In this document: positions 1-64,000 of the stretch, in pieces
How the letters are laid out: every line of letters starts with the position of its first letter
Position numbering within the stretch: the stretch's first letter is position 1
Assembly (NCBI RefSeq): GCF_000517085.1
Contig: NZ_KI912107.1
Coordinates: 4,523,980-4,587,979 of the forward strand
Source of the DNA: Saccharicrinis fermentans DSM 9555 = JCM 21142
GTDB taxonomy: Bacteria; Bacteroidota; Bacteroidia; Bacteroidales; Marinilabiliaceae
DNA: 64,000 bases
Direction: 5' to 3'
Notes under the pieces: generated by a model
Seen by the model: the letters and a program-made list of their open reading frames with translations, nothing else
Database searches by the model: none
Told to the model about the DNA's origin: nothing
Position numbers and translations under genes: made by a program

Positions 1-4
1 AATA

Positions 5-2530
5 TTGCCGGAAAAATGGATTCAGACAAAGGTGGCTATCGGTTTTATCATTATCGTGGCTATTGCTGTGCTTATATTTTCCATTACTTATTTCTCTGTT
101 ATTTCTATTATAAAGGTACAGAATGAGGAGTATAGTCACGAACATGAGTTCACCTATTTGAATCAACTGATATTTGAGATAATTGAAACGGAAGGCTTAA
201 ATCGTGTATACGGAATAACGGGTATCCGAGAATATAGAAAACAATATTTGCAACATCATGATTCGGTTCAAGCAGCCATTAATTATCTGAATGTATTATT
301 TCCGGATTCTGTTTCCCAAGGAGGTATTAAGGAGATTGAGCGATTGTATTTTCAAAAGAAAGCATTGATGGATCAACTTACTCAAATGAACCTCAAGAAA
401 CTATATGCCGAGTCGGCTGAAAATATACTGGCATCTATACCTGATTCATTAAACTACGAGGTTACGCAGTATACATATAGTAGCTTAAAAGTAGATTCTG
501 CGCAACAAGGTGTGATAGTGGAGGATACTGTGTTGTTGATTCAGCAGCAAGCAGAGGAAGAGAAAAAGGGTTTTTTTAATCGTTTGGGTGATTTGTTTGG
601 CGGTAGTAAAAAGAGACAGGATTCTGTGGTTGAAGTGGAGGCTGTAGTGAGTAGAAAGGTAGATTCAACAGTAGTGCAGGAAATTAGGCCCAACGAGAAT
701 ATTGGAGAGATAAAATCCAGGATAGAACAGGCCGAAAAGCAGGAAGCAAATATTAATATGCGGGTTCAACGACATGAAAATGAGTTGATAGAGCTTGACA
801 GGCGCTTGACCGATCAGATTAAAAATATAGTAAGTAACTTGCACGATGCCACCATAAAACGAAATGAAAATAAACGGTTGGAATTAGAGCTGTTGCGAAG
901 TAAAATGATAGATCGTATTTTGCTGTTGGTGGCCATTGCAGTGTTTATGATGTTATTTTTTATTTTCTGGATAAGTAGAGATATATCCCGAAGTCAGAAG
1001 CTTAAAAATGATATTATTTGTGCCAAGGAGAGGGTCGATCGGCTTTTGAAGGTGAAGGAGCAGTTTGTGGCGCATATGAGCCATGAGATACGAACACCAT
1101 TAACGTCTATCATCGGTTTTTCAGAACAACTGTCGGCCATGGTCAAAGAAAAGGAGGAGCTACAGGTTTCTGAAAGAATACTCTTATCGGCCGAGCATTT
1201 GAATGGACTGATCAATAATGTGTTGGATTCATCCATGCTGGAATCGGGAAATATTGCCTTTTATAAAGATACCATTGATGCCAAGGTGTTGATGGAAGAG
1301 ATATTTCAGTTGTTTGAGCTCAAGGCTAGAAAAATAAATCTGTCCTTATCTTATCAAATAGATCCTGATTTGCTTGCTTTTGAGTCTGATCATCTGCGTT
1401 TAAAACAAGTGCTAATCAATCTCATAGGGAATGCACTGAAATTTACGCCCCAAGGGTCTATATTTTATGATATTCATATTAAAAAGGATAAACTTGTTTT
1501 TACCGTGAAAGATACCGGTATTGGTATTCCCAAGGATAAGCAGAAGTCCATCTTTAAAATGTTTAACCAGGTAAATATCAGCTTGTCGCGTAAGTATTCA
1601 GGAACCGGACTGGGACTTTCCATCAGCAGGCAGATTATTGAAGCCATGGGTGGTAGCATTCAAGTGGAGAGCAAGCAGCATGAAGGTAGTACTTTTAAGT
1701 TTGATATTCCCTATGTAAAATGTGATGCAGTTCCGGTAAATACGATGGTGGCTGTAGAATATCTGTTTAGGGATAAAAAAATAATGGCGGTCGATGATGA
1801 TGAGATGATTTGTCAATTGATAGACCGTATTTTGCATGATAGGGTTGGGCATTTGGATGTTATTTCTTCTTCTGAGCCTGCAATGAAGGCCATTGAACAA
1901 AACGACTATGATTTGTTTATGATTGATTTACATATGCCAAAGGTGGACGGATTGCAGCTTTTAAAACTCATAAGGGATGAAAAAAAGATGGATACTCCTG
2001 TATTGTTTCTTACGGCTGATATGGTTAATTCAGAACTGAAGGAAGTCATAAAGAATGAACATATATGGGTAATGTCTAAGCCATTTACACAGAAGCAAAT
2101 TATGGAAAAGCTGGCTGAGATATTTAATATTGAAATAGGTTGCGTTGAAGATGCAGAGATGAGGGTTTCGCATGGGGATGAGGCCAATGCATTATTTAGT
2201 TTGGAAGAGGTTAAGTCTTTTACTGGTAGTGACGAGGATTTTCTACATTCGGTGATAAGAATCTTTATTGAAAATTCGGATCAGGGTATTTTGGATATGA
2301 AAAATGCACTGTTGAATGAGGCCGATTTTTATCATACTGTGTCTGAAAGAGCACATAAGTTATTGACTGGTTTTCGACAGTTTAAAATTCAACAAGGGGT
2401 GGATAAACTTAGCTTGCTGGAAAAAACGAGAGACCGGAAGCTTGCTAAAAAAATGGTGAAACTAAAGGTGGAGGAAATGGAGACTTTTTGGAACGAGGTT
2501 AAGAAAGCTTTACAGCAGTACTTACAGTAA
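5..2530 (+). CDS. Hybrid sensor histidine kinase with receiver and HPt domains
   Basis: A membrane-bound phosphorelay kinase of about 841 residues. Membrane helices lie near residues 9-32 and 300-322. They flank a long extracytoplasmic region rich in charged, coiled-coil-like sequence (about 235-295). The HisKA H-box HMSHEIRTPL carries the phospho-acceptor His360. The ATPase domain shows the N box NLIGNALKFTP, the G1 motif DTGIGIP and the G2 motif GTGLGLS. A receiver follows (VDDDE, acceptor Asp641 in MIDLHMP, Lys in MSKPF). The C-terminal HPt domain carries His784 in ERAHKLL. The expected relay is His360 to Asp641 to His784 and then to a separate regulator; the NtrC-type gene that converges on it is the obvious candidate. 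The first possible start is a TTG at position 5 and the frame is open to the window edge, so the true start may lie upstream. The signal it senses cannot be read from the sequence. Confidence 0.93.
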   Translation: MPEKWIQTKVAIGFIIIVAIAVLIFSITYFSVISIIKVQNEEYSHEHEFTYLNQLIFEIIETEGLNRVYGITGIREYRKQYLQHHDSVQAAINYLNVLFPDSVSQGGIKEIERLYFQKKALMDQLTQMNLKKLYAESAENILASIPDSLNYEVTQYTYSSLKVDSAQQGVIVEDTVLLIQQQAEEEKKGFFNRLGDLFGGSKKRQDSVVEVEAVVSRKVDSTVVQEIRPNENIGEIKSRIEQAEKQEANINMRVQRHENELIELDRRLTDQIKNIVSNLHDATIKRNENKRLELELLRSKMIDRILLLVAIAVFMMLFFIFWISRDISRSQKLKNDIICAKERVDRLLKVKEQFVAHMSHEIRTPLTSIIGFSEQLSAMVKEKEELQVSERILLSAEHLNGLINNVLDSSMLESGNIAFYKDTIDAKVLMEEIFQLFELKARKINLSLSYQIDPDLLAFESDHLRLKQVLINLIGNALKFTPQGSIFYDIHIKKDKLVFTVKDTGIGIPKDKQKSIFKMFNQVNISLSRKYSGTGLGLSISRQIIEAMGGSIQVESKQHEGSTFKFDIPYVKCDAVPVNTMVAVEYLFRDKKIMAVDDDEMICQLIDRILHDRVGHLDVISSSEPAMKAIEQNDYDLFMIDLHMPKVDGLQLLKLIRDEKKMDTPVLFLTADMVNSELKEVIKNEHIWVMSKPFTQKQIMEKLAEIFNIEIGCVEDAEMRVSHGDEANALFSLEEVKSFTGSDEDFLHSVIRIFIENSDQGILDMKNALLNEADFYHTVSERAHKLLTGFRQFKIQQGVDKLSLLEKTRDRKLAKKMVKLKVEEMETFWNEVKKALQQYLQ

Positions 2531-2565
2531 ACTCGCTCTTTTTAGCGTGAAATGTGATAGTAGCA

Positions 2566-3894
2566 TTAGGCATCTATTCTGTATTTATGTATTTTATTGT
2601 ACAGTGTTTTTCTGTCGATGCCTAGGATGCGAGCAGCCTTGGCTTTATTGTACCGCGTTTGTTCCAGTGTTTCTATAATCATTTCTTTTTCTGATTTTTC
2701 CTTGACCTCTCTTAGTTGAACTGGTATGTCTGCTTGTTCTGTGGGTACTTGAATTTCAGGAGGTAATTCTGCTAAAGTTATTTCCTGACTTTTTGCCAGA
2801 AGCACAGCACGTCGAATCACGTTCCGTAGTTCACGCAGGTTACCAGGCCACTCATAACTTAAAAATATCTTTTCTACTTCTGACCCAAAATGAATATTTT
2901 CCTTGTTAAACTCGTTGGAAGCCATTTTTAGAAAACGATCACTGTAAATAGAAATGTCTTCTTTTCGATCTCTCAAGGGCAAAAGGTTAATGGAGAACTC
3001 ATTTAGGCGGTGGTATAAATCTTCTCTGAATTTTCCGCTAAAGGATGTTGTTCTTAAGTCTTCGTTGGTGGCCGCAATAATTCTGCAATTGATGGTGTAT
3101 TCTTCGTTACTACCCAGTCTGCGGCCTTTACGTTCTTGAATGGCTCGTAGTAGTTTTACTTGTACGTCGTAACTTAAATTGCCTATTTCATCCAGGAAGA
3201 TGGTGCCATCTTTGACGTTTTCAAAATGCCCTTCCTTATCATCCAGCGCACCGGTAAAAGAACCTTTTTTATGTCCAAAGAGTTCGCTGGAAGCAATATC
3301 ACTGTGTAGGGCTCCACAATCAACCGCCACAAAAGGTTTTGAATTTCGATGACTAAGTTCGTGAATACGCTGAGCTACAAATTCCTTGCCCACACCGCTC
3401 TCTCCCAATACCAAAACGGAAAGATCGGTGCCTGCGATCAATTCAATCTGTTGGTCAATTTGCTCTGCAAAACGACTGGTGCCTTTAATGTATTTAGAAA
3501 CAGGTGTTTGTGTAGGGGTGTTGGGAGCTGCAGTAGCTTTGTCAATGCCTCGGTTAATAACGTGTAATAACTCATCGGGATTAACTGGTTTAGCAATGTA
3601 CTCGAATGCCCCCAACTTAATGGCGTTCACCGCTACGCGTATGTCTGAATAGGCTGTAATTAGTACAACGGGGGTTTTAAGGTCTTTTTTTCTTACCTCG
3701 GGGATAATGTCTAACCCATTTCCACTATCTAAGCGATAGTCGGTTAAAACCAAATCAAAGGAGCTGCTTCTGATGGCATCCAGTGCTGCACTGTAGCTGC
3801 TTACAAAAACGGTGTTGAAGCCTTTTCTTTTTAAAAAGCCTTCAATCATTAATCCAAAGGAAGTATCGTCATCAACAATTAAAATCTTTGCCAT
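2566..3894 (-). CDS. Sigma-54-dependent NtrC-family response regulator
   Basis: A 442-residue transcription activator with the standard three-part layout. The N-terminal receiver has VDDD at residues 7-10, phospho-acceptor Asp52 in LTDYRL and Lys102 in IAKP. The AAA+ domain has Walker A GESGVGK (164-170), the sigma-54 contact loop GSFTGA (211-216) and Walker B TIFLDE (231-236). A Fis-type helix-turn-helix ends the protein (about 400-440, AARILGIDRKTLYNKI). The contact loop reads GSFTGA instead of the usual GAFTGA, a conservative variant. The gene converges on the hybrid kinase with a 35-nt gap, which suggests that they form one phosphorelay. Target promoters are unknown; I saw no convincing -24/-12 element next to it. 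Confidence 0.94.
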   Translation of the reverse strand: MAKILIVDDDTSFGLMIEGFLKRKGFNTVFVSSYSAALDAIRSSSFDLVLTDYRLDSGNGLDIIPEVRKKDLKTPVVLITAYSDIRVAVNAIKLGAFEYIAKPVNPDELLHVINRGIDKATAAPNTPTQTPVSKYIKGTSRFAEQIDQQIELIAGTDLSVLVLGESGVGKEFVAQRIHELSHRNSKPFVAVDCGALHSDIASSELFGHKKGSFTGALDDKEGHFENVKDGTIFLDEIGNLSYDVQVKLLRAIQERKGRRLGSNEEYTINCRIIAATNEDLRTTSFSGKFREDLYHRLNEFSINLLPLRDRKEDISIYSDRFLKMASNEFNKENIHFGSEVEKIFLSYEWPGNLRELRNVIRRAVLLAKSQEITLAELPPEIQVPTEQADIPVQLREVKEKSEKEMIIETLEQTRYNKAKAARILGIDRKTLYNKIHKYRIDA

Positions 3895-3969
3895 TACCGA
3901 AAATTACAAAAGTTGTCAAATTTATAAAACATCTTTTTGATTTGAACGAATAACAGAAAAAATAAGATA

Positions 3970-3999
3970 AAAAAAAGCGGATCAACGTTTTGATCCGCT
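3970..3999 (-). terminator. Hairpin terminator behind the small membrane protein gene
   Basis: A perfect 10-bp stem (AGCGGATCAA with TTGATCCGCT) encloses the tetraloop CGTT at 3986-3989. A run of A residues lies on its left, which is a U run after the hairpin in a minus-strand transcript. That orientation fits the end of the transcript of the small gene at 4124-4279. Confidence 0.7.
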
Positions 4000-4123
4000 A
4001 GCCTAGAACTACATTTAACTATATATGGTAACAATAGTCTAGAGTTGGATGGTATCGTAAAATTTGTTGTGTTGTGTGTGTGTGTTGTTTGATACCGATA
4101 CCTATCGTGATATGAGAAACGTA

Positions 4124-4279
4124 TTAATGTAAATGATCATAAACAGTAACACCCTGACCTTCTGATGTGGGGTAGGTAACCTCTGGAAGTTCTGCTGTTT
4201 TTAGCAGTACTAGCCCAATGACTACTATCAGAGAGGTAATGATAAGTGCTGTTAGTTTATTTATGAATGAATGATCCAT
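4124..4279 (-). CDS. Small single-helix membrane protein, 51 residues
   Basis: This is an open frame of 51 codons from ATG (4279) to TAA (4124). The protein starts MDHSFINKLT, has one strong hydrophobic helix (about residues 10-26, LIITSLIVVIGLVLL) and ends in a short polar tail (TVYDHLH). The helix bordered by Lys, the normal ATG and a well-placed terminator on the same strand (3970-3999) support a real gene. The family is not recognised and I propose no function. The tail would face the periplasm if the N-terminus is cytoplasmic. It could also be a chance frame in a leader, though the terminator argues against that. Confidence 0.55.
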   Translation of the reverse strand: MDHSFINKLTALIITSLIVVIGLVLLKTAELPEVTYPTSEGQGVTVYDHLH

Positions 4280-4652
4280 TGATCTGTTTTTTTAATTGTT
4301 ATTCGAAAGCTGTATATGTAATAATAGTGCCAAAGAAAGTGGGGATGTGAGGTTTTGTTTGTTAAAGCATTGATATGTTGGTATATGTATCGATAATTTT
4401 TTTTTATGTCCTGACAAACTAATTAGTTATAATAAAAAAGTGTGGAATAATATCTACACATTGTTTACCCAAAGTGTGGAATATCTAATGTCTGTTAGGT
4501 CTGATCTCAACAAGTGATTGATTGTACTTTTAACGCTTTTGAAAAAGTTTAATGCCTTACATCCGGGTTAAAGTGAGATGATATACAGTTGTCATTGAAA
4601 ATCTTTGCGTAATTTGCGTTTGATAAATTGTGTTACTAAGTGATTTTTTTGA

Positions 4653-5351
4653 ATGTTTTTTGATTGTCATACACATCACTATAGCGTAGGAGACCATGTA
4701 TCTGTTATTAATTATGATCCAGGTGACCCGATATTTCGTACCGTCAGGCTTCCAATATGTTCTTGTGGTATTCATCCTTGGTATATTCATGCTTATAAAA
4801 TTGACAATGACCTTGCCCAAATAGAATCTCTTTGCCTTCACCAAAAAATTGTGGCCATTGGGGAGTGTGGTCTAGATAAAAATACGGATGATTTAGAACT
4901 TCAGAAATGCGTGTTTGAGCGGCAAATAAGGCTTTCGGAGCGGTATGAGCTGCCTCTTATTATTCATTCTGTAAAAACGCACCATATCATATCAGAGATC
5001 AGAAAAAGAAGCAAATCAAAGCAACCATGGATTGTACATGGCTATAAGGGGTCCATTGAAATGGCACAACAATTCGTTAAGCAAAATATTTTTATTTCTT
5101 TTGGGGAAAATTTATTGAGCCATGGCCATAAGTTTGAGATGCTTTTGCAGCAAGTGAATATGGACTTTGTATTATTTGAGAGCGATGATAGTCATATTTC
5201 TATTGTGGATGTTTATGAGCAAGCGGCCAGACTATTATGCCTTGATGTGCGTTGGCTGGAGAAAAAAATAGAAATGAATTTTAATACTGTATTTGGTTGT
5301 AATGAGTTGGTTAGAAAGAACAGAACTGCTTTTGGGTCAGGAGAAAATTAA
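4653..5351 (+). CDS. TatD-family metal-dependent hydrolase
   Basis: A 232-residue member of the TatD/YcfH family, TIM-barrel metal hydrolases with DNase or related phosphodiesterase activity. The metal ligands are present: DCHTHH (His6, His8), GIHPW (39-43), GECGLD with Glu71, His105 in IIHS, His129 in VHGYKG and Asp178 in ESDDS. The protein is slightly shorter than the typical 250-260 residues but keeps the whole motif series. Its 3' end overlaps the start of the tRNA-modifying dehydratase by 50 nt, so the two are almost certainly cotranscribed. The true substrate is unknown. Confidence 0.9.
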   Translation: MFFDCHTHHYSVGDHVSVINYDPGDPIFRTVRLPICSCGIHPWYIHAYKIDNDLAQIESLCLHQKIVAIGECGLDKNTDDLELQKCVFERQIRLSERYELPLIIHSVKTHHIISEIRKRSKSKQPWIVHGYKGSIEMAQQFVKQNIFISFGENLLSHGHKFEMLLQQVNMDFVLFESDDSHISIVDVYEQAARLLCLDVRWLEKKIEMNFNTVFGCNELVRKNRTAFGSGEN

Positions 5352-6015
5352 AGAATTGTCGAGTAAAAACGTTTTGGTAGTTGGACTAGGAGGCGTGGGT
5401 GGTTTTGCTGCGGAGATGATTGCGCGTGCCGGGATTGGAAAAATGACAATCATTGATGGTGATACGGTGAATGAGAGTAATAAAAATAGACAGTTACCGG
5501 CGCTTTGCAGTACCATGGGTATGTCAAAGGCGCAAGTGATGGAAGCTAGACTCTTAGATATCAATCCTGCGTTGGAGCTTACTTCGATAGCACGTTTTAT
5601 TGATGAAAAATCATTTGAAGAACTATTGCAAGGGGGCTACGATTATATAGTAGATGCCATCGATACACTGTCACCCAAGGTGGCTTTGATTTGTGCTGCA
5701 GTTCAACATCACATACCCATTATCTCGTCGATGGGAGCTGGAGGGAAGATGGATCCTTCAAAAGTGGAAATTTCAGATATATCTAACTCTAAATATTGTA
5801 AGTTGGCACGAATGGTCCGTAAGCGTATTTATAAGGAAGGTATTAGAAAGGGAGTCCCTGTGGTATATTCGTCAGAGATGGTGGCAAAAGAGAGTGTTGT
5901 TCAAACGGAAGGGGAGAGGAATAAAAAAACAACGGTGGGTACTATTTCTTATATGCCGGCTATTTTTGGTTGTTTGTTGGCCAGCAAACTTATATCTGAT
6001 TTGGCAGGACGTTAG
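5302..6015 (+). CDS. tcdA: tRNA threonylcarbamoyladenosine dehydratase (TcdA/CsdL-like)
   Basis: An E1/ThiF-fold ATP-dependent enzyme that cyclises t6A37 of tRNA to ct6A. From the ATG at 5302 it has 237 residues. It shows the N-terminal MSWLERTELLLG that typifies TcdA, the nucleotide loop GLGGVGG (28-34), the IDGD and SNKNRQ segments, and the later MGAGGKMDP, which match the TcdA branch better than MoeB or ThiF. I chose ATG 5302 over a TTG nine bases upstream because MSWLERTE is the family's normal start. It overlaps the TatD gene by 50 nt and ends just before a clear terminator. Confidence 0.92.
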   Translation: MSWLERTELLLGQEKIKELSSKNVLVVGLGGVGGFAAEMIARAGIGKMTIIDGDTVNESNKNRQLPALCSTMGMSKAQVMEARLLDINPALELTSIARFIDEKSFEELLQGGYDYIVDAIDTLSPKVALICAAVQHHIPIISSMGAGGKMDPSKVEISDISNSKYCKLARMVRKRIYKEGIRKGVPVVYSSEMVAKESVVQTEGERNKKTTVGTISYMPAIFGCLLASKLISDLAGR

Positions 6016-6030
6016 TTGCTTCAATAAAAA

Positions 6031-6060
6031 AAGGCTTTACGGTATGTAAAGCCCTTTTTA
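6031..6060 (+). terminator. Rho-independent terminator after tcdA
   Basis: The stem GGCTTTAC (6033-6040) pairs with GTAAAGCC (6046-6053) across the loop GGTAT and is followed by CTTTTTA. An A run on the left means it may also act on leftward transcription. Confidence 0.85.
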
Positions 6061-6158
6061 TATTTTGGTGACTGTAAGTTTACAAGAAAATGATAACTGG
6101 TATCAATTTTAATTATATTTCTGTGTGTCCAATTATTTGCGATGCCAGTTTCATATTG

Positions 6159-7874
6159 TTATTTCATGCTTCTTTTATCGCCGGCATGGCTTAAAACAGT
6201 GCCGTTTAAAATGCCATTGTATTCAGCACTGTCTTCAAGTACTTTCAGCGCTTTGTCTAGTTCTTCATCCTTTTGTAGAGAGAATTTGATGGCGCCTTTT
6301 TGGTAGTAATATCTTTTTACGATTTCATTACCCAATAATTCGCTTATTTCCTCTTTAAAGATTTCCATGTCTTTTTGGACATCAAGATCCAATAATTTCT
6401 CCAGTGCCTTGAATTCTGTTTTTGACTTTTCGTAATAATCTTCTTTTTTTGCTGTCTCCATTAGCTTTTTGAGTGCCTCTTGCGTTGCAGACTTGTATTT
6501 GAAATCTTTTTTCGCAGCAACAAATTGTTTGAAAGCTTCAAATATTTCGTCTGTAATAGTAAAGTTTTCAGGGCTCACTATTTCATCATGCTCTAAAGCA
6601 AATTGAGTGGCATAATTGAAAAACATACTCTGGGCTACCAATGCATAAGCTATGTTACCGTATTTTTGGGGCTCTATCTTAATATCAGGCGAAACGCCTC
6701 CACCATCATATACCGAACGTCCACCCAGGGTTTTGAATTCTGTGATAAGTGAGTCTGGAACTAATCCTACGCTACCGTCTTCGTTTCGATGACTGTAATC
6801 AACTGCCTGTATACATCGTCCACTGGGTATGTAATATTTGGCTGTGGTTACTTTTAACTTGGCATTGTATGATAAAGGACGTGTGGTCTGAACCAGACCT
6901 TTACCAAAGGAGCGTTGTCCAACTAGAACAGCTCTGTCCATGTCTTGTAGGCTACCTGCAACAATTTCGGATGCAGAGGCGGATCCGCGGCTAATTAAAA
7001 TGGCAATAGGGCTAATGGTGTCCAAGGGTTCTGAGGAGGCACGATATACTTTATCCCATTGGCTTACTTTACCACGTGTAGAAACTACTTCACTGCCTTT
7101 TTTAACAAACAGGTTTACAATTTTAACAGCATCGTCCAATAGACCTCCCGGGTTGCCTCTTAAATCAAGCACGAAGCTTTGAGCACCATGGTTTTCTTTT
7201 AGATCTTTTAAAGCTTTGGCCACTTCTTTGGAGCAATCCTGCGTAAAGTTGTTCAGGATAATTAAGCCTGTTTTGTCAGAAATCATGCCGTAATAAGGAA
7301 CGGGATTGATGGATATCTTTTTACGGATCAGTTCAATCGTGACAGGTTTGTTTTCGCCAGGGCGATCAATTTTTAGTTTAAGTGGGGTGTTTGCGGGACC
7401 TTTTAGCATATTACTCACATCGGAACTGGATTTCCCAACTACATTTACCTCGTTAATCTCCACCAGTTTGTCGCCAGCCTTTAGTCCCGCTAACTGAGCA
7501 GGAAAGCCTTCGTAAGGCTCAGCAATCACAATGTAATCACCTTGTTTAGAAATCAGAGACCCCATGCCTCCATATTCGCCTGTTGTCATAAACTTAAAAT
7601 CCTCCATATCATCCTCGGGGATATATGTGGTGTATGGATCAAGCGATTCCAGCATTTCATCAATGCCTGTTTTAATCAGTTTTTCAGGATTGGTCTCGTC
7701 TACGTAATAGCTATTCAACTCGCGAAAAAGTGTATAAAAAATATCCAGGTTCTTAACAATGGAAAAATTGCGATTATCGTTGTTGTTAAAACCTACCAAA
7801 CCAACTGAAACCACCAGAACAACGAGTGTTCCACTAACCCACCTAAGTCGGTTTTGCTTATTTAATATCTTCAT
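6159..7874 (-). CDS. C-terminal processing peptidase, S41 family (CtpA/Prc type)
   Basis: A periplasmic or membrane-anchored serine protease of 571 residues. An N-terminal hydrophobic anchor (about 11-30) is followed by a PDZ domain (about 103-185, GSLISKQGDYIVI onward). The peptidase domain holds DLRGNPGG (237-244), the nucleophile region GSASASEI (297-304) and the general-base Lys325 in GQRSFGKG. A helical C-terminal extension of about 150 residues is usual in Bacteroidota homologues. I chose ATG 7874, 11 codons inside the longest frame, because the longer frame would run into cysH. The leader before the ATG (AATTATAAGCAG) belongs to the recurrent leader type described in the findings. The substrate is not evident. 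Confidence 0.93.
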   Translation of the reverse strand: MKILNKQNRLRWVSGTLVVLVVSVGLVGFNNNDNRNFSIVKNLDIFYTLFRELNSYYVDETNPEKLIKTGIDEMLESLDPYTTYIPEDDMEDFKFMTTGEYGGMGSLISKQGDYIVIAEPYEGFPAQLAGLKAGDKLVEINEVNVVGKSSSDVSNMLKGPANTPLKLKIDRPGENKPVTIELIRKKISINPVPYYGMISDKTGLIILNNFTQDCSKEVAKALKDLKENHGAQSFVLDLRGNPGGLLDDAVKIVNLFVKKGSEVVSTRGKVSQWDKVYRASSEPLDTISPIAILISRGSASASEIVAGSLQDMDRAVLVGQRSFGKGLVQTTRPLSYNAKLKVTTAKYYIPSGRCIQAVDYSHRNEDGSVGLVPDSLITEFKTLGGRSVYDGGGVSPDIKIEPQKYGNIAYALVAQSMFFNYATQFALEHDEIVSPENFTITDEIFEAFKQFVAAKKDFKYKSATQEALKKLMETAKKEDYYEKSKTEFKALEKLLDLDVQKDMEIFKEEISELLGNEIVKRYYYQKGAIKFSLQKDEELDKALKVLEDSAEYNGILNGTVLSHAGDKRSMK

Positions 7875-7885
7875 CTGCTTATAAT

Positions 7886-8590
7886 TTATTTTTTGTGTAA
7901 TCCACATTCTTTAGTATCTGGATTTTCCCAGTACCAACGTCCTGCTCTAATATCTTCGCCAGGCATAATAGCTCTTGTACATGGTTGACAGCCTATGCTT
8001 GGGTAACCTTTATCGTGAAGCGGATTGTAGGGAATGCCTTTTTCTTTGATATAATCCCAAACATCTTTTTCACTCCATTTTGCCAATGGGTTAATTTTTA
8101 ATACCTGGTTGTTTTCATCCCACTCTACTACTTGAATGTTGGTACGTGTTACTGATTGATCTGCACGGAGACCACATATCCAGGCTTCCAATCCTTCAAA
8201 AGCTCTTTTTAAAGGTTCCAGCTTACGGTTGTAACAGCATTCTTTTCTATTTTCGATACTATCGTAAAAAAGGTTAATTCCTTTGGTTTCTACCATTTTT
8301 TGAACGGCATCTGCTTGTGGTGAATATACCTTTAGGTTGATCTTATACTTTTTAGATGTACGATCAATAAGCTCATAAGTTTCGGAAAATAACCTACCAG
8401 TATCCAAGGTAAAGATATGTGCACTGTCTGTAACTGAAGTTAGCATTTGTGTTAATACTTGATCTTCGGCGCCCAGACTGGAGGACAATGCAATTTTATC
8501 GTTATATTTATTCACGAAGTATTTGATTACTTCAACCGGATCGCTATCTGCAAGTTGCTCATTTAGTCCGGCAATTTCTTCCTTTGTCAT
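7886..8590 (-). CDS. cysH: Assimilatory adenylyl-sulfate (APS) reductase
   Basis: A PAPS/APS reductase-family protein of 234 residues that reduces activated sulfate to sulfite in the cytoplasm. The nucleotide-binding part has SSSLGAEDQVL (36-46) and LDTGRLF. The C-terminal KECGLH motif supplies the catalytic Cys229. The cysteine pairs CC (118-119) and CQPC (201-204) are the [4Fe-4S] ligands that mark APS-using enzymes, so APS is the likelier substrate. No other sulfate-assimilation gene is adjacent. The gene lies 11 nt upstream of the chosen S41 protease start on the same strand and may be cotranscribed with it. Confidence 0.93.
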   Translation of the reverse strand: MTKEEIAGLNEQLADSDPVEVIKYFVNKYNDKIALSSSLGAEDQVLTQMLTSVTDSAHIFTLDTGRLFSETYELIDRTSKKYKINLKVYSPQADAVQKMVETKGINLFYDSIENRKECCYNRKLEPLKRAFEGLEAWICGLRADQSVTRTNIQVVEWDENNQVLKINPLAKWSEKDVWDYIKEKGIPYNPLHDKGYPSIGCQPCTRAIMPGEDIRAGRWYWENPDTKECGLHKK

Positions 8591-8710
8591 CTTTTTTTAA
8601 GCTTAAAATGCGGTTGTGATGCGTCAAAAATAACACCAAACAACCGCAAATAGTTTAATTGATAGTCTTTTAACTTAAGTTTAACTAATCCTGAAAACAG
8701 GAGCTGTGTA

Positions 8711-9730
8711 TTAAAATTTATCGCCAAAACATACGCCCATGTTACGAGCCTTGGTTACTAAGCGATTGTTAAGATCTATTAGTTTTGTTTTACCTCCTAC
8801 TTCTTCTAAGGGAATAGAGGTGATTTGATTGTTTTTAATACAAACCATAGAACCGAAATTTTTGGTATGGATAAGTTCGGCGGCGTAGGCTCCATAACGT
8901 GTTGCCAGAATTCTGTCTGCAGGAGAAGGAGTACCTCCTCGTTGGGTGTAACCTAAAATAGTTTCGCGTGTTTCAAGGCCTGTACGTTCCTGTATTTGCT
9001 TTCCTATAAATCGGGCAGCACTCTTCTTTTTGGGTACTTTGATGCCTTCGCCAACGACTACAATTGAATATGGTTTGCCTTTTTCGGAGCGGTTCAGCAG
9101 TGTGTTGGCCACCACATCCATGTCGTATTCAACTTCAGGAAGAAGGATGATGTCTCCACCTCCAGCGACTCCGGAATAAAGTGCTATCCAGCCGGCATTG
9201 TGTCCCATCACCTCAATAACCATTACTCGTTTGTGAGAGTTGGCTGTGGTATGAAGGCGATCAATAGCATCTGTAGCTATGTTAACTGCCGAATCAAAAC
9301 CAAAGGTAACGTCGGTACCCCAAACATCATTATCAATGGTTTTAGGGAGTCCAATGATATTTAAACCTTCCTTTGAAAGTAAGTTGGCAGTGCGTTGTGT
9401 TCCATTTCCGCCGATACAAACCAATGCATCTAATCCCATATTGTGATAGTTTTCTTTGATCACTTGGGGCTTGTCTTCAACGGTATCTCCTTCTTGTGGT
9501 TTAAAGGGTTTAATGCGCGAAGTACCAAGAATTGTTCCTCCTACAGTCAGGATGCCAGACAATTTTTTTTCGGTTAAAACTTCGTAGTTCATATCAATAA
9601 GTCCACTAAAGCCGTTGGAAATACCAATTACTTCCATGCCGTACTTTACAATGGCTGTTTTGCCTACACCTCTTATGGCAGCATTTATTCCGGGACAGTC
9701 TCCTCCTGCCGATAATATTCCTATCTTCAT
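8711..9730 (-). CDS. pfkA: 6-phosphofructokinase, group III type
   Basis: A glycolytic phosphofructokinase of 339 residues with GGDCPGINAAIRG (9-21), the catalytic PKTIDND (129-135, base Asp133), GFDSA and MGHNAGWIA. The donor-site loop reads GGNGT (107-111), so the residue equal to E. coli Gly104 is Gly. That position is Asp in PPi-dependent enzymes. Lys130 stands where E. coli has Gly124. Gly at the first position with Lys at the second is the pattern of ATP-using group III enzymes related to actinobacterial PFK, so ATP is my inference. The gene is monocistronic, with 189 nt of upstream DNA before the next gene. Confidence 0.93.
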   Translation of the reverse strand: MKIGILSAGGDCPGINAAIRGVGKTAIVKYGMEVIGISNGFSGLIDMNYEVLTEKKLSGILTVGGTILGTSRIKPFKPQEGDTVEDKPQVIKENYHNMGLDALVCIGGNGTQRTANLLSKEGLNIIGLPKTIDNDVWGTDVTFGFDSAVNIATDAIDRLHTTANSHKRVMVIEVMGHNAGWIALYSGVAGGGDIILLPEVEYDMDVVANTLLNRSEKGKPYSIVVVGEGIKVPKKKSAARFIGKQIQERTGLETRETILGYTQRGGTPSPADRILATRYGAYAAELIHTKNFGSMVCIKNNQITSIPLEEVGGKTKLIDLNNRLVTKARNMGVCFGDKF

Positions 9731-9919
9731 TCTATAAAGTTTTAATATATATAGGTGTTCAAAGTCTGAAAATGAGCACCATACCAGTAAAAGATCGAAT
9801 GGTCATGATTTACGTCATGTTTAAACGATCGGTAAATTTATATTAAAAATCCCTTTTTATGAACTAAAGGCGTACAGTTATTAGAAAAAAAGGTCTACTA
9901 ATTAAAATGAAGGTAATTT

Positions 9920-10756
9920 TTATTGCTGAAAGAATAGGGTAGGGATTTCTGCATTGAAAAGTATTTTTCTGGTTTGTCCGGGATGTATCATTTTAGCTAT
10001 AAAGTTTCGTTTGTTGCGTGTGATGGCCATGAGATCTATGTGGTTGTTGAGAATATATTCATTGGATGCAGCGAGCATGTCCTGACCGCAAATATAATCG
10101 CAGATCATATTTTGGTTTCTGTAAGTAGTTTTGCAGTATTCGCTGTATTCTTTGAGCTGTTCTGCGTCTACCTTTTCTTTACCAGAAGGGCAGTATTGTA
10201 CGTTGTGTATTCGGGTTTTGAAAGCGCCCACTAACTGAACCAACTTATGTAGAGAGGCATATTGGCATTTGGCGAAGTCTGTAATAAAGAGTATGTTAGT
10301 AAGTTGTTGTGGGTTGAAAATATAGTTGTTGGGTACCACCATGACAGGAAAGGTGCTTTTTTTTATAACATCTAGCGTAACACTGCCCAAAAGTTCTTTA
10401 ATGGTTTCTCCCTTGCTTTTTGTGCCCATCACTATTAATTCGGGTTGATATTTCTCGCAAAACAGAGGGATGGTGTCTTCGGGATATCCATCTAAAACTT
10501 TTAAGTTTATTTGTATTTGGCCATTGTGTTGAATTTTGTGAAAGATGGATGTTTTGAGTTTGTCCAACTCAGTTAAAGCTTCATCTTTCGATAATATGTC
10601 CGGTGCTGATTCTTCGTTTTCACTCCCGCTTAGTAGATCGGTGTAACAATACAATAAGGTTATTTCACCACCCAGATGTTCTGCTAAGGCGCTGCAATAT
10701 TCAATGGCATTAAGTGTATGTGTTGCAAAGTTAACTGGAATTAAAAATTTAATCAT
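9920..10756 (-). CDS. Universal stress protein with tandem UspA domains
   Basis: A 278-residue cytoplasmic protein made of two UspA folds (about 1-145 and 150-278). The first domain has the ATP-type signature GTKSKG followed by GSVT (about 117-131). The second lacks that glycine pattern (ITRNKRNFIAK instead) and is probably structural or regulatory. Two-domain Usp proteins of this length are common in Bacteroidota. The divergent neighbour is a photolyase, which would fit a stress theme, but no shared operator is visible in the 145-nt gap. Confidence 0.9.
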   Translation of the reverse strand: MIKFLIPVNFATHTLNAIEYCSALAEHLGGEITLLYCYTDLLSGSENEESAPDILSKDEALTELDKLKTSIFHKIQHNGQIQINLKVLDGYPEDTIPLFCEKYQPELIVMGTKSKGETIKELLGSVTLDVIKKSTFPVMVVPNNYIFNPQQLTNILFITDFAKCQYASLHKLVQLVGAFKTRIHNVQYCPSGKEKVDAEQLKEYSEYCKTTYRNQNMICDYICGQDMLAASNEYILNNHIDLMAITRNKRNFIAKMIHPGQTRKILFNAEIPTLFFQQ

Positions 10757-10901
10757 GGCTATTCCTCTTAGTCGATTTTATCTGGATGTTGTTTGCATAA
10801 AGTTATCAAAATTTAAACAGAATGATGCCAATTATGTTTGAAATATTGTAGCTTGGTAGATTTGAGGATAAGGTAATGTTAAATAAGGTAAGGGATTCTG
10901 T

Positions 10902-12185
10902 ATGTATATAAATGTAGTATGGCTAAGGAATGAGTTGCGCTTACATGATAATGTGTTAATACAAAAGGCTGCCATGGATAAGCGGCCAATTCTTATTTTG
11001 TATATTTTTGATGAGGTTGTGGTTTCTAAGTTGCAAGTGAATGATAGCAGGGTTTCTTTTATCTATGATAATTTACATGCTATTGATGAAAAATTGCAAG
11101 GCAATGGCAGACCTCTGCTTGTTAAAAGAGGCGAGGTAATAGATATATGGAAGCGAATACTGATGCAGTATCAGGTAAATGCTGTTTATGCTGCAGAGGA
11201 TTATGAGCCGGATGGTGTCAAACGTGATTCGGCAGTCGCTTGCTTATGTGCCTCCTATGAGGTTGAATTTATATGCTTAAAGGATCGTGTTATTTTTGCT
11301 AAGGATGAAGTATTGAAGAAAGACCAGCGGCCATACCTTGTTTTTACACCTTATAAGCGTCAGTGGCTCAGTAAATACGAAGAGATGAGATTCCTGGGAG
11401 AAAATGAAACTGAGCCTGTTTATTATCAAGGTAACTTTGTCTTTCCTAGTTTGACTTCTTTGGGTTTTGAGAGGGGGCCATTTGAAGTAAAGGACTTTGA
11501 TTTGAAAGGGGTGGCTGATTATGCCTTACATCGTGATTATCCATCAAAAAGCTCCGGAACGCACCTGGGGCCGCATTTACGTTATGGTACTGTAAGCGTT
11601 AGGGAGGTGGTGGGTAATACCAAAGATAAAAGCGACGTGTTTCTATCCGAATTAATTTGGCGTGAGTTTTTTATGCAGGTTTTATATCATTATCCGCATT
11701 CAGTAGGAGCAGCGTTTAAATCGAAATATGATTTTATTTCCTGGAGAAACGATGAGCATGATTTTGAATTGTGGTGTCAGGGTAAGACGGGTTATCCATT
11801 GGTGGATGCGGGTATGCGTCAGTTAAACCAAAGTGGTTATATGCACAACCGCGTACGTATGGTGGTTGCTTCTTTTTTGTGTAAGCATTTGTTGCTTGAT
11901 TGGCGTTGGGGAGAGGCTTATTTTTCGTCTAAGTTATTGGATTATGAAATGGCGTCTAATGTGGGTAATTGGCAATGGGCGGCTGGAACGGGCTGCGATG
12001 CTGCGCCTTACTTCAGAGTCTTTAACCCTATCACTCAACAAAAGAAGTTTGATCCTGATTTTGTCTATATTAAGCAATGGATAAGTGAGTATGGGAGCGA
12101 TGCGTATCCAAAACCCATGGTAGATCATGCCATGGCCAGAGAAAGAGCGTTGGTAAAGTATCGAGAAGGATTAAAAAATAAATAA
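10902..12185 (+). CDS. phrB: Deoxyribodipyrimidine photolyase, cryptochrome/photolyase family
   Basis: A 427-residue flavoprotein that repairs UV-induced pyrimidine dimers with blue light. The N-terminal Rossmann-like antenna domain starts VVWLRNELRLHDN. The FAD domain holds SGTHLGPHLRYG, LIWREFFMQ, TGYPLVDAGMRQL, MHNRVRMVVASF and NVGNWQWAAGTG, the conserved core of class I CPD photolyases including tryptophans used for electron transfer. Length and motifs are normal. It is monocistronic and followed at once by a hairpin. Repair specificity (CPD or other) is inferred from the motifs only. Confidence 0.94.
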   Translation: MYINVVWLRNELRLHDNVLIQKAAMDKRPILILYIFDEVVVSKLQVNDSRVSFIYDNLHAIDEKLQGNGRPLLVKRGEVIDIWKRILMQYQVNAVYAAEDYEPDGVKRDSAVACLCASYEVEFICLKDRVIFAKDEVLKKDQRPYLVFTPYKRQWLSKYEEMRFLGENETEPVYYQGNFVFPSLTSLGFERGPFEVKDFDLKGVADYALHRDYPSKSSGTHLGPHLRYGTVSVREVVGNTKDKSDVFLSELIWREFFMQVLYHYPHSVGAAFKSKYDFISWRNDEHDFELWCQGKTGYPLVDAGMRQLNQSGYMHNRVRMVVASFLCKHLLLDWRWGEAYFSSKLLDYEMASNVGNWQWAAGTGCDAAPYFRVFNPITQQKKFDPDFVYIKQWISEYGSDAYPKPMVDHAMARERALVKYREGLKNK

Positions 12186-12213
12186 GCCGCATCTTAATTA
12201 AAAAATGCGGCTT
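12184..12213. terminator. Hairpin between photolyase and queA
   Basis: AAGCCGCAT (12184-12192) pairs with ATGCGGCTT (12205-12213). It begins within the photolyase stop codon and lies between two convergent genes. No strong T run follows, so termination efficiency is uncertain. Confidence 0.6.
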
Positions 12214-12235
12214 GTGATATGTTATAATGAAAATA

Positions 12236-13285
12236 TTATATGATCAGCATAGCATCTCCATATGAGCCAAACCTATACTTTTCTTTGACAGCCACTTCGT
12301 AAGCATTCATTACATTATCGTAGCCTCCAAAAGCGGCGGCCATCATCATTAATGTTGATAATGGAAGATGGAAGTTGGAAACCATACAGTTGGCAACATT
12401 AAATTCGTAAGGAGGAAAAATAAATTTGTTGGTCCATCCTTCAAAGGGTTTAACATGTCCAAATGTTGAAACAGAGCTTTCGATGGTTCTCATTACGGTA
12501 GTTCCTACGGCGCAGATTCTCTGGCGACGTTCCTTACCTTGGTTGATGATGTCGCATGCCTCTTCGGTGATAAATATTTGTTCTGAATCCATTTTGTGTT
12601 TAGTCAAATCTTCCACATCCACCGAGCGGAAGTTGCCTAAGCCTACATGTAAGGTGATTTCGGCAAAATTAACACCAATAATTTCCAAGCGCTTCATCAG
12701 TTCTCGGCTAAAGTGCATACCTGCTGTAGGAGCTGCCACTGCACCTTCGTGTTTTGCATAGATAGTCTGATAGCGTTCTCTGTCTTCGGGTTCTACTTTG
12801 CGGTTGATGATTTTAGGAAGTGGTGTTTCTCCGAGTCCGTAAAGCGATTTCTTGAATTCATCGTAAGGGCCATCATATAAAAACCGAAGTGTACGTCCGC
12901 GTGAAGTGGTGTTATCAATTACTTCAGCCACCATCTCGTCATTTTCGCCAAAGTAAAGTTTGTTTCCAATCCGTATTTTACGAGCGGGATCCACTAATAC
13001 ATCCCATAGTTTCTGGTCGCGATTAAGCTCGCGGAGTAAAAATACTTCAATTTCAGCCCCTGTTTTTTCTTTGTTTCCGTATAGGCGAGCCGGAAAAACC
13101 TTGGTGTTGTTAAAGATCATTACATCCTGATCGGTGAAATAAGTGACCAGATCTTTAAATACTTTATGTTCTATTTCTCCCGTCTTTCTGTCCATGACAA
13201 GCATACGGGCTTCGTCGCGATTGTGGGTAGGGTGTAAGGCAATTAATTCTTCTGGAAGATTGTACTTAAACTTCGATAACTTCAT
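12236..13285 (-). CDS. queA: S-adenosylmethionine:tRNA ribosyltransferase-isomerase
   Basis: A 349-residue enzyme that transfers and isomerises the ribosyl part of SAM onto preQ1-tRNA to make epoxyqueuosine. The start [19 protein letters not shown], the central [12 protein letters not shown] and LHVGLGNFR, and the late [19 protein letters not shown] are all diagnostic. The length is normal. It is the last gene of the minus-strand run ftsX-DUF3098-uppP-truB-queA, a common Bacteroidota order, and is separated from truB by 197 nt that include a hairpin. Confidence 0.96.
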
Positions 13286-13335
13286 TTGTGTTTGCTTTAT
13301 ATTTTAATCAACAACAGTACTTTTCTTTTGAATGA

Positions 13336-13365
13336 ACAAAACAAACGCTGCTTCGCTTGTTTTGT
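13336..13365. other. Inverted repeat between truB and queA
   Basis: ACAAAACAA (13336-13344) pairs with TTGTTTTGT (13357-13365) around a GC-rich loop. It lies in the 197-nt gap upstream of queA and could be a weak terminator or attenuator. No T run is obvious on the coding strand. Confidence 0.35.
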
Positions 13366-13482
13366 GGAAACATATATAAGGCTTAATGCTATTAACTTAT
13401 TGATGTAATTGTGATTGGGTTCGTCAAGTAAGTGTGCGCATAGGAGCAACCTTATACGTGGCAATATGCCAAAGGTTACAAA

Positions 13483-14190
13483 TTATTTTAATTTTTTTTC
13501 AAAGCTTTCGATGTTCATGCTATTTTCATTGATAAACAATCCAATACGTGTTCTTTTTAGGGCTGTTAAGTGGGCTCCACTGTTTAGTGCTTGTCCTATG
13601 TCCCTTGCTAAGCCGCGTATATATGTTCCCTTGCTACAAACAATTCTTAATACCAATTGGTTCTCGTAGAATTCGAGAACTTCTATGCGGCTTATAATTA
13701 GTTTTTTGGGTTTTAGATCTGGTACTTTACCTTGACGTGCTAGTTCGTACGCTCTTTTACCTTTTACTTTTACGGCGGAAAAGGCAGGTGGTATTTGTTC
13801 TAGTTCGCCTATAAATTTTTCTAGGGTGTTGTCAATCAGTGCTCGGTTGATGTGTTCTGTAGGATATTGTGCGTCTATCTCTGTTTCTAGGTCAAAGGAA
13901 GGCGTTGTGGCTCCTAATTTAAGAGTGGCTACGTATTCTTTTTCTTTGGCTTGGTAGCTGTCAATGGTTTTAGTAGCTTTCCCAGTGCATACAATCAATA
14001 GTCCCGTAGCTAGTGGGTCCAGGGTTCCGGCGTGGCCTACTTTTATCTTTTTGACACCCAATGCTGTTCTAACGAGCTTTCTTACTTTGTTTACCAAATC
14101 GAATGACGTCCATTCGTATGGCTTATCAAACAGAAGAACTTCCCCTTCTTTAAAATCGTACCCACCTGGTTTGATGTTTTCCACTTCCAT
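13483..14190 (-). CDS. truB: tRNA pseudouridine(55) synthase
   Basis: A 235-residue TruB-type synthase that makes the pseudouridine of the T loop. The catalytic motif VGHAGTLDPLATGLL places the nucleophile at Asp58. LLFDKPYEWTSFD, the KEYVATLKLG strand and the later CSKGTYIRGLARDIG are conserved. It lacks the long C-terminal PUA part of the E. coli enzyme, as is usual in this phylum. It lies downstream of uppP with a strong hairpin in the 76-nt gap. Confidence 0.95.
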   Translation of the reverse strand: MEVENIKPGGYDFKEGEVLLFDKPYEWTSFDLVNKVRKLVRTALGVKKIKVGHAGTLDPLATGLLIVCTGKATKTIDSYQAKEKEYVATLKLGATTPSFDLETEIDAQYPTEHINRALIDNTLEKFIGELEQIPPAFSAVKVKGKRAYELARQGKVPDLKPKKLIISRIEVLEFYENQLVLRIVCSKGTYIRGLARDIGQALNSGAHLTALKRTRIGLFINENSMNIESFEKKLK

Positions 14191-14213
14191 TTTTAGCGAT
14201 TTGTTTTACGCAA

Positions 14214-14245
14214 CAAATGCCGGAATATATTCATTCCGGCATTTG
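14214..14245. terminator. Strong hairpin between uppP and truB
   Basis: A perfect 13-bp stem (CAAATGCCGGAAT with ATTCCGGCATTTG) encloses a 6-nt loop. It sits inside an otherwise cotranscribed gene run, just after the uppP stop codon. No T run follows on the minus strand, so it may be a partial terminator, a processing site or an mRNA 3'-end stabiliser. Confidence 0.6.
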
Positions 14246-14266
14246 TCATATTTTGTTATTTTGTTT

Positions 14267-15058
14267 TTACCATGAAAAGGCAATGGCAATGAACCCTGCT
14301 AATGCACAGTAAATTGCAAAATATATTAGTTTGCCACGTTTTACTAGTTGAATCATGGCTCTACATGCCAATAATCCGGATATAAAAGCCCCTATAAAGC
14401 CAATTGAAATAGGAATTATTCCAATGGAGTCAGCGCTTGTGAAATCATTTTTTAACAGGCTTAGTACGTTTTCTCCTAGAATGGGAATCAAAACCATTAA
14501 AAATGAGAAACGAGCCACTGATTCTCTTTTGTTTCCTAATAAAAGTCCTGTGGCAATGGTTGAGCCAGACCTGGAGATGCCGGGTAATACCGCAATGGTT
14601 TGTGCTATTCCAATGATAAAGGCATCTTTAAATGAAATGTCTTTGTCCTTTGTTTTAGCATAGAAAGTAAAAGCCAGTAAAGAGGCAGTAATAAGTAGCA
14701 TAAATCCTACTAAAAGTAATATGCGTTCAGTACTAAAGAGAGCCTCTACGTAGTCTTTAAAAAATACGCCCACAATGGCTATGGGAATCATACTTACCGC
14801 TATTTTTGCTGTATATTGTGTTTCCTGGTTCCATTTAAAGGCCAGAAGTCCCATTATTAATTGGGCAATATCTTTTCTAAAAACAACAATAGTACTTAGT
14901 ACAGTGGCACCGTGTACAGCTACTGTAAATGTTAGGTTGTCGGTGGTTTCAACGCCTAAGAGCTGTCTGCCAATTTCAAGATGCCCGCTACTGCTCACGG
15001 GTAAAAACTCGGTTAATCCTTGCACGAGGCCCAAGATTAATGCTTCTATTGCGCTCAT
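14267..15058 (-). CDS. uppP: Undecaprenyl-diphosphate phosphatase
   Basis: A 263-residue inner-membrane phosphatase (BacA family) that recycles undecaprenyl pyrophosphate for cell-wall synthesis. The two signature segments [13 protein letters not shown] (14-26) and [13 protein letters not shown] are intact. Several hydrophobic helices cover the rest of the chain. It lies between the DUF3098 gene (35-nt gap) and truB in the conserved ftsX operon. Confidence 0.96.
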
Positions 15059-15093
15059 TTAGTATATGCTCTATAGTTATTTAGAGAATCCTC

Positions 15094-15345
15094 TTATTTG
15101 TTTTCTTTGGGTTTTTTCATGATGGCATAAATTTCAAAAATGAAACCAGCGAGTACCAGCATGGGTGCTAAGGTTATCCGTTGAAACCCATATATTTCTT
15201 CGTTGAAAACATTTGGGTCTGAACTTCTGCCGCCAATCATTAAAATAAAACCTAGTATAACAATGCCAAAACCAATGGCCATTAAAATATAGTTTTCCTT
15301 GGATAGAGCAAACTCAAATTTCTTTTCTTGCTTGTTGTTTGACAT
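15094..15345 (-). CDS. DUF3098 family small membrane protein
   Basis: An 83-residue protein with two hydrophobic helices (about 20-40 and 58-76). Between them lies the conserved stretch GGRSSDPNVFNEEIYGFQR. This is the DUF3098 family, found in Bacteroidota directly behind ftsX, as here (9-nt gap). Its function is unknown; the position suggests a role near the divisome or envelope. Confidence 0.88.
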   Translation of the reverse strand: MSNNKQEKKFEFALSKENYILMAIGFGIVILGFILMIGGRSSDPNVFNEEIYGFQRITLAPMLVLAGFIFEIYAIMKKPKENK

Positions 15346-15354
15346 AACTGTATG

Positions 15355-16236
15355 TTAAAAATATAATTGATCTGTTTTTAGTCGCAAATATTTATTTACT
15401 GCAAAATACGTTGAAATCAACGAAAGAAGTATTCCTAATAGGATAACTAGGATAAATAGTATGCCGATTAATTCAATGTTATCGAAGCCAATAAAGCCGC
15501 CCAATTCTCGGTGTAATATATAAATAGCACCGGCCAGCATTCCATTGGCAATGACTCCGCCAATAAAACCATGAAAAATACTGGTGCTCACAAATGGCTT
15601 TCGAATAAACCCTTTGGTTGCACCTACCAACTGCATGGTGTTAATCAAAAACCTTTTGGCATAAACCGATAGTCGAATGGTATTGTTAATGAGTGCGATG
15701 GCTATTAGTAGTAATAGGATGCTAAATATAAGCAGAACCAAGCTTATCTTGTTCACGTTGTTGTTGACTTTCTGGATCAGATTTTTCTGATAAAAGACCT
15801 CCTTCACTTGAGAAAATGAACTAAAAATTTCTTCTACATTTTTTATGCTGTCTGGATTGGCATATTCGGCAAATAGTTTAACCTCGATGGATGAGAGGAG
15901 GGGGTTGTAGCCTAAAAAGTCCACAAAATCTTCGCCTAACTGCTCTTGAAGTTCCTTTGCAGCTCTTTCTTTGTCAATGTATTCAGTGGATTTTACGTAG
16001 GAAGATGCGTCCAGGTATTTTTGAAGCCTGCGTACTTCTACTTCCCTGACGTTGTCTTTTAAAACAATGTTAAAACCAATGTTTTCCTTTACATATGCTG
16101 ACAGACGTTGTGCGTTCAGCATTAGATATCCTACGGCTCCCAATAAAAACAATACCAATGCAATACTTATTACAGTGGTAAAATATGAGTTTCGAAGCTG
16201 TCGCTGTGTATGTTGGCTATCTTTCTTTTTCATCAT
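15355..16236 (-). CDS. ftsX: Cell-division ABC-type permease
   Basis: A 293-residue FtsX-type protein. It has one N-terminal helix (about 25-45), an extracytoplasmic domain (about 46-170) and three further helices near 175-200, 230-255 and 260-285. The segment LINTMQLVGATKGFIRKPF is the cytoplasmic coupling loop. FtsX works with FtsE to control peptidoglycan hydrolases at the septum; ftsE is not next to it here, as is normal in Bacteroidota. I chose ATG 16236 (a second ATG follows directly at 16233) rather than the longer frame starting at 16275, whose extra 13 residues do not resemble the family. Confidence 0.9.
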   Translation of the reverse strand: MMKKKDSQHTQRQLRNSYFTTVISIALVLFLLGAVGYLMLNAQRLSAYVKENIGFNIVLKDNVREVEVRRLQKYLDASSYVKSTEYIDKERAAKELQEQLGEDFVDFLGYNPLLSSIEVKLFAEYANPDSIKNVEEIFSSFSQVKEVFYQKNLIQKVNNNVNKISLVLLIFSILLLLIAIALINNTIRLSVYAKRFLINTMQLVGATKGFIRKPFVSTSIFHGFIGGVIANGMLAGAIYILHRELGGFIGFDNIELIGILFILVILLGILLSLISTYFAVNKYLRLKTDQLYF

Positions 16237-16456
16237 AAAAATTGGCCATAAAGATAAAAAAAAGAACGAATGCAAAGTAAGGTTTTATTTTTTGTTTTGG
16301 CAACCTTTAATATTCTGGTATGTGGGGGAGCATGTGGCTTGTGTGTGAGTTCTTTAGTGGTGGGGCTGTATGAGTGGATATTATTATATTGTTAGCTGGT
16401 GGAAAATTTACGTGGTTTTGTTTTATCTTGTTGCCCTAATTATAAAGTGAGTTGGG

Positions 16457-16918
16457 ATGAATAATAATGACGTTTTTAGAAGTTTGCGATATACCTTTGA
16501 CTTGGATGATAATAGGGTAGTAAAGTTGTTTGGCTTAGCACATGTAGAGGTGAATCGTGCACAGGTGAGTGATTGGTTAAAAAAAGAAGATGACCAATCT
16601 TTTAAAACTATTGTGGATGCTTATTTTTCGGCTTTTTTGAATGGTTTTATTGTGTTTAAAAGAGGCGCTAAAGATGGGGAAGCACCAACTAATGAAAAAA
16701 GACTAAATAATAACTTAATTCTTCGAAAACTGAAAATTGCGCTTCAGCTAAAGGATGAAGATATGATTGAAATTCTTGCACTGGCCGATTTTAAAATTAG
16801 TAAACATGAGTTGAGTGCCTTTTTTCGTAAGCCGCAGCAAAGTCAATATAGGGTTTGTAAAGATCAGATATTGAGGAAGTTTATGTATGGGTTGCAGAAA
16901 CGATACAGACCTGTATGA
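16457..16918 (+). CDS. DUF1456 (YehS-like) protein
   Basis: A 153-residue cytoplasmic protein with two related halves. Repeat one is MNNNDVFRSLRYTFDLDDNR to about residue 55, and repeat two is NLILRKLKIALQLKDEDM to about 130. This duplicated layout with W/F-rich linkers defines DUF1456, the family of E. coli YehS. Its function is unknown. It stands alone, divergent from ftsX. Confidence 0.88.
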   Translation: MNNNDVFRSLRYTFDLDDNRVVKLFGLAHVEVNRAQVSDWLKKEDDQSFKTIVDAYFSAFLNGFIVFKRGAKDGEAPTNEKRLNNNLILRKLKIALQLKDEDMIEILALADFKISKHELSAFFRKPQQSQYRVCKDQILRKFMYGLQKRYRPV

Positions 16919-16960
16919 TAGGCGCTTTTAATTCGTTTATATCTGTTGCATCATGTTATG

Positions 16961-17100
16961 GTGTTAACACTAATTAGCATTTGTGGTTTTAATAAATTTT
17001 TTTTTCAATAAACATGAGCTTTGTCATGTATCTCCAAAGCTAGCGTTGTAGCTGCATATGCATATTATTGATATATGTTGATATATATCAATGTTACCAT
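16961..17100. promoter_or_regulatory. Upstream region of the YidE-like transporter with an FNR/CRP-type palindrome
   Basis: TTGATATATATCAA at 17078-17091 is an exact match to the FNR consensus TTGATnnnnATCAA, about 110 nt before the transporter start. The same 282-nt gap also contains the perfect palindromes GTGTTAACAC (16961-16970) and TGCATATGCA (17053-17062). No gene is visible in the gap. The binding protein is inferred; Bacteroidota carry CRP/FNR relatives whose sites vary. Confidence 0.45.
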
Positions 17101-17200
17101 ATTAAATGATTAACTAATGTTAATAAATATAACAAAAAGGTGCTCTCTGTTATAAAAGCTTGATAAATAGTTATCTTTGGTGGCCTAATCTAATATATGT

Positions 17201-18796
17201 ATGTGGGAATATTTACAGCAAGATTATTTTGCTCTTTTCGTTATTATTTGTATAGGTTACCTAATAGGTAATGCTAAATTTAAGGGGATATCACTCGATA
17301 TTTCGGCTATTATTTTTGTGGCACTCGTTTTTGGTCATTATGGTGTGATTATGCCACCTATTATAGAAAAACTAGGTTTAATATTGTTTGTGTATACCAT
17401 TGGTATACAGGCAGGACCGGGTTTTTTTGATTCTTTTAAAAAGCAAGGTAGAACGCTGGTAGTAATGGCAACTGTTGTTATTATTTCGGCATCCTTACTG
17501 ACTTATCTTGCCATTGTATTGTTTCATATTGAAGTTCCAGTGGCTATTGGATTGTTAACAGGGGCACTTACCAGTACTCCAGGTTTGGCAGCGGCCATTG
17601 AAAGTACTGCGTCAACAGGGGTTTCTATCGGTTATGGTATTGCTTATCCATTTGGGGTGATTGGGGTTATATTATTTGTCCGTCTTTATCCTAAATTTAC
17701 GCGAGCTAATATAAAACAAGCCGAAGAGGAATACGAAAAGTCATCGGAGGAAGTCTTTCCTGAGATATTCTTTAAGCACTTTAAGGTGGAAAATGAAAAT
17801 GTGGAGGGAAAAAGCATTGGTGAATTGAGGGTTAGAACCATGACCCAAGGTGTAATATCGCGTGTTAAGAAAAATGGTGAACCCCATGTTCCATCTTCTC
17901 AGACTATATTAAATCAAGGCGATATTATTAAAGTGGTTGGCACTGAAGAGGCACTTAAAAAAGTTGAGCTTTTAATAGGAAGTGAAACCAAAGAACAGAT
18001 TCCTTTGAAAAAGGGTTATGAAATTCAATCTATATTGGTATCTAATGCCAATGTGGTAAATAAAACCATACGCGAAATTTATCAGTGGACGGCTACCTAT
18101 CATGTAACCATTACAAGGGTACGTCGTTCGGGTATTGATATTACACCAACTCCGAATTTACGTTTGCAGATGGGTGATAAAATTAAGATTTCGTGCAGTC
18201 AGGCACATATGCAGTTGGTTACTAAGATATTTGGGGGTAATAGTAAGAAGTTGTCGGATACTAATTTTTTCCCCATTGCTGCAGGTATTGTGTTGGGTTT
18301 CTTCCTGGGAAAATTCTCACTTAACTTTGGCAATTCATTTACTTTTTCATTGGGATTAACCGGAGGGGTCTTAACGGTGGCTATGATTTTAAGCCGAATT
18401 GGGAAAACTGGCTCCATTATCTGGTCTATGACCGGAAGTGGTAACCAATTGCTGAGAACCTTGGGCTTGATGTTCTTTTTAGCCGGAGTAGGAACTAAAG
18501 CTGGAGCACAAATTGTTGAAACTTTTAATCAATATGGGTTCACCTTATTTTTAATTGGGGGCGCACTTACTTTAATTCCCATGATGCTGGGAGCTTTGGT
18601 GGCACGTTGGGTTTTTAAGGTGAATGTTCTTTCTATGATGGGTGCCCTTACGGGATCGATGACCAGTACACCCGGATTGGCTGCTGTGGATCCGATGACG
18701 GAAACCAATGCACCTTCTATTGCTTATGCAACGGTTTATCCGGTTGCAATGGTTTTGTTGATTATCTGCGTGCAGATTTTAGCTTCCTTGGGCTAA
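17201..18796 (+). CDS. YidE/YbjL/AspT-like transporter with paired RCK_C domains
   Basis: A 531-residue inner-membrane transporter. Two homologous membrane halves (about 1-165 and 365-531) each carry the same signature, GALTSTPGLAAA and GSMTSTPGLAAV, which is the duplicated AspT/YidE fold. Between them lie two TrkA-C (RCK_C) ligand-binding domains (about 190-270 and 275-350), both with the ending QGDIIKVVGTEE or MGDKIKISCS. Family members exchange dicarboxylates or amino acids; the substrate here is not predictable. It is monocistronic behind the FNR-like palindrome. Confidence 0.9.
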   Translation: MWEYLQQDYFALFVIICIGYLIGNAKFKGISLDISAIIFVALVFGHYGVIMPPIIEKLGLILFVYTIGIQAGPGFFDSFKKQGRTLVVMATVVIISASLLTYLAIVLFHIEVPVAIGLLTGALTSTPGLAAAIESTASTGVSIGYGIAYPFGVIGVILFVRLYPKFTRANIKQAEEEYEKSSEEVFPEIFFKHFKVENENVEGKSIGELRVRTMTQGVISRVKKNGEPHVPSSQTILNQGDIIKVVGTEEALKKVELLIGSETKEQIPLKKGYEIQSILVSNANVVNKTIREIYQWTATYHVTITRVRRSGIDITPTPNLRLQMGDKIKISCSQAHMQLVTKIFGGNSKKLSDTNFFPIAAGIVLGFFLGKFSLNFGNSFTFSLGLTGGVLTVAMILSRIGKTGSIIWSMTGSGNQLLRTLGLMFFLAGVGTKAGAQIVETFNQYGFTLFLIGGALTLIPMMLGALVARWVFKVNVLSMMGALTGSMTSTPGLAAVDPMTETNAPSIAYATVYPVAMVLLIICVQILASLG

Positions 18797-19009
18797 GATC
18801 CTAGGTCGAGATGTAGATAGAAGGTTTACATGCTTTTGGCCTAATTGTCGTATCATTTTTGCCTGTAGGTGGTGTAAGTAATTTCATAGTGCTATTGGGT
18901 GCTTTAGTGTTTTTTGGTTGTTTTTCTGTTGATAGGGTATAATTATAGGTGTTAGTAACTCTTTTTTTCTATTTTTGTTGTCGTCATCTATTACTTGAGC
19001 AGAGTATTT

Positions 19010-19585
19010 ATGGAAAATAGCCAAAAGATACATATTCGAAAAATTGACTTTAAGTTATTTTTTAATCAGATGTTTCCCAGTTTATGTGTGTTTGCCAATA
19101 GGTTTGTGAAGGATGAGGAGGTGGCCAAAGATGTGGTTCAAGATGTCTTTACTGTAATTTGGAATTCAAGTATCGAGTTTAAAAGTAAAAAGTCGATGCG
19201 TACCTATTTTTATCTTTCTACTAAAAATAAATGCTTTGATTATCTAAAACAGGCGAGAATTAAATCGACATCAGTCTCGGTTGAAGATAGCAATATAGCT
19301 GAAGCGCTTTTGTTTAGTGATTATGAGATTGTTAACGAAATTATTCGTGAAGAAACTTACCGACTGCTCAAAGAATGCATTGAACAATTACCACCTAAAG
19401 CCAAGGAAATATTATTACTCAACTTGAAAGGGTTTAGCAATCAGGAAATTGCTGATCATTTTGGTGTTTCCATAAATACCATTAAAACTCAAAAATTGAA
19501 ATCTTACAGGAAGTTGCGTGAATTATTCGGAGATCAATATGCTTTATGGTTGCTTATTGATCTTTATAAAAATTATTTAAGCTAA
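19010..19585 (+). CDS. ECF RNA polymerase sigma factor, FecI-like (Bacteroidota type)
   Basis: A 191-residue extracytoplasmic-function sigma factor. Region 2 covers about residues 20-85 (LCVFANRFVKDEEVAKDVVQ, DVFTVIW) and region 4 covers about 125-175 (LPPKAKEILLLNLKGFSNQEIADHFGVS, NTIKTQKLKSY). The frame extends five codons upstream to a TTG; I used ATG 19010 (MENSQKI). It is followed by a FecR anti-sigma gene and a SusC protein with an STN domain, the standard surface-signalling trio, so it presumably drives this uptake locus. Confidence 0.93.
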   Translation: MENSQKIHIRKIDFKLFFNQMFPSLCVFANRFVKDEEVAKDVVQDVFTVIWNSSIEFKSKKSMRTYFYLSTKNKCFDYLKQARIKSTSVSVEDSNIAEALLFSDYEIVNEIIREETYRLLKECIEQLPPKAKEILLLNLKGFSNQEIADHFGVSINTIKTQKLKSYRKLRELFGDQYALWLLIDLYKNYLS

Positions 19586-19855
19586 TTGGAGAAGCTATTA
19601 TCATTGTGTTTTTATGCATTCAGATATTAGTGGATACCCTCGTTGTTTTGATTCTTTGTATTGTTGTCGTAATTAAAATAATACTGCTTGGGGTGTTTTT
19701 TTAAGGGGTGTTGTGTATAAAGATTGATTGTTGCAGTTTGTATTCTCTTTTTTTTGGTGTTTTTTTAAAAAATATTCGTTTTTGTTCACCCTTTTTATTT
19801 TACCGTCGTCTCTTTTATATAACAACGATCATAAATTCCTTTTTAAACTGAAGTG

Positions 19856-21043
19856 ATGATAGAAGATAAGGTCAATAACAGTTATCGTATAAGTTATCTA
19901 ATTTCTCAATTTCTGAATGGAAATATAGAGGACGATGAATTGAAGGAGTTGCAGCGTTGGGAAAATTTGAGCTCGAATAATAAGAAACTTGTTGAAGAAT
20001 TAAAAGATAGCGAGTGTCTGGAAGATCGAGATCATAGAATAGATAGAATTAACCTGGAGAGTGAATGGCTCAGATTTTCAAATAAAGTAAAATACAAAAG
20101 AATCACTTTACAGAAGCGGGTAATAAGGATGGCTCAATATGCTGCGATATTATTATTACCATTATCGATTGTTTATTTGGTCTTTCATATGGGCACAGTC
20201 AAGAAATCTCCAGCTTCTTGTGCTCCCTGCGAAATTACCCCGGGTAAGCATTGTGCGCAATTGGTTTTAAGTAATGGGAAGGTGCTTCAATTAGGTTCAT
20301 GTAAGGGGAGTATAAAAGAACAGGATGGAACTATTATTACAACCGACTCAGCCATTGTATTCTATAAAAGGAACGAGGATGAAAAAGTAGAGGGGTTGAT
20401 TTATAATGAGATAAGGGTTGTGCAAGGGCAGGAATATCATATGAGATTGGCCGACGGTACTCAGGTTTGGATTAATTCCATGTCATCCATTAAATTTCCT
20501 GTTCATTTTAGTGAAGGCAAACGTGAAGTGGAAATAACGGGAGAGGTTTATTTTGAAGTAATGCCTAACAAAGAGAAACCATTTATTGTGCATACGCCCA
20601 TTCATGATGTGAGAGTATTGGGCACTTCTTTCAATATAAGTTGTTACGAGAATGATGCTAGTGTTACTACGACTTTAGTCGAGGGAAAAGTGTTAATAGA
20701 AAATATACCAGGAGAGTTAAGTCCTGCACAATTAACGCCAAATCTACAGTATAATTATCACAAATCTTTACATAAGGCGAGTATTGAAGAAGTGGATGCT
20801 ATAGCGTATGCAGCATGGACAAAGGGTTATTTTCAATTTGAAAATGAAACCTTGGAACAGATATTTAAGAAATTAGAGCGGTGGTACAAGATAGATGTCC
20901 TGTACAAAAGCACCAGTAGTCGCAAAGAGGTGTTTAATGGCCGTTTGCCAAGGTTTGAGAATGCATCTACCATTATGGAAATGATAGAAGAAGTGAGTAA
21001 TGTAAAAATATCCCTAAAAGATAATTTGGTAGTGATTGAATAA
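19856..21043 (+). CDS. FecR-family anti-sigma factor
   Basis: A 395-residue membrane-spanning regulator. The cytoplasmic sigma-binding part (about 1-80) is followed by one helix (about 92-112, AQYAAILLLPLSIVYLVF). The periplasmic FecR domain comes next (about 175-280, LADGTQVWINSMSSIKFP and EITGEVYFEV), then the C-terminal DUF4974 domain (about 315-385, FENETLEQIFKKLERWY). The ATG at 19856 is preferred to the GTG one codon earlier. It should hold the neighbouring sigma factor inactive until the STN domain of the SusC protein signals ligand binding. Confidence 0.94.
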   Translation: MIEDKVNNSYRISYLISQFLNGNIEDDELKELQRWENLSSNNKKLVEELKDSECLEDRDHRIDRINLESEWLRFSNKVKYKRITLQKRVIRMAQYAAILLLPLSIVYLVFHMGTVKKSPASCAPCEITPGKHCAQLVLSNGKVLQLGSCKGSIKEQDGTIITTDSAIVFYKRNEDEKVEGLIYNEIRVVQGQEYHMRLADGTQVWINSMSSIKFPVHFSEGKREVEITGEVYFEVMPNKEKPFIVHTPIHDVRVLGTSFNISCYENDASVTTTLVEGKVLIENIPGELSPAQLTPNLQYNYHKSLHKASIEEVDAIAYAAWTKGYFQFENETLEQIFKKLERWYKIDVLYKSTSSRKEVFNGRLPRFENASTIMEMIEEVSNVKISLKDNLVVIE

Positions 21044-21124
21044 TTGTTAGTTGTTTGGACTAAAGAGTTTAAGGGCAATGATCAATCCTTTTCCTAGGTA
21101 AGTAAATTTATATATAATTGAAAA

Positions 21125-21199
21125 AATCTCCTTTTCTAAAGAGACTGTAGAAAACTGGTACTTTCCTACAGTCTCAAGGGGAGATTGTATATTAATCTC
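21125..21199 (+). promoter_or_regulatory. Structured 5' leader of the susC-like gene
   Basis: GAGACTGTAG (21141-21150) pairs perfectly with CTACAGTCTC (21166-21175). An outer stem pairs AATCTCC (21125-21131) with GGAGATT (21180-21186). The same GAGATT can instead pair with AATCTC (21194-21199), so two exclusive folds are possible 20-90 nt before the start codon. No T run follows, so it is not a simple terminator of the fecR transcript. Confidence 0.5.
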
Positions 21200-21215
21200 T
21201 AATCATTACAAAAGT

Positions 21216-24200
21216 ATGAAAAAAAAGTGTGAAAAAACATCCTGTTTTGCTTTAAGCAGGAAACAAAAGATGTTGATTATGAAGATCCAGGTTGTTATAA
21301 TGATGTTTTTAAGTTTGCAGGTATCTGCTTCTGTACTCAGTCAGAAAACAGTTAATTTACAGCTTGTAGACGTAACGCTTAAGGATTGTATTGCAGCCAT
21401 TGAGGAACAAACACAATTGGGTTTTTTATATAATGGGACGGATTTGGAGCAAGTTGTAGGTATTGATCTGAATGCTAAGAACAGATTGGTGGAGGAAGTT
21501 TTGGAGGAGATATTGTATCCGGAAGGATATTCTTTTTCAATTAAAAACAATGTTATTTTAATTAAAAAAGAATTAGAATCAAATGCAAAGATTCAACTAG
21601 CTAAAAGGTTTATTATCAAAGGAAAAGTTAGTGATGAAAACGGGGATCCTGTACCCGGTGTTAATGTTGTTTGTGTAAGATATAGTACTGGTACTATATC
21701 GCAGGGAGATGGCACCTACGAATTAAGCGTTCCTCATTTAAATGTTGCACTGGAGTTTACCTTTATCGGTTTCCACAAACAGACCATTGAAGTTGATGGT
21801 CGTACTGTGATAAACGTGCAGATGGAAACGGAAGTTAGTGAAGTAGACGAGGTGGTTGTTACTGGTATTTTTAATCGGCATGCCGAAAGTTTCACTGGAG
21901 CGGTGGTAACTGTTAAGTCTGATAATTTACAAAGGGTTGCCAATTCGAATGTTTTTGAAAGTATAAAGAACTTAGATCCTTCTTTAAATATAGCATCTGA
22001 TTTTGACCTTGGTTCTGACCCTAACAAAATGCCGGAAATACAATTAAGAGGAACCTCTACTTTTCCTGGTGATGAATCTGGTGATTTACGTGGAGATTAT
22101 CAAGATTCTCCCAATCAACCGTTGTTTATTTTGGATGGCTTTGAATCGAATACGACAACGATTTTTGACTTAGATATGGAACGAGTGAGTAGTATTACTG
22201 TATTTAAGGATGCTGCGGCGAAAGCTATTTACGGATCAAAAGCTGCCAATGGAGTTGTGGTTATTGAAACGAAAAGACCAGAAACAGGTACCATAAGAGC
22301 CACTTACTCGGGTAATGTGAATATTCAAGCACCAGATTTAACATCTTATAACTTGACCAATGCGGTTGAAAAATTGACAGTTGAAAAATTGGCAGGTGAT
22401 TATGAGCACTCTCAAATAGGAGGATTACTTACAAAAGAAGCCTTATACAATGAGCGCATGAAAAGTGCGCTCGAAGGAGATGATACTTATTGGTTGGCAG
22501 CACCAACTCAGGTGGGTATTGGAACTAAACACGCCATATCTGTGGAAGTAGGAGAACAGAAGACCAAGATCATGGCTAACCTATCTTATAATGATGTGAA
22601 AGGTGTTATGAAAGAATCCGGTAGGCAGAATATTGCGGGCTCTCTTAGTGTTGATTATCGACATAAAAGTTTAATGTTCAGAAATATTATGTCGGTAAAT
22701 GCTAATAATAGTGAGGATTCCCCCTATGGCAGTTTTAGTGAGTATGCTAAAATGAATCCTTACTGGGCCGCTTATAATGAGGATGGATCTATAGCAACAG
22801 GTGACGATTATAGTAACCCGTTATACAATGCTACCATTAATACAACTTTGAAGGATTCTTATTTCGAATTTAGAAATAACTTATATGTTGAATGGACGAT
22901 GGCCGAAGGCTTAAGGCTAACAACGCGTATAGGAGTCACGAAAAAAAACAGCGAAGCACACCAGTTTTACCCTGCTAACCATACTAAATTTGATGATTAT
23001 TCCGAGGTGGATTATGCAAGAAAAGGTTCTTATCAATTAAATAATGGTAGCTTATTTAATTTAGCTGGAGATATGAACTTACAATATTCTAAGGTCTTTA
23101 ATGAGAAGCATTTTTTTATGTCGAATATTGGTTTTAATCTAAGTTCAAAGGTGAATAATGAAGTTGTTAATTATGCAGAAGGATTTCCCAGTGATCGGAT
23201 GAATGATATTACTTTTGCATTACAGTATGCAGAGGGTAAAACACCATATGGAAGGGAGAGTAATGTAAGAGATGTTGGTTTACTTGCTGTATTTGGTTAT
23301 GCTTATGATAATCGCTTTTTGTCTGATGTAACCATTCGTCAAAGTGGTTCTTCATTGTTCGGAGCCGATAATAGATGGGGTACTTTTTATAGTCTTGGAC
23401 TGGGGTGGAACATGCATAGGGAGACCTTTCTGGAAAATTCAACATGGCTAAAGCAACTGAAAATTAGATCTTCAATCGGCACCACCGGAAATCAGAATTT
23501 TGATAGTTACCAATCCTTGTCAACTTATAGTTACTATCTGGATCGTACCTATGATGGAGAGTTAGGCTCATACGTGAAAAGCTTGGCCAATGAAAATCTA
23601 AAATGGCAGACAAAACTTGATTTCAATGTAGGTGTTGATATGAGAATTGCTCGTTTATCATTGGCTTTTGATTATTATCAGTCGATCACTGAAAATTTGA
23701 TTACCAGCTTATCTATACCATATTCAACTGGTTATTCAACTGTTTTAGAGAATATTGGAAAAGTAAAGAATGAGGGTTTTGAACTGGCATTGAATTGGCA
23801 AGTGATGCGAAGTAAAAATGGCTTTTTGAATTTGACTTTTTCAGGAGTAACCAATACCAATACTATTCTTGGATTGTCTGATGCTATGAAGGAGTTTAAT
23901 AAAACACAAGATGAACTTGCCAGTCAGTTAAATTATGGAAAACCGGTGGTAAAGTACGTGGAGGGAGGATCGATGACATCCATATGGGCAGTTCCTTCCT
24001 TGGGTATCGATCCTGCAACAGGGCGCGAAATTTATGTAAAGCAGGATGGTACTATAACATATGATTGGGATGCTTTAGATCAGGTTGTTGTAGGTAATAG
24101 TCTTCCAAAATACCGAGGAAATATTGGAGTTAACGGTGAGTATAAAGGTTTTGGGTTTAGTTTTACAGCCCGCTTTCTTGGTGGTTCTGAAATGTATAAT

Positions 24201-24587
24201 TCTACTTTGGTGAATAAGGTGGAGAATATTGATACGGAATATAATGTTGATAAGCGAGTATTTGATGGGAGATGGACAACTCCCGGACAAAATGCTCCAT
24301 ATAAGATTTTAGGAAGTTATTATGATCAAGATATAAATGCTTGGGTTACTAATCCTAAGACTAATCCTACAAGCCGATTTGTTCAGGCAAGAAATGAATT
24401 AACTATCTCATCTGCTACTGTGTACTACGAATTTAAGAGAAAATTAGTGAGAGAAATTGGTATGCACGACCTGAAACTATCAGCGTATATGAATGATATC
24501 TATACATTTTCTAGTATTCAAATAGAGAGAGGTACCAGCTATCCATTTGCCCGTACTATTTCTCTCTCTTTAAGAGCCACTTTTTAA
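21216..24587 (+). CDS. SusC/RagA-type TonB-dependent outer-membrane transporter with STN domain
   Basis: An 1123-residue outer-membrane protein. A signal peptide (about 20-42, ending near VSASVLSQ) is followed by a secretin/TonB short N-terminal (STN) domain (about 47-117). A carboxypeptidase-D-like regulatory domain comes next (about 128-205), then the plug (about 215-350, from VVVTGIFNRHAESFTGA, with LFILDGFES and DAAAKAIYGSKAANGVVVI). The barrel runs to the C-terminal phenylalanine (SLRATF). SusC proteins import bulky ligands captured by SusD. The STN domain marks it as a signalling transporter that talks to FecR, which lies just upstream. Nothing in it shows the ligand. Confidence 0.96.
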   Translation: MKKKCEKTSCFALSRKQKMLIMKIQVVIMMFLSLQVSASVLSQKTVNLQLVDVTLKDCIAAIEEQTQLGFLYNGTDLEQVVGIDLNAKNRLVEEVLEEILYPEGYSFSIKNNVILIKKELESNAKIQLAKRFIIKGKVSDENGDPVPGVNVVCVRYSTGTISQGDGTYELSVPHLNVALEFTFIGFHKQTIEVDGRTVINVQMETEVSEVDEVVVTGIFNRHAESFTGAVVTVKSDNLQRVANSNVFESIKNLDPSLNIASDFDLGSDPNKMPEIQLRGTSTFPGDESGDLRGDYQDSPNQPLFILDGFESNTTTIFDLDMERVSSITVFKDAAAKAIYGSKAANGVVVIETKRPETGTIRATYSGNVNIQAPDLTSYNLTNAVEKLTVEKLAGDYEHSQIGGLLTKEALYNERMKSALEGDDTYWLAAPTQVGIGTKHAISVEVGEQKTKIMANLSYNDVKGVMKESGRQNIAGSLSVDYRHKSLMFRNIMSVNANNSEDSPYGSFSEYAKMNPYWAAYNEDGSIATGDDYSNPLYNATINTTLKDSYFEFRNNLYVEWTMAEGLRLTTRIGVTKKNSEAHQFYPANHTKFDDYSEVDYARKGSYQLNNGSLFNLAGDMNLQYSKVFNEKHFFMSNIGFNLSSKVNNEVVNYAEGFPSDRMNDITFALQYAEGKTPYGRESNVRDVGLLAVFGYAYDNRFLSDVTIRQSGSSLFGADNRWGTFYSLGLGWNMHRETFLENSTWLKQLKIRSSIGTTGNQNFDSYQSLSTYSYYLDRTYDGELGSYVKSLANENLKWQTKLDFNVGVDMRIARLSLAFDYYQSITENLITSLSIPYSTGYSTVLENIGKVKNEGFELALNWQVMRSKNGFLNLTFSGVTNTNTILGLSDAMKEFNKTQDELASQLNYGKPVVKYVEGGSMTSIWAVPSLGIDPATGREIYVKQDGTITYDWDALDQVVVGNSLPKYRGNIGVNGEYKGFGFSFTARFLGGSEMYNSTLVNKVENIDTEYNVDKRVFDGRWTTPGQNAPYKILGSYYDQDINAWVTNPKTNPTSRFVQARNELTISSATVYYEFKRKLVREIGMHDLKLSAYMNDIYTFSSIQIERGTSYPFARTISLSLRATF

Positions 24588-24592
24588 AACCA

Positions 24593-26023
24593 ATGATGAT
24601 GAAAAAGCATATTATATATTTTATTTCGATACTTATTTCGACTATCAGCCTCTCGTGTGAAGATTGGTTGGATGTGAGTCCTAAGGCAGAAGTTGAAGCT
24701 TCAGAATTATTTGAAACAGAGCAGGGGTTCGAAGATGCTTTAAATGGTATTTATATCGGATTGTCAGATTCAAGAACGTATGGTCAGAACCTAAGCTGGT
24801 ATTTGTTAGAGTTTTGGGCGCATCAATATGATGTTTCAGGAGGAACTTTGGAGGAACTACAGAATTATGATTATCAAAACAGCTACTCAGTAAGTAGTAT
24901 TAGTTCAATATGGCTAAACCAATATAATACTATTTCAGAAATAAACTTGTTACTTGAGTCAATGGATAAATATGGTGGCGTTTTAGATACTGCGGTTTAT
25001 AATGCAACCAAAGGAGAGGCTTTGGCATTGCGGGCATTATGTCATTTTGATTTGTTGAGGTTATTTGGACATGGGAACCTTGAAAACAGACCTGAATTGT
25101 GGGAGCGGAAAACCATACCATATGTTAGCTCTCACTCAAATGAAATAGCTGTACAAGAGAGTTATAGCAAAACCTTTCAATTGCTCGAGAAGGATATTGA
25201 AGAGGCTCTGAACTATTTGAATGCAGAGATTATTGTCCAAACCCATATTTGTCACAGGGCTGTTTTAGCTCTTCAGGCAAGGGTTTTTCTATGGCAAGGT
25301 AAAAAAGCTGAGGCATTAGAAGTGGTAGAGAAGTTGCTGCCAGTTATAAATGGAGGTTGGGCTGATGATGCCGCCGGCGCACTTTTTACAGGAGAACACC
25401 TGTTTCATCTAAACGTGACAAAACTGTTTGATTATATGGAACTTTCTTATGAATCACATATAAATGGAACGGTTAATTATAATCAGTTAGTTCAAACAGG
25501 CGATTTTGTGAGAGATATTTACAATATGGATGAGGCAGGGGAAGGAGAGGGACTTTCGGATAGACGATATGTTAAGCAACATACTTTTGTAACCGATGAG
25601 GAGTGGCTTACCACAAAGCTTCAAATTGATGTAGATAATGACAGTCCTTCTGAATATATGATTCCAATGCTTAAGATTGCTGAGGTTTATCTGATTGCTA
25701 TTGAGTGTTATGTATCCAATGGTGAAACACAGGATTTGACGAAAGCCATTGAGTATCTGAATTTTTTGAAAGAGAAAAGGAATATTATGCCTGCGTATTA
25801 TATCTCAGAAACTGGTACTCAAGAAGAGGTAGAAACTGCTATTCTGAATGAATATCGTAAAGAATTTATACAGGAAGGACAACTCTTCTATTTTTATAAG
25901 CGAAAGGGATTGCCATATTTTCCAAGACAGGCGGGACAACCTGTATACGAGATGGATGATGTAAAGTATGTGCTTCCTTACCCAGATATCGAGTTTGAAT
26001 TTGGAAGGATCCAGGAGATATAG
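24593..26023 (+). CDS. SusD/RagB-type surface lipoprotein
   Basis: A 476-residue substrate-capturing lipoprotein that forms the lid of the SusC pore. The signal peptide ends in the lipobox ISLSCEDW (Cys near residue 22). TPR-like helices follow (NEINLLL-type region and KGEALALRALCHFDLLRLFG, about 140-160). The family ending with YRKEFIQEGQLFYFYKRKGL is present. It begins 5 nt after susC, so the pair is translated together. Ligand specificity is not readable. Confidence 0.95.
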   Translation: MMMKKHIIYFISILISTISLSCEDWLDVSPKAEVEASELFETEQGFEDALNGIYIGLSDSRTYGQNLSWYLLEFWAHQYDVSGGTLEELQNYDYQNSYSVSSISSIWLNQYNTISEINLLLESMDKYGGVLDTAVYNATKGEALALRALCHFDLLRLFGHGNLENRPELWERKTIPYVSSHSNEIAVQESYSKTFQLLEKDIEEALNYLNAEIIVQTHICHRAVLALQARVFLWQGKKAEALEVVEKLLPVINGGWADDAAGALFTGEHLFHLNVTKLFDYMELSYESHINGTVNYNQLVQTGDFVRDIYNMDEAGEGEGLSDRRYVKQHTFVTDEEWLTTKLQIDVDNDSPSEYMIPMLKIAEVYLIAIECYVSNGETQDLTKAIEYLNFLKEKRNIMPAYYISETGTQEEVETAILNEYRKEFIQEGQLFYFYKRKGLPYFPRQAGQPVYEMDDVKYVLPYPDIEFEFGRIQEI

Positions 26024-26062
26024 ACTGGGGTAGGTGTATATACCTTTTTATTTTTCGAACTG

Positions 26063-26214
26063 GATATACACAACTGTAATTAAAATTTGTACCGATTAAT
26101 CAAGTTTCGCTAATTTTTAAACATATGCAACGAGTCATGAGAGTGATCTCTCACACAGGTGAATGATTATCACGGCGAGTTCCATATGACCATTAAGAAA
26201 CAAATTATAAACAT
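26063..26214 (+). repeat. Composite leader repeat before the DUF4843 gene
   Basis: The gap after susD holds two sequence modules that recur elsewhere in the window. One ends AAGTTTCGCTAATTTTTAAA (26102-26121). The other contains GAGTTCCATATGACCATTAA (26177-26196) and AAATTATAAACATATG up to the start codon. Related copies lie at 29597-29708, 49471-49570 and 60331-60487. Confidence 0.6.
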
Positions 26215-26979
26215 ATGAAAAAGATAAAATATTTATTACTTCTTTTTTTCGCAATAATGCTGATTGCAGCCTGTGAAAAGATAAGTACACAAATGTATGA
26301 AGAAGAAAGAGCCATGGTTAATTTTAGTGGTACTCTAACTCAGCATTCCTTTGCAAAGACAGGAAATGAGAGTGATACCGTGAATATCCCGTTCTATATA
26401 AATGGGATGGATGTCGATTATGTTAGAACGGTTGCCTTTGAAGTTGTGCAGGATAGTACAACAGCCATTGAAGGGGATGGGGCAGATTACACGATTGTTT
26501 CATCTGAAGTGTTACCTAATGAATTTACGGGGTATTTAAAAGTGAAAGTAAACAAACCTGATGATGATGTTCGTGTTTATTTTAGAGTTCGCGATAATGA
26601 TTATTTTACCGTTGGTGTTGCCACGGAAACAGATCACGACTTATTGTTAACTAATAATTTAACGCCTCCTATTGATTGGAATTTATTGACAGGTCGTGGA
26701 CTCTGGAAGACAAAATATTATCTAGGTACTTATAGTACTGCCTATTATCAATTTATTATTGATGTGACCGGAGAAACGGAAATCCCATATCCGTGGGCTG
26801 TTCCAGGGTATAATAATAATGAGAAATGGAGCTCTGCTGAATCGGCAGCTTTTAAAACAAAGATTACCGCCGAATTAAGAAAATATAATGAGTCCATCGC
26901 TCCTGATGTTTTGCTGCATGATGATGGACCAGCAGTAGGCTTGCCAGTAATTGTAGGTACATATTATCAATTTGATTAA
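26215..26979 (+). CDS. DUF4843 domain lipoprotein
   Basis: A 254-residue surface or periplasmic lipoprotein. A hydrophobic signal ends in the lipobox MLIAACEK (Cys20). The body reads as a beta-sandwich with NFSGTLTQHSF, DTVNIPFYINGMD and YLKVKVNKPDDDVRVYFRV, the pattern of DUF4843. Such proteins accompany SusC/SusD pairs and PKD-like lipoproteins in Bacteroidota, where they are thought to help bind the ligand at the cell surface. The function is inferred from context only. Confidence 0.85.
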   Translation: MKKIKYLLLLFFAIMLIAACEKISTQMYEEERAMVNFSGTLTQHSFAKTGNESDTVNIPFYINGMDVDYVRTVAFEVVQDSTTAIEGDGADYTIVSSEVLPNEFTGYLKVKVNKPDDDVRVYFRVRDNDYFTVGVATETDHDLLLTNNLTPPIDWNLLTGRGLWKTKYYLGTYSTAYYQFIIDVTGETEIPYPWAVPGYNNNEKWSSAESAAFKTKITAELRKYNESIAPDVLLHDDGPAVGLPVIVGTYYQFD

Positions 26980-26990
26980 ACAAAGACACA

Positions 26991-28595
26991 ATGAGAAATA
27001 ATAATATATATTTGATTATCGTACTTCTTGCTTTTGTAGTTGTATCCTGTAACGAAGATCTAAGTGAATATGCCAAGGTTAGGTATCCTGACCTTATTAT
27101 TTATGAGGAGCCTTCTGAGTCAAGTGTTTTTAATGAGCAATTTAATTATGAGCCTCAGTTTTTAACCGTACAGGGTGAGGATACGGTCCTTTTGGAAGAA
27201 TCGGCATATGATGATTATATGTATGAGTGGAGAATTCTTTTGCAGGCCGGCCGTTATGATACGGTAACTTCAGTTATAGGAACAGAGCGCCTTTTATCTA
27301 CGGTTTTAGATATGGTATTGCCTGCTTCAAATCCATATACTATTGTTTTAAGGGTTACCCACAAAGAAGTGGGATTTACACAAACTTTTGATTGGGAGGT
27401 AAATGTCTTAAGTGCATTGGGACGAGGTATGTTAATAGCACATACTGAGGATGGGGGTGTTTCTTCTGATATAAATCTTTTGATGACCAAAGCTTATAAT
27501 GATTCATTTGAAGAAACAGACCAAGATATTATACATCGAAATATTATTAGTGAAGTAAACGGACAGAAACTAGACGGTTTGGTTAGTAAACTATCATTCT
27601 GTAATAGTACCAATCATAAAACATTCTATGCTGTTGTTGAAGGAGAAACGTTGTTCGGAATGAATAATACTACACTTGCTATGGAAGATAGCAAAAATAC
27701 AGACTATTTTTACTATGCCCCAGCGGTCTTTAATCCTCAAAAGATATTTAACTATTATGCTGCCTATGGCTATATAATTAATAATGGAGTTGTTCATGTT
27801 CAATCCGCATCTGCAGGAGCTAAATTTGAATATATAGATGAGGCAACCTATAAATATGAAATTTATAACGGATATATGTCACGCTGGAATAGTCTTTATT
27901 ATTTTGGTGGACCTTTGGTATGCCACGATGTAATGAATAATCAGTTTGTTTTTGTTGGAACGACTGGGACTGTAAAGGAATGTACAGCACCTTTAGAAAC
28001 AGATGATTGGGCTTTTAACCCTAGAGAATTACCCGAAGATTTAGTATTTGTTGCAGGAGGTTTGAGGGATTCTTATAATGTGTTAATGTTGATGAAGTCA
28101 AGCAGCACAAATGCATTTTCCATTTATCGACTGGCAACTAATACGTCACGTGAAATTTCGGGTGATTATATTTTTGATCTGTCTAATTGTCCTGACTTGG
28201 ATCGAGCGACTGCTTTTGCTTTCTCTGAAAGTTATGATGAGTTTTATTATGCCGTAGATAATGAGTTGCGCGTAGTCATTTTAAATGTGGATGCTCCTAC
28301 TGCAAAAGTGAGCTATTCTCTTCCTGTAGGAGAAAGCATTACTCATATCAAAATTCATCTTAAAGTACCTGGAATAACAACGTGGTCGGAGTATGAGAAT
28401 GATGAAGGCCAAATGGTTCCGAAGTGGAACAGTTCAATTGGAAATGTTATTACTGTTGCATCCTACAATGGTACAGAGGGCTTTATTCGTACTTTACCAA
28501 TTCAGTATGGAGGTGCTGGTGGTATAGCTGAAGATAAATATGTGCATACATACGGAGGATTTGGAAAAATTACAGCTATTGAATTGCGCTATTAA
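26991..28595 (+). CDS. PKD-like family surface lipoprotein
   Basis: A 534-residue lipoprotein with lipobox VVVSCNED (Cys20). The N-terminal third (about 60-150) looks like PKD or Ig folds (YDDYMYEWRILLQAG, NPYTIVLRVTHKEVGFTQTFDWEVNV). The remainder is rich in short beta-strands and aromatic residues and may form a propeller-like body (GRGMLIAHTEDGG onward). This PKD-like family is a regular partner of DUF4843 and SusCD proteins. The gene starts 11 nt after the DUF4843 gene. A 12-bp tandem repeat spans its stop codon. Confidence 0.8.
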   Translation: MRNNNIYLIIVLLAFVVVSCNEDLSEYAKVRYPDLIIYEEPSESSVFNEQFNYEPQFLTVQGEDTVLLEESAYDDYMYEWRILLQAGRYDTVTSVIGTERLLSTVLDMVLPASNPYTIVLRVTHKEVGFTQTFDWEVNVLSALGRGMLIAHTEDGGVSSDINLLMTKAYNDSFEETDQDIIHRNIISEVNGQKLDGLVSKLSFCNSTNHKTFYAVVEGETLFGMNNTTLAMEDSKNTDYFYYAPAVFNPQKIFNYYAAYGYIINNGVVHVQSASAGAKFEYIDEATYKYEIYNGYMSRWNSLYYFGGPLVCHDVMNNQFVFVGTTGTVKECTAPLETDDWAFNPRELPEDLVFVAGGLRDSYNVLMLMKSSSTNAFSIYRLATNTSREISGDYIFDLSNCPDLDRATAFAFSESYDEFYYAVDNELRVVILNVDAPTAKVSYSLPVGESITHIKIHLKVPGITTWSEYENDEGQMVPKWNSSIGNVITVASYNGTEGFIRTLPIQYGGAGGIAEDKYVHTYGGFGKITAIELRY

Positions 28596-28614
28596 TTGCG
28601 CTATTAATTGCGCT
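28582..28614 (+). repeat. 12-bp tandem repeat over a stop codon
   Basis: AATTGCGCTATT is repeated 2.75 times. The first unit encodes the last residues of the PKD-like protein (LRY plus stop), and later units recreate the same codons and stop in frame. It looks like replication slippage. Confidence 0.85.
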
Positions 28615-28692
28615 TTAATAGAAGTTATGTGTACGAATAGTGGGAGGATGTGTTTGATTTGACAGATTTAAATAATTTTAAACAAGGAGTTT

Positions 28693-29595
28693 ATGAAATT
28701 TTATGTTGAAAAAATAATCTGTGTTGGTTTTGTCTTAGCTTTACTTTGCAGTTTCATATACAGTCAGGGAATTAATAGTGATTTGTCTCAAGTTGAAGAG
28801 GAACCTATAGCTCCAGTCTCACAGTTGGTTGATGATTTAAAAATTCAATCTTTTTTTTATGAAAAAGCAGAAGAATTATATCATGGCGGAAATTGTGTTC
28901 CTTTTTCAGTATTAAATGAGCAAATATCTAATGTGCGCTGCAAGATAGAATTAGATAAATTGCAAAGTAACAGAGAAACCCTTAGTTATGAATCACAAAG
29001 AAAAGGCACATTAATTATTGGAAAGCTTTGTAAATGTGCTACCTGTCCAAATATTCATTTGATGACTGCATCTGCATTCGTTATCAGTAAGGATGGACTA
29101 TGCGTAACGAATCATCATGTATTTTCTCCGTCATCAATGGACAAGAACTCTTATATGGCTGTTTTTGTGATGGATATCGAGGGTAATGTTTTTCCTGTGG
29201 AGGAAGTTATGGCTGCAAATAAAGAAAATGACGTAGCGATCTTTCGGGTAAATACAAGTGAAACAAAATTGACCCCTTTGTCATTGGGTTCGGATATAAA
29301 GACTGGTGAGGAGGTAAGTGTGGTAAGTCATCCCCAAAGACAGTTTTATACTTACACAAAAGGATATGTTACAAGACATTTCGAAAGCCATGATGCGCCA
29401 AGGTTTAGTATTTCGGCCGAATTTGCTGTGGGCTCAAGTGGTGCTCCTATATTTAATTCAGAAGGAAAAGTGGTAGGTGTTGTATCCGCAACGAGGGCCA
29501 ACTATGATAGCAGTGGGAAAAGCTTGCAGATGGTTGTGAAAATTGCCATACCTATTGAGGGTGTAAAGAAGTTATATGCCAATGAGTGTTTTTAA
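28693..29595 (+). CDS. Secreted trypsin-like serine protease (S1C-type, no PDZ)
   Basis: A 300-residue exported protein with an N-terminal hydrophobic signal (about 7-24). The trypsin fold covers about 105-290. The triad is clear: His142 in TNHHVF, Asp180 in ENDVAIF and Ser249 in GSSGAPIF. No PDZ domain follows, unlike HtrA/DegP. A cysteine-rich stretch CKCATCPN (113-120) precedes the catalytic core, and Cys68, Cys83 and Cys137 are additional, so disulfides or metal binding are possible. The gene lies between the SusCD lipoproteins and a TlpA-like oxidoreductase on the same strand. This suggests that it processes the imported ligand or matures the locus proteins. Confidence 0.85.
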   Translation: MKFYVEKIICVGFVLALLCSFIYSQGINSDLSQVEEEPIAPVSQLVDDLKIQSFFYEKAEELYHGGNCVPFSVLNEQISNVRCKIELDKLQSNRETLSYESQRKGTLIIGKLCKCATCPNIHLMTASAFVISKDGLCVTNHHVFSPSSMDKNSYMAVFVMDIEGNVFPVEEVMAANKENDVAIFRVNTSETKLTPLSLGSDIKTGEEVSVVSHPQRQFYTYTKGYVTRHFESHDAPRFSISAEFAVGSSGAPIFNSEGKVVGVVSATRANYDSSGKSLQMVVKIAIPIEGVKKLYANECF

Positions 29596-29596
29596 A

Positions 29597-29705
29597 ATTA
29601 AATTATATATACACATGAAACAGAGGTGGCAGTGCAAATAATTAGACACACAAGTGAATAATTGAGATTTGCGCTGGTTAGTGAAGTTTCGCTAATTTTT
29701 AAAAA
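29597..29705 (+). repeat. Leader repeat before the TlpA-like gene
   Basis: The 109 nt before the start codon align throughout with the leader of gldD on the other strand (60331-60440). Shared blocks include GCAAATAATT, CTGGTTAGT and the run AAGTTTCG-TAATTTTTAAAAA that ends at the start codon. Confidence 0.65.
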
Positions 29706-31085
29706 ATGAAAAATATTGTAATTCTATTGCTTTCGACGTTGATACTAGCGTCTTGTCAGTTGTCCACAAAAAAAGACTATATCCTACTTACCGGATCTAT
29801 TGAAGATGCGCCTGAAAAAGAATTTAGGCTGGTAAAAAGATCAAGTCCAGGAAGAATCTCTGTTAGCTTACAAGAGGATGGCTCTTTCTTCTGTGACACC
29901 ATTACCTTTGGAACGGGACGGTATGTTTTTACAGATGGTAGAAATAGTGCAGAGCTTTATCTGATTGCTGGAGAAGAGTATAACCTGACAGCTGTTGCTA
30001 AAGATTTTAGAAACACTGCAAAGTTAACAGGAACTAATCCTGATGCTTCTAATTATTTATTGACAAAAATTGCCCGTATCATTCGTATGAGAGGCGATTA
30101 TGCTGAATTTATGTCTCTTAAAGAATCTGAATTTATTGCTAAACAGAGCATGCTTAATGAGAGTTATCAAAGTTATTTGGATAGTTTTCCGAATATTCCG
30201 AAAGAATTTTCGGAAATGGAACGTAAGGAGTTGTATTATTACAATCTTTTAACTCTTATTCAATACGAAAGTCGACACCGATTGTACACTAAAGATGCTA
30301 GTTTTAAAGTTTCAAATGATTTTGATAAGCTGTTTGAAGGAGTGGATTATTCAAATGAAAAAGACTATAAACAAAGAGGGTCTTATGGCAAACTAATATC
30401 AGAACACTTCGGGAAGAAAGCCGACGAATTAGCAGAAAAGGAGGGGCTTGATATACACTTCGCTAAATTGAAGATATTTGGAAATATTGCTAGTGATTAT
30501 ATAAAAAACGATTTATTAATGGCAGCAGCTAAATATGATATTGGACGTGTGGATAGTTTAGATCAGTATTATAAGGCATTTGTTTCTGTTTCTACATCAA
30601 CTCGTAATAATGAAAGTATAACAGAAAAGTATAAAGCCTTAAAAAAACTTGCGAAAGGGCAGCCTTCACCTGTTTTCACTGGTTATATCAATCATGCTGG
30701 AGGAACAACATCGTTAGGTGATCTTAAAGGAAAATATGTATACATTGATGTTTGGGCAACCTGGTGTGGACCATGTCTGGCGGAGGTTCCTTTTCTTAAA
30801 AAAGTTGAAAAACAATACCATGGTAGAAATATTGAATTTGTAAGTATTTCCATAGACGTAGAGAAAAAGAATGAGGCCTGGAGGAAGTTAGTGATAAACA
30901 AAGAATTGGCCGGTATTCAATTGCGTGCTGATAAGGATTGGGGGTCGGAATTTATTGCCAGTTATGAAATAAATAGTATTCCAAGGTTTATTTTAATAGA
31001 TCCCAATGGTAATATTGTAGCCTCAAATGCCCCAAGGCCTTCCAACCCTAAGTTGATGGAGCTTTTTAGTGAGTTGAATTTGTAA
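29706..31085 (+). CDS. TlpA-family thioredoxin-like lipoprotein
   Basis: A 459-residue periplasmic lipoprotein with lipobox LILASCQL. The N-terminal part (about 25-110) resembles the DUF4369 beta-domain common in such proteins. A helical middle (about 115-310) leads to a C-terminal TlpA/redoxin domain (about 315-455) with the active site WATWCGPC (Cys354, Cys357) and the cis-proline segment SIPRF. The family reduces or exchanges disulfides in exported proteins. It ends the SusCD locus and its neighbour protease is cysteine-rich, so that protease is a possible client. Confidence 0.88.
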   Translation: MKNIVILLLSTLILASCQLSTKKDYILLTGSIEDAPEKEFRLVKRSSPGRISVSLQEDGSFFCDTITFGTGRYVFTDGRNSAELYLIAGEEYNLTAVAKDFRNTAKLTGTNPDASNYLLTKIARIIRMRGDYAEFMSLKESEFIAKQSMLNESYQSYLDSFPNIPKEFSEMERKELYYYNLLTLIQYESRHRLYTKDASFKVSNDFDKLFEGVDYSNEKDYKQRGSYGKLISEHFGKKADELAEKEGLDIHFAKLKIFGNIASDYIKNDLLMAAAKYDIGRVDSLDQYYKAFVSVSTSTRNNESITEKYKALKKLAKGQPSPVFTGYINHAGGTTSLGDLKGKYVYIDVWATWCGPCLAEVPFLKKVEKQYHGRNIEFVSISIDVEKKNEAWRKLVINKELAGIQLRADKDWGSEFIASYEINSIPRFILIDPNGNIVASNAPRPSNPKLMELFSELNL

Positions 31086-31115
31086 AATTATGGTTTAGTC
31101 TGAAGAATGCAAGAG

Positions 31116-31152
31116 ACAAGATAGCTGCCTACCAACTTGCTAGCTATCTTGT
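31116..31152 (+). terminator. Hairpin after the TlpA-like gene
   Basis: ACAAGATAGCT (31116-31126) pairs perfectly with AGCTATCTTGT (31142-31152), followed by TTTGATATGTTT. It lies 31 nt after the stop codon. Confidence 0.7.
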
Positions 31153-31372
31153 TTGATATGTTTATAATTTTCTTTTAAAGTTCACAAGGAATTAGGCTAA
31201 ATTAATCATCTTTCACTGTGTAAAACGATCTTTGTGGCTTGTTTTAACTTATCATAGCCTTGCTATGTCTTATTTAAAAGACTACTTGAAAGATTGCATT
31301 TTTAACTCTTGTTACTAAGTGCTAATGCATTATTTCGGTTTAAATAAGTATTGTGTATTTTTAAAAAGGACT

Positions 31373-31402
31373 CCCCAGTGGTATTATGCTGGGGATTTTT
31401 TA
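31373..31402 (+). terminator. Rho-independent terminator
   Basis: CCCCAG (31373-31378) pairs with CTGGGG (31389-31394), followed by ATTTTTTATT. The T run gives plus-strand orientation. Confidence 0.75.
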
Positions 31403-31497
31403 TTGCCTACGAAGCTTACTATTGTAAATGAATTATCTCTTGAGGCTGCATCCTTTATTTTTAACTCGAAAAATATGAGTTACGCCATAAGGAAGGT

Positions 31498-32631
31498 TTA
31501 CATGCTTTTTAACCTAGCTGCAGCATCTAATATTTGTTCGTCGCTCACTGATAGGTTTATTTGTAAAAACTTTTTTTTGCTTTTTTCGTGGTAATAGAAA
31601 CTGATGGGCATGGTAGCAATATCCTGCTCGTGAATTAACTTGATGGCAATATCGATGTCATTTTTTTCTAATGAAGGCTCAAAACTTATCAATTGAAAAT
31701 AGGTTCCTTTGCTGGGTATGGCTTTGATCTTAGAGTCTTTGATGCAGGAGAGAAACAGGTCTCTTTTCCTTTGATGGAAAATAGCTAGCTGACTGAAATT
31801 ATTTTGTTGCTTCATCCATTCTGCAATGGCCATCTGATATGGTAATTGAATGCCTTCGCCAATGATATCAATCATCTTACGTATCTCTTTGGTCAGTTTG
31901 GCCGAAGCCATGCAATAGCCCACATGCCAATTGGGAATATGGAGCGTTTCATCAAAGGATGATACAATAATGCTGCGCTCTCGTAATAGTGGATAAAGCG
32001 CTATGCTCTGGTGCATCTCACCATCAAATACCATATGTTCAAAGGATTCATCACTTAAAACAACAATGTTGGTTCCGTTGAGTATTTTCTGAAGGCGAAT
32101 CATGTCCAGTTCTGACATGGTGGAGCCGGTAGGGAAATGTGGAGAGTTAATAATAATCATACGTGTTTGAGTAGATATTAATTTCTGTACTTCCTCCCAT
32201 TCTACATGAAAATCGGGTGAGCGTAGTGTAACATAAATAGCACGTGCTCCTGTTGTCTCAATTGCTTGCTCGTAGCTTCTGTGGGCTGGTTCAAAAACCA
32301 AAACCTCATCTCCCTCCTTTAATAAGGCCATTACTGAGGCAAAAATACTTTGTTTAACTCCGCTTGTTATGGTGACCTCTGTCTCTGGGTCATAGCTATA
32401 GTCGTATAACTTAGCAGTCTTGGCTGCGATAGAGGCTCGCAAGTCTAATAAGCCATATCTGGGGGAAGGTATGTTGGCATTCTGCAGTATTTTGGTAAGT
32501 AGTAATTGTTCTAATTCTGTACTGCATTTGACCAAGGAGTGACTCTCAGCCAGATTCAATAATGAATTTTCTCGTGCATATTCCACCATTGCCATAGGCG
32601 ATGTGAGGTTATTTGTATTGTGTATAGTCAT
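31498..32631 (-). CDS. Class I aminotransferase-fold protein lacking the PLP lysine (probable pseudoenzyme)
   Basis: A 377-residue fold-type I protein closest in pattern to methionine/kynurenine-type aminotransferases (YbdL group): IPSPRYGLLDLR, TSGVKQSIFASV, EPAHRSYEQAI, SDESFEHMVFDG. The segment that should read SSFGKTxHxxGWxVGY instead reads SSFDETLHIPNWHVGY, so the Schiff-base lysine is Glu228 (codon GAA). Three other PLP or substrate contacts also differ. The Asn of HNPTG is Phe166, the Tyr of DEVYEH is Phe197, and the C-terminal carboxylate-binding Arg appears to be Gln357. Asp194, which contacts the pyridine nitrogen, is kept. The frame is full length and undamaged. Ordinary transaminase activity is therefore unlikely; the protein may bind an amino acid or play a structural or regulatory role. 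Confidence 0.88.
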   Translation of the reverse strand: MTIHNTNNLTSPMAMVEYARENSLLNLAESHSLVKCSTELEQLLLTKILQNANIPSPRYGLLDLRASIAAKTAKLYDYSYDPETEVTITSGVKQSIFASVMALLKEGDEVLVFEPAHRSYEQAIETTGARAIYVTLRSPDFHVEWEEVQKLISTQTRMIIINSPHFPTGSTMSELDMIRLQKILNGTNIVVLSDESFEHMVFDGEMHQSIALYPLLRERSIIVSSFDETLHIPNWHVGYCMASAKLTKEIRKMIDIIGEGIQLPYQMAIAEWMKQQNNFSQLAIFHQRKRDLFLSCIKDSKIKAIPSKGTYFQLISFEPSLEKNDIDIAIKLIHEQDIATMPISFYYHEKSKKKFLQINLSVSDEQILDAAARLKSM

Positions 32632-32858
32632 AGCAATTAAATCATTCCTGTAATATGTTTGGTGGTTGATTTTAGGGTGTTAAAATGTTTTTTAACGACC
32701 TAATGTGGTGATAGCCTTATTTTTATCGCGTAAATCATGCTGTTAGTATAGCTTTTATAATGATCATGGCAAAAAGCAATTTACAAAAGTTTTTGCTATA
32801 AAGAGTTTCTAATGGGCAGAATAGCTTTAATATTCCGCCAACTGCGTATTTTATTCTA

Positions 32859-33587
32859 TTACCGGTACAATTCCTTGAGTACTTTGAGTGATTTAATATT
32901 TGAAAAGCCGGAAAGGTGAAGTTGGTAATATTCCAACATTTTTTCGATAAACTTTGTTCTATCATCCTGGCTTATTTGTAGTGAATCTAATTCTTCAATT
33001 CTAATTTCACTAAGCTGGCGTAGAATCGATGTCTCTGAATGGTTCATGTAATGGGGGTGTGCAGGTTCGCTTTGTTGAAATGTGCCTGTTTTTAGGTTAA
33101 AGTATGGAAGCGCTTCGTTACTGTCCATGGAAGGAAAAAAACCCAAAGGCCGTGTTAAGCGAAACAATAAAAATAAGTGAAAATTTTGAACACCAGGTAA
33201 ATGACTGTCCAGCATAGATATGGATTGATGTAGGAAGGTAAATAAGTTGGCATCTCTTTTGTCCTCTTGTTTTAAGGCTTTGTTAAGAACCTCTGCAAGG
33301 AAGAAAGCCAGACTGCGTCTGACGGGTTCAAATGGAATCTGGGTAAATGGGGTGTTTACTTTGAAATCTTTTATGCGGTGTATGGTTTTTTTTTCGGAAT
33401 GATATACTTCTAAATCCAACAGGGAGAGCGCTTGTAAAAAAACATGTTTGTCTTTTTTTTTTCGACTTCTAACTTGATTAATCATGTATGACTGAAGTCC
33501 TAATTTCTGGGTGTAGATGTGTGATATAATGCTCGATTCGGCATATCTAGTGTAGTTTAGAACGATTCCTCTAGTTGACTCAATCAT
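32859..33587 (-). CDS. recO: DNA repair protein RecO
   Basis: A 242-residue RecO protein of the RecFOR pathway, which loads RecA on gapped DNA. The N-terminal OB fold runs from MIESTRGIVLNYTRYAESS to about residue 80 (QSYMINQVRSRKKK). The helical C-terminal part has FHLFLLFRLTRPLGFFPSM. No zinc cysteines are present, as is usual in Bacteroidota. I chose ATG 33587, nine codons inside the longest frame, since MIESTRGIVL is the family start. It is followed by 227 nt of non-coding DNA before the aminotransferase-like gene. Confidence 0.93.
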   Translation of the reverse strand: MIESTRGIVLNYTRYAESSIISHIYTQKLGLQSYMINQVRSRKKKDKHVFLQALSLLDLEVYHSEKKTIHRIKDFKVNTPFTQIPFEPVRRSLAFFLAEVLNKALKQEDKRDANLFTFLHQSISMLDSHLPGVQNFHLFLLFRLTRPLGFFPSMDSNEALPYFNLKTGTFQQSEPAHPHYMNHSETSILRQLSEIRIEELDSLQISQDDRTKFIEKMLEYYQLHLSGFSNIKSLKVLKELYR

Positions 33588-33768
33588 GGATGCTTGTTTT
33601 GTGCAAAAGTACAAATTTTATTGTCAGTTAATGTTGCTTTTTGCCTGCAGACTTTTGTTAGGTGAATGTAGTGTATCATTTATCAAAATTTTGTTTTAAT
33701 CTGTGGTTGCTTCGTTATCTAGCTCCACTTCCCAATAGCAATCACCATGACTGGGCAGATAGTAGACG

Positions 33769-33787
33769 TGGCTCATTCATTGAGCCA
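33769..33787. terminator. Hairpin after the CBS-domain gene
   Basis: TGGCTCA (33769-33775) pairs with TGAGCCA (33781-33787) across TTCAT, 14 nt past the stop codon of the minus-strand CBS gene. No T run is seen. Confidence 0.45.
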
Positions 33788-33801
33788 AAAGCAAGCGGTA
33801 A

Positions 33802-34467
33802 TTAAATGTTTAGGTATCTAATTAGGGCATCGTAATTTTTCTTCGTTACTTCATCTACAGTATTGTGTTCCGAGTAAGAGGCACTTACGGTGTAGTCATA
33901 TCGGTCGAAGGCTCTAAGTACTGGAGTTATATCTTCTCTGTTTAGTTTAATTGTAATCTTTAATGTGTCGCTTGCCTTGTTTTGGTTCAAGTAGAAACTT
34001 AGCACTTTGGTATCGGAATCTTCGATGATTCTGGCTATTTCTGATATTGAATAATCGTAGGAGGGCACATCTATTTCTACAATTCCACCAGGGGTATGAA
34101 CTGCAATTAAATCGGCAAAATTTTTCAATAAGTCGGTTTGTGTAATCAAGCCGAGGTATTCATTTTTGTCGGATAATACAGGAACCACAGTTAGCTGAAG
34201 TCTAGAAGCTACTTCGATAACAGCGTATATGTGTTGGTCTTGCGTAACAAAGGGAGCCGTCAAAGATAAAGGGAGGTTTCCCAGCGGTTCTTCAGGCTTG
34301 TTGATGTCATAGATATCTGTATCTGTCACTAGGCCCAGTAGCTCTTTGTTATTGACGATGGGAAGGTGCGATACCCTAAAAACCTCCATCCAGTTCAAGG
34401 CATTCAGGCCGGAATCTGAGGTTCGTAATGCGGGAACTATATCTGATATCAAATCTTTTGCTAACAT
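33802..34467 (-). CDS. CBS-domain pair protein (AcuB-like)
   Basis: A 221-residue cytoplasmic protein with two CBS motifs (about 1-55 with VSHLPIVNNKELLGLVTDTDI and 70-125 with LTVVPVLSDKNEYLGLITQTDLL). An ACT-like C-terminal region follows (about 130-215, GGIVEIDVPSYDYSISEIARII). This layout, which senses adenylates or other small ligands, is typical of AcuB-type proteins. It is divergent from pdxJ, an arrangement often seen in Bacteroidota. What it regulates is unknown. Confidence 0.88.
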   Translation of the reverse strand: MLAKDLISDIVPALRTSDSGLNALNWMEVFRVSHLPIVNNKELLGLVTDTDIYDINKPEEPLGNLPLSLTAPFVTQDQHIYAVIEVASRLQLTVVPVLSDKNEYLGLITQTDLLKNFADLIAVHTPGGIVEIDVPSYDYSISEIARIIEDSDTKVLSFYLNQNKASDTLKITIKLNREDITPVLRAFDRYDYTVSASYSEHNTVDEVTKKNYDALIRYLNI

Positions 34468-34644
34468 ACAATACTTTCAAGAAATACTCTTAACTTTGTC
34501 CCAAGGAGAGATAGTTGATTTCTCCTTTTTTTATAAGACTCAGGACTAAATTTAGTCGCATATATTGAAACAATCAAGTGAATGATTAGTTTATTTATGA
34601 TTTTTAGACTAATGCCCTGTGGATGATGACAAAACAAAATAGAG

Positions 34645-35364
34645 ATGACAAAGTTAAGTGTAAATATTAACAAGGTAGCCACCTTACGGAACTCAAGAGG
34701 TGGTGATCAACCCAATGTGCTGAAAGCGGCTATTGATGTTCAGGATTATGGTGCAGAGGGTGTTACTGTTCATCCACGTCCCGATGAAAGACATATTCGT
34801 TATCAGGATGTGATTGATATTAAACCTATTATAAAGACGGAATTTAATATCGAAGGATATCCTTCTACTGAGTTTATTGATTTGGTAAAAAAAGTGAAGC
34901 CTAATCAAGTTACTTTGGTACCTGATCCTCCTGAAGCGCTAACCTCTAATTCGGGTTGGGATACGATTAAGCATCGTTCTTTTTTGCAGGATGTGATTGC
35001 TGAATTTAGTGAAGTAGGTATTCGTACTTCCATATTCATAGATACTGATTTGGATAATATAAACAATGCTGCTAAAACAAATGCCGATCGGGTAGAGTTA
35101 TATACCGAGCCTTATGCGGCTATGTATGCCAAAGACAGAGAGGCTGCTATTGCTCCTTTTGTTGCTGCTGCTGAAATGGCTAAAAAGGCTGGTCTGAAAA
35201 TTAACGCAGGTCACGACTTAAGCCTAGAAAACTTGAGATTTTTCTCTGAGAGGATTCCTTTCCTGGCTGAGGTTTCCATAGGGCATGCACTTATTTGTGA
35301 TGCGTTGTACATGGGATTCGAGAAAACGATTAAACTTTACAAACAGCAGTTAGTAAGGATGTAG
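34645..35364 (+). CDS. pdxJ: Pyridoxine 5'-phosphate synthase
   Basis: A 239-residue TIM-barrel enzyme that condenses 1-deoxyxylulose 5-phosphate with 3-amino-2-oxopropyl phosphate to make pyridoxine 5'-phosphate. Family segments are [77 protein letters not shown] and EVSIGHALI. The length is normal. It is the first gene of a short plus-strand run with the hydrolase behind it (80-nt gap). Confidence 0.96.
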
Positions 35365-35444
35365 ATCTTACTTTAGTTGTAAAATATATAGAAACGGTTG
35401 TTTGTTTGTGTGATGCAAAAAAGTAACCGTTTTTTTTGAATGAT

Positions 35445-36260
35445 ATGATGATGCAATTATTCTTTAGGGAGTTAGGACAGGGAAGTAGAAACCTTATTAT
35501 TATCCATGGACTTTATGGATCATCTGATAACTGGCTTACCATAGCCAGGTTGTTGGGAGATGAGTTCCGGATATTTATTATTGATCAACGTAATCACGGA
35601 CAATCACCTCATTGTGATGAAATGAGTTATACCTTGATGGCGGATGATATCAAGCATTTTATGCTACAGCAAAATCTGGATAAAGCAATTGTTATGGGGC
35701 ATTCCATGGGAGGAAAAACCGCCATGGCTTTTGCCTTGCAGAATCCGAATTTGGTGGAGAAGTTGGTGATCTTAGATATTGCACCTAAGTCGTACGGAGG
35801 CTTTAGTAATTATGCGCAAATTACCAATGACCACAGAGCAATTGTGGACGCTCTGCTCTCCATTGATCCATCACAACACCATTCGCGTAGTTCGGTGGAT
35901 AAGGCCTTAAAAGATAAGATTCCCAATAATATGGTTCGTTCTTTTTTGCTTAAAAATATTGGGAGAGCAGACGATAAACAATTGTATTGGAAGCTGAATA
36001 TAAAAGCTATTTCTGATAATCTGACTAAGATAATGGATGGACTGGATGAATTTGATGCAGCAGAGGAGTTTCCTGCTGAAAAGGCGGTTATATTGATTCG
36101 TGGTGCTCAATCGCCTTATGTTCAAGATGAGGATATGCAGCAAGTACGTAAATATTTCCCTTCGGCCCAATTGGCTGATATTCCTGATGCAGGGCATTGG
36201 CTTCATGCTGAACAACCTGATATATTTATAAAAACAGTAAAGTACTTTTTGGATAGTTAG
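35445..36260 (+). CDS. Alpha/beta-hydrolase fold esterase (YbfF-like)
   Basis: A hydrolase of 271 residues. It shows the oxyanion segment IIHGLYGSSDNW, the nucleophile elbow GHSMGG with Ser87, DQRNHGQSPH and the terminal histidine in PDAGHWLHAEQP (His251). That order matches the YbfF/PHA-like esterase group. I used the first ATG (35445); two more follow directly and a TTG precedes. Without knowing the pocket, only general carboxylester hydrolysis can be suggested. Confidence 0.88.
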   Translation: MMMQLFFRELGQGSRNLIIIHGLYGSSDNWLTIARLLGDEFRIFIIDQRNHGQSPHCDEMSYTLMADDIKHFMLQQNLDKAIVMGHSMGGKTAMAFALQNPNLVEKLVILDIAPKSYGGFSNYAQITNDHRAIVDALLSIDPSQHHSRSSVDKALKDKIPNNMVRSFLLKNIGRADDKQLYWKLNIKAISDNLTKIMDGLDEFDAAEEFPAEKAVILIRGAQSPYVQDEDMQQVRKYFPSAQLADIPDAGHWLHAEQPDIFIKTVKYFLDS

Positions 36261-36314
36261 CGGGTTGCTACTATTGCTTCATATTAAAATTTGCGTATTT
36301 ATTACGTATTGAAT

Positions 36315-36355
36315 CCGAAAAATGCAGCAGGATTATCCTTTAATGCATTTTTCGG
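36315..36355. terminator. Long hairpin between convergent genes
   Basis: CCGAAAAATGCA (36315-36326) pairs perfectly with TGCATTTTTCGG (36344-36355) around a 17-nt loop. It lies between the hydrolase and CoA-disulfide reductase genes and could stop both transcripts. Confidence 0.7.
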
Positions 36356-36422
36356 GTTTCATATTGTTTTTTACTTTGCTATTTTATTGTGCAAAGGTAT
36401 TCTTTGCAACTGGTAGGGTTAA

Positions 36423-38879
36423 TTAAATAAATAGATTCAAATTTGATTGCTCTGCTTCTTCCAGATAATTGGCCACGCCTCCTATGGTGACACCTTCAAT
36501 GAGCTCTTCTTTTTGAACCCCCATGATATCCATACTCATCTGGCAAGCTATCATTTGAATGCCACTTTTTTGGGCTTGTTGTATCATGGTTTCAAGTGCA
36601 TCCACATTCTTGTCTTTCATGCGCAGTTTCATCATGCGACGCCCCATCCCAGCCATGTTCATATTGGAGAGCTTAAGTTTGCCGGCGTGACCTGGCATCA
36701 TCTTATCAAACATACTGCCCATCATATCTTTTTTTACTCTGGGTCTATGGGCGTCTTTTATAACGTTAAGGCCCCAGAAGGTAAAAAACATAGTTACTTT
36801 CTTACCCATGCTGGCAGCACCATTCGCAATAACAAAAGAAGCCAGCGCCCTGTCCATATCGTCGCTGAACACAACCATGGTTTTGTGGTCGTTCCGCTTT
36901 GTTGAATGGGCACTCTTTTTGGGGTCTTCCTTGGTTTTTTCTATAACGGCTGTGATTTCACCTGCGTTATTTTCCCTCTTTACCAGTTGGTGGCCGGTGA
37001 CTTTACACCATGAGGCAACATCATTGTAAAAGCCTGGATCGGTGGCTTTTACTTCTAAACGCTCTCCATATGCTATGGAGTCGATGCTTTCTTTTAATTT
37101 TAACACAGGACCCGGACATTGTAAACCACAAGCATCAACGGCCATAGCCTTGATGTTGATAGGGGGTATCACTGTCTTTGCAGCGTCGTTCGTTTCTTCA
37201 TGGGAGGTGAAATAGATGGGGTTTGATTGTTCTGCCATGGTTTGATTGTATACTTTTAGTCCTCCCGAAAGATTGTATACTTCATCAAATCCATTTTGCT
37301 TTAGGATTCTGGCTGCCACATAACCACGGAGTCCTACACCACAATAAATCATAATCTTCTTGTCGCGAGGAATTGAATCCAGATTAGCACGTAGCTTATC
37401 TAGCTCAATGTTAACAGCATCTTCGATGGCATCAATGACATATTCTTCTGATGTGCGAACATCCAACACAAAAACATCCTGTTTGACTCTTTTGTGGAAG
37501 TGAAATGGTGAAAGGGGTTTAAATAAACCTTTTATAATATTTTCAGCATTGTAGCCGGCTTGGTTAACAGGGTCTTTTGCAGAACTAAACGGTGGTGCAT
37601 AGGCATGTTCTATTTCTTGTAAATCGTATATGGTTCCGTTGTTTTTAATTACAGTTGCTAATAAGTCGAGCCTTTTGTCCACGCCTTTGTAACCGATTAC
37701 CTGCCCACCATACAGCTTGCCTGATTCAGGGTCAAAACTAATTTTAAGCATCATTTGAGTGGAGCCTGGGTAATAGCCTGCATGGGAGCCCGCATGTACA
37801 ATGGTACAATCATGTTTGATGCCCAGTGCTTTTAGTCCTCGGTGAGTCATTCCGGTGATTCCGGCTGTCATATCAAAAACCTTTGCAATGGCAGTTCCAA
37901 TAGAACCTTTGTATTTTCTATGGTGTCCATATACTATGTTGTCTGCCAAAATTCTCCCTTGGCGGTTTGCTGGTCCTGCCAAAAATGCAATGGCTGGTTT
38001 GTGCGTGATGGGGTGGGGGAATTCAATGCTATCGCCTACGGCATAAATATCTTGAACTGAGGTCTGTAGGTATTCATCTACCCAAACACCTCCCGTTTCT
38101 CCTATTTTTAATCCGGCCGCTTTGGCTAACGATGTGTCTGGTTTAACGCCTATAGAAAGGATAATGAAGTCAGCTCGAATAATGCGTCCGCTGGAAAGAA
38201 TTACTTCAATGCTGTTAGCTTGTTGTTTAAATTCTTTAACGGCGTCCTTCAGAAACAGAGCCACTTCTTTTTCTTTAAAATGATGATGCAAAGGGGCAGC
38301 GACCTCGCTGTCCATCATGTTCATCACCTGTTCAGAAGCCTCTACCACCGAAACGTTTACGCCGCGATGGTGCAGGTTTTCTGCCATTTCCAGACCTATA
38401 AAGCCTGCTCCTACCACTACGGCAGATCGTGGTGCTTTATCGTCTACGAATGCTTTTATTTTATCTGTATCCGGTACGTTGCGTAAGGTAAAAATATTGG
38501 GTAGATTAATACCTGGTATGGGTGGTTTAACTGGGAGTGCTCCCGGAGATAACACTAGTTTGTCATAGCTTTCGGTATATGTTTCTCCTGTTTTTAAGGA
38601 CTGAACTATTATCTCTTTTTTGTCTGGGTGAATAGCGCTTACTAAAGAATGTATTCTAATGTCAATGTTAAAACGAGTACCAAATGATTCAGGAGTTTGA
38701 ACGAGTAGTTTTTCGCGTTCTTTTATGACGCCGCCGATATAGTATGGTAAACCACAATTTGCATATGAAATATGTGGTCCTTTTTCAAACATTATGATTT
38801 CGGCATGTTCGTCAACTCTTCTTAAGCGGGCTGCCGTGGTGGCGCCTCCGGCAACTCCTCCTACAATTAAGTATTTCAT
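36423..38879 (-). CDS. CoA-disulfide reductase fused to rhodanese, TusA-like and DsrE-like domains
   Basis: An 818-residue cytoplasmic fusion. Residues 1-445 are an FAD/NAD(P)-dependent CoA-disulfide reductase: IVGGVAGGATTAARLRR, redox Cys42 in SYANCGLPY, a second nucleotide fold VVVGAGFIGLEMAENL and AVGDSIE. Residues about 460-555 are a rhodanese (VLDVRTSEEY, active Cys513 in IMIYCGVGLRGY). Residues about 580-650 are a TusA-like domain (DACGLQCPGPVLKLK, Cys588). Residues about 670-818 are a DsrE/DsrF-like domain (ending with Cys779 in MIACQMSMDIMG). This is a complete sulfur-relay chain for persulfide or polysulfide handling in one polypeptide. Such four-part proteins exist in anaerobic Bacteroidota. 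A palindrome at 39046-39059 lies upstream. Confidence 0.93.
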   Translation of the reverse strand: MKYLIVGGVAGGATTAARLRRVDEHAEIIMFEKGPHISYANCGLPYYIGGVIKEREKLLVQTPESFGTRFNIDIRIHSLVSAIHPDKKEIIVQSLKTGETYTESYDKLVLSPGALPVKPPIPGINLPNIFTLRNVPDTDKIKAFVDDKAPRSAVVVGAGFIGLEMAENLHHRGVNVSVVEASEQVMNMMDSEVAAPLHHHFKEKEVALFLKDAVKEFKQQANSIEVILSSGRIIRADFIILSIGVKPDTSLAKAAGLKIGETGGVWVDEYLQTSVQDIYAVGDSIEFPHPITHKPAIAFLAGPANRQGRILADNIVYGHHRKYKGSIGTAIAKVFDMTAGITGMTHRGLKALGIKHDCTIVHAGSHAGYYPGSTQMMLKISFDPESGKLYGGQVIGYKGVDKRLDLLATVIKNNGTIYDLQEIEHAYAPPFSSAKDPVNQAGYNAENIIKGLFKPLSPFHFHKRVKQDVFVLDVRTSEEYVIDAIEDAVNIELDKLRANLDSIPRDKKIMIYCGVGLRGYVAARILKQNGFDEVYNLSGGLKVYNQTMAEQSNPIYFTSHEETNDAAKTVIPPINIKAMAVDACGLQCPGPVLKLKESIDSIAYGERLEVKATDPGFYNDVASWCKVTGHQLVKRENNAGEITAVIEKTKEDPKKSAHSTKRNDHKTMVVFSDDMDRALASFVIANGAASMGKKVTMFFTFWGLNVIKDAHRPRVKKDMMGSMFDKMMPGHAGKLKLSNMNMAGMGRRMMKLRMKDKNVDALETMIQQAQKSGIQMIACQMSMDIMGVQKEELIEGVTIGGVANYLEEAEQSNLNLFI

Positions 38880-38979
38880 CTGTTTATATTTATTTTTTCA
38901 ATGGTCAGATAGAACTTCCAAATAAAATCACTGATTGAAGTTACATGGTTGTTTCAAATTTGTTTTGTTTTTTAAGATA

Positions 38980-39059
38980 AGATCAAACATTCTCATCCGT
39001 TTGATCTGGTGTCTGTGTATTGCTCTTTACGAATGCAAATATATGGATATTGGAATATC
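38980..39059. promoter_or_regulatory. Palindromes upstream of the CoA-disulfide reductase gene
   Basis: Two candidate operators lie in this divergent gap. AGATCAAAC (38980-38988) pairs with GTTTGATCT (38999-39007). GATATTGGAATATC (39046-39059) is a perfect 14-nt dyad. The latter is short, AT-rich and ArsR-like in style, which would suit a sulfide- or redox-sensing repressor. No such regulator gene is adjacent, so this is a suggestion. Confidence 0.35.
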
Positions 39060-39161
39060 TAAAAATATGTATATGTATGTTCTTGAACATGTTTTGTTTC
39101 GTAAATCAATACCTCATTGTTTTAATTGGGAATTCGTTGATATTTCGCTTATTTTGTGTGC

Positions 39162-39878
39162 ATGGAATTAATAGACATAAAAGGTGTAGGGCCGGTTCTG
39201 TTTCAGGCAAGCAAAAGGGCAAAGCGACTGTCTATTAAACTAAAACCATTTGAACCCGTTAAGGTTGTTGTACCAGTTGATATGCATCCTAAGGAGGCTC
39301 TTGGTTTTGTGGAGGCCAATAAATCGTGGATTTTGAAAAATTTGGTCAAAGTAAAGGAAAAGGAAAATGACTTGACCATATTTGATGAGAGCACCCATTT
39401 TGTGACCCATTCATTTACTTTATGTATTCGTAAATCCAAGTTGTCGCGGGTGAGAATGCAGTTGAAGAATGGTATTTTGTTGGTGGAATATCCTGAGACA
39501 ATGAATGTTAAGTCGGCTTCGATACAGGATAGTATACGTTATGCAATAGAGGAAGCCTTGCGTTTGTCGGCCAAGAATTATTTACCTAAACGACTTTATC
39601 AATTGGCGCAACAGCACGGTTTTTTGTATAATAGGGTTTTTATTAAAAATTTAAAGAGTCGTTGGGGGAGTTGTTCTCACGTAAATAACATTAACCTGAA
39701 TCTTCACTTGATGCGTTTACCGCATCACTTAATTGATAGTGTGTTGTTGCATGAGCTTTGTCACACCGTTGAAAAAAATCATGGTAAAGGCTTTTGGGCT
39801 TTAATGGATAAGGTAACAGGCGGCCGTGCCAAAATGCTAGATAAGGAGATGAAGGAATATCGTACCGTAATTTATTAA
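39162..39878 (+). CDS. YgjP/SprT-like metallopeptidase domain protein
   Basis: A 238-residue protein of the YgjP (DUF45) group. The N-terminal beta part has SIKLKPFEPVKVVVP. The zinc site is in the C-terminal part: KSRWGSCS, then LLHELCHTVEKNHGKGFW, with HELCH as HExxH and the more distant His as third ligand. I chose ATG 39162 (MELIDIKG) over a GTG six bases upstream. It ends 1 nt before the dGTPase start codon, so the two are translationally linked. The substrate is unknown. Confidence 0.9.
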   Translation: MELIDIKGVGPVLFQASKRAKRLSIKLKPFEPVKVVVPVDMHPKEALGFVEANKSWILKNLVKVKEKENDLTIFDESTHFVTHSFTLCIRKSKLSRVRMQLKNGILLVEYPETMNVKSASIQDSIRYAIEEALRLSAKNYLPKRLYQLAQQHGFLYNRVFIKNLKSRWGSCSHVNNINLNLHLMRLPHHLIDSVLLHELCHTVEKNHGKGFWALMDKVTGGRAKMLDKEMKEYRTVIY

Positions 39879-39879
39879 C

Positions 39880-41220
39880 ATGAACTGGAATCAATTATTA
39901 TCAACAAAACGCACGGGGCAAGAAGATCGTGTATATACTATTCAGCATCAACGTACTCAATTTCAAAGAGATTATGATCGTTTAATTTTTTCATCTCCGT
40001 TTCGTAGGTTACAGGATAAAACACAGGTATTTCCTTTGCCTGGAAGCGTTTTTGTACATAACCGGTTGACGCATAGTTTAGAAGTGGCCAGTGTAGGTCG
40101 ATCGCTGGGACATAATATTGCTGAGTTTCTGTTGGGTGAGAAAAAGCTCCATAATAGTCTGATCCATGAAATAGGAAGTATAGTAGGCACTGCTTGCTTG
40201 GCGCATGATATGGGTAATCCTCCATTTGGACATTCGGGTGAATCTGCTCTTTCTCAATATTTTGTCATGGGGGCAGGTCGAAAACTGAAGGATATGTATT
40301 GTATTTCTGATGCGGAGTGGAATGATTTGATTGAGTTTGAGGGAAATGCCAATGCTTTCCGCATCCTCACTCATTCTTTTAAAGGCAGGCGTAATGGTGG
40401 TTTTGGACTCACATATTCTTCAGTGGCTTCCATATTAAAATATCCTTATGCGTCAGGGTTGAAAAATAAAAAGAAGTATGGCTTTTTTCAGTCGGAGAAA
40501 GAGATGTTTATGAGGGTGGTAAAGGAACTTGGGTTAAAGGAGATGGAGCCTGGTATTTATTGTCGCCACCCATTGGTATATTTGGTGGAAGCGGCTGATG
40601 ATATTTGTTATCAAGTAATGGATGTGGAGGATGCCCATAAGCTTAGGATACTTGATACCCAGGAAACGAAAAATATTTTGATGGCATATTTGAGCGAAGA
40701 GGAGGATAATGATACACGAAAGAGAATTAACGAAGTATGTGCCGAGGTGACGGATATCAATGAGCAGATTTCTTTGATCAGAGCCTCTGTTATTGGTAAG
40801 CTGGTGGGATATTGTACCAGGATTTTTAAAACGCATTATGACGCTATCATGAAAGGTGCTTTTCAAGGTAGCTTAATTGATCATTTAGAAGGTAAAACAA
40901 AGGAAGCTGCGGAGCGCTGTTCAAAGATATCTTTTAGTGATATATATGGACATCAATCTGTTGTTGAGATAGAGTTGTCTGGGTTTAAAATATTGGGATC
41001 CTTATTGCACGAATTTTCCAAGGCAGTTTTGAACCCCGATGATAAGTATTCAAAAATGTTATTGCGCTTTATTCCTGAGCAGTACCACGTGGACGAATCT
41101 GCCAGTGCATACCTTAAATTGCAGTCTGTGCTCGACTATATTAGCGGGATGACCGATGTGTACGCACTTGATTTGTACCGAAAAATAAATGGAATAGGCT
41201 TGGCTGATAAACGATTTTAA
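39880..41220 (+). CDS. dgt: Deoxyguanosinetriphosphate triphosphohydrolase
   Basis: A 446-residue HD-domain dNTPase that splits dGTP (and often other dNTPs) to nucleoside and tripolyphosphate. Diagnostic parts are the N-terminal RDYDRLIFSSPFRRLQDKTQVFPL, the HD metal site in NRLTHSLEVASVGRSLG and CLAHDMGNPPFGHSGE, and VEAADDICYQVMDVEDAH. The size matches the Dgt subfamily rather than shorter HD phosphohydrolases. It directly follows the YgjP-like gene. Confidence 0.94.
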   Translation: MNWNQLLSTKRTGQEDRVYTIQHQRTQFQRDYDRLIFSSPFRRLQDKTQVFPLPGSVFVHNRLTHSLEVASVGRSLGHNIAEFLLGEKKLHNSLIHEIGSIVGTACLAHDMGNPPFGHSGESALSQYFVMGAGRKLKDMYCISDAEWNDLIEFEGNANAFRILTHSFKGRRNGGFGLTYSSVASILKYPYASGLKNKKKYGFFQSEKEMFMRVVKELGLKEMEPGIYCRHPLVYLVEAADDICYQVMDVEDAHKLRILDTQETKNILMAYLSEEEDNDTRKRINEVCAEVTDINEQISLIRASVIGKLVGYCTRIFKTHYDAIMKGAFQGSLIDHLEGKTKEAAERCSKISFSDIYGHQSVVEIELSGFKILGSLLHEFSKAVLNPDDKYSKMLLRFIPEQYHVDESASAYLKLQSVLDYISGMTDVYALDLYRKINGIGLADKRF

Positions 41221-41253
41221 TGTTGGGTGTGAGATAGTTGTGTTTTTGTTTTT

Positions 41254-41568
41254 TTAATTCAAAAATATTATTTCCAATTCTTCTTTGCCGGCTTCTTTTT
41301 CACGTACCCAATATTTCCCTGAATTAATAAAAGAATAGCCTTTATCTAATCCGGCTTCCATGATTGTTTTTTCTATTTCGTAGGCCGCATCGGCATCTAT
41401 ATCTTTGTTGAAATACAAGTAAAGCATTTTTTCATCTTCGTCGTTAAATTTAACCAAAATGGAATTGTTTTCTACAAAAACAAGATCATCATAACTGTAT
41501 GATACTGCGAATCCAATGGATTCTAATATTTCCATTACGTATCCTAAAGGTCTGTATTGTAATTTCAT
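41254..41568 (-). CDS. Small acidic protein of unknown family
   Basis: A 104-residue soluble protein, acidic, with alternating beta and alpha segments (YVMEILESIGFAVSY, SILVKFNDEDEKMLYLYFNK, DAAYEIEKTIMEAG, then a C-terminal YWVREKE strand). No signal peptide or membrane helix is seen. It is not recognised. The fold pattern resembles small YbjN or secretion-chaperone-like alpha/beta sandwiches, but that is only an impression. It lies downstream of the Nif11-like gene on the same strand (56-nt gap). Confidence 0.7.
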   Translation of the reverse strand: MKLQYRPLGYVMEILESIGFAVSYSYDDLVFVENNSILVKFNDEDEKMLYLYFNKDIDADAAYEIEKTIMEAGLDKGYSFINSGKYWVREKEAGKEELEIIFLN

Positions 41569-41624
41569 AATTTATCTTTTTAATATTTTATTCATGTATT
41601 GTTTTTAACCTTGCATAAGTTATC

Positions 41625-41867
41625 TTACACCACTACCAACTTGATGAGGTTGACCGTGTTTTCTAGTTCATCATGTTCTTCAGCCAATTGACATTTAAAC
41701 ATCATCAAACTGTAGGCCTCCTCAAATTCATCTTCGGAAAAGGTAAGTTCTTTTTCTCTTAAAAATTTGTTCAGTCCTTCAAGACCATTCACTTTATACA
41801 TCTCTTTTCGAAAGGCTGTGTTGTCCTTAACGAGTTCAATGAATTTTTTTGCGTTCTGAATTGACAT
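41625..41867 (-). CDS. Nif11-like small protein
   Basis: An 80-residue protein whose start MSIQNAKKFIELVKDNTAFR and following LNKFLREKELTFSEDEFEEAY match the pattern of the Nif11 domain (helix, short linker, phenylalanine- and acid-rich second helix). Nif11 domains occur alone or as leaders of ribosomally made peptides. Here there is no Gly-Gly cleavage site and no cysteine-rich core; the tail is hydrophobic (LIKLVVV). No peptide-modifying enzyme is nearby, so a free-standing Nif11 protein is more likely. The start codon is preceded by a strong Shine-Dalgarno, unusual here. Confidence 0.6.
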   Translation of the reverse strand: MSIQNAKKFIELVKDNTAFRKEMYKVNGLEGLNKFLREKELTFSEDEFEEAYSLMMFKCQLAEEHDELENTVNLIKLVVV

Positions 41868-41870
41868 AGT

Positions 41871-41877
41871 ACCTCCT
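41871..41877 (-). promoter_or_regulatory. Unusually strong Shine-Dalgarno of the Nif11-like gene
   Basis: The minus strand reads AGGAGGTACTATG, a full anti-16S match ending 3 nt before the start codon. Most genes in this window have only A-rich leaders. Confidence 0.75.
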
Positions 41878-41880
41878 ATT

Positions 41881-42290
41881 TTTATCTGACCTCTTTATCA
41901 ACGATTTATTACGAATTTAAATGGCTTTTCGCTTTGCTTTTTAGATTTTTATTCACCTGCTTCATGAATGAAGCAGGTGAATTGCTACATAAATGTAATT
42001 TTTAACTGTTGATATTACCATTTTGTATTTCTTTTATTGAAGCATAACGCTTGTTATGCCTCGTTTGTAGCTAGATTTAGATTGCTTTGTCATATATGAA
42101 GCAATAACTATTCCCTAATTTTCAATGCGGAAATAAAATTCTGAATCAAACAGTCCGGTATTTTTAAACAGTAATGCTCCATCATAGAAAGTAGTATGGG
42201 TAAAATGAATGCTGTTTTACTAAACTGATATATAGAAGGTTCGAAGTTTACTTAAATTTAATATAAGGAAGTCCTATTTTTTCGAAATTA
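41881..42290. other. Intergenic region with one perfect hairpin
   Basis: The gap between the Nif11-like gene and the cold-shock gene holds TTCACCTGCTTCAT (41952-41965) pairing with ATGAAGCAGGTGAA (41968-41981), a 14-bp inverted repeat with a 2-nt centre. No T run lies next to it. The rest is AT-rich without a supported gene. A 24-codon minus-strand frame near 42115-42190 is too weak to call. Confidence 0.5.
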
Positions 42291-42323
42291 TTTGTTGATA
42301 TCCAACATTAAATGATACATTTG
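42291..42323 (+). promoter_or_regulatory. Bacteroidota-type promoter of the cold-shock gene
   Basis: TTTG (42291-42294) and TACATTTG (42316-42323) match the -33 and -7 elements of the primary sigma factor in this phylum, with suitable spacing. The predicted leader is about 25 nt. Confidence 0.65.
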
Positions 42324-42353
42324 TAATATTAGTTTATTTATTTACAATTTATT

Positions 42354-42545
42354 ATGAAAGAAGGAAAAGTAAAATTTTTCAATGAATCTAAAGGTTTTGG
42401 GTTTATTAAAGACAACGAATCAGACAACGAATATTTCGTTCATGTAACAGGTCTTATTGACGATATCAAAGAAGACGACGAAGTAACTTTCGAGCTTAAA
42501 GAAGGTAAAAAAGGATTAAATGCGGTAGACGTTAAATTGGCATAA
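42354..42545 (+). CDS. Cold-shock domain protein
   Basis: A 63-residue single CSD protein that binds single-stranded RNA or DNA. RNP1 is KGFGFI (residues 13-18) and RNP2 is YFVHV (about 27-31). It is a few residues shorter than CspA of E. coli, as is usual in Bacteroidota. It is monocistronic with its own promoter and a strong terminator. A role in low-temperature growth or as an RNA chaperone is assumed from the family. Confidence 0.95.
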   Translation: MKEGKVKFFNESKGFGFIKDNESDNEYFVHVTGLIDDIKEDDEVTFELKEGKKGLNAVDVKLA

Positions 42546-42595
42546 CGATATAGAAAATATAGAGTTAATATTTAAATGTAATGAACGCAGTATCC

Positions 42596-42627
42596 AAGCC
42601 CCGCTAATTTAGTGGGGCTTTTTTTTT
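42596..42627 (+). terminator. Rho-independent terminator of the cold-shock gene
   Basis: AAGCCCC (42596-42602) pairs with GGGGCTT (42614-42620), followed by nine T residues. Confidence 0.92.
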
Positions 42628-43056
42628 AGGGTTTAAACACTTAAATGGGTATGCTATCAGTGCTAAATTGTAATGGCTTCATAGTGTATTATCCTTCATT
42701 CAGACCGTGTGTTTTATTATTTAACTTGGCGTTAACCTATTATACCCATAGTATTTTATTACTTAGCAAAATAAAAAAACGGTTATTATGACTAGTTTAA
42801 TGTGGCTATAAGTGTAATTGGGGGTGTAAATGATAGGGTATCATAAATAAAATGATTGATTTGTTGTGATTTTAATTGCGTTTATTCACCCTACTTGCAC
42901 TTTTAGTTGTCTTATATATAAAGAGTCTTATATCAGAATTTTATTTTTAATATTAAATTAGCAATTCGTTGAATAATTGTTTGAAAATGTAATATGATAA
43001 TTTAGTTGTCCTTATAATGAATTATGATGGGGTGAACTGTAAAAAAAGATAATGTG
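42628..43056. other. Intergenic region before dsbD
   Basis: This stretch of 429 nt is very AT-rich. I see no open frame, hairpin or repeat in it that can be supported. The promoter of the dsbD-like gene should lie near its right end. Confidence 0.5.
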
Positions 43057-45063
43057 ATGAGAAATAAATTTGCACTGATTGCCATAATGTTGGTAATGAT
43101 TTTCCAGATGGTCTCCTTTGGACAGATTCAGGAACCGGCCAAATGGACCGTAGAATTATCTGAAAAGGATGTCAAAGTAGGAGATGAAATTGATGTGGTT
43201 TTTAAGGCCGAGATTGAGAAAACATGGCATACCTACTCTAATGATTTCGATCCGGAATTGGGGCCTCTTCTAATTTCGTTTGCGTTCGAAGAGAATGAGT
43301 CTTATGAGCGTATTGGTGAGGTAAAACCCATGAATGCCCACAAGGAGTATGATGAAATATGGGAAGGCGAAGTGAGCTATTTTCAGGATCATGCAGAAAT
43401 GAGGCAGACTATTCTAATCAAAAAGCTGCCTTTGAAGGTAACTGGTACTTTTGAGTTCCAGAGCTGTTCTGATGAAACAGGAATGTGCGTGATGGGTGAT
43501 GATGAGTTTGACTTGAGTATCGGTGAGTCGGCGGATGTTGTTTCAGCCAATCCAAAGCAAGATACAACTGCTCTAGAAAAGGGAGCCAGCTCCTCTTCGT
43601 CGGCCTCTGGTGCTACCAAAGATTCTTTATGGGGATTGTTTTTTATATCCTTTTTGAGTGGTTTGGCGGCTATATTTACCCCCTGTGTTTTTCCAATGAT
43701 TCCCATGACCGTTAGTTTCTTTATGCATAGCGACGAAAATAAAGCAAAAGCAAAATTTAATGCTTTCTTCTATGGATTTTCAATCATTGGTATTTATACT
43801 GTTATAGGTACTGTTGTTGCTATCACTTTGGGTGCTAACTTTGCTAACTTTTTAAGTACGCACTGGTTTCCAAATATCATGTTCTTCTTGATTTTCATGA
43901 TCTTTGCTGCTTCTTTCTTTGGTATGTTCGAAATCACAATGCCTAATTGGATTGTGAATAAGAGTGTTGCCAACGAAGATAAAGGAGGTTTAGCGGGCGC
44001 TTTCTTTATGGCCTTTACTTTGGTGTTGGTGTCCTTTTCATGTACAGGCCCTATTGTTGGGGCTATATTGGTGGCTTCGGCTGGTGGTGAAGTGTTAATG
44101 CCTATTGTAGGTATGCTAGGTTTTTCCATAGCTTTTGCCTTGCCTTTTACTCTCTTTGCTATTTTTCCTTCATGGTTAAGTAATATGCCTAAGTCGGGTG
44201 GTTGGCTCAATTCTGTTAAGGTGGTGTTGGGATTTATAGAAGTGGCATTGGGACTTAAGTTTTTGAGTATCGCTGACCAGACTTATCATTGGGGTATTCT
44301 AGATAGAGAGGTGTACCTGGCCATATGGATTGTCACCTTTACTCTTTTGGGTTTTTACTTCTTAGGAAAATTGAAATTCTCGCACGATAGTGATCTTCCT
44401 TTTATTAGTGTTCCTCGTTTGATGTTGGCATTGGTAACCTTCTCTTTTGTGGTTTATATGATACCAGGTATGTTCGGGGCTCCATTAAAAGCTCTTTCTG
44501 GATATATACCTCCACAGTCGACCCATGATTTTGATTTAAATCAAATTATCCGTGATAATGCAGGTTCTGGTGGCCACATGACAACCGATTCGCATACGGC
44601 AAAATATTCCGATCTTTTACATTTGCCCCATGGATTGAAGGGTTACTTTGATTATGAGGAAGGGATGGCAGCCGCTAAAAAACTAAATAAACCTGTTTTT
44701 GTGGATTTTACCGGCCATGGTTGTGTTAATTGTCGTGAGATGGAGGCCAATGTATGGGCTGATCCTGCCGTGTTGAAAATTTTGCGTGAGGATTATATTA
44801 TACTGGCTTTGTATGTGGACGATAAGACTGAACTTCCCGAAGACGCTTGGTATACCTCTGAATATGACGGTAAGGTGAAGAAAACACTGGGAAAACAAAA
44901 TGCCGATTTTCAGATCACCCGTTATCAGGTGAATGCGCAACCTTATTATTGTTTGTTAGATACGGATGGAAAGGATTTGGTTACACCCAGAGCTTATGAT
45001 TTGGATGTAAGCAGTTTTGTGCAATTCCTTGAGGAAGGGAAAAAGAATTTTAAGAACAGATAA
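43057..45063 (+). CDS. dsbD: Protein-disulfide reductase, DsbD family
   Basis: A 668-residue membrane protein that carries electrons from the cytoplasm to periplasmic thiol proteins. After a signal peptide (about 1-23) comes an N-terminal immunoglobulin-like domain (about 28-165) with paired Cys in SCSDETGMC. The membrane core of about eight helices (about 190-485) has FTPCVFPMIP and SCTGPIVGA. The C-terminal thioredoxin domain (about 530-668) has GHGCVNC (Cys556, Cys559). I used ATG 43057 rather than the GTG one codon before. It could supply reducing power to the TlpA-like lipoprotein elsewhere in the window, but that link is a guess. Confidence 0.93.
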   Translation: MRNKFALIAIMLVMIFQMVSFGQIQEPAKWTVELSEKDVKVGDEIDVVFKAEIEKTWHTYSNDFDPELGPLLISFAFEENESYERIGEVKPMNAHKEYDEIWEGEVSYFQDHAEMRQTILIKKLPLKVTGTFEFQSCSDETGMCVMGDDEFDLSIGESADVVSANPKQDTTALEKGASSSSSASGATKDSLWGLFFISFLSGLAAIFTPCVFPMIPMTVSFFMHSDENKAKAKFNAFFYGFSIIGIYTVIGTVVAITLGANFANFLSTHWFPNIMFFLIFMIFAASFFGMFEITMPNWIVNKSVANEDKGGLAGAFFMAFTLVLVSFSCTGPIVGAILVASAGGEVLMPIVGMLGFSIAFALPFTLFAIFPSWLSNMPKSGGWLNSVKVVLGFIEVALGLKFLSIADQTYHWGILDREVYLAIWIVTFTLLGFYFLGKLKFSHDSDLPFISVPRLMLALVTFSFVVYMIPGMFGAPLKALSGYIPPQSTHDFDLNQIIRDNAGSGGHMTTDSHTAKYSDLLHLPHGLKGYFDYEEGMAAAKKLNKPVFVDFTGHGCVNCREMEANVWADPAVLKILREDYIILALYVDDKTELPEDAWYTSEYDGKVKKTLGKQNADFQITRYQVNAQPYYCLLDTDGKDLVTPRAYDLDVSSFVQFLEEGKKNFKNR

Positions 45064-45176
45064 TTTATATTGACCTATATGGATAGGCCTTCTATAAGTC
45101 CTAGTACAGGTCTTCTTTTGTTTGTATAGGTCATATGCATTCCTGAGAGAGTTTGAATAGAGGATTTACTAAAAAA

Positions 45177-47999
45177 ATGAAAATGAGAAGCGTAATAATA
45201 TTATGTCTGATAGCTGTGATGCAGCTTGTTACTATATCGGTGGAAGCACAAAATACAACGACTATTCCGCTGGATGCAAGAGTTAAATATGGTAAGCTTT
45301 CCAATGGGATGACCTATTATATCATGCATAATGAGGAGCCGAAGGACAGAGTCAGTTTATATTTTGTTCAAAATGTGGGTGGTATTCTGGAAAAAGATTC
45401 GCAAAATGGGCTGGCTCACTTTTTGGAACATATGGCATTTCAAGGTTTGGAGCATTACCCAGGTAAGTCGATGCTTAATTACCTGGAAGCCAATGGCATT
45501 AAGTTTGGACGTGATATTAATGCGTATACAGCACAAGACGAAACAGTTTATAATTTGAGTAATATTCCTGCTACACGTGAAAGTCTGCTCGATTCTGCTC
45601 TCTTAGTACTTCACGATTGGTCGGGAGGTTTATTGCTCGAAGGAGAAGAAATTGAAGCAGAGCGTGGTGTCATCCATGAAGAGTGGAGAACCCGACGAAA
45701 TTCACGTTTCAGGCTTATGAAACAAAGTTCTCCTTTCCTGTATAATCACTCTCAATATGCCAAACGTGATGTGATTGGTTCGTTGGATATTATCGATCAT
45801 TTTAAACATCAGGAGTTAAGGGACTATTATCACAAGTGGTATCGTCCTGATTTGCAGGCGGTGGTTGTGGTTGGTGATGTGGATGCAGAGAAGATTGAGC
45901 AGAAAGTAATTGCTCTTTTTTCAAAGATACCTGCTAAGAAAAATGCAGCGGAACGGTTGTATTATCCAGTGCCGGATTCGGATGAATTGGGTTTTGTAGT
46001 GGCCAAGGATAAGGAGGCGCAAGGGGTAAGTATGAATTGGATTTTTCGGAAAGATCCGGTGCTGTTAAGGGATGAAAGCTATATGCGTAAGGAGCTTGCT
46101 CAGAGTATGTTTAGTATGATGCTCAATAATCGCCTGCGGGAACTGACACGAAAGCCGGATTGCCCTGCTTTAAATATGGGTGTGGGTAATTTTAGTCTGG
46201 CACGTACCAAAGAAGCTTCATACTTGAGTGTGAGTCCTAAAGAAAATAAGGCCAAGGAAGCATTCTCGCTCGTTTTAACTGAACTGGAGAGAGCACGTAG
46301 GTTCGGATTTAATACATCAGAGCTGAAAAGAGTTAAGACGCAGTTGATGCGCAGCTATGAATCTTATAAAGATGAATATGTGAAGGTGGATAACGAGACC
46401 TGGGCACAGCAATTGGGCGATCACTTTTTGGAAGCAGCACCTTTTCCTTCCCTGGATTGGGAAATGAATTTTGCGCATCAGACCATACCAGCTATTAGCC
46501 TGAAAGAGGTGTACGCTTCGTTTAATGATTTTGAGAACGTTAATAATAGTGTTATTTCTATTGCTGGCCCAGATAAAGAAACAATTATTTATCCTGGTAA
46601 AGAAGAATTGTTAGCTCTAGTAGAAAGGGTTAAACAATTGGATTTAATAGCTTATGAAGATGATACCGATGATAGTCCTTTGGTAGCGTATGACCTGGAG
46701 GAGAAAAAAATAGTGGATACTTCACGTATGGCCAGTGTTGATGGACGAAATATCATGCAGTATACCCTCGAGAATGGTGCCAAGGTGCTTGTGTTATCCA
46801 CTGAGTTGAATAAAGATCAGATACTCTTGAGTGCTTATAGTTTTGGTGGAATGTCTGTTTTAGATCGAGATCAATTGGAATCAGCTAATATAGCTACCAG
46901 TGTAGCTGCTATGTCAGGCCTTGGTAATTTTAATGCGATTCAGTTGCAAAAAAAATTGACAGGTAAGAAAGCTCGGGTTAGCGCTTCGCTGGGTACTAAT
47001 ACGGAAGGATTTAATGGTTCTGCTTCGCCCAAGGATTTTGAAACTATGCTACAATTGCTTTATCTTAAATTTGAACATCCTCGCTTTGAAAAGGAATCCT
47101 TTGAGACTATGTTGGGGAGTATGAAAAATAAACTTGCCTATATAAAAACAGATAATGGTAAAGCTTTTAAAGATACCATTGCGATGATTACGAGTAACTA
47201 TCATCCACGAAGTATTTTGTTTGGAGAAAGGTTTGTAAAGAATATAGATTTCGATACGGCTGTGGATGTTTATAAGGATCGTTTCCAGGATGCCAGTGAT
47301 TTTACTTTCATATTTGTGGGTAATATTGATAAGGATAAAGATTTGCCTTTGATATGTAAATATGTGGGAAATCTTTCATCTACCAAACGAACAGAGAGTT
47401 GGGTGGATCATCATATGAAACCTGCTAAAGGAGCAAGTTTTAGAGAGGTGAAAAGAGAGATGGAAGTACCTAAGGCCACGGTTTATTTTTCCATGTATAA
47501 GGATGTTAAGTATAACCTTCATACTAGAACGTACGTAAGAGTTATTGCGGAGTTGTTAAGTAAGAGATATCTGGAGACGATTCGTGAGGAAGAAGGTGGT
47601 AGTTATGGTGTTAGTGTTCGGCCATCTATTTCTAAACGTAATTATGAGCATGCTTCCATTACAATGAACTTTGATTGCGATCCGCTAAAACGTGAAAAGC
47701 TAAGCGGGATCATGAAGCATGAAATTACGACGATGGTTAAAAAAGGTATTCAGGTTGATGAGCTGAATGAGATCAAAAAGAATTATGTGAAAAGCCGTGA
47801 AGAGTCAGTGGCTAAAAATAATTTTTGGTTGAGTGCTATTCAGTTATCTTTAATGAATGAAGAGCCTATTACGAATACAGAAGAGTATAACAAAATTGTA
47901 AATGATATCACGGCCAAAGGTGTACAGAAATTTGCCAAAAAGCTGTTTAAGGGATATGATTCGGTAGAGGCCGTGATGCTTCCTGCTTCATCGAACTAA
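45177..47999 (+). CDS. M16-family zinc metalloprotease, two-domain
   Basis: A 940-residue secreted or periplasmic peptidase. The signal peptide spans about 1-25 (ending SVEAQ). The first M16 domain has the inverted zinc motif HFLEH (His81, Glu84, His85) and the distant Glu in ERGVIHEEW. A second, inactive M16 domain follows from about residue 525 (MQYTLENGAKVLVLSTE). This matches the pitrilysin-like family that degrades peptides in a clam-shell chamber. ATG 45177 gives a proper signal peptide; the frame continues to a TTG 24 nt upstream. It lies 113 nt after dsbD. Confidence 0.94.
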   Translation: MKMRSVIILCLIAVMQLVTISVEAQNTTTIPLDARVKYGKLSNGMTYYIMHNEEPKDRVSLYFVQNVGGILEKDSQNGLAHFLEHMAFQGLEHYPGKSMLNYLEANGIKFGRDINAYTAQDETVYNLSNIPATRESLLDSALLVLHDWSGGLLLEGEEIEAERGVIHEEWRTRRNSRFRLMKQSSPFLYNHSQYAKRDVIGSLDIIDHFKHQELRDYYHKWYRPDLQAVVVVGDVDAEKIEQKVIALFSKIPAKKNAAERLYYPVPDSDELGFVVAKDKEAQGVSMNWIFRKDPVLLRDESYMRKELAQSMFSMMLNNRLRELTRKPDCPALNMGVGNFSLARTKEASYLSVSPKENKAKEAFSLVLTELERARRFGFNTSELKRVKTQLMRSYESYKDEYVKVDNETWAQQLGDHFLEAAPFPSLDWEMNFAHQTIPAISLKEVYASFNDFENVNNSVISIAGPDKETIIYPGKEELLALVERVKQLDLIAYEDDTDDSPLVAYDLEEKKIVDTSRMASVDGRNIMQYTLENGAKVLVLSTELNKDQILLSAYSFGGMSVLDRDQLESANIATSVAAMSGLGNFNAIQLQKKLTGKKARVSASLGTNTEGFNGSASPKDFETMLQLLYLKFEHPRFEKESFETMLGSMKNKLAYIKTDNGKAFKDTIAMITSNYHPRSILFGERFVKNIDFDTAVDVYKDRFQDASDFTFIFVGNIDKDKDLPLICKYVGNLSSTKRTESWVDHHMKPAKGASFREVKREMEVPKATVYFSMYKDVKYNLHTRTYVRVIAELLSKRYLETIREEEGGSYGVSVRPSISKRNYEHASITMNFDCDPLKREKLSGIMKHEITTMVKKGIQVDELNEIKKNYVKSREESVAKNNFWLSAIQLSLMNEEPITNTEEYNKIVNDITAKGVQKFAKKLFKGYDSVEAVMLPASSN

Positions 48000-48066
48000 A
48001 ATGGGAAAGATAATATTGATAAAGGTTTATTCTTTATGAATTGTGTATTTATTAATTAGACAAGAA

Positions 48067-48096
48067 AATCCCCGACAAACGTGGGGGGGATTTTTT
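48067..48096 (+). terminator. Rho-independent terminator after the M16 protease
   Basis: AATCCCC (48067-48073) pairs with GGGGATT (48086-48092), followed by a run of T residues. Confidence 0.85.
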
Positions 48097-48475
48097 CTTT
48101 TTGGTTACCAAGGTTTATGTTGTTGGTTGTGGTGTTTTTTGTTGTAGGGTGGTATTAAAATAGCTTACAATTATTCGTAGTTTAAAAGGCCGTAGGGTTG
48201 ACCAGAACTATTGTCATGGGGCTTACGTTGGTGGGTAAGCTTGATGCCTGAAAAACCTTTCGACTTGAAAGTTATGAGTTTAAGATTTTTAAATACAGCG
48301 AGTAAAGCTCCGGGTGAGGTTAGACGAAGGGGGTGCTGATCATTTATTTTTTATTGTTATTTTTGGAAGTAAAGATAGTCGTAAGCTATCGAGCTGGAAT
48401 GTGTAAACCAAAAAAAGGAAAATACAGAGAAAAGGATTTCGACTAAAATCATAATTTTGAAAAGAGACTTATTAA
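48097..48475. other. Start of an accessory patch, non-coding
   Basis: No gene is supported here. The stretch contains a 59-nt segment (48184-48242) that resembles a segment at 57827-57884 inside a decayed insertion sequence. Its surroundings are GC-richer than the neighbouring intergenic DNA. Confidence 0.5.
48184..48242 (+). repeat. GC-rich dispersed repeat, copy 1
   Basis: This segment shares CCAGAAC, GGGGC, CGTTGG and AAGCTT in the same order and spacing with 57827-57884, with roughly two thirds identity by eye. Its nature is unknown. Confidence 0.5.
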
Positions 48476-48877
48476 ATGGAATACTTGGGTTCTTGTTTAT
48501 GCAAAGGGATTAAATTTAGAGTTATAGGCGACTTTGAGAGTTTTTATTTGTGCCATTGTAGATATTGTAGGAAAGACACGGGGACTGCTCATGCTGCAAA
48601 TTTGTTTTCTACAACTGCTAAACTAGAATGGATAAAAACGGAAACTGAAATTAAAATATTTCAACCACATAAAAGTAACCATGTGAAAGCCTTTTGTACA
48701 AATTGTGGTTCAGCCCTGCCTAATTTACAAATGAATGGCGAACTTTTAGTAGTTCCGGCAGGATGTTTAGATACAAAATTGGAAAAACGACCTTCTGCAC
48801 ATATTTTTATCTCAAACAAAGCAAGTTGGGATGTTTCGTTGGAAGAAATAAAGAAATTTGAACGTTTCCCTGAATAA
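48476..48877 (+). CDS. GFA-family zinc protein
   Basis: A 133-residue protein of the GFA (glutathione-dependent formaldehyde-activating/CENP-V) fold. Zinc-binding cysteines appear in the usual places: GSCLCKGIKF (residues 5-14), CHCRYCRK (about 26-33) and FCTNCGSALP (about 75-84). Most bacterial members have no proven activity, so the name should not be taken as function. It stands in a gene-poor accessory stretch near an IS701 element. Confidence 0.9.
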   Translation: MEYLGSCLCKGIKFRVIGDFESFYLCHCRYCRKDTGTAHAANLFSTTAKLEWIKTETEIKIFQPHKSNHVKAFCTNCGSALPNLQMNGELLVVPAGCLDTKLEKRPSAHIFISNKASWDVSLEEIKKFERFPE

Positions 48878-48930
48878 GAAATAGATGTCAAGAAATTTGT
48901 GCTCTTTTTTTTGTATAAATTGATATACCG

Positions 48931-49359
48931 ATGGGAGTGCTTTTTATGGCATTTGTCATTTTGATAGCGTGCTTAATCTTGACTAAGTTGTTTAATCAGG
49001 TTTGGTTTAACAAGAAAATCTATGGAGTAAGTGCATTAACTAATGTTATCAGTGGAATTGTTGGAATGGCGATTTCAATGATTTTAAATAGTGGTTGGTA
49101 TTTTGTTGTTTGGTTTCCTTGGGTAAATAGCAATGAGATTACACTTTCAAATAAAGAGAGTCCAAATGGCTTGACGATTTTTTATCTGGGTGCTTTTATG
49201 CTTACGGTTATAGCTGAAACATTGACGAATTGGTTAATTATAGGTTGTATCCTGCTTCAACTTTTGAGTAACTTGACAACAAAATGCTGCATAAGAAAGG
49301 GGTTCTACTTTAAAGAAGTGAATATAACGTTAATATTAGTTCTGGCTTTGGCCTATTAG
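48931..49359 (+). CDS. Hypothetical membrane protein
   Basis: A 142-residue protein with about four hydrophobic helices (near 2-20, 38-62, 80-105 and 125-142) and two adjacent cysteines (KCCIRKG). It is not recognised. The last helix ends abruptly at LALAY, so the chain may be shortened or frameshifted compared with relatives. It sits in the accessory patch between the GFA gene and insertion-related sequences. Confidence 0.55.
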   Translation: MGVLFMAFVILIACLILTKLFNQVWFNKKIYGVSALTNVISGIVGMAISMILNSGWYFVVWFPWVNSNEITLSNKESPNGLTIFYLGAFMLTVIAETLTNWLIIGCILLQLLSNLTTKCCIRKGFYFKEVNITLILVLALAY

Positions 49360-49470
49360 GTATAACTTATCAAGTAGCTGATTCAAAATATCGCTATATC
49401 TTTGTTCAAATATGAAGAGAAAGCACTTGTGATTCATTAAGCCAATGAATTATACATATGTTGGGTAGGT

Positions 49471-49570
49471 TTATATGAAACGAGTAATGATAATTGTTTT
49501 ATACATAGGGAGATGAATTGTTTTGACGAGCTCCATATTTCCACTGAGGGATTACTATAAATATATGAAG
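49471..49570 (+). repeat. Leader-module repeat without a gene
   Basis: The segment aligns over about 100 nt with 26122-26217. It shares the AACGAGT, GAG-TCCATAT, CCA and TATAAA-ATATGAA blocks, but no open reading frame of useful length follows the ATG. Confidence 0.5.
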
Positions 49571-49582
49571 AACTCTATTGGT

Positions 49583-49659
49583 AAGCCGTATGAGGGAATT
49601 GAAAAATCATGAGCACTTATGATATTTGTTTCCCGTCACTAAACCTTCATGTACGGCTT
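49583..49659 (+). ncRNA. Group II intron domain V-like hairpin, probable remnant
   Basis: AAGCCGTA (49583-49590) pairs perfectly with TACGGCTT (49652-49659). TGAGG and CCTTCA form the second helix with a 2-nt bulge, the layout of domain V, including the AGC triad. Instead of a tetraloop there is an inserted hairpin (GGGAA with TTCCC, AAATCAT with ATGATATTT). No reverse transcriptase is nearby, so this would be a fragment. Confidence 0.4.
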
Positions 49660-49852
49660 GATGAAGGGTGTGTAGGTAGTTTATCTAAAAATTATTATTT
49701 TTGTGATTAATTAGACGTAAGCAAGGTATGTGGTTCTATCTTAGGTAATAGTACGAAAATAAATTAGAAAAAATAATTTTTAATATAGTGATATGAATAC
49801 ACAGAATTTATTATTTTTAATATTAGCACTTGGAATTTCTTCCGGAACATTA

Positions 49853-51381
49853 TTAGTTCTACTTTAACAGATTTATTGCTTTGAATAACAGAGGTCTATG
49901 TCACGCTGTCGCTTTTCATGTCGCTGCTGCAGTTTTTCCAGCATCCGTTCATCGGTCATTTCACGATAAAATTTGTATACCATAAAATCCATAATGTCTC
50001 TTGCCGACAACAATGGGACTTCGTCTTGATTCAATAGTTTTTCTTTCAGCATAAAGCTGCCCACCATTAAGTTGAGGGCTACTTGGTGATGCCATGACAG
50101 CCATTTGCGGGTTTGGAACTGATCCAAGCCCACTATCTGTTTTTGCTCTTTGAAGCTATGCTCAATGAAAAAGCGTTGTGCCTGCATGTATGCCAGCGCC
50201 TGATGCGTGTATTGAGCAAGTTCTGCGTTAGTGAACGAATATTTTATTTCTACTCCCTGCTTTGTCTTTCTTTTCGAAATGACCAGCAACCGTTTCTCAA
50301 CAATGTTCTGAACCTTATCCCAAATGTAAACTGTCTTAAAATGGAACAATCCCTTCAGCTTTCCCTTGGCAGAATCACGAATGTCAAGCTTTTTCCAGTC
50401 CTTGTTTGTAAGCGTTTCTATATATTCGTTAGCGTTTACCGATGGGGTGCTTGCCTTCGGCCTTTTGGGTGGGCGCCCACGATTGCTCTTTCGCTCTGGA
50501 ATATGTAGTTCTGGTTTTTCAAGGTGGATTTTTTGATCGCTATGAATGTCAAGCATGTACACCAAACCCATATCCTCAACCGAACGGGTAAACGCAAGGT
50601 CATTGCCATAAAGTCCATCCCCCCCAACGTAATCGAACTCGATACCCATTTCCAGTTGGTGCTTCACAATATCTGTAGCCAGCTCCGGTTTTGTCTTGAA
50701 AACCCTGTCCTCTTTGGGGATGCCAGCAGTTTCACACTTGGCGTTGTTAGTACACCATGACCTTGGAAGGTACAGTCTCGTGTCGACCAACGCTGCATAT
50801 TTGTCCGTGCACAAGCAACCAAAAACTGCAACCTGCGAGTTTGCAGTCTTCCCAACGTTCCCGCAATACTGGTGATCAACACCAATGCTTTTGTCACCTT
50901 TTTTCACCCATCCGCTTTCGTCTATGAGTAATCCTTTTAATTTTTGGTTTGGGAGTGATTGGTCTACCTGATTTGCTATTTGGTCGATGACAGCTCTTGC
51001 ATCCCAATTGGATTCGGTGATAAAATGCTGCATCTTATGGTAGTCTGCGTTTAATGTCTCAGTGATGCGTTCGATGTTTTTCAAATCGCTTAAAGCTAGA
51101 CCTTCGACGTATTGAGTAGCTTTGTCGAAGTTGGATTTTGTTCTATTTTTAAAATGGTGCTGAAATTCAGATAAATACACTTCAAGTCGGTTGTTGACCG
51201 CTAGCAGTGTTTTACCATTATTCGTATATTTTTTAAGTTTTTCGCCCGTTACCCATTGCAAACTTGAGTTTTGTTCTTTGTTTCAATTGCAATATACTAA
51301 TTTACTGTTTATTACGAAAGAAAAACAATACTAAATTATCGTTTTTTCAGTGATCATTTTAATCTGTTAAAGTAGAATTAG
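49853..51381 (-). mobile_element. IS701-family insertion sequence with TTAG target duplication
   Basis: The element covers 49857-51377 (1521 bp). Its ends are perfect 17-bp inverted repeats, TTCTACTTTAACAGATT at the left and its complement at 51361-51377. TTAG is present on both sides (49853-49856 and 51378-51381), which fits the 4-bp YTAR-type duplications of the IS701 family. One full-length transposase gene fills it. Intact ends and frame suggest a recent arrival. Confidence 0.93.
49873..51261 (-). CDS. IS701-family DDE transposase
   Basis: A 462-residue transposase. The catalytic residues appear as Asp114 in LLIDESGW, Asp215 in VGGDGLYG and Glu367 in RFFIEHSFKEQKQ. DHQYCGNVGKTANSQVAVF is a hallmark of IS701 proteins. 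The frame is intact from a TTG at 51261 (no in-frame ATG lies between the preceding stop codon and it) to TAA 49873, which overlaps the left end by one base. The gene is probably functional. Confidence 0.93.
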   Translation of the reverse strand: MQWVTGEKLKKYTNNGKTLLAVNNRLEVYLSEFQHHFKNRTKSNFDKATQYVEGLALSDLKNIERITETLNADYHKMQHFITESNWDARAVIDQIANQVDQSLPNQKLKGLLIDESGWVKKGDKSIGVDHQYCGNVGKTANSQVAVFGCLCTDKYAALVDTRLYLPRSWCTNNAKCETAGIPKEDRVFKTKPELATDIVKHQLEMGIEFDYVGGDGLYGNDLAFTRSVEDMGLVYMLDIHSDQKIHLEKPELHIPERKSNRGRPPKRPKASTPSVNANEYIETLTNKDWKKLDIRDSAKGKLKGLFHFKTVYIWDKVQNIVEKRLLVISKRKTKQGVEIKYSFTNAELAQYTHQALAYMQAQRFFIEHSFKEQKQIVGLDQFQTRKWLSWHHQVALNLMVGSFMLKEKLLNQDEVPLLSARDIMDFMVYKFYREMTDERMLEKLQQRHEKRQRDIDLCYSKQ

Positions 51382-51649
51382 TTGATCGTTTTTTTGTGAC
51401 TATTCCGGGATGGTTAGCTGTTGTGTTAATCTTAGCTGCAAGTGCTTCATTATTTTATCATTTGATGCTCTTAAAGAGAAAAAAACATAATTAACGAATA
51501 GAAATTATTATGCTCTTTAGAGAATTACTAGTTATATGATCTCAGGAAATAACGGTTTAGTGGACTAAAATACCATTATTGGGCATGATTTTGTTATGCG
51601 TGCGTGGTTAGTTTTTTGTTAATTTGTAGTCTCTAAACAAAAAACGATT

Positions 51650-52636
51650 ATGAACACAAAATTGTATCCTATTAAGTTTACGCCTATCTTAAAAGATAAA
51701 ATATGGGGAGGCGATAAATTAAAATTAACATTAGATAAAAAAAGCGAGCTTGAAAAACTGGGCGAATCATGGGAGCTTTCTGGAGTAGAAGGTGATATTT
51801 CGGTGGTTTCAAATGGCTTTTTGGCAGGTAACAACCTTCAGGAAATCATAGAAATATATATGGGAGACCTGGTAGGGGAGTCTATTTATAGCAAGTTTGG
51901 CAATGAATTTCCCTTGTTGTTCAAATTTATTGATGCCAATGACGACTTGTCTATTCAAGTGCATCCAGATGATAAGCTTTCAAAGGAGCGCCATAATGCT
52001 TTTGGGAAAACGGAAATGTGGTATGTATTGCAAGCAGAACCCAAAAGTCAGTTGGTTTCTGGTTTCGTAAAAGAATCTACCAAAGAAGAATATCTCAAAG
52101 CATTAAGCGATGGTAAGTTGATGTCTTTGTTAAAATCTCATGAAGTTAGTGAGGGGGATACTTTCTTTATTAGAGCCGGTAATGTTCACGCCATTGGTGC
52201 TGGAGTACTGTTGGCCGAGATACAACAGACTTCTGATGTAACCTATCGTATTTATGACTATGATCGCAAGGATAGTGCAGGTAATACCCGTGAGTTGCAT
52301 ACCGATCTGGCTTTAGATGCCATTGACTATAAAGATACCAATGAAAAAGTGTCATATAGTGCCAAGAAAAATGAAGCGGTGAATCTGGCTTCATGTCAAT
52401 ATTTTGTGACCAATTTATTGCATATTAACGAAGCGTTTGAACGAGATGTTTATTTGTTAAACTCTTTTGTAGTATATATGTGCGTTAGTGGTAGTGCAAA
52501 AATAATGTGTACAAACGGAGAAAAAGAAACAATTACCAAAGGAGAAACAGTGTTAATCCCTGCTGCCATCGATGGTGTTACTATTGAACCGGACGGGGAT
52601 GCTAAACTCCTGGAAGTATACATCAAAGAAGTATAA
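51650..52636 (+). CDS. manA: Mannose-6-phosphate isomerase, type I
   Basis: A 328-residue zinc isomerase that interconverts fructose 6-phosphate and mannose 6-phosphate. The early PIKFTPILKDKIWGGDKL, the metal region LSIQVHPDD and KTEMWYVL, and IRAGNVHAIGAGVLLAEIQQTSDVTYRIYD are conserved. The C-terminal cupin runs to the end of the chain. Length and motifs fit the short bacterial type I group. It is monocistronic and ends before a terminator. Confidence 0.95.
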   Translation: MNTKLYPIKFTPILKDKIWGGDKLKLTLDKKSELEKLGESWELSGVEGDISVVSNGFLAGNNLQEIIEIYMGDLVGESIYSKFGNEFPLLFKFIDANDDLSIQVHPDDKLSKERHNAFGKTEMWYVLQAEPKSQLVSGFVKESTKEEYLKALSDGKLMSLLKSHEVSEGDTFFIRAGNVHAIGAGVLLAEIQQTSDVTYRIYDYDRKDSAGNTRELHTDLALDAIDYKDTNEKVSYSAKKNEAVNLASCQYFVTNLLHINEAFERDVYLLNSFVVYMCVSGSAKIMCTNGEKETITKGETVLIPAAIDGVTIEPDGDAKLLEVYIKEV

Positions 52637-52663
52637 GTTACTGATCTTGTTATTGGTTTATTT

Positions 52664-52697
52664 AAACGCCTGGTATGTGCATGCCGGGCGTTTTTAT
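52664..52697 (+). terminator. Rho-independent terminator after manA
   Basis: AAACGCC (52664-52670) pairs with GGCGTTT (52687-52693), then TTATT. Confidence 0.8.
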
Positions 52698-52849
52698 TGA
52701 GTTTTGTGGGTATGTAAATGCAGTACGCTTTGGTGTGAGTTAGATGATAGATTATTTGTGTAAAAAAATAGTTGTTTGTTAAGAATTTAACATCTTGTTA
52801 TTTTGTTGTTTTAAAATATTACTTCTGTCGTTTTGTAAAAAGAAAGTTC

Positions 52850-52857
52850 TAATTTTG
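52850..52857 (+). promoter_or_regulatory. Candidate -7 box of lysC-lysA
   Basis: TAATTTTG fits the TAnnTTTG -7 consensus, 77 nt before the lysC start. A TTTTG lies upstream, but its spacing (14 nt) is short, so only the -7 box is proposed. Confidence 0.4.
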
Positions 52858-52933
52858 TCAACTATCAACTAGTCTATCAGATAAAGTTTTTCACAATCGT
52901 ATCTTGTCTTTTAGTCTCTTATTTAATTTTAAA

Positions 52934-54244
52934 ATGAAAGTATTAAAATTTGGGGGAACATCGGTGGGTTCTGCTACCAGAATGAAAGAAGTTGCTGACT
53001 TAATTTGTAATGGACAACAGAAGATTGTTGTTCTTTCTGCGATGTCGGGCACCACCAATAGTTTGGTAGAAATAACCAATTACTTGTATAAGAGTAATAT
53101 AGAAGGAGCTAATGAGTTAATCAATGGTTTGGAACAAAAATATTATTCCGTAGTAGAAGAGCTCTACACTACCCAGGAGTTCAAGCAAAAGGGTAAAGAA
53201 TTAATAGAGTTTCATTTCGATTATATTAAATCATTCACCATTGATATGTTTACTTCTTTTGAAGAAAAAGCCATATTAGCGCAAGGAGAATTGATTTCCA
53301 CGGCATTGTTTCATTACTATCTTGAAGAGAAAGGTGAAAGCGCTATGTTGCTAGGTGCCTTAGACTTTATGCGTATTGATAAGCAGCATGAACCGGATAT
53401 GTTGTATATCAAGGAGCATTGTAGTAAGGCTCTCAAGAATAATGCGGGTAAAGATATATATATAACGCAAGGGTATATTTGTCGTAATGCTTTTGGTGAG
53501 ATAGATAATCTTCAGCGTGGGGGAAGTGATTATACAGCCAGTTTGATTGGGGCTGCTATTGGCGCCGAAGAAATACAAATTTGGACTGATATAGATGGCA
53601 TGCACAATAACGATCCTCGTTTTGTGGAGAATACGCATTCCATTGCCAATTTATCCTTTGACGAGGCTGCAGAGCTGGCTTATTTTGGCGCCAAAATTTT
53701 ACATCCTACCAGTGTATTACCAGCTAAGCTTAGTAATATTCCTGTTAGATTATTGAATACACTGGCACCAGAGGCGCATGGTACCCTGATTTCTTCCAGA
53801 CAGGAAAAAAACAGGATTACTGCAGTGGCTGCTAAGGATAATATTACGGCTATCAAAATTAAGTCAGGACGTATGCTGTTGGCTTATGGTTTTTTGCGTA
53901 AGGTCTTTGAGATTTTTGAAACTTATAAAACACCTATCGATATGATTACTACTTCGGAGGTAGGTGTATCAGTTACCATCGATGAAAATAAACACTTGGA
54001 TGATATTGTGAGCGACCTGAAAAAGTATGGTACCGTAGAGGTGGATACTAATCAGGTGATAGTATGTGTGGTAGGAGATTTAGTGGCCGATAATGTGGGG
54101 TATGCTAATAAAATATTTTATGCGCTTCAGGGAATTCCGATCCATATGATCTCATACGGAGGAAGTGACCACAATGTATCTATATTAATTAGCGAGAATT
54201 ATAAAAAAGAGGCACTAGCTGCCTTGAGTGATAACCTGTTTTAA
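52934..54244 (+). CDS. lysC: Monofunctional aspartate kinase
   Basis: A 436-residue enzyme that phosphorylates aspartate at the start of the lysine/diaminopimelate, threonine and methionine pathways. The kinase domain starts MKVLKFGGTSVGS and includes QRGGSDYTASLIGAA and WTDIDGMHNNDPR. Two ACT domains follow (about 300-436, AVAAKDNITAIKIKSG and VCVVGDLVADNVG), which suggests feedback control by an amino acid. I chose ATG 52934, since the longer frame adds ten residues that precede the family start. It forms an operon with lysA (13-nt gap). Confidence 0.95.
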   Translation: MKVLKFGGTSVGSATRMKEVADLICNGQQKIVVLSAMSGTTNSLVEITNYLYKSNIEGANELINGLEQKYYSVVEELYTTQEFKQKGKELIEFHFDYIKSFTIDMFTSFEEKAILAQGELISTALFHYYLEEKGESAMLLGALDFMRIDKQHEPDMLYIKEHCSKALKNNAGKDIYITQGYICRNAFGEIDNLQRGGSDYTASLIGAAIGAEEIQIWTDIDGMHNNDPRFVENTHSIANLSFDEAAELAYFGAKILHPTSVLPAKLSNIPVRLLNTLAPEAHGTLISSRQEKNRITAVAAKDNITAIKIKSGRMLLAYGFLRKVFEIFETYKTPIDMITTSEVGVSVTIDENKHLDDIVSDLKKYGTVEVDTNQVIVCVVGDLVADNVGYANKIFYALQGIPIHMISYGGSDHNVSILISENYKKEALAALSDNLF

Positions 54245-54257
54245 TCAGATTGTGCAG

Positions 54258-55412
54258 ATGAGCAATCCATTTCCTTTTCAGACATTGAATGAGGTGGAAA
54301 CACCTTTTTATTATTATAATATGCAGCTGTTGGACACTACACTTGAAACGATCAAGCGAGAAGCCGACAAGTATGGTTATCATATTCATTATGCCGTTAA
54401 AGCCAATGCAAATCAACGTATTCTAGAACGAGTCCATTCCTATGGTTTTGGGGCAGACTGTGTGAGTGGTAACGAAGTGATAGCGTCGTTGGCAGCAGGT
54501 TTTCCCAGTGATAAAATTGTTTTTGCAGGAGTTGGTAAAGCCGATAAGGAGATCATTGTCGGCTTGGAAAATAATATTGGTTGTTTTAATGTGGAGTCTA
54601 TCCCTGAATTGGAGGTGATAGATGAAATAGCAAAACGAATGAATAAAACGGCTAAAGTTGCTTTACGCATCAACCCAAATGTTCAGGCCAATACACATAA
54701 ATATATTACCACTGGTCTCGAAGAAAATAAATTCGGTATATATATATGGGATCTTGAAAAAGTGTTGGATAAGGTAGATCAGCTGAATAACATTGAGTTT
54801 GTAGGTATCCACTTTCATATTGGTTCACAGATAAATGACTTAGATTCATTTAAGCAGTTATGTACCCGAGTGAATGAATTACAGGAGCGCTTTGTGAAGC
54901 GTCGTAATATTCCCAGAATAGTTAATGTGGGTGGTGGACTTGGTGTGGATTATGAAAATCCTGATGAGAATCCGATGCCTGACTTTGAAAAGTTCTTTGG
55001 AATATTTGATGATTTTTTGGATTTGCAAGAAGGACAAGAGGTGCACTTTGAATTGGGCCGTTCGGTGGTTTGTCAGTGTGGAACCTTACTGAGTAAGGTA
55101 TTGTATGTGAAGGATGGTGTGCATACTCAGTTTGCCATTGTGGATGCAGGAATGAGCGATTTAATACGGCCCGCATTATACCAGGCTTATCATAAAATTG
55201 AAAACCAGACATCTCATAAAGAAGAGTATAAATATGACGTGGTTGGACCTATCTGCGAATCGTCAGATTGCTTTGGTAAGGCTGTAACATTACCAAAAAC
55301 AGAGAGGGGAGATCTTATCGCTATTCGTTCGGCGGGAGCATATGGTGAGGTCATGGCCAATCAATATAATTTGAGAGAATTACCTAAAGCGGTATATTCA
55401 GATTTGATTTAA
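54258..55412 (+). CDS. lysA: Diaminopimelate decarboxylase
   Basis: A 384-residue PLP enzyme that decarboxylates meso-diaminopimelate to lysine. The PLP lysine is Lys48 in HYAVKANAN. Also present are GADCVSGNEV, GIHFHIGSQI, VNVGGGLGVDY, the substrate-site EPG equivalent in LGRSVVCQCG, and GPICESSDCFGK. The chosen ATG 54258 removes ten residues of a longer frame that overlaps lysC. The tight linkage with lysC makes the pathway role clear. Confidence 0.95.
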   Translation: MSNPFPFQTLNEVETPFYYYNMQLLDTTLETIKREADKYGYHIHYAVKANANQRILERVHSYGFGADCVSGNEVIASLAAGFPSDKIVFAGVGKADKEIIVGLENNIGCFNVESIPELEVIDEIAKRMNKTAKVALRINPNVQANTHKYITTGLEENKFGIYIWDLEKVLDKVDQLNNIEFVGIHFHIGSQINDLDSFKQLCTRVNELQERFVKRRNIPRIVNVGGGLGVDYENPDENPMPDFEKFFGIFDDFLDLQEGQEVHFELGRSVVCQCGTLLSKVLYVKDGVHTQFAIVDAGMSDLIRPALYQAYHKIENQTSHKEEYKYDVVGPICESSDCFGKAVTLPKTERGDLIAIRSAGAYGEVMANQYNLRELPKAVYSDLI

Positions 55413-55468
55413 AATGATAAATTCTTTGTGTAGCTTTAGGCCGTTCAAATTTTTTTAAGATTCAAAAT

Positions 55469-56173
55469 ATGTATAAAAGAGTATTACTGAAGCTAAGTGG
55501 TGAGTCGCTAATGGGGGAGCAAAATTACGGTATTGATAATAACAGACTCGAAGAGTATGCGCTACAAATAAAGGAGATTTCAGATTTGGGAGTACAGGTG
55601 GGAATCGTGATTGGTGGTGGAAATATCTTTCGTGGATTAAGTGGTGCAGCCAAGGGTTTTGATCGTTATCAGGGTGACCAAATGGGGATGTTAGCTACTG
55701 TCATTAATAGTCTGGCTTTAAAATCATCATTGAACAATGTAGGGGTAAAGGCAAGAGTGCTCACTGCCATTAAGATGGAGCCCGTGGGAGAGTTTTATTC
55801 GCAGCCGAAAGCTATTGAGGCATTGGAAAATGGTGAGGTGGTAATCCTTTCCGGAGGAACGGGAAATCCTTATTTTACAACTGATACAGGATCGTCGTTG
55901 AGAGGGATTGAAATTAAAGCCGATGTAATGCTGAAAGGTACACGCGTGGATGGTATTTACACCGCTGATCCGGAAAAAGATCCTAATGCTACCAAGTTTG
56001 ATGAAATCACCTTCGACGAAATCTATGACCGGGGACTTAAAGTGATGGATTTGACTGCTACTACTATGTGCAAGGAAAATAACTTGTCTATTGTGGTTTT
56101 TGATATGGATACACCAGGTAACTTGATTAAGGTGATTAAAGGTGAGAAAATAGGTACATTGGTTAAGAATTAA
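55469..56173 (+). CDS. pyrH: UMP kinase
   Basis: A 234-residue hexameric UMP kinase of the amino-acid-kinase fold. It has VLLKLSGESLMG, GIVIGGGNIFRG, DQMGMLATVINSLALK, ILSGGTGNPYFTTDT and TRVDGIYTADPEKDP. It phosphorylates UMP in pyrimidine synthesis and is normally controlled by GTP and UTP. The trmO gene follows after 94 nt. Confidence 0.97.
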   Translation: MYKRVLLKLSGESLMGEQNYGIDNNRLEEYALQIKEISDLGVQVGIVIGGGNIFRGLSGAAKGFDRYQGDQMGMLATVINSLALKSSLNNVGVKARVLTAIKMEPVGEFYSQPKAIEALENGEVVILSGGTGNPYFTTDTGSSLRGIEIKADVMLKGTRVDGIYTADPEKDPNATKFDEITFDEIYDRGLKVMDLTATTMCKENNLSIVVFDMDTPGNLIKVIKGEKIGTLVKN

Positions 56174-56267
56174 AAGGGGGATGAAATGAGCCATGAAAAT
56201 TGCCTTACACGCAAGGTGTAGGGTTATTTTCGATGAGTTTAATGCGACAAATATAAATTATAAACGC

Positions 56268-56756
56268 ATGAATCATGTTACTTTTGAATACATTGGTACT
56301 ATTTATACTCCGTATCAATCTTTGGATAATATGCCTATTCAACCTTCAGGTGCTAAAGATGCACAAGGATATATCTTGATTAATGATGAATTTGTTGAGG
56401 GTTTGAAGGATATGGATGGTTTTTCTCATATTACATTAATTTATCACCTGAATAAAGTCACTGGTCATCAATTATCTGTAGTGCCTTATATGGATGACAA
56501 AGCGCACGGTGTATTTGCAACACGTTCTCCCAAACGTCCTAATGCGATAGGTTTATCAACCGTTAAATTGGAAAGGGTAGAGGGCAATAAATTATTTGTA
56601 AGAGAAGTGGATATGCTCAATGAAACGCCTTTGCTGGATATAAAGCCTTTTTTTAGGCAGGCAGACAATCGTATGGATGCTACATCTGGCTGGCTAGAGA
56701 AGAAAGATCAAAGTATTGTTTTTAAAACAAAATCTGATGATCGCTTTGTGGATTAG
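56268..56756 (+). CDS. trmO: tRNA (m6t6A37) methyltransferase (TrmO/YaeB-like)
   Basis: A 162-residue SAM-dependent beta-barrel methyltransferase that N6-methylates t6A37 of tRNA. Signature parts are VFATRSPKRPNAIGLSTVKL and LNETPLLDIKPFFRQAD. I chose ATG 56268 (MNHVTFEYIGTIYTPY), 25 codons inside the longest frame, because the chain then starts as in relatives. It is preceded by the recurrent leader AAATTATAAACGC. It lacks the C-terminal extension of E. coli TrmO. The ISL3-like element begins directly behind its TAG stop, which belongs to the target duplication. Confidence 0.9.
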   Translation: MNHVTFEYIGTIYTPYQSLDNMPIQPSGAKDAQGYILINDEFVEGLKDMDGFSHITLIYHLNKVTGHQLSVVPYMDDKAHGVFATRSPKRPNAIGLSTVKLERVEGNKLFVREVDMLNETPLLDIKPFFRQADNRMDATSGWLEKKDQSIVFKTKSDDRFVD

Positions 56757-56830
56757 GGATCACGCAAAAAAGTTGGGTCTGTTAAAAAAAAGTATCTGTT
56801 TAGCTGTTAAATAGAAACGGATTTAATAAA

Positions 56831-57222
56831 TTGAGAAAGAAGAACTATCATCGGAGCTACTGGCTCTATTCTTACCAGAAGGGATATTAGATTATTTCCA
56901 GATCGTATCCTATAGAAAATCTTCAAGCGGAAAGCATATTTGCGATAAACAGTTGGAATTAACACTTGAAGAAAAAGACATTATACCATCAGAATACCAA
57001 TCTTATCCCTATAGGTCGAGTGGCTTTATGGAAGCTCGTTATATTGATAATTACCCTATTCGTAATATGCTAGTAAAGCTAAAGGTAAGGCGACGACGTT
57101 GGGAGATTACGATTAATAGTAAAAAAAGAAACAAGTAAGCCGTAATTGGGAAGTAATAGCGCAGGGTACTCGAATGAGCGAAGAGTATGCTGCTTTTTTG
57201 AAAGAAATTAGTCGATTCTAAT
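56831..57222 (+). pseudogene. ISAon1-type N-terminal accessory protein, frameshifted
   Basis: The frame from 56831 reads EKEELSSELLALFLPEG and ILDYFQIVSYR, and continues to VKLKVRRRRWEITINSKKRN and a stop near 57138. The neighbouring frame then reads VSRNWEVIAQGTRMSEEYAA and FLKEIS to a stop near 57222. Together these are the first-ORF protein that accompanies ISAon1-type transposases (FPIR.. RRRRW and GTRMS.EFA.FLK pattern). No in-frame start codon is left, so it is a remnant. Confidence 0.7.
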
Positions 57223-57225
57223 GCT

Positions 57226-57633
57226 ATAAGCTGTCGGAGTCTTGAAGTTTATCTGGGCGTGAATGGTCGTAACTTTCAGCGCCAGTACAAGAATAAGCTG
57301 AGTGGTTATACTGATTGGAACCAACTGGAGCATGCCGTGGATATTATCAAATTGATTAAAGAAAATTTCACTGACGAGCAACGGCGTATAGTTAAGGAAG
57401 TGACGTTAGATATGGCATATAGCATGAACCAAATTGTTAAAAAATGTTTTTCAAAGGCTACCAGGATAATCGACCGTTTTCATGTTCAGAACATCATTAA
57501 TTTCTTCGATAACAGAAGTACCAATGCTGCAGCAGAATCTTTCAATGCAAAAGTAAAGGATTTCAGAAGGCAATTCAGAGGAGTTGTTGATGTAAAATTC
57601 TTCTTATTCAGATTAATAAAAATATTTGCATGA
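57226..57633 (+). pseudogene. ISL3-family (ISAon1-like) transposase, internally deleted
   Basis: The remaining 130 or so residues carry ISCRSLEVYLGVNGRNFQRQ, then TDWNQLEHAVDII, EVTLDMAYSMN, CFSKATRIIDRFHVQ and the C-terminal NRSTNAAAESFNAKVKDFRR with VKFFLFRL. In full ISL3 transposases about 80 residues lie between the LEHA and EVTLDM blocks and over 100 between FHVQ and NRSTN. Both spacers are missing here, so the protein is inactive although its last 124 codons are open. Confidence 0.75.
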
Positions 57634-57826
57634 CAACTACAAACAACATTTACACCCAACTTTTGGCACTGATACTTTGAAGCTAATAGTTTGTAATTAA
57701 ATATGTTGATATTCGATTTCAATAATAATTTCAAGTATAACGAAAGTCTTTACAACTTATCCATAACCATATTCAATAACTCTCAATGAATGAATAATTC
57801 CCATTTTAAACACACAACAATCAGTA

Positions 57827-57884
57827 AAAAGACCGCAGTGTTGGCCAGAACAATAGCCCCGGGGCCGGCGTTGGCGAGAAGCTT
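57827..57884 (+). repeat. GC-rich dispersed repeat, copy 2
   Basis: Counterpart of 48184-48242. It continues into a GC-rich foldable stretch to about 57960, where GGGCGCACTT pairs imperfectly with AAGTGTGCGCC, and AAGCTTCCC with GGGAAGTT. It contrasts sharply with the AT-rich surroundings. Confidence 0.5.
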
Positions 57885-58091
57885 CCCTGGGCGCACTTGA
57901 GGAGGTAGTGCTGTTGGCCTAGCGCGAAGGAAGTGTGCGCCGGACGGAAAGGGAAGTTGATGCAGGGCAGATAGTGATCTATTGTTCTAGACCTTTTTGG
58001 TCCTTTTTATGGCAATGATAAAAAGGACATTAACGGAAGTTTCAAAAGCAAAGAAAATTATCATATAAGTTAGAAACATTGCTCTCAATTA

Positions 58092-58259
58092 GATAACGAA
58101 AGTACCAATGCTTCAACAGAATCTTTCAATACAAAAGTATAGGACCTGAGAAGACAATACAAAGGTGTTGTTGATGTAAAGTTCTTCTTGTTCGTATTAA
58201 CAAAAATATTTGCATGATAACTATAAATAACATTTATACCCAACTTTTGGCACTGACCC
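58092..58259 (+). pseudogene. Second copy of the ISL3 transposase 3' end
   Basis: This stretch parallels 57504-57675. It shares AGTACCAATGCT, CAGAATCTTTCAAT, GTTGTTGATGTAAA and AAAAATATTTGCATGA and ends in the outer inverted repeat. Substitutions and an early stop make it non-coding. Confidence 0.8.
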
Positions 58260-58340
58260 TGGATTAGCGGGACGGCCGACTCTTAAAATCAGAAGGGACT
58301 GACGTGTTAAGCGTAAAGTGATGTGTGCTTTGTGTGAAGA

Positions 58341-59072
58341 TTAGAATGTATGGATAAGCTCTTTAAATTTCTTTAATAGGGATAAATCTTTTTCGAAGGC
58401 ATTTCCCACCACTATGATATCAGCACCCGATTGGCATGCTGTTTTTACTTTTTCAACGGTATTTAGTCCTCCTCCGACGATTAAAGGAATCGAAATATTT
58501 TTTTTGACGGCCTGTATTATTTCTCCAGATACTGGATTCTGTGCGCCGCTGCCGCCTTCCAGATAGATAAGTTGTTGGCCTAACATTTCTCCTGCTATTG
58601 CGGTGGCTACCGCTATTTCTGGTTTATTAGCCGGTATGGGGCGTGTTTGACTCATGTACTCAACCGAAGTGATAGTTCCACCATCAATGAGAATATAACC
58701 AGTAGATAATATTTCCATGCCCGTTTTTTTCAGAAAAGGAGCGGAAGCCACGTGGTTACCAATTAGAAGTTCTGGATTTCGCCCTGAGATCAAAGAAATG
58801 AATAATATACCATCAGCATGGGGGGTAAGCTGCATGAGGTTACCAGGAAATAAGACAACTGGAATATTTAGGTTGTTCTTTAACACATCTACTACCATCT
58901 CAACACGGTCGTTTACCAAACTACCTCCAACCAGAATCAAGTCCGGACTGGCTGTTTCCATGGCAGTAATAATCTTTAATAGATTCTTCTGTGGAAATTT
59001 ATCCGGATCAATCAGGACAGCAAAAAGTTTCTGGCCAGTTTTTATTTTTTCGTGTATGGTAGATAGTATCAT
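58341..59072 (-). CDS. Geranylgeranylglyceryl phosphate synthase family protein
   Basis: A 243-residue TIM-barrel prenyltransferase of the GGGPS/PcrB family. It shows FAVLIDPDK, LILVGGSLV, VLFPGNLMQLTPHADGILFISLISGRNPELLIG, YILIDGG, YLEGGSGAQNPV, IPLIVGGGLNTVEK and GADIIVVGNAFEKD. Bacteroidota enzymes of this group form geranylgeranylglyceryl phosphate from glycerol 1-phosphate; the prenyl chain length and the end product in these bacteria are not clear. It is the last gene of the mutY-ssb-gldE-gldD run. Confidence 0.92.
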   Translation of the reverse strand: MILSTIHEKIKTGQKLFAVLIDPDKFPQKNLLKIITAMETASPDLILVGGSLVNDRVEMVVDVLKNNLNIPVVLFPGNLMQLTPHADGILFISLISGRNPELLIGNHVASAPFLKKTGMEILSTGYILIDGGTITSVEYMSQTRPIPANKPEIAVATAIAGEMLGQQLIYLEGGSGAQNPVSGEIIQAVKKNISIPLIVGGGLNTVEKVKTACQSGADIIVVGNAFEKDLSLLKKFKELIHTF

Positions 59073-59109
59073 AATAATGCGTCAAATTTGTGTATTGCTG
59101 TATGTTATT

Positions 59110-59736
59110 TCAGCAATGATAAACCAAATAAAAGTCTTCTGTTGTGAGGTATTCAAAGTCCATGGTTCGGCGTTCTTCAAAATCAAAGGTAGCGCTTATT
59201 TTTCCTTCTCTCTGCAGTTTAAAGGGATGACATATGAAGTTGATATTAAAGATGCTATTTTGTCTGTCGTACATTTTATACATGCTTTCTTTAAGACACC
59301 ACATTATCGTATAATACTCCACTTTTTTGTTGTCGGGAATAAATCTTTCTTCCTGTGAGCTAACAAAACGCTTGGATACCCGTGCTACCCTGTCAGATGG
59401 ATGTTCTATGTCAACGCCTGTTAAGTTATTTTCTGAAAATGCCACTACCACATAGCCTTTGGTATGACTAATGCTGATTTTGTATGGGGAGTTTTTAAGA
59501 ATGGGTTTACCTGAGTCAAGATAATCTATCTCCGGTTCTGCTCCTAATACTTGTTTAATTAAACAGCGGGCAGCTAAAAATTCTTGCTTTCGGGCTTCGA
59601 GCTTGAATGACTTAACTCTTTCCAGATCTTGCCTTCTGAGCTTTAGGTATTGTAATAGTTCGTCAGCGCTTTCTTCTATCTTCCAAACTACCACGAGACC
59701 TTTCTTTTCTGTATTTCTTTTAAATATTTGAGCCAT
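59110..59736 (-). CDS. 4'-phosphopantetheinyl transferase, Sfp type
   Basis: A 208-residue enzyme that loads CoA-derived phosphopantetheine onto carrier proteins. The magnesium/CoA motif TGVDIEH and the WCLKESMYK motif are present, with the early RQEFLAARCLIKQVLG-type segment. It is somewhat closer to secondary-metabolism (Sfp) than to AcpS in size. It starts 3 nt after gldD on the same strand. No carrier-protein gene is nearby. Confidence 0.9.
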   Translation of the reverse strand: MAQIFKRNTEKKGLVVVWKIEESADELLQYLKLRRQDLERVKSFKLEARKQEFLAARCLIKQVLGAEPEIDYLDSGKPILKNSPYKISISHTKGYVVVAFSENNLTGVDIEHPSDRVARVSKRFVSSQEERFIPDNKKVEYYTIMWCLKESMYKMYDRQNSIFNINFICHPFKLQREGKISATFDFEERRTMDFEYLTTEDFYLVYHC

Positions 59737-59739
59737 TCT

Positions 59740-60330
59740 TCAAAAATTGGGCATTTCCTTCCATTCAAAGGTTTCCATTAAATGAGAGATATCTTCTTTA
59801 ACAAAGTTAATTACAGGCGCTAGGGAATCTTTGTTAGGAATGGCATCAAAATACAGTGATCCCCGAACAAAGTGTTGTGTACTATCTGTTAAATAAAACT
59901 GAACCGAAGATGCAGCATTGCCTTTTATATCGTACAGGGTACCATATACTCGCTTTTCTTCAGAAACAAAGAGGCGCTCGCCAATGGCATCTGCTTTTAC
60001 GGAGTGTTTATAAGCCAGTTTGCGACTGTCTTCTAGTAATTCATTGATATTATTGTTGACTGTCTTATAACTGATGTGAACAGTTCCATTTAATGTGGGA
60101 TAGTCCATGTTATACCAATATTTTTCGGCATTATGCGAACGGGTGTCTTTAAGTATGTTGGCATAAACAGGAACATCAAAGCGATAGGGGCATTCCTCAT
60201 TCAGGGGCTGATATTCGTGCGCCGGAAATGTTATTCGGTAGTAAGCTCTTGGCTTTGGTGTTCCGTGGTGTTTGCACGAAAGTAAGAAAAGCATGAATGT
60301 TAATCCGAATATAATAATTACATTTTTCAT
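59740..60330 (-). CDS. gldD: Gliding-motility lipoprotein GldD homologue
   Basis: A 196-residue lipoprotein with lipobox FLLSCKHH (Cys19). The chain reads KPRAYYRITFPAHEYQPL, CPYRFDVPVYANI, KYWYNMDYPTLNGTVHISYK and SSVQFYLTDSTQHFVRGSLYF, the pattern of GldD. In Flavobacterium, GldD is needed for gliding and type IX secretion, but homologues also occur in non-gliding Bacteroidota. It is preceded by a 157-nt leader that matches the one before the TlpA-like gene at 29706. Confidence 0.92.
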   Translation of the reverse strand: MKNVIIIFGLTFMLFLLSCKHHGTPKPRAYYRITFPAHEYQPLNEECPYRFDVPVYANILKDTRSHNAEKYWYNMDYPTLNGTVHISYKTVNNNINELLEDSRKLAYKHSVKADAIGERLFVSEEKRVYGTLYDIKGNAASSVQFYLTDSTQHFVRGSLYFDAIPNKDSLAPVINFVKEDISHLMETFEWKEMPNF

Positions 60331-60487
60331 TTTTTTAAAAATTAACGAAACTTACTAACCAGTACAATTTTTAATCATTCGCCTAGGTATTCAATTATTT
60401 GTGCTGGCCTTGCCAGTTTCATCTGTTTATAATTTATCTTTATAGCCATATGGAAATCGCTGAAACCAATCATCCCTCTGTGTGTAA
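60331..60487 (-). repeat. Composite leader repeat before gldD
   Basis: Read on the minus strand it contains CGATTTCCATATGGC, AAATTATAAACAGATGAAAC, GCACAAATAATTG, CTGGTTAGTAAGTTTCG and TAATTTTTAAAAAAATG. The last 110 nt align with 29597-29708. The first half aligns with 26153-26217 and 49500-49570. Confidence 0.65.
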
Positions 60488-60550
60488 AATAATTTCCATG
60501 GTTTGTCTTATGCATTTAAATTATTGAATGAAGGATGCCTGACGCAATGT

Positions 60551-61975
60551 TTAGTTGTGTTTTGGGTATTTGTTTTTTTCTTTTGAAGGTTTAACCTCAA
60601 ATTTTAGTTTTCGTATTCTTCTTGAATCTACAGAAACGATGGTAAATACATATTTTTTGTATTTGATCTGTTCATTTTTATCCGGTATTTCTCCTTTTAT
60701 TTCCAGCATGAGGCCGGCAAGTGTTTCTGCTTCTCCTCTTATTTTTTCAAATTCATCTTCATCTATTTCTGTTACTTTGTGAAAATCGTTAAGCAGTGTT
60801 TTGCCTTCAAAAAGGATACTACCGTCGGGTTGTCGCGCATAAAACGATTCTTCATCATCGTTTTCGTCAGCAATTTCACCAACAATCTCCTCTAATATAT
60901 CTTCCAGTGTAACTATGCCAGAGGTGCCTCCATACTCATCAACCACTATGGCCATGTGTATTTTACTGAGCTGGAATTCTTCCAGCAGGTCATCAATTTT
61001 TTTAGTTTCAGGAATGAAATAAGGTGGACGAATCAATTTTTGCCACTCAAAATCTTTGTCTTCATTGATATGTGAAAGCAGGTCTTTCACATACAGTACC
61101 CCTTTTACATTATCAGGTGTATTTTCAAAAATGGGTATTCGACTATAGCCTGATTCAACGATGACCGAGAGTACTTTGTTGTAATCAGAAGCGATATCAA
61201 TATCTACCACATCAACACGAGCGGTCATGATTTCAGCTGCACTAATATTGCCAAATTTTACTATGCCTTCCAGTAATTCTATTTCTTCGGTAATCTCATC
61301 GCCTGTAATTTCTAATGCTTGCGATAAATCATCCAGCGAAATAGAACCTGTTTTTCGGGCGATGCGTTTGTTAACAAAGTTGGAACTGCTTACCAATATG
61401 GCACTTAGCGGACTAAAAATGCCTTTTAGTAGATAGATGGGATAGGCCATTGTTTCTGCAAAACTTCGTGAGAATCGAGATGCATATACTTTGGGTAATA
61501 TTTCACCAAAAAAAAGTATGATAGCTGTAATGCCAATTACTTCGACCACAAATTTTAGCCATTCCAGTTCTCCAAAGTTCAGGATGGAATTGTTAATGAA
61601 TGCCGAAAGAATCACAATGCCAACATTCACAAAGTTATTTCCAATGAGTATGGTAGCTAAAAGTTGCTCCGGTGACTTCAGATGTTTGAGGATCAGTCGT
61701 CCGTTTTTGTTGTTCAATTCTTCGATATCATTCAGATCTGTTGGAGAAAGAGAAAAGAATGCTACTTCGGAACCAGATAGCAAGGCCGAGAAGACAAGTA
61801 AAATTATTAATACAAATATAGAAATTGAAGTCCCTATGGTTAAGGGCTGCAATTCTACGATAGAAAAATATGGAAGTACGGATAAGTTAATCAGGTCTGT
61901 TTCCAAGAACTTAGAAATTAAGTGAATACTAGAATGGTAGATCGTCCTGTTCGGAAGATTCTCCCAAAATATCAT
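60551..61975 (-). CDS. gldE: GldE-type CNNM/CorC family membrane protein
   Basis: A 474-residue protein with an N-terminal DUF21 membrane domain (about 45-210, LLSGSEVAFFSLSPTDLNDIEE). A CBS pair follows (about 240-365, IMTARVDVVDID and MAIVVDEYGGTSGIVTLEDILEEIVGEI). A CorC/HlyC-type C-terminal domain ends it (about 385-470, FEKIRGEAETLAGLMLEIKGE). This is the GldE/hemolysin-like family; GldE can replace or stabilise GldD in Flavobacterium. The ATG used overlaps ssb by 47 nt; a TTG at 61906 would avoid this and may be the true start. Ion transport is a family-based guess. Confidence 0.9.
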   Translation of the reverse strand: MIFWENLPNRTIYHSSIHLISKFLETDLINLSVLPYFSIVELQPLTIGTSISIFVLIILLVFSALLSGSEVAFFSLSPTDLNDIEELNNKNGRLILKHLKSPEQLLATILIGNNFVNVGIVILSAFINNSILNFGELEWLKFVVEVIGITAIILFFGEILPKVYASRFSRSFAETMAYPIYLLKGIFSPLSAILVSSSNFVNKRIARKTGSISLDDLSQALEITGDEITEEIELLEGIVKFGNISAAEIMTARVDVVDIDIASDYNKVLSVIVESGYSRIPIFENTPDNVKGVLYVKDLLSHINEDKDFEWQKLIRPPYFIPETKKIDDLLEEFQLSKIHMAIVVDEYGGTSGIVTLEDILEEIVGEIADENDDEESFYARQPDGSILFEGKTLLNDFHKVTEIDEDEFEKIRGEAETLAGLMLEIKGEIPDKNEQIKYKKYVFTIVSVDSRRIRKLKFEVKPSKEKNKYPKHN

Positions 61976-62426
61976 CGTTACCCGAGCTGCTACCTGCCTG
62001 AGCTTGAGGTGGTGAAGAAATAGGCTGTTGGTTTTGCGTTTGTGCCGGAGCTCCGTAATTACCAGCTTGAGCCTGACTGCCCGGGTTATCTGATTTGCGA
62101 CCCAGCAATTGAAGGTTATCTACATATACTTCAGTAGTATATCTTTTATTGCCGTCCTTATCGTCCCATGAACGCGTGCGGAGCTTGCCTTCAATATATA
62201 ACTGGGTTCCTTTTTTTACGTAGCTTTCGGCTACTTTTGCCAAACCACCCCATATAACTATGTTATGCCATTCGGTACGTTCTGGTATTTGTTGTCCCGA
62301 ACTGGTTGTAAATCCGCGTTCGGTTGTTGCCAAGGGAAAGTTAGCTACCGCCCTGTCGTTTTCGAAATATCTTATATCAGGATCCTTTCCTACATTTCCT
62401 ACTAAAATAACCTTATTTACAGACAT
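61929..62426 (-). CDS. ssb: Single-stranded DNA-binding protein
   Basis: A 165-residue SSB. The OB fold covers about 1-110 (MSVNKVILVGNVGKDPDIRY, EWHNIVIWGGLAKVAESYVKKGTQLYIEGKL, WDDKDGNKRYTTEVY). A Gln/Gly/Pro-rich linker follows and the acidic tip EQDDLPF, which binds partner proteins, ends the chain. ATG 62426 gives the family start; the frame is open 12 codons further upstream. It lies between mutY and gldE. Confidence 0.96.
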   Translation of the reverse strand: MSVNKVILVGNVGKDPDIRYFENDRAVANFPLATTERGFTTSSGQQIPERTEWHNIVIWGGLAKVAESYVKKGTQLYIEGKLRTRSWDDKDGNKRYTTEVYVDNLQLLGRKSDNPGSQAQAGNYGAPAQTQNQQPISSPPQAQAGSSSGNDDILGESSEQDDLPF

Positions 62427-62475
62427 AATTTTATTCATTATTTTGGATGGATAAAAATACAAAAGTTCCTATCGA

Positions 62476-63540
62476 TTACAAACGATGTTTAGGTGTTTCG
62501 TTAAATATTCTGCTTAAAGGCTTGGGAAAGGCGTATTTGTTTACTTGATCTGTTTTAATAAGTTGGTATTGGGGGCTTGTTAAATGTGCCAGTGAAGGAA
62601 TCTGAATGTTTAGTATATTAATGATTAACCGACGATGGGTCAGTTGGTGTTTGAATGAATATTCCGAAATGAGATGTATGTCCTGTTGTGCAGTTAACTC
62701 CCTGAGCTCGTCGGTGTTCAGTAGGTTTTGTGGTGAGATGACTTGCGTGGTTTCTATGAGTGGATACTGGTAAAGACCTCGCCAAATATCGTTGTGGTTA
62801 CGACGCTGAATGACCGTTTGTTCTTCCTTGTTGAAGAGTACTATAAAATTGAGGTATCGTTTTTTAACCTGTAACTTCTTTTCTTTGACGGGAAGAAGGT
62901 GGACTTTATTGTGCTGTAATGCCCAACATGTATCACTGAAGATACAGCATTGGCATGCAGGTAGTTGAGGTGTGCAATGCAAGGCCCCAAATTCCATGAT
63001 GGCCTGATTAAAGTCTCCATACGCCTTACCGTCATTGAGGCTTTGTGCCAGTTCTTCGATTTGTTTTTTTCCTTGGGAGGTGTTGATAGCGGTTTCGACA
63101 CCGTAAATTCGTGTGAGCACCCTAAATACATTTCCGTCAACCACCGTATGTGGCTGGTTATAGCATATGGAGCTGATGGCTGCGGCCGTATACGGTCCTA
63201 TGCCTTTTAGCTTTAATAAGCCATCAAAGGTGTCAGGAAATACGCCGTTTAATTCCTGTGATACATATTTAGCCGCTGCATGCATGTTTCTGGCGCGAGA
63301 ATAATATCCCAATCCTTGCCATAGTTTTAATACCTCGTCTTCGCTGGCCCGCGCCAGGTGATGAACGGTTGGGAAAGCCTCGGTAAGGGTTAAATAATAG
63401 TTTATACCTTGATTTACACGTGTTTGTTGGAGTATAATTTCTGATACCCAAACCCTATATACCTCACTGGTACGGCGCCATGGTAGATCGCGTTTATTCT
63501 CTTTATACCACAAAATCAAGTCACTACTGAATTTACCCAT
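62476..63540 (-). CDS. mutY: A/G-specific adenine glycosylase
   Basis: A 354-residue base-excision enzyme that removes adenine opposite 8-oxoguanine. The HhH-GPD core has LPWRRTSEVYRVWVSEIILQ, QQTRVNQG, LKGIGPYTAAAISSICY and the catalytic VDGNVFRVLTRI. The [4Fe-4S] loop spacing C-x6-C-x2-C-x5-C is seen in the stretch from CTPQLPACQCC to DTC. A NUDIX-like mismatch-recognition domain ends it (about 225-350). ATG 63540 (MGKFSSDL) is used; an ATG six codons upstream is possible. It is divergent from HU. Confidence 0.94.
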   Translation of the reverse strand: MGKFSSDLILWYKENKRDLPWRRTSEVYRVWVSEIILQQTRVNQGINYYLTLTEAFPTVHHLARASEDEVLKLWQGLGYYSRARNMHAAAKYVSQELNGVFPDTFDGLLKLKGIGPYTAAAISSICYNQPHTVVDGNVFRVLTRIYGVETAINTSQGKKQIEELAQSLNDGKAYGDFNQAIMEFGALHCTPQLPACQCCIFSDTCWALQHNKVHLLPVKEKKLQVKKRYLNFIVLFNKEEQTVIQRRNHNDIWRGLYQYPLIETTQVISPQNLLNTDELRELTAQQDIHLISEYSFKHQLTHRRLIINILNIQIPSLAHLTSPQYQLIKTDQVNKYAFPKPLSRIFNETPKHRL

Positions 63541-63596
63541 CTCAATTATTTTTATCAAAAATAGAGTTTTTGTTTTTTTATTTTTCTAATTCGTTA

Positions 63597-63604
63597 TATC
63601 TTTG
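63597..63604 (+). promoter_or_regulatory. -7 promoter box of the HU gene
   Basis: TATCTTTG followed by CA matches the Bacteroidota -7 consensus TAnnTTTG, about 60 nt before the HU start. Confidence 0.65.
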
Positions 63605-63663
63605 CATTCTGAATTTTAGAAAATTAATGTAATTAGTTGATAATTAAATAATTTTAAAGAGAG

Positions 63664-63948
63664 ATGACAAAGGCTGATATTGTAAACGAGATTTCAAAAG
63701 ATACCGGAATTGAGAAGGTTACAGTTCAAAAGGCTATTGAAGCTTTTATGGAGACGATAAAAGGTTCGTTAGTTAAGGGAAAAAATGTATATTTACGTGG
63801 GTTTGGAAGTTTTATTGTAAAAGAAAGAGCTGAAAAAACAGCTCGCAATATTTCTAAAAACACTACTATCATTATTCCTAAACACTTTATTCCGGCGTTT
63901 AAGCCTTCGAAAAGCTTCGTTACTAAGGTGAAGAATAATGTGAAGTAA
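63664..63948 (+). CDS. HU/IHF-family DNA-binding protein
   Basis: A 94-residue nucleoid protein. MTKADIVNEISKDTGIEKVTVQKAIEAFM forms the helical dimer part, and LRGFGSFIVKERAEKTARNISK followed by IIIPKHFIPAFKPSKSF is the beta-arm with its proline tip. It has the normal length for HU-beta. The order mutY / HU / small basic protein is usual in Bacteroidota. Confidence 0.96.
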   Translation: MTKADIVNEISKDTGIEKVTVQKAIEAFMETIKGSLVKGKNVYLRGFGSFIVKERAEKTARNISKNTTIIIPKHFIPAFKPSKSFVTKVKNNVK

Positions 63949-63977
63949 TTGGTTATTAATAGTTAAATTTTTGTAGT

Positions 63978-64000
63978 ATGCCAAGCGGAAAAAAAAGAAA
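63978..64000 (+). CDS. Start of a very basic small protein (partial)
   Basis: ATG at 63978 begins MPSGKKRK and runs off the window. In Bacteroidota a tiny, highly basic protein with the start MPSGKKRK commonly follows HU; it has been related to the AURKAIP1/COX24 (mS38-like) ribosomal proteins. Only eight codons are visible, so the call rests on context. Confidence 0.55.

Follow-up and report, generated by a model that had tools for sequence, protein, structure and literature searches.

A conserved aminotransferase-fold protein without the PLP lysine, encoded beside recO in Saccharicrinis fermentans and related Marinilabiliaceae

Introduction

Lysine-less relatives of PLP enzymes are already known, and SPT1/LCB1, Rv3778c and ColD are examples. 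ColD, the GDP-4-keto-6-deoxymannose-3-dehydratase, is a fold-type I protein in which His stands in place of the lysine and which still uses B6. SPT1/LCB1, the non-catalytic subunit of serine palmitoyltransferase, is described in the portion of PMC6148460 used here as a fold-type I protein that lacks the lysine and has nevertheless been kept. Rv3778c of Mycobacterium tuberculosis is a lysine-less relative of PLP enzymes and is judged, in the portion of PMC12910592 used here, to be expressed and non-catalytic. According to the relevant passages of a review (PMC9309667), conservation of the PLP lysine is absolute among catalytically active aminotransferases, one Asp and one Arg are shared almost generally, and an Asn, a Tyr, a phosphate-binding Arg and a Tyr of the partner subunit are approximately 90% conserved in class I. 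A limited search of the open-access literature returned no paper on a lysine-less clade of the YbdL type.

In this study, we analyse one gene in a 64,000-nucleotide stretch of contig NZ_KI912107.1 of Saccharicrinis fermentans DSM 9555 = JCM 21142 (hereafter the window). The original prediction, made from this DNA alone, held that an aminotransferase-fold protein has Glu in place of the PLP lysine and has lost three further contacts, and that these losses in an open frame point to selection for a non-transaminase role rather than to simple decay.

Results

The predicted full open frame is present. It runs on the minus strand from ATG to stop over 377 residues without an internal stop, and the plus-strand frame of the same interval contains many stops. 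The protein matches Pfam Aminotran_1_2 (E 1.6e-40), and its AlphaFold2 model (pLDDT 92.8, pTM 0.91) has E. coli YbdL (1u08) as its top Foldseek match, with a TM of 0.94 and 31% identity; phmmer gives 1.6e-71 for the same pair. By Pfam, model and Foldseek, the protein belongs to the fold type I aminotransferases (class I, KAT/YbdL clade). Its score for the NCBIfam methionine aminotransferase NF006569 is 348 bits against a cut-off of 420, in a comparison that covers the window protein alone. The nearest named relatives, among the best 80 of 477 matches, are Labilibacter, Plebeiobacterium, Marinilabilia, Anaerophaga and Carboxylicivirga; on the best matches of this single protein, the genome is placed in Marinilabiliaceae. 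A search for viral relatives gave a single distant match (22% identity). The features of the locus are collected in Table 1.

Table 1 Position and distribution of the features of the locus, numbered from the first nucleotide of the window
Feature	Position	Strand	Evidence or distribution
Lysine-less YbdL/KAT-type aminotransferase-fold gene	31498..32631	minus	377 aa, P0001; Pfam, AlphaFold2 model, Foldseek
Gln357, substrate-carboxylate Arg in relatives	31561..31563	minus	Arg 31/32; Gln only in this species
Asn359, Cys in Lys-bearing relatives	31555..31557	minus	Asn 32/32 family vs Cys 149/150
His236, PLP-phosphate Lys/Arg in relatives	31924..31926	minus	Family Gln 21, His 6, Pro 3, Asn 2, n=32
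Glu228 codon GAA, PLP-lysine position	31948..31950	minus	Glu in 30/32 family sequences, 41/47 gene-bearing genomes
Phe197, PLP-ring-contacting Tyr in relatives	32041..32043	minus	Phe 27, Tyr 4, Met 1 of 32
Residues 174-187, helix with fixed Glu174, Arg179, Gln181, then NGT motif	32071..32112	minus	32/32 each
Phe166, Asn of HNPTG in relatives	32134..32136	minus	Genus: Phe 6, Tyr 1, n=7
Lys93, phosphate-loop Thr in relatives	32353..32355	minus	Genus: Lys 6, Arg 1, n=7
Pro55, partner-subunit phosphate Tyr in relatives	32467..32469	minus	Tyr 4/32 family, 150/150 Lys-bearing
Genus-conserved element AACTTTTGTAAATTG, recO-gene gap	32777..32791	minus	Variants in 7/7 genus loci examined
recO, directly upstream of the gene	32859..33614	minus	Pfam RecO_N, RecO_C; likelier start ATG 33587

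In the alignment with YbdL (1u08), the Lys of SSFGKT, the Asn of HNPS, the Tyr of SDEVYEH and the Arg of LIRLCFA correspond to Glu228, Phe166, Phe197 and Gln357, respectively. This alignment bears out the four substitutions first reported and their numbering, namely Glu228 (GAA, read from 31950 to 31948), HNPTG changed to HFPTG at residue 166, DEVYEH changed to DESFEH at residue 197, and Gln357 for Arg. Three more cofactor positions are changed: the Tyr and the Lys that YbdL has at residues 55 and 236 are Pro55 and His236 here, and Lys93 stands in place of the Thr of the relatives. Asp194 and Ser225 are retained. Set against the seven cofactor and substrate positions listed in the passages of PMC9309667 used here, six are changed in the window protein. 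Glu228 replaces the Schiff-base lysine and Gln357 the substrate-carboxylate Arg, Phe166 and Phe197 replace the Asn and Tyr at the pyridine ring, and His236 and Pro55 replace the phosphate-binding Arg/Lys and the Tyr of the partner subunit. Only the Asp at the pyridine nitrogen (Asp194) is kept, and Thr93 is changed besides.

The family set comprises 71 genomes of the window's family, which is Marinilabiliaceae by best matches, and the gene, called at E 1e-60, is present in 47 of them. At this threshold, each gene-bearing genome has one YbdL-type copy; the copy of G002 is split at contig ends. The other 24 genomes, 15 of which fall within one genus, have no full match, although one of them (G005) retains a fragment of 114 residues. 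Position 228 is Glu in 41 of the gene-bearing genomes, Gln in three (L253, L254, L256), His in one (L020), Thr in one (L031) and Ile in one (L255), the last being uncertain since it lies in a poorly matching stretch of the alignment. The Gln, His, Thr and Ile members show that Glu228 is not indispensable. Lys occurs in none of the 47, and the close relatives with Lys at 228 that would have spoken against the original prediction were therefore not found. The nine genomes of the window's own genus include eight that cover the position (seven full-length and the partial copy G002/L029), all with Glu. The codon is GAA in 23 of the 32 deduplicated family sequences, GAG in seven, CAC in one and ACA in one. 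Because the Glu codon varies between GAA and GAG, the residue rather than the codon is held. A sequencing error at GAA is excluded, both by these codons and by the eight genomes of the genus with Glu.

The 32 family sequences were compared with 150 relatives that were chosen for having Lys at 228 and no recO match, a set that is therefore 150/150 Lys by construction and is no random sample; four divergent Lys rows were kept out of it. Lys236 is lost in all 32 family sequences, and the 150 relatives have Lys in 149 cases and Arg in one. Thr93 is present in 150/150 relatives vs 10/32 family sequences. Position 166 in the family is Asn in 15 sequences, Phe in six, Ser in four, Ala in four, Tyr in one and Thr in one, counts that cover 31 of the 32; all six Phe belong to the window's genus, and elsewhere in the family the residue is mostly Asn. 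Position 194 is Asp in 23, Glu in eight and Ile in one. Judged by their distribution, the active-site changes differ in age: Glu228 and the loss of Lys236 are family-wide, Phe166 belongs to the genus and Gln357 to this species. Each of the four losses first described is thus real, and they do not form a single package. Conservation as a clade holds for Glu228 and, commonly, for Phe197; it does not hold for Phe166 or Gln357.

Other residues have become fixed. Glu174, Arg179, Gln181 and Asn359 are present in 32/32 family sequences and are variable or different in the 150 Lys-bearing relatives. The first three lie on a helix (residues 174-184 of the AlphaFold2 model) that follows the HxPTG loop, and Asn359 lies two residues from Arg357. 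The fixation of three residues on one helix suggests that it may form a surface for contacts.

Part of the pocket also persists in the family: Ser225 (31/32), Trp235 (32/32) and Arg357 (31/32). With these residues kept, the pocket could take a carboxylate ligand. Together with the near-fixation of Glu228 and the one member with His228, their retention could also serve a new chemistry in which Glu228 acts as a general acid/base in a remodelled pocket, either on PMP/PLP held without a Schiff base, as with the His of ColD, or on another substrate without any B6. We consider this unlikely, since Tyr55 survives in so few family sequences and Lys236 in none, which makes B6 binding improbable, and since Glu gives way to Gln, His, Thr or Ile in six of the 47 genomes. 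Since position 228 has no lysine, it cannot form a Schiff base with PLP. As the phosphate clamp is gone, non-covalent PLP binding would also be unlikely; some non-covalent binding of B6 is possible, with Asp194 and Ser225 mostly kept. The protein most likely neither carries PLP nor transaminates.

No second YbdL-type copy is present in the genome of S. fermentans, and the next-best match to the protein has 24% identity. This finding bears on a second alternative, in which the protein pairs as a non-catalytic subunit with a different aminotransferase of class I, as SPT1/LCB1 does with SPT2/LCB2. The passages of PMC9309667 used here place class I active sites at a subunit interface, so a dead partner can matter, and SPT1 is itself without the lysine (PMC6148460, in the portion used). 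However, that best match in its own genome is no close catalytic paralogue, and none of the ten window neighbours scanned with Pfam is an aminotransferase. We therefore regard such a heterodimer as rather improbable.

Trees were built on 101 (quick) and 67 (careful) of 203 deduplicated rows. The 32 family sequences form one clade in the 67-row tree (support 100/99), and the genus branch is long (0.64). All lysine-less rows fall inside one divergent group of 49 rows that also contains Lys rows; its support is 95 in the quick tree and a weak 90/48 in the careful tree. On the 67-row tree, position 228 must have switched between Lys and another residue six times or more, a count that gives no direction. 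One genome (G125) has a Lys-bearing copy (L209) and a second YbdL-type copy (L220) in which both the lysine position (SFGELNSMSGW) and residue 236 are Glu; L220 is not beside recO and groups outside the Marinilabiliaceae clade. Three recO-linked loci, L147 and L174 with Lys228 and L178 with Ile228, have Gly in place of Arg357; here the active site was lost by another route.

In 46 of the 47 gene-bearing family genomes, the sequence immediately upstream of the gene matches recO; in the 47th (L254), the contig ends there. At L028, which is one of the 46, and at L057 (Natronoflexus pectinivorans), only 24 recO residues match upstream and the profile search missed L028; recO may be broken or misassembled there. 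Among 160 Lys-bearing relatives, seven are linked to recO (L130, L141, L147, L174, L218, L219 and L222), 146 are not, and seven have an upstream sequence too short for a call (under 900 bases). In the 67-row tree, L130 and L141 fall within the canonical proteins. The other recO-linked lysine-less loci are L102 (Prolixibacteraceae, Thr), L215 and L217 (Pro) and L178 (Ile), and four lysine-less loci have no recO linkage by profile search: L032 (Ile), L216 and L223 (Arg) and L220 (Glu). Two further genomes (G195 and G295), both with Lys and without a recO match, stand outside all counts, and seven weak second copies were left out of the locus set. Because seven Lys-bearing relatives are linked and four lysine-less relatives are unlinked, recO linkage was rejected as the cause of the lysine loss. 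The gap between recO and the gene measures approximately 70-640 bases, which argues against a tight operon, and the linkage may be inherited synteny rather than a sign of a shared task.

Within this gap, variants of the element AACTTTTGTAAATTG centre on TT(T/C)GTAAATT, 65-193 bases before the start, in 7/7 loci of a genus with nine genomes. A longer form of the element has one exact match in the genome, at this gene, and the reversed pattern, used as a control, has one forward and one reverse match. The element is possibly the gene's own promoter element. The classical promoter of Bacteroidetes reads TTTG-N(17-23)-TAnnTTTG; this pattern occurs in none of 33 recO-gene gaps (32 from the family and that of L102), where 0.38 would be expected, and the looser form TAnnTTT occurs in six of the 33 vs 1.64 expected, a mild excess. 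A tRNA in the gap was rejected, as the whole window contains none, and so was an Rfam element, as only tRNAs matched in 15 loci (L001 included). Of the 16 relatives scanned, 11 have a tRNA-Arg(cct) on the downstream side of the gene, at a distance of up to approximately 2 kb; the window has none.

Further upstream of recO, the interval 33802-36260 carries three genes: one for a CBS-domain protein, the PLP-biosynthesis gene pdxJ and one for an alpha/beta hydrolase. Near recO of Labilibacter marinus (L035), counterparts of all three follow the same order. The minus strand at 36423-38879 encodes an 818-aa protein in which a pyridine-nucleotide-disulphide oxidoreductase is fused to rhodanese, TusA and DsrE-like domains (Pfam). 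An unannotated gene of 450-495 aa (cluster 2) lies on the opposite strand upstream of recO in eight of 16 neighbourhoods (L036-L038, L041, L043-L045 and L052) and is absent from the window. According to the passages of PMC9309667 used here, an omega-amidase neighbour is expected for enzymes of the glutamine transaminase K type. At least 33 of 150 Lys-bearing relatives stand before such a gene vs 0 of 53 other loci, in flanks of mostly 1.5-3.5 kb, and none was found beside the window gene. That omega-amidase was lost along with the lysine was rejected, because a match at E 1e-10 is present in 55 of the 61 genomes searched (49 strong and six weak, the latter at E 1e-14 to 1e-17); the match in the genome of S. 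fermentans, one of the strong ones, has E 1.6e-70.

The four close family pairs that were measured gave dN/dS values of 0.033, 0.042, 0.055 and 0.063, which indicates strong purifying selection in pairs that all lie outside the window's own genus, whose members are too far apart. For recO, dN/dS was measurable in two of these pairs (0.055 and 0.063), and the values of the gene are near these. An earlier run on three Lys-less pairs gave 0.014 (dS 1.5), 0.033 and 0.055. The median over 152 Lys-bearing pairs is 0.154, a value that includes more distant pairs and is no matched control. Among 31 family sequences, the median pairwise identity of the protein is 48% vs 43% for RecO, and the protein is the more similar in 321 of 465 pairs. 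One of the 47 genomes (G340; L256, Gln228) has a match that continues in another frame after approximately residue 274, a shift that either nature or assembly may have produced.

These data bear on relaxed decay, according to which a dispensable aminotransferase is held in place only by its synteny with recO. The repeated changes between Lys and several other residues on the 67-row tree, the varying pocket positions, the one shifted frame and the family genomes without a full match agree with decay. However, the low dN/dS, near that of recO where both were measured, the higher identity than that of RecO and the new residues fixed in every family sequence run counter to it, and we think decay very unlikely. 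Low dN/dS in the four close pairs makes a kept non-transaminase role a better explanation than decay. Moreover, Lys is absent from all 47 gene-bearing family genomes, and on both grounds the claim that a non-transaminase role is to be preferred to simple decay stands. The conservation pattern is not that of a dying gene, and the one shifted frame and the long genus branch speak for some weakening. The variable pocket and the long genus branch could reflect either a reduced constraint on the pocket or a new ligand. A transaminase that still works by an unusual route is hardly credible: Asp194 is mostly kept, and Arg357 too outside this species, but the phosphate clamp is gone and the lysine is, in the passages of PMC9309667 used here, absolutely conserved in active aminotransferases.

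Discussion

Because the fold is kept, most cofactor contacts are lost and the gene is conserved beside recO, the protein probably has a different job. We favour, with moderate confidence, a conserved pseudo-aminotransferase that would bind a ligand or regulate without PLP. According to this reading, an ancestor of the YbdL/kynurenine-aminotransferase type (class I, fold type I) would have lost the PLP lysine, and in Marinilabiliaceae this loss would have been fixed mostly as Glu, with Tyr55, Lys236 and often Tyr197 lost as well. The predicted fold has been retained, and Asn359 and, on one helix, Glu174, Arg179 and Gln181 are newly fixed, with Glu228 nearly so. With Arg357 present in most members, though not in this species, the old pocket might hold a ligand that resembles an amino or keto acid, which is a guess; alternatively, Glu228 may fill the pocket. 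The fixed helix would be a protein contact and the protein a regulator or scaffold, whose partner we can only guess.

A wider proposal joins these elements into a distinct, mostly recO-linked and B6-free pseudo-aminotransferase family of Bacteroidales. Its members would have lost the lysine in several parallel events, the new surface helix and Asn359 would have been fixed in Marinilabiliaceae, and the protein would act as an amino-acid sensor or scaffold in recombinational repair or its regulation. Taken as a whole, we regard this proposal as a long shot.

If the favoured pseudo-aminotransferase reading is correct, the locus is a clean example from nature of an enzyme scaffold that selection has maintained after the cofactor was shed. 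Intermediates exist, both as recO-linked relatives that bear Lys and as others with different replacement residues, and the order of events and the requirements of the new function are therefore testable. In addition, the label "methionine aminotransferase" is probably wrong for the lysine-less genes.

Among the known systems, Rv3778c is of the cysteine-desulfurase type, whereas the window protein is of the class I aminotransferase type. The window protein resembles SPT1/LCB1 in that the lysine is absent and the gene is conserved in its family; it differs in that SPT1/LCB1 belongs to another family (AOS) and pairs with a close catalytic paralogue, of which none was found here. ColD combines its His with a B6 phosphate site that is kept, whereas Glu occupies the lysine position here and Tyr55 and Lys236 are lost. 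The clade of YbdL and kynurenine aminotransferase/glutamine transaminase K has the PLP lysine, the phosphate-binding Tyr and Lys and the ring Tyr, none of which the window protein has (its ring residue is Phe), and it is this clade that the window protein resembles in fold, length and overall sequence.
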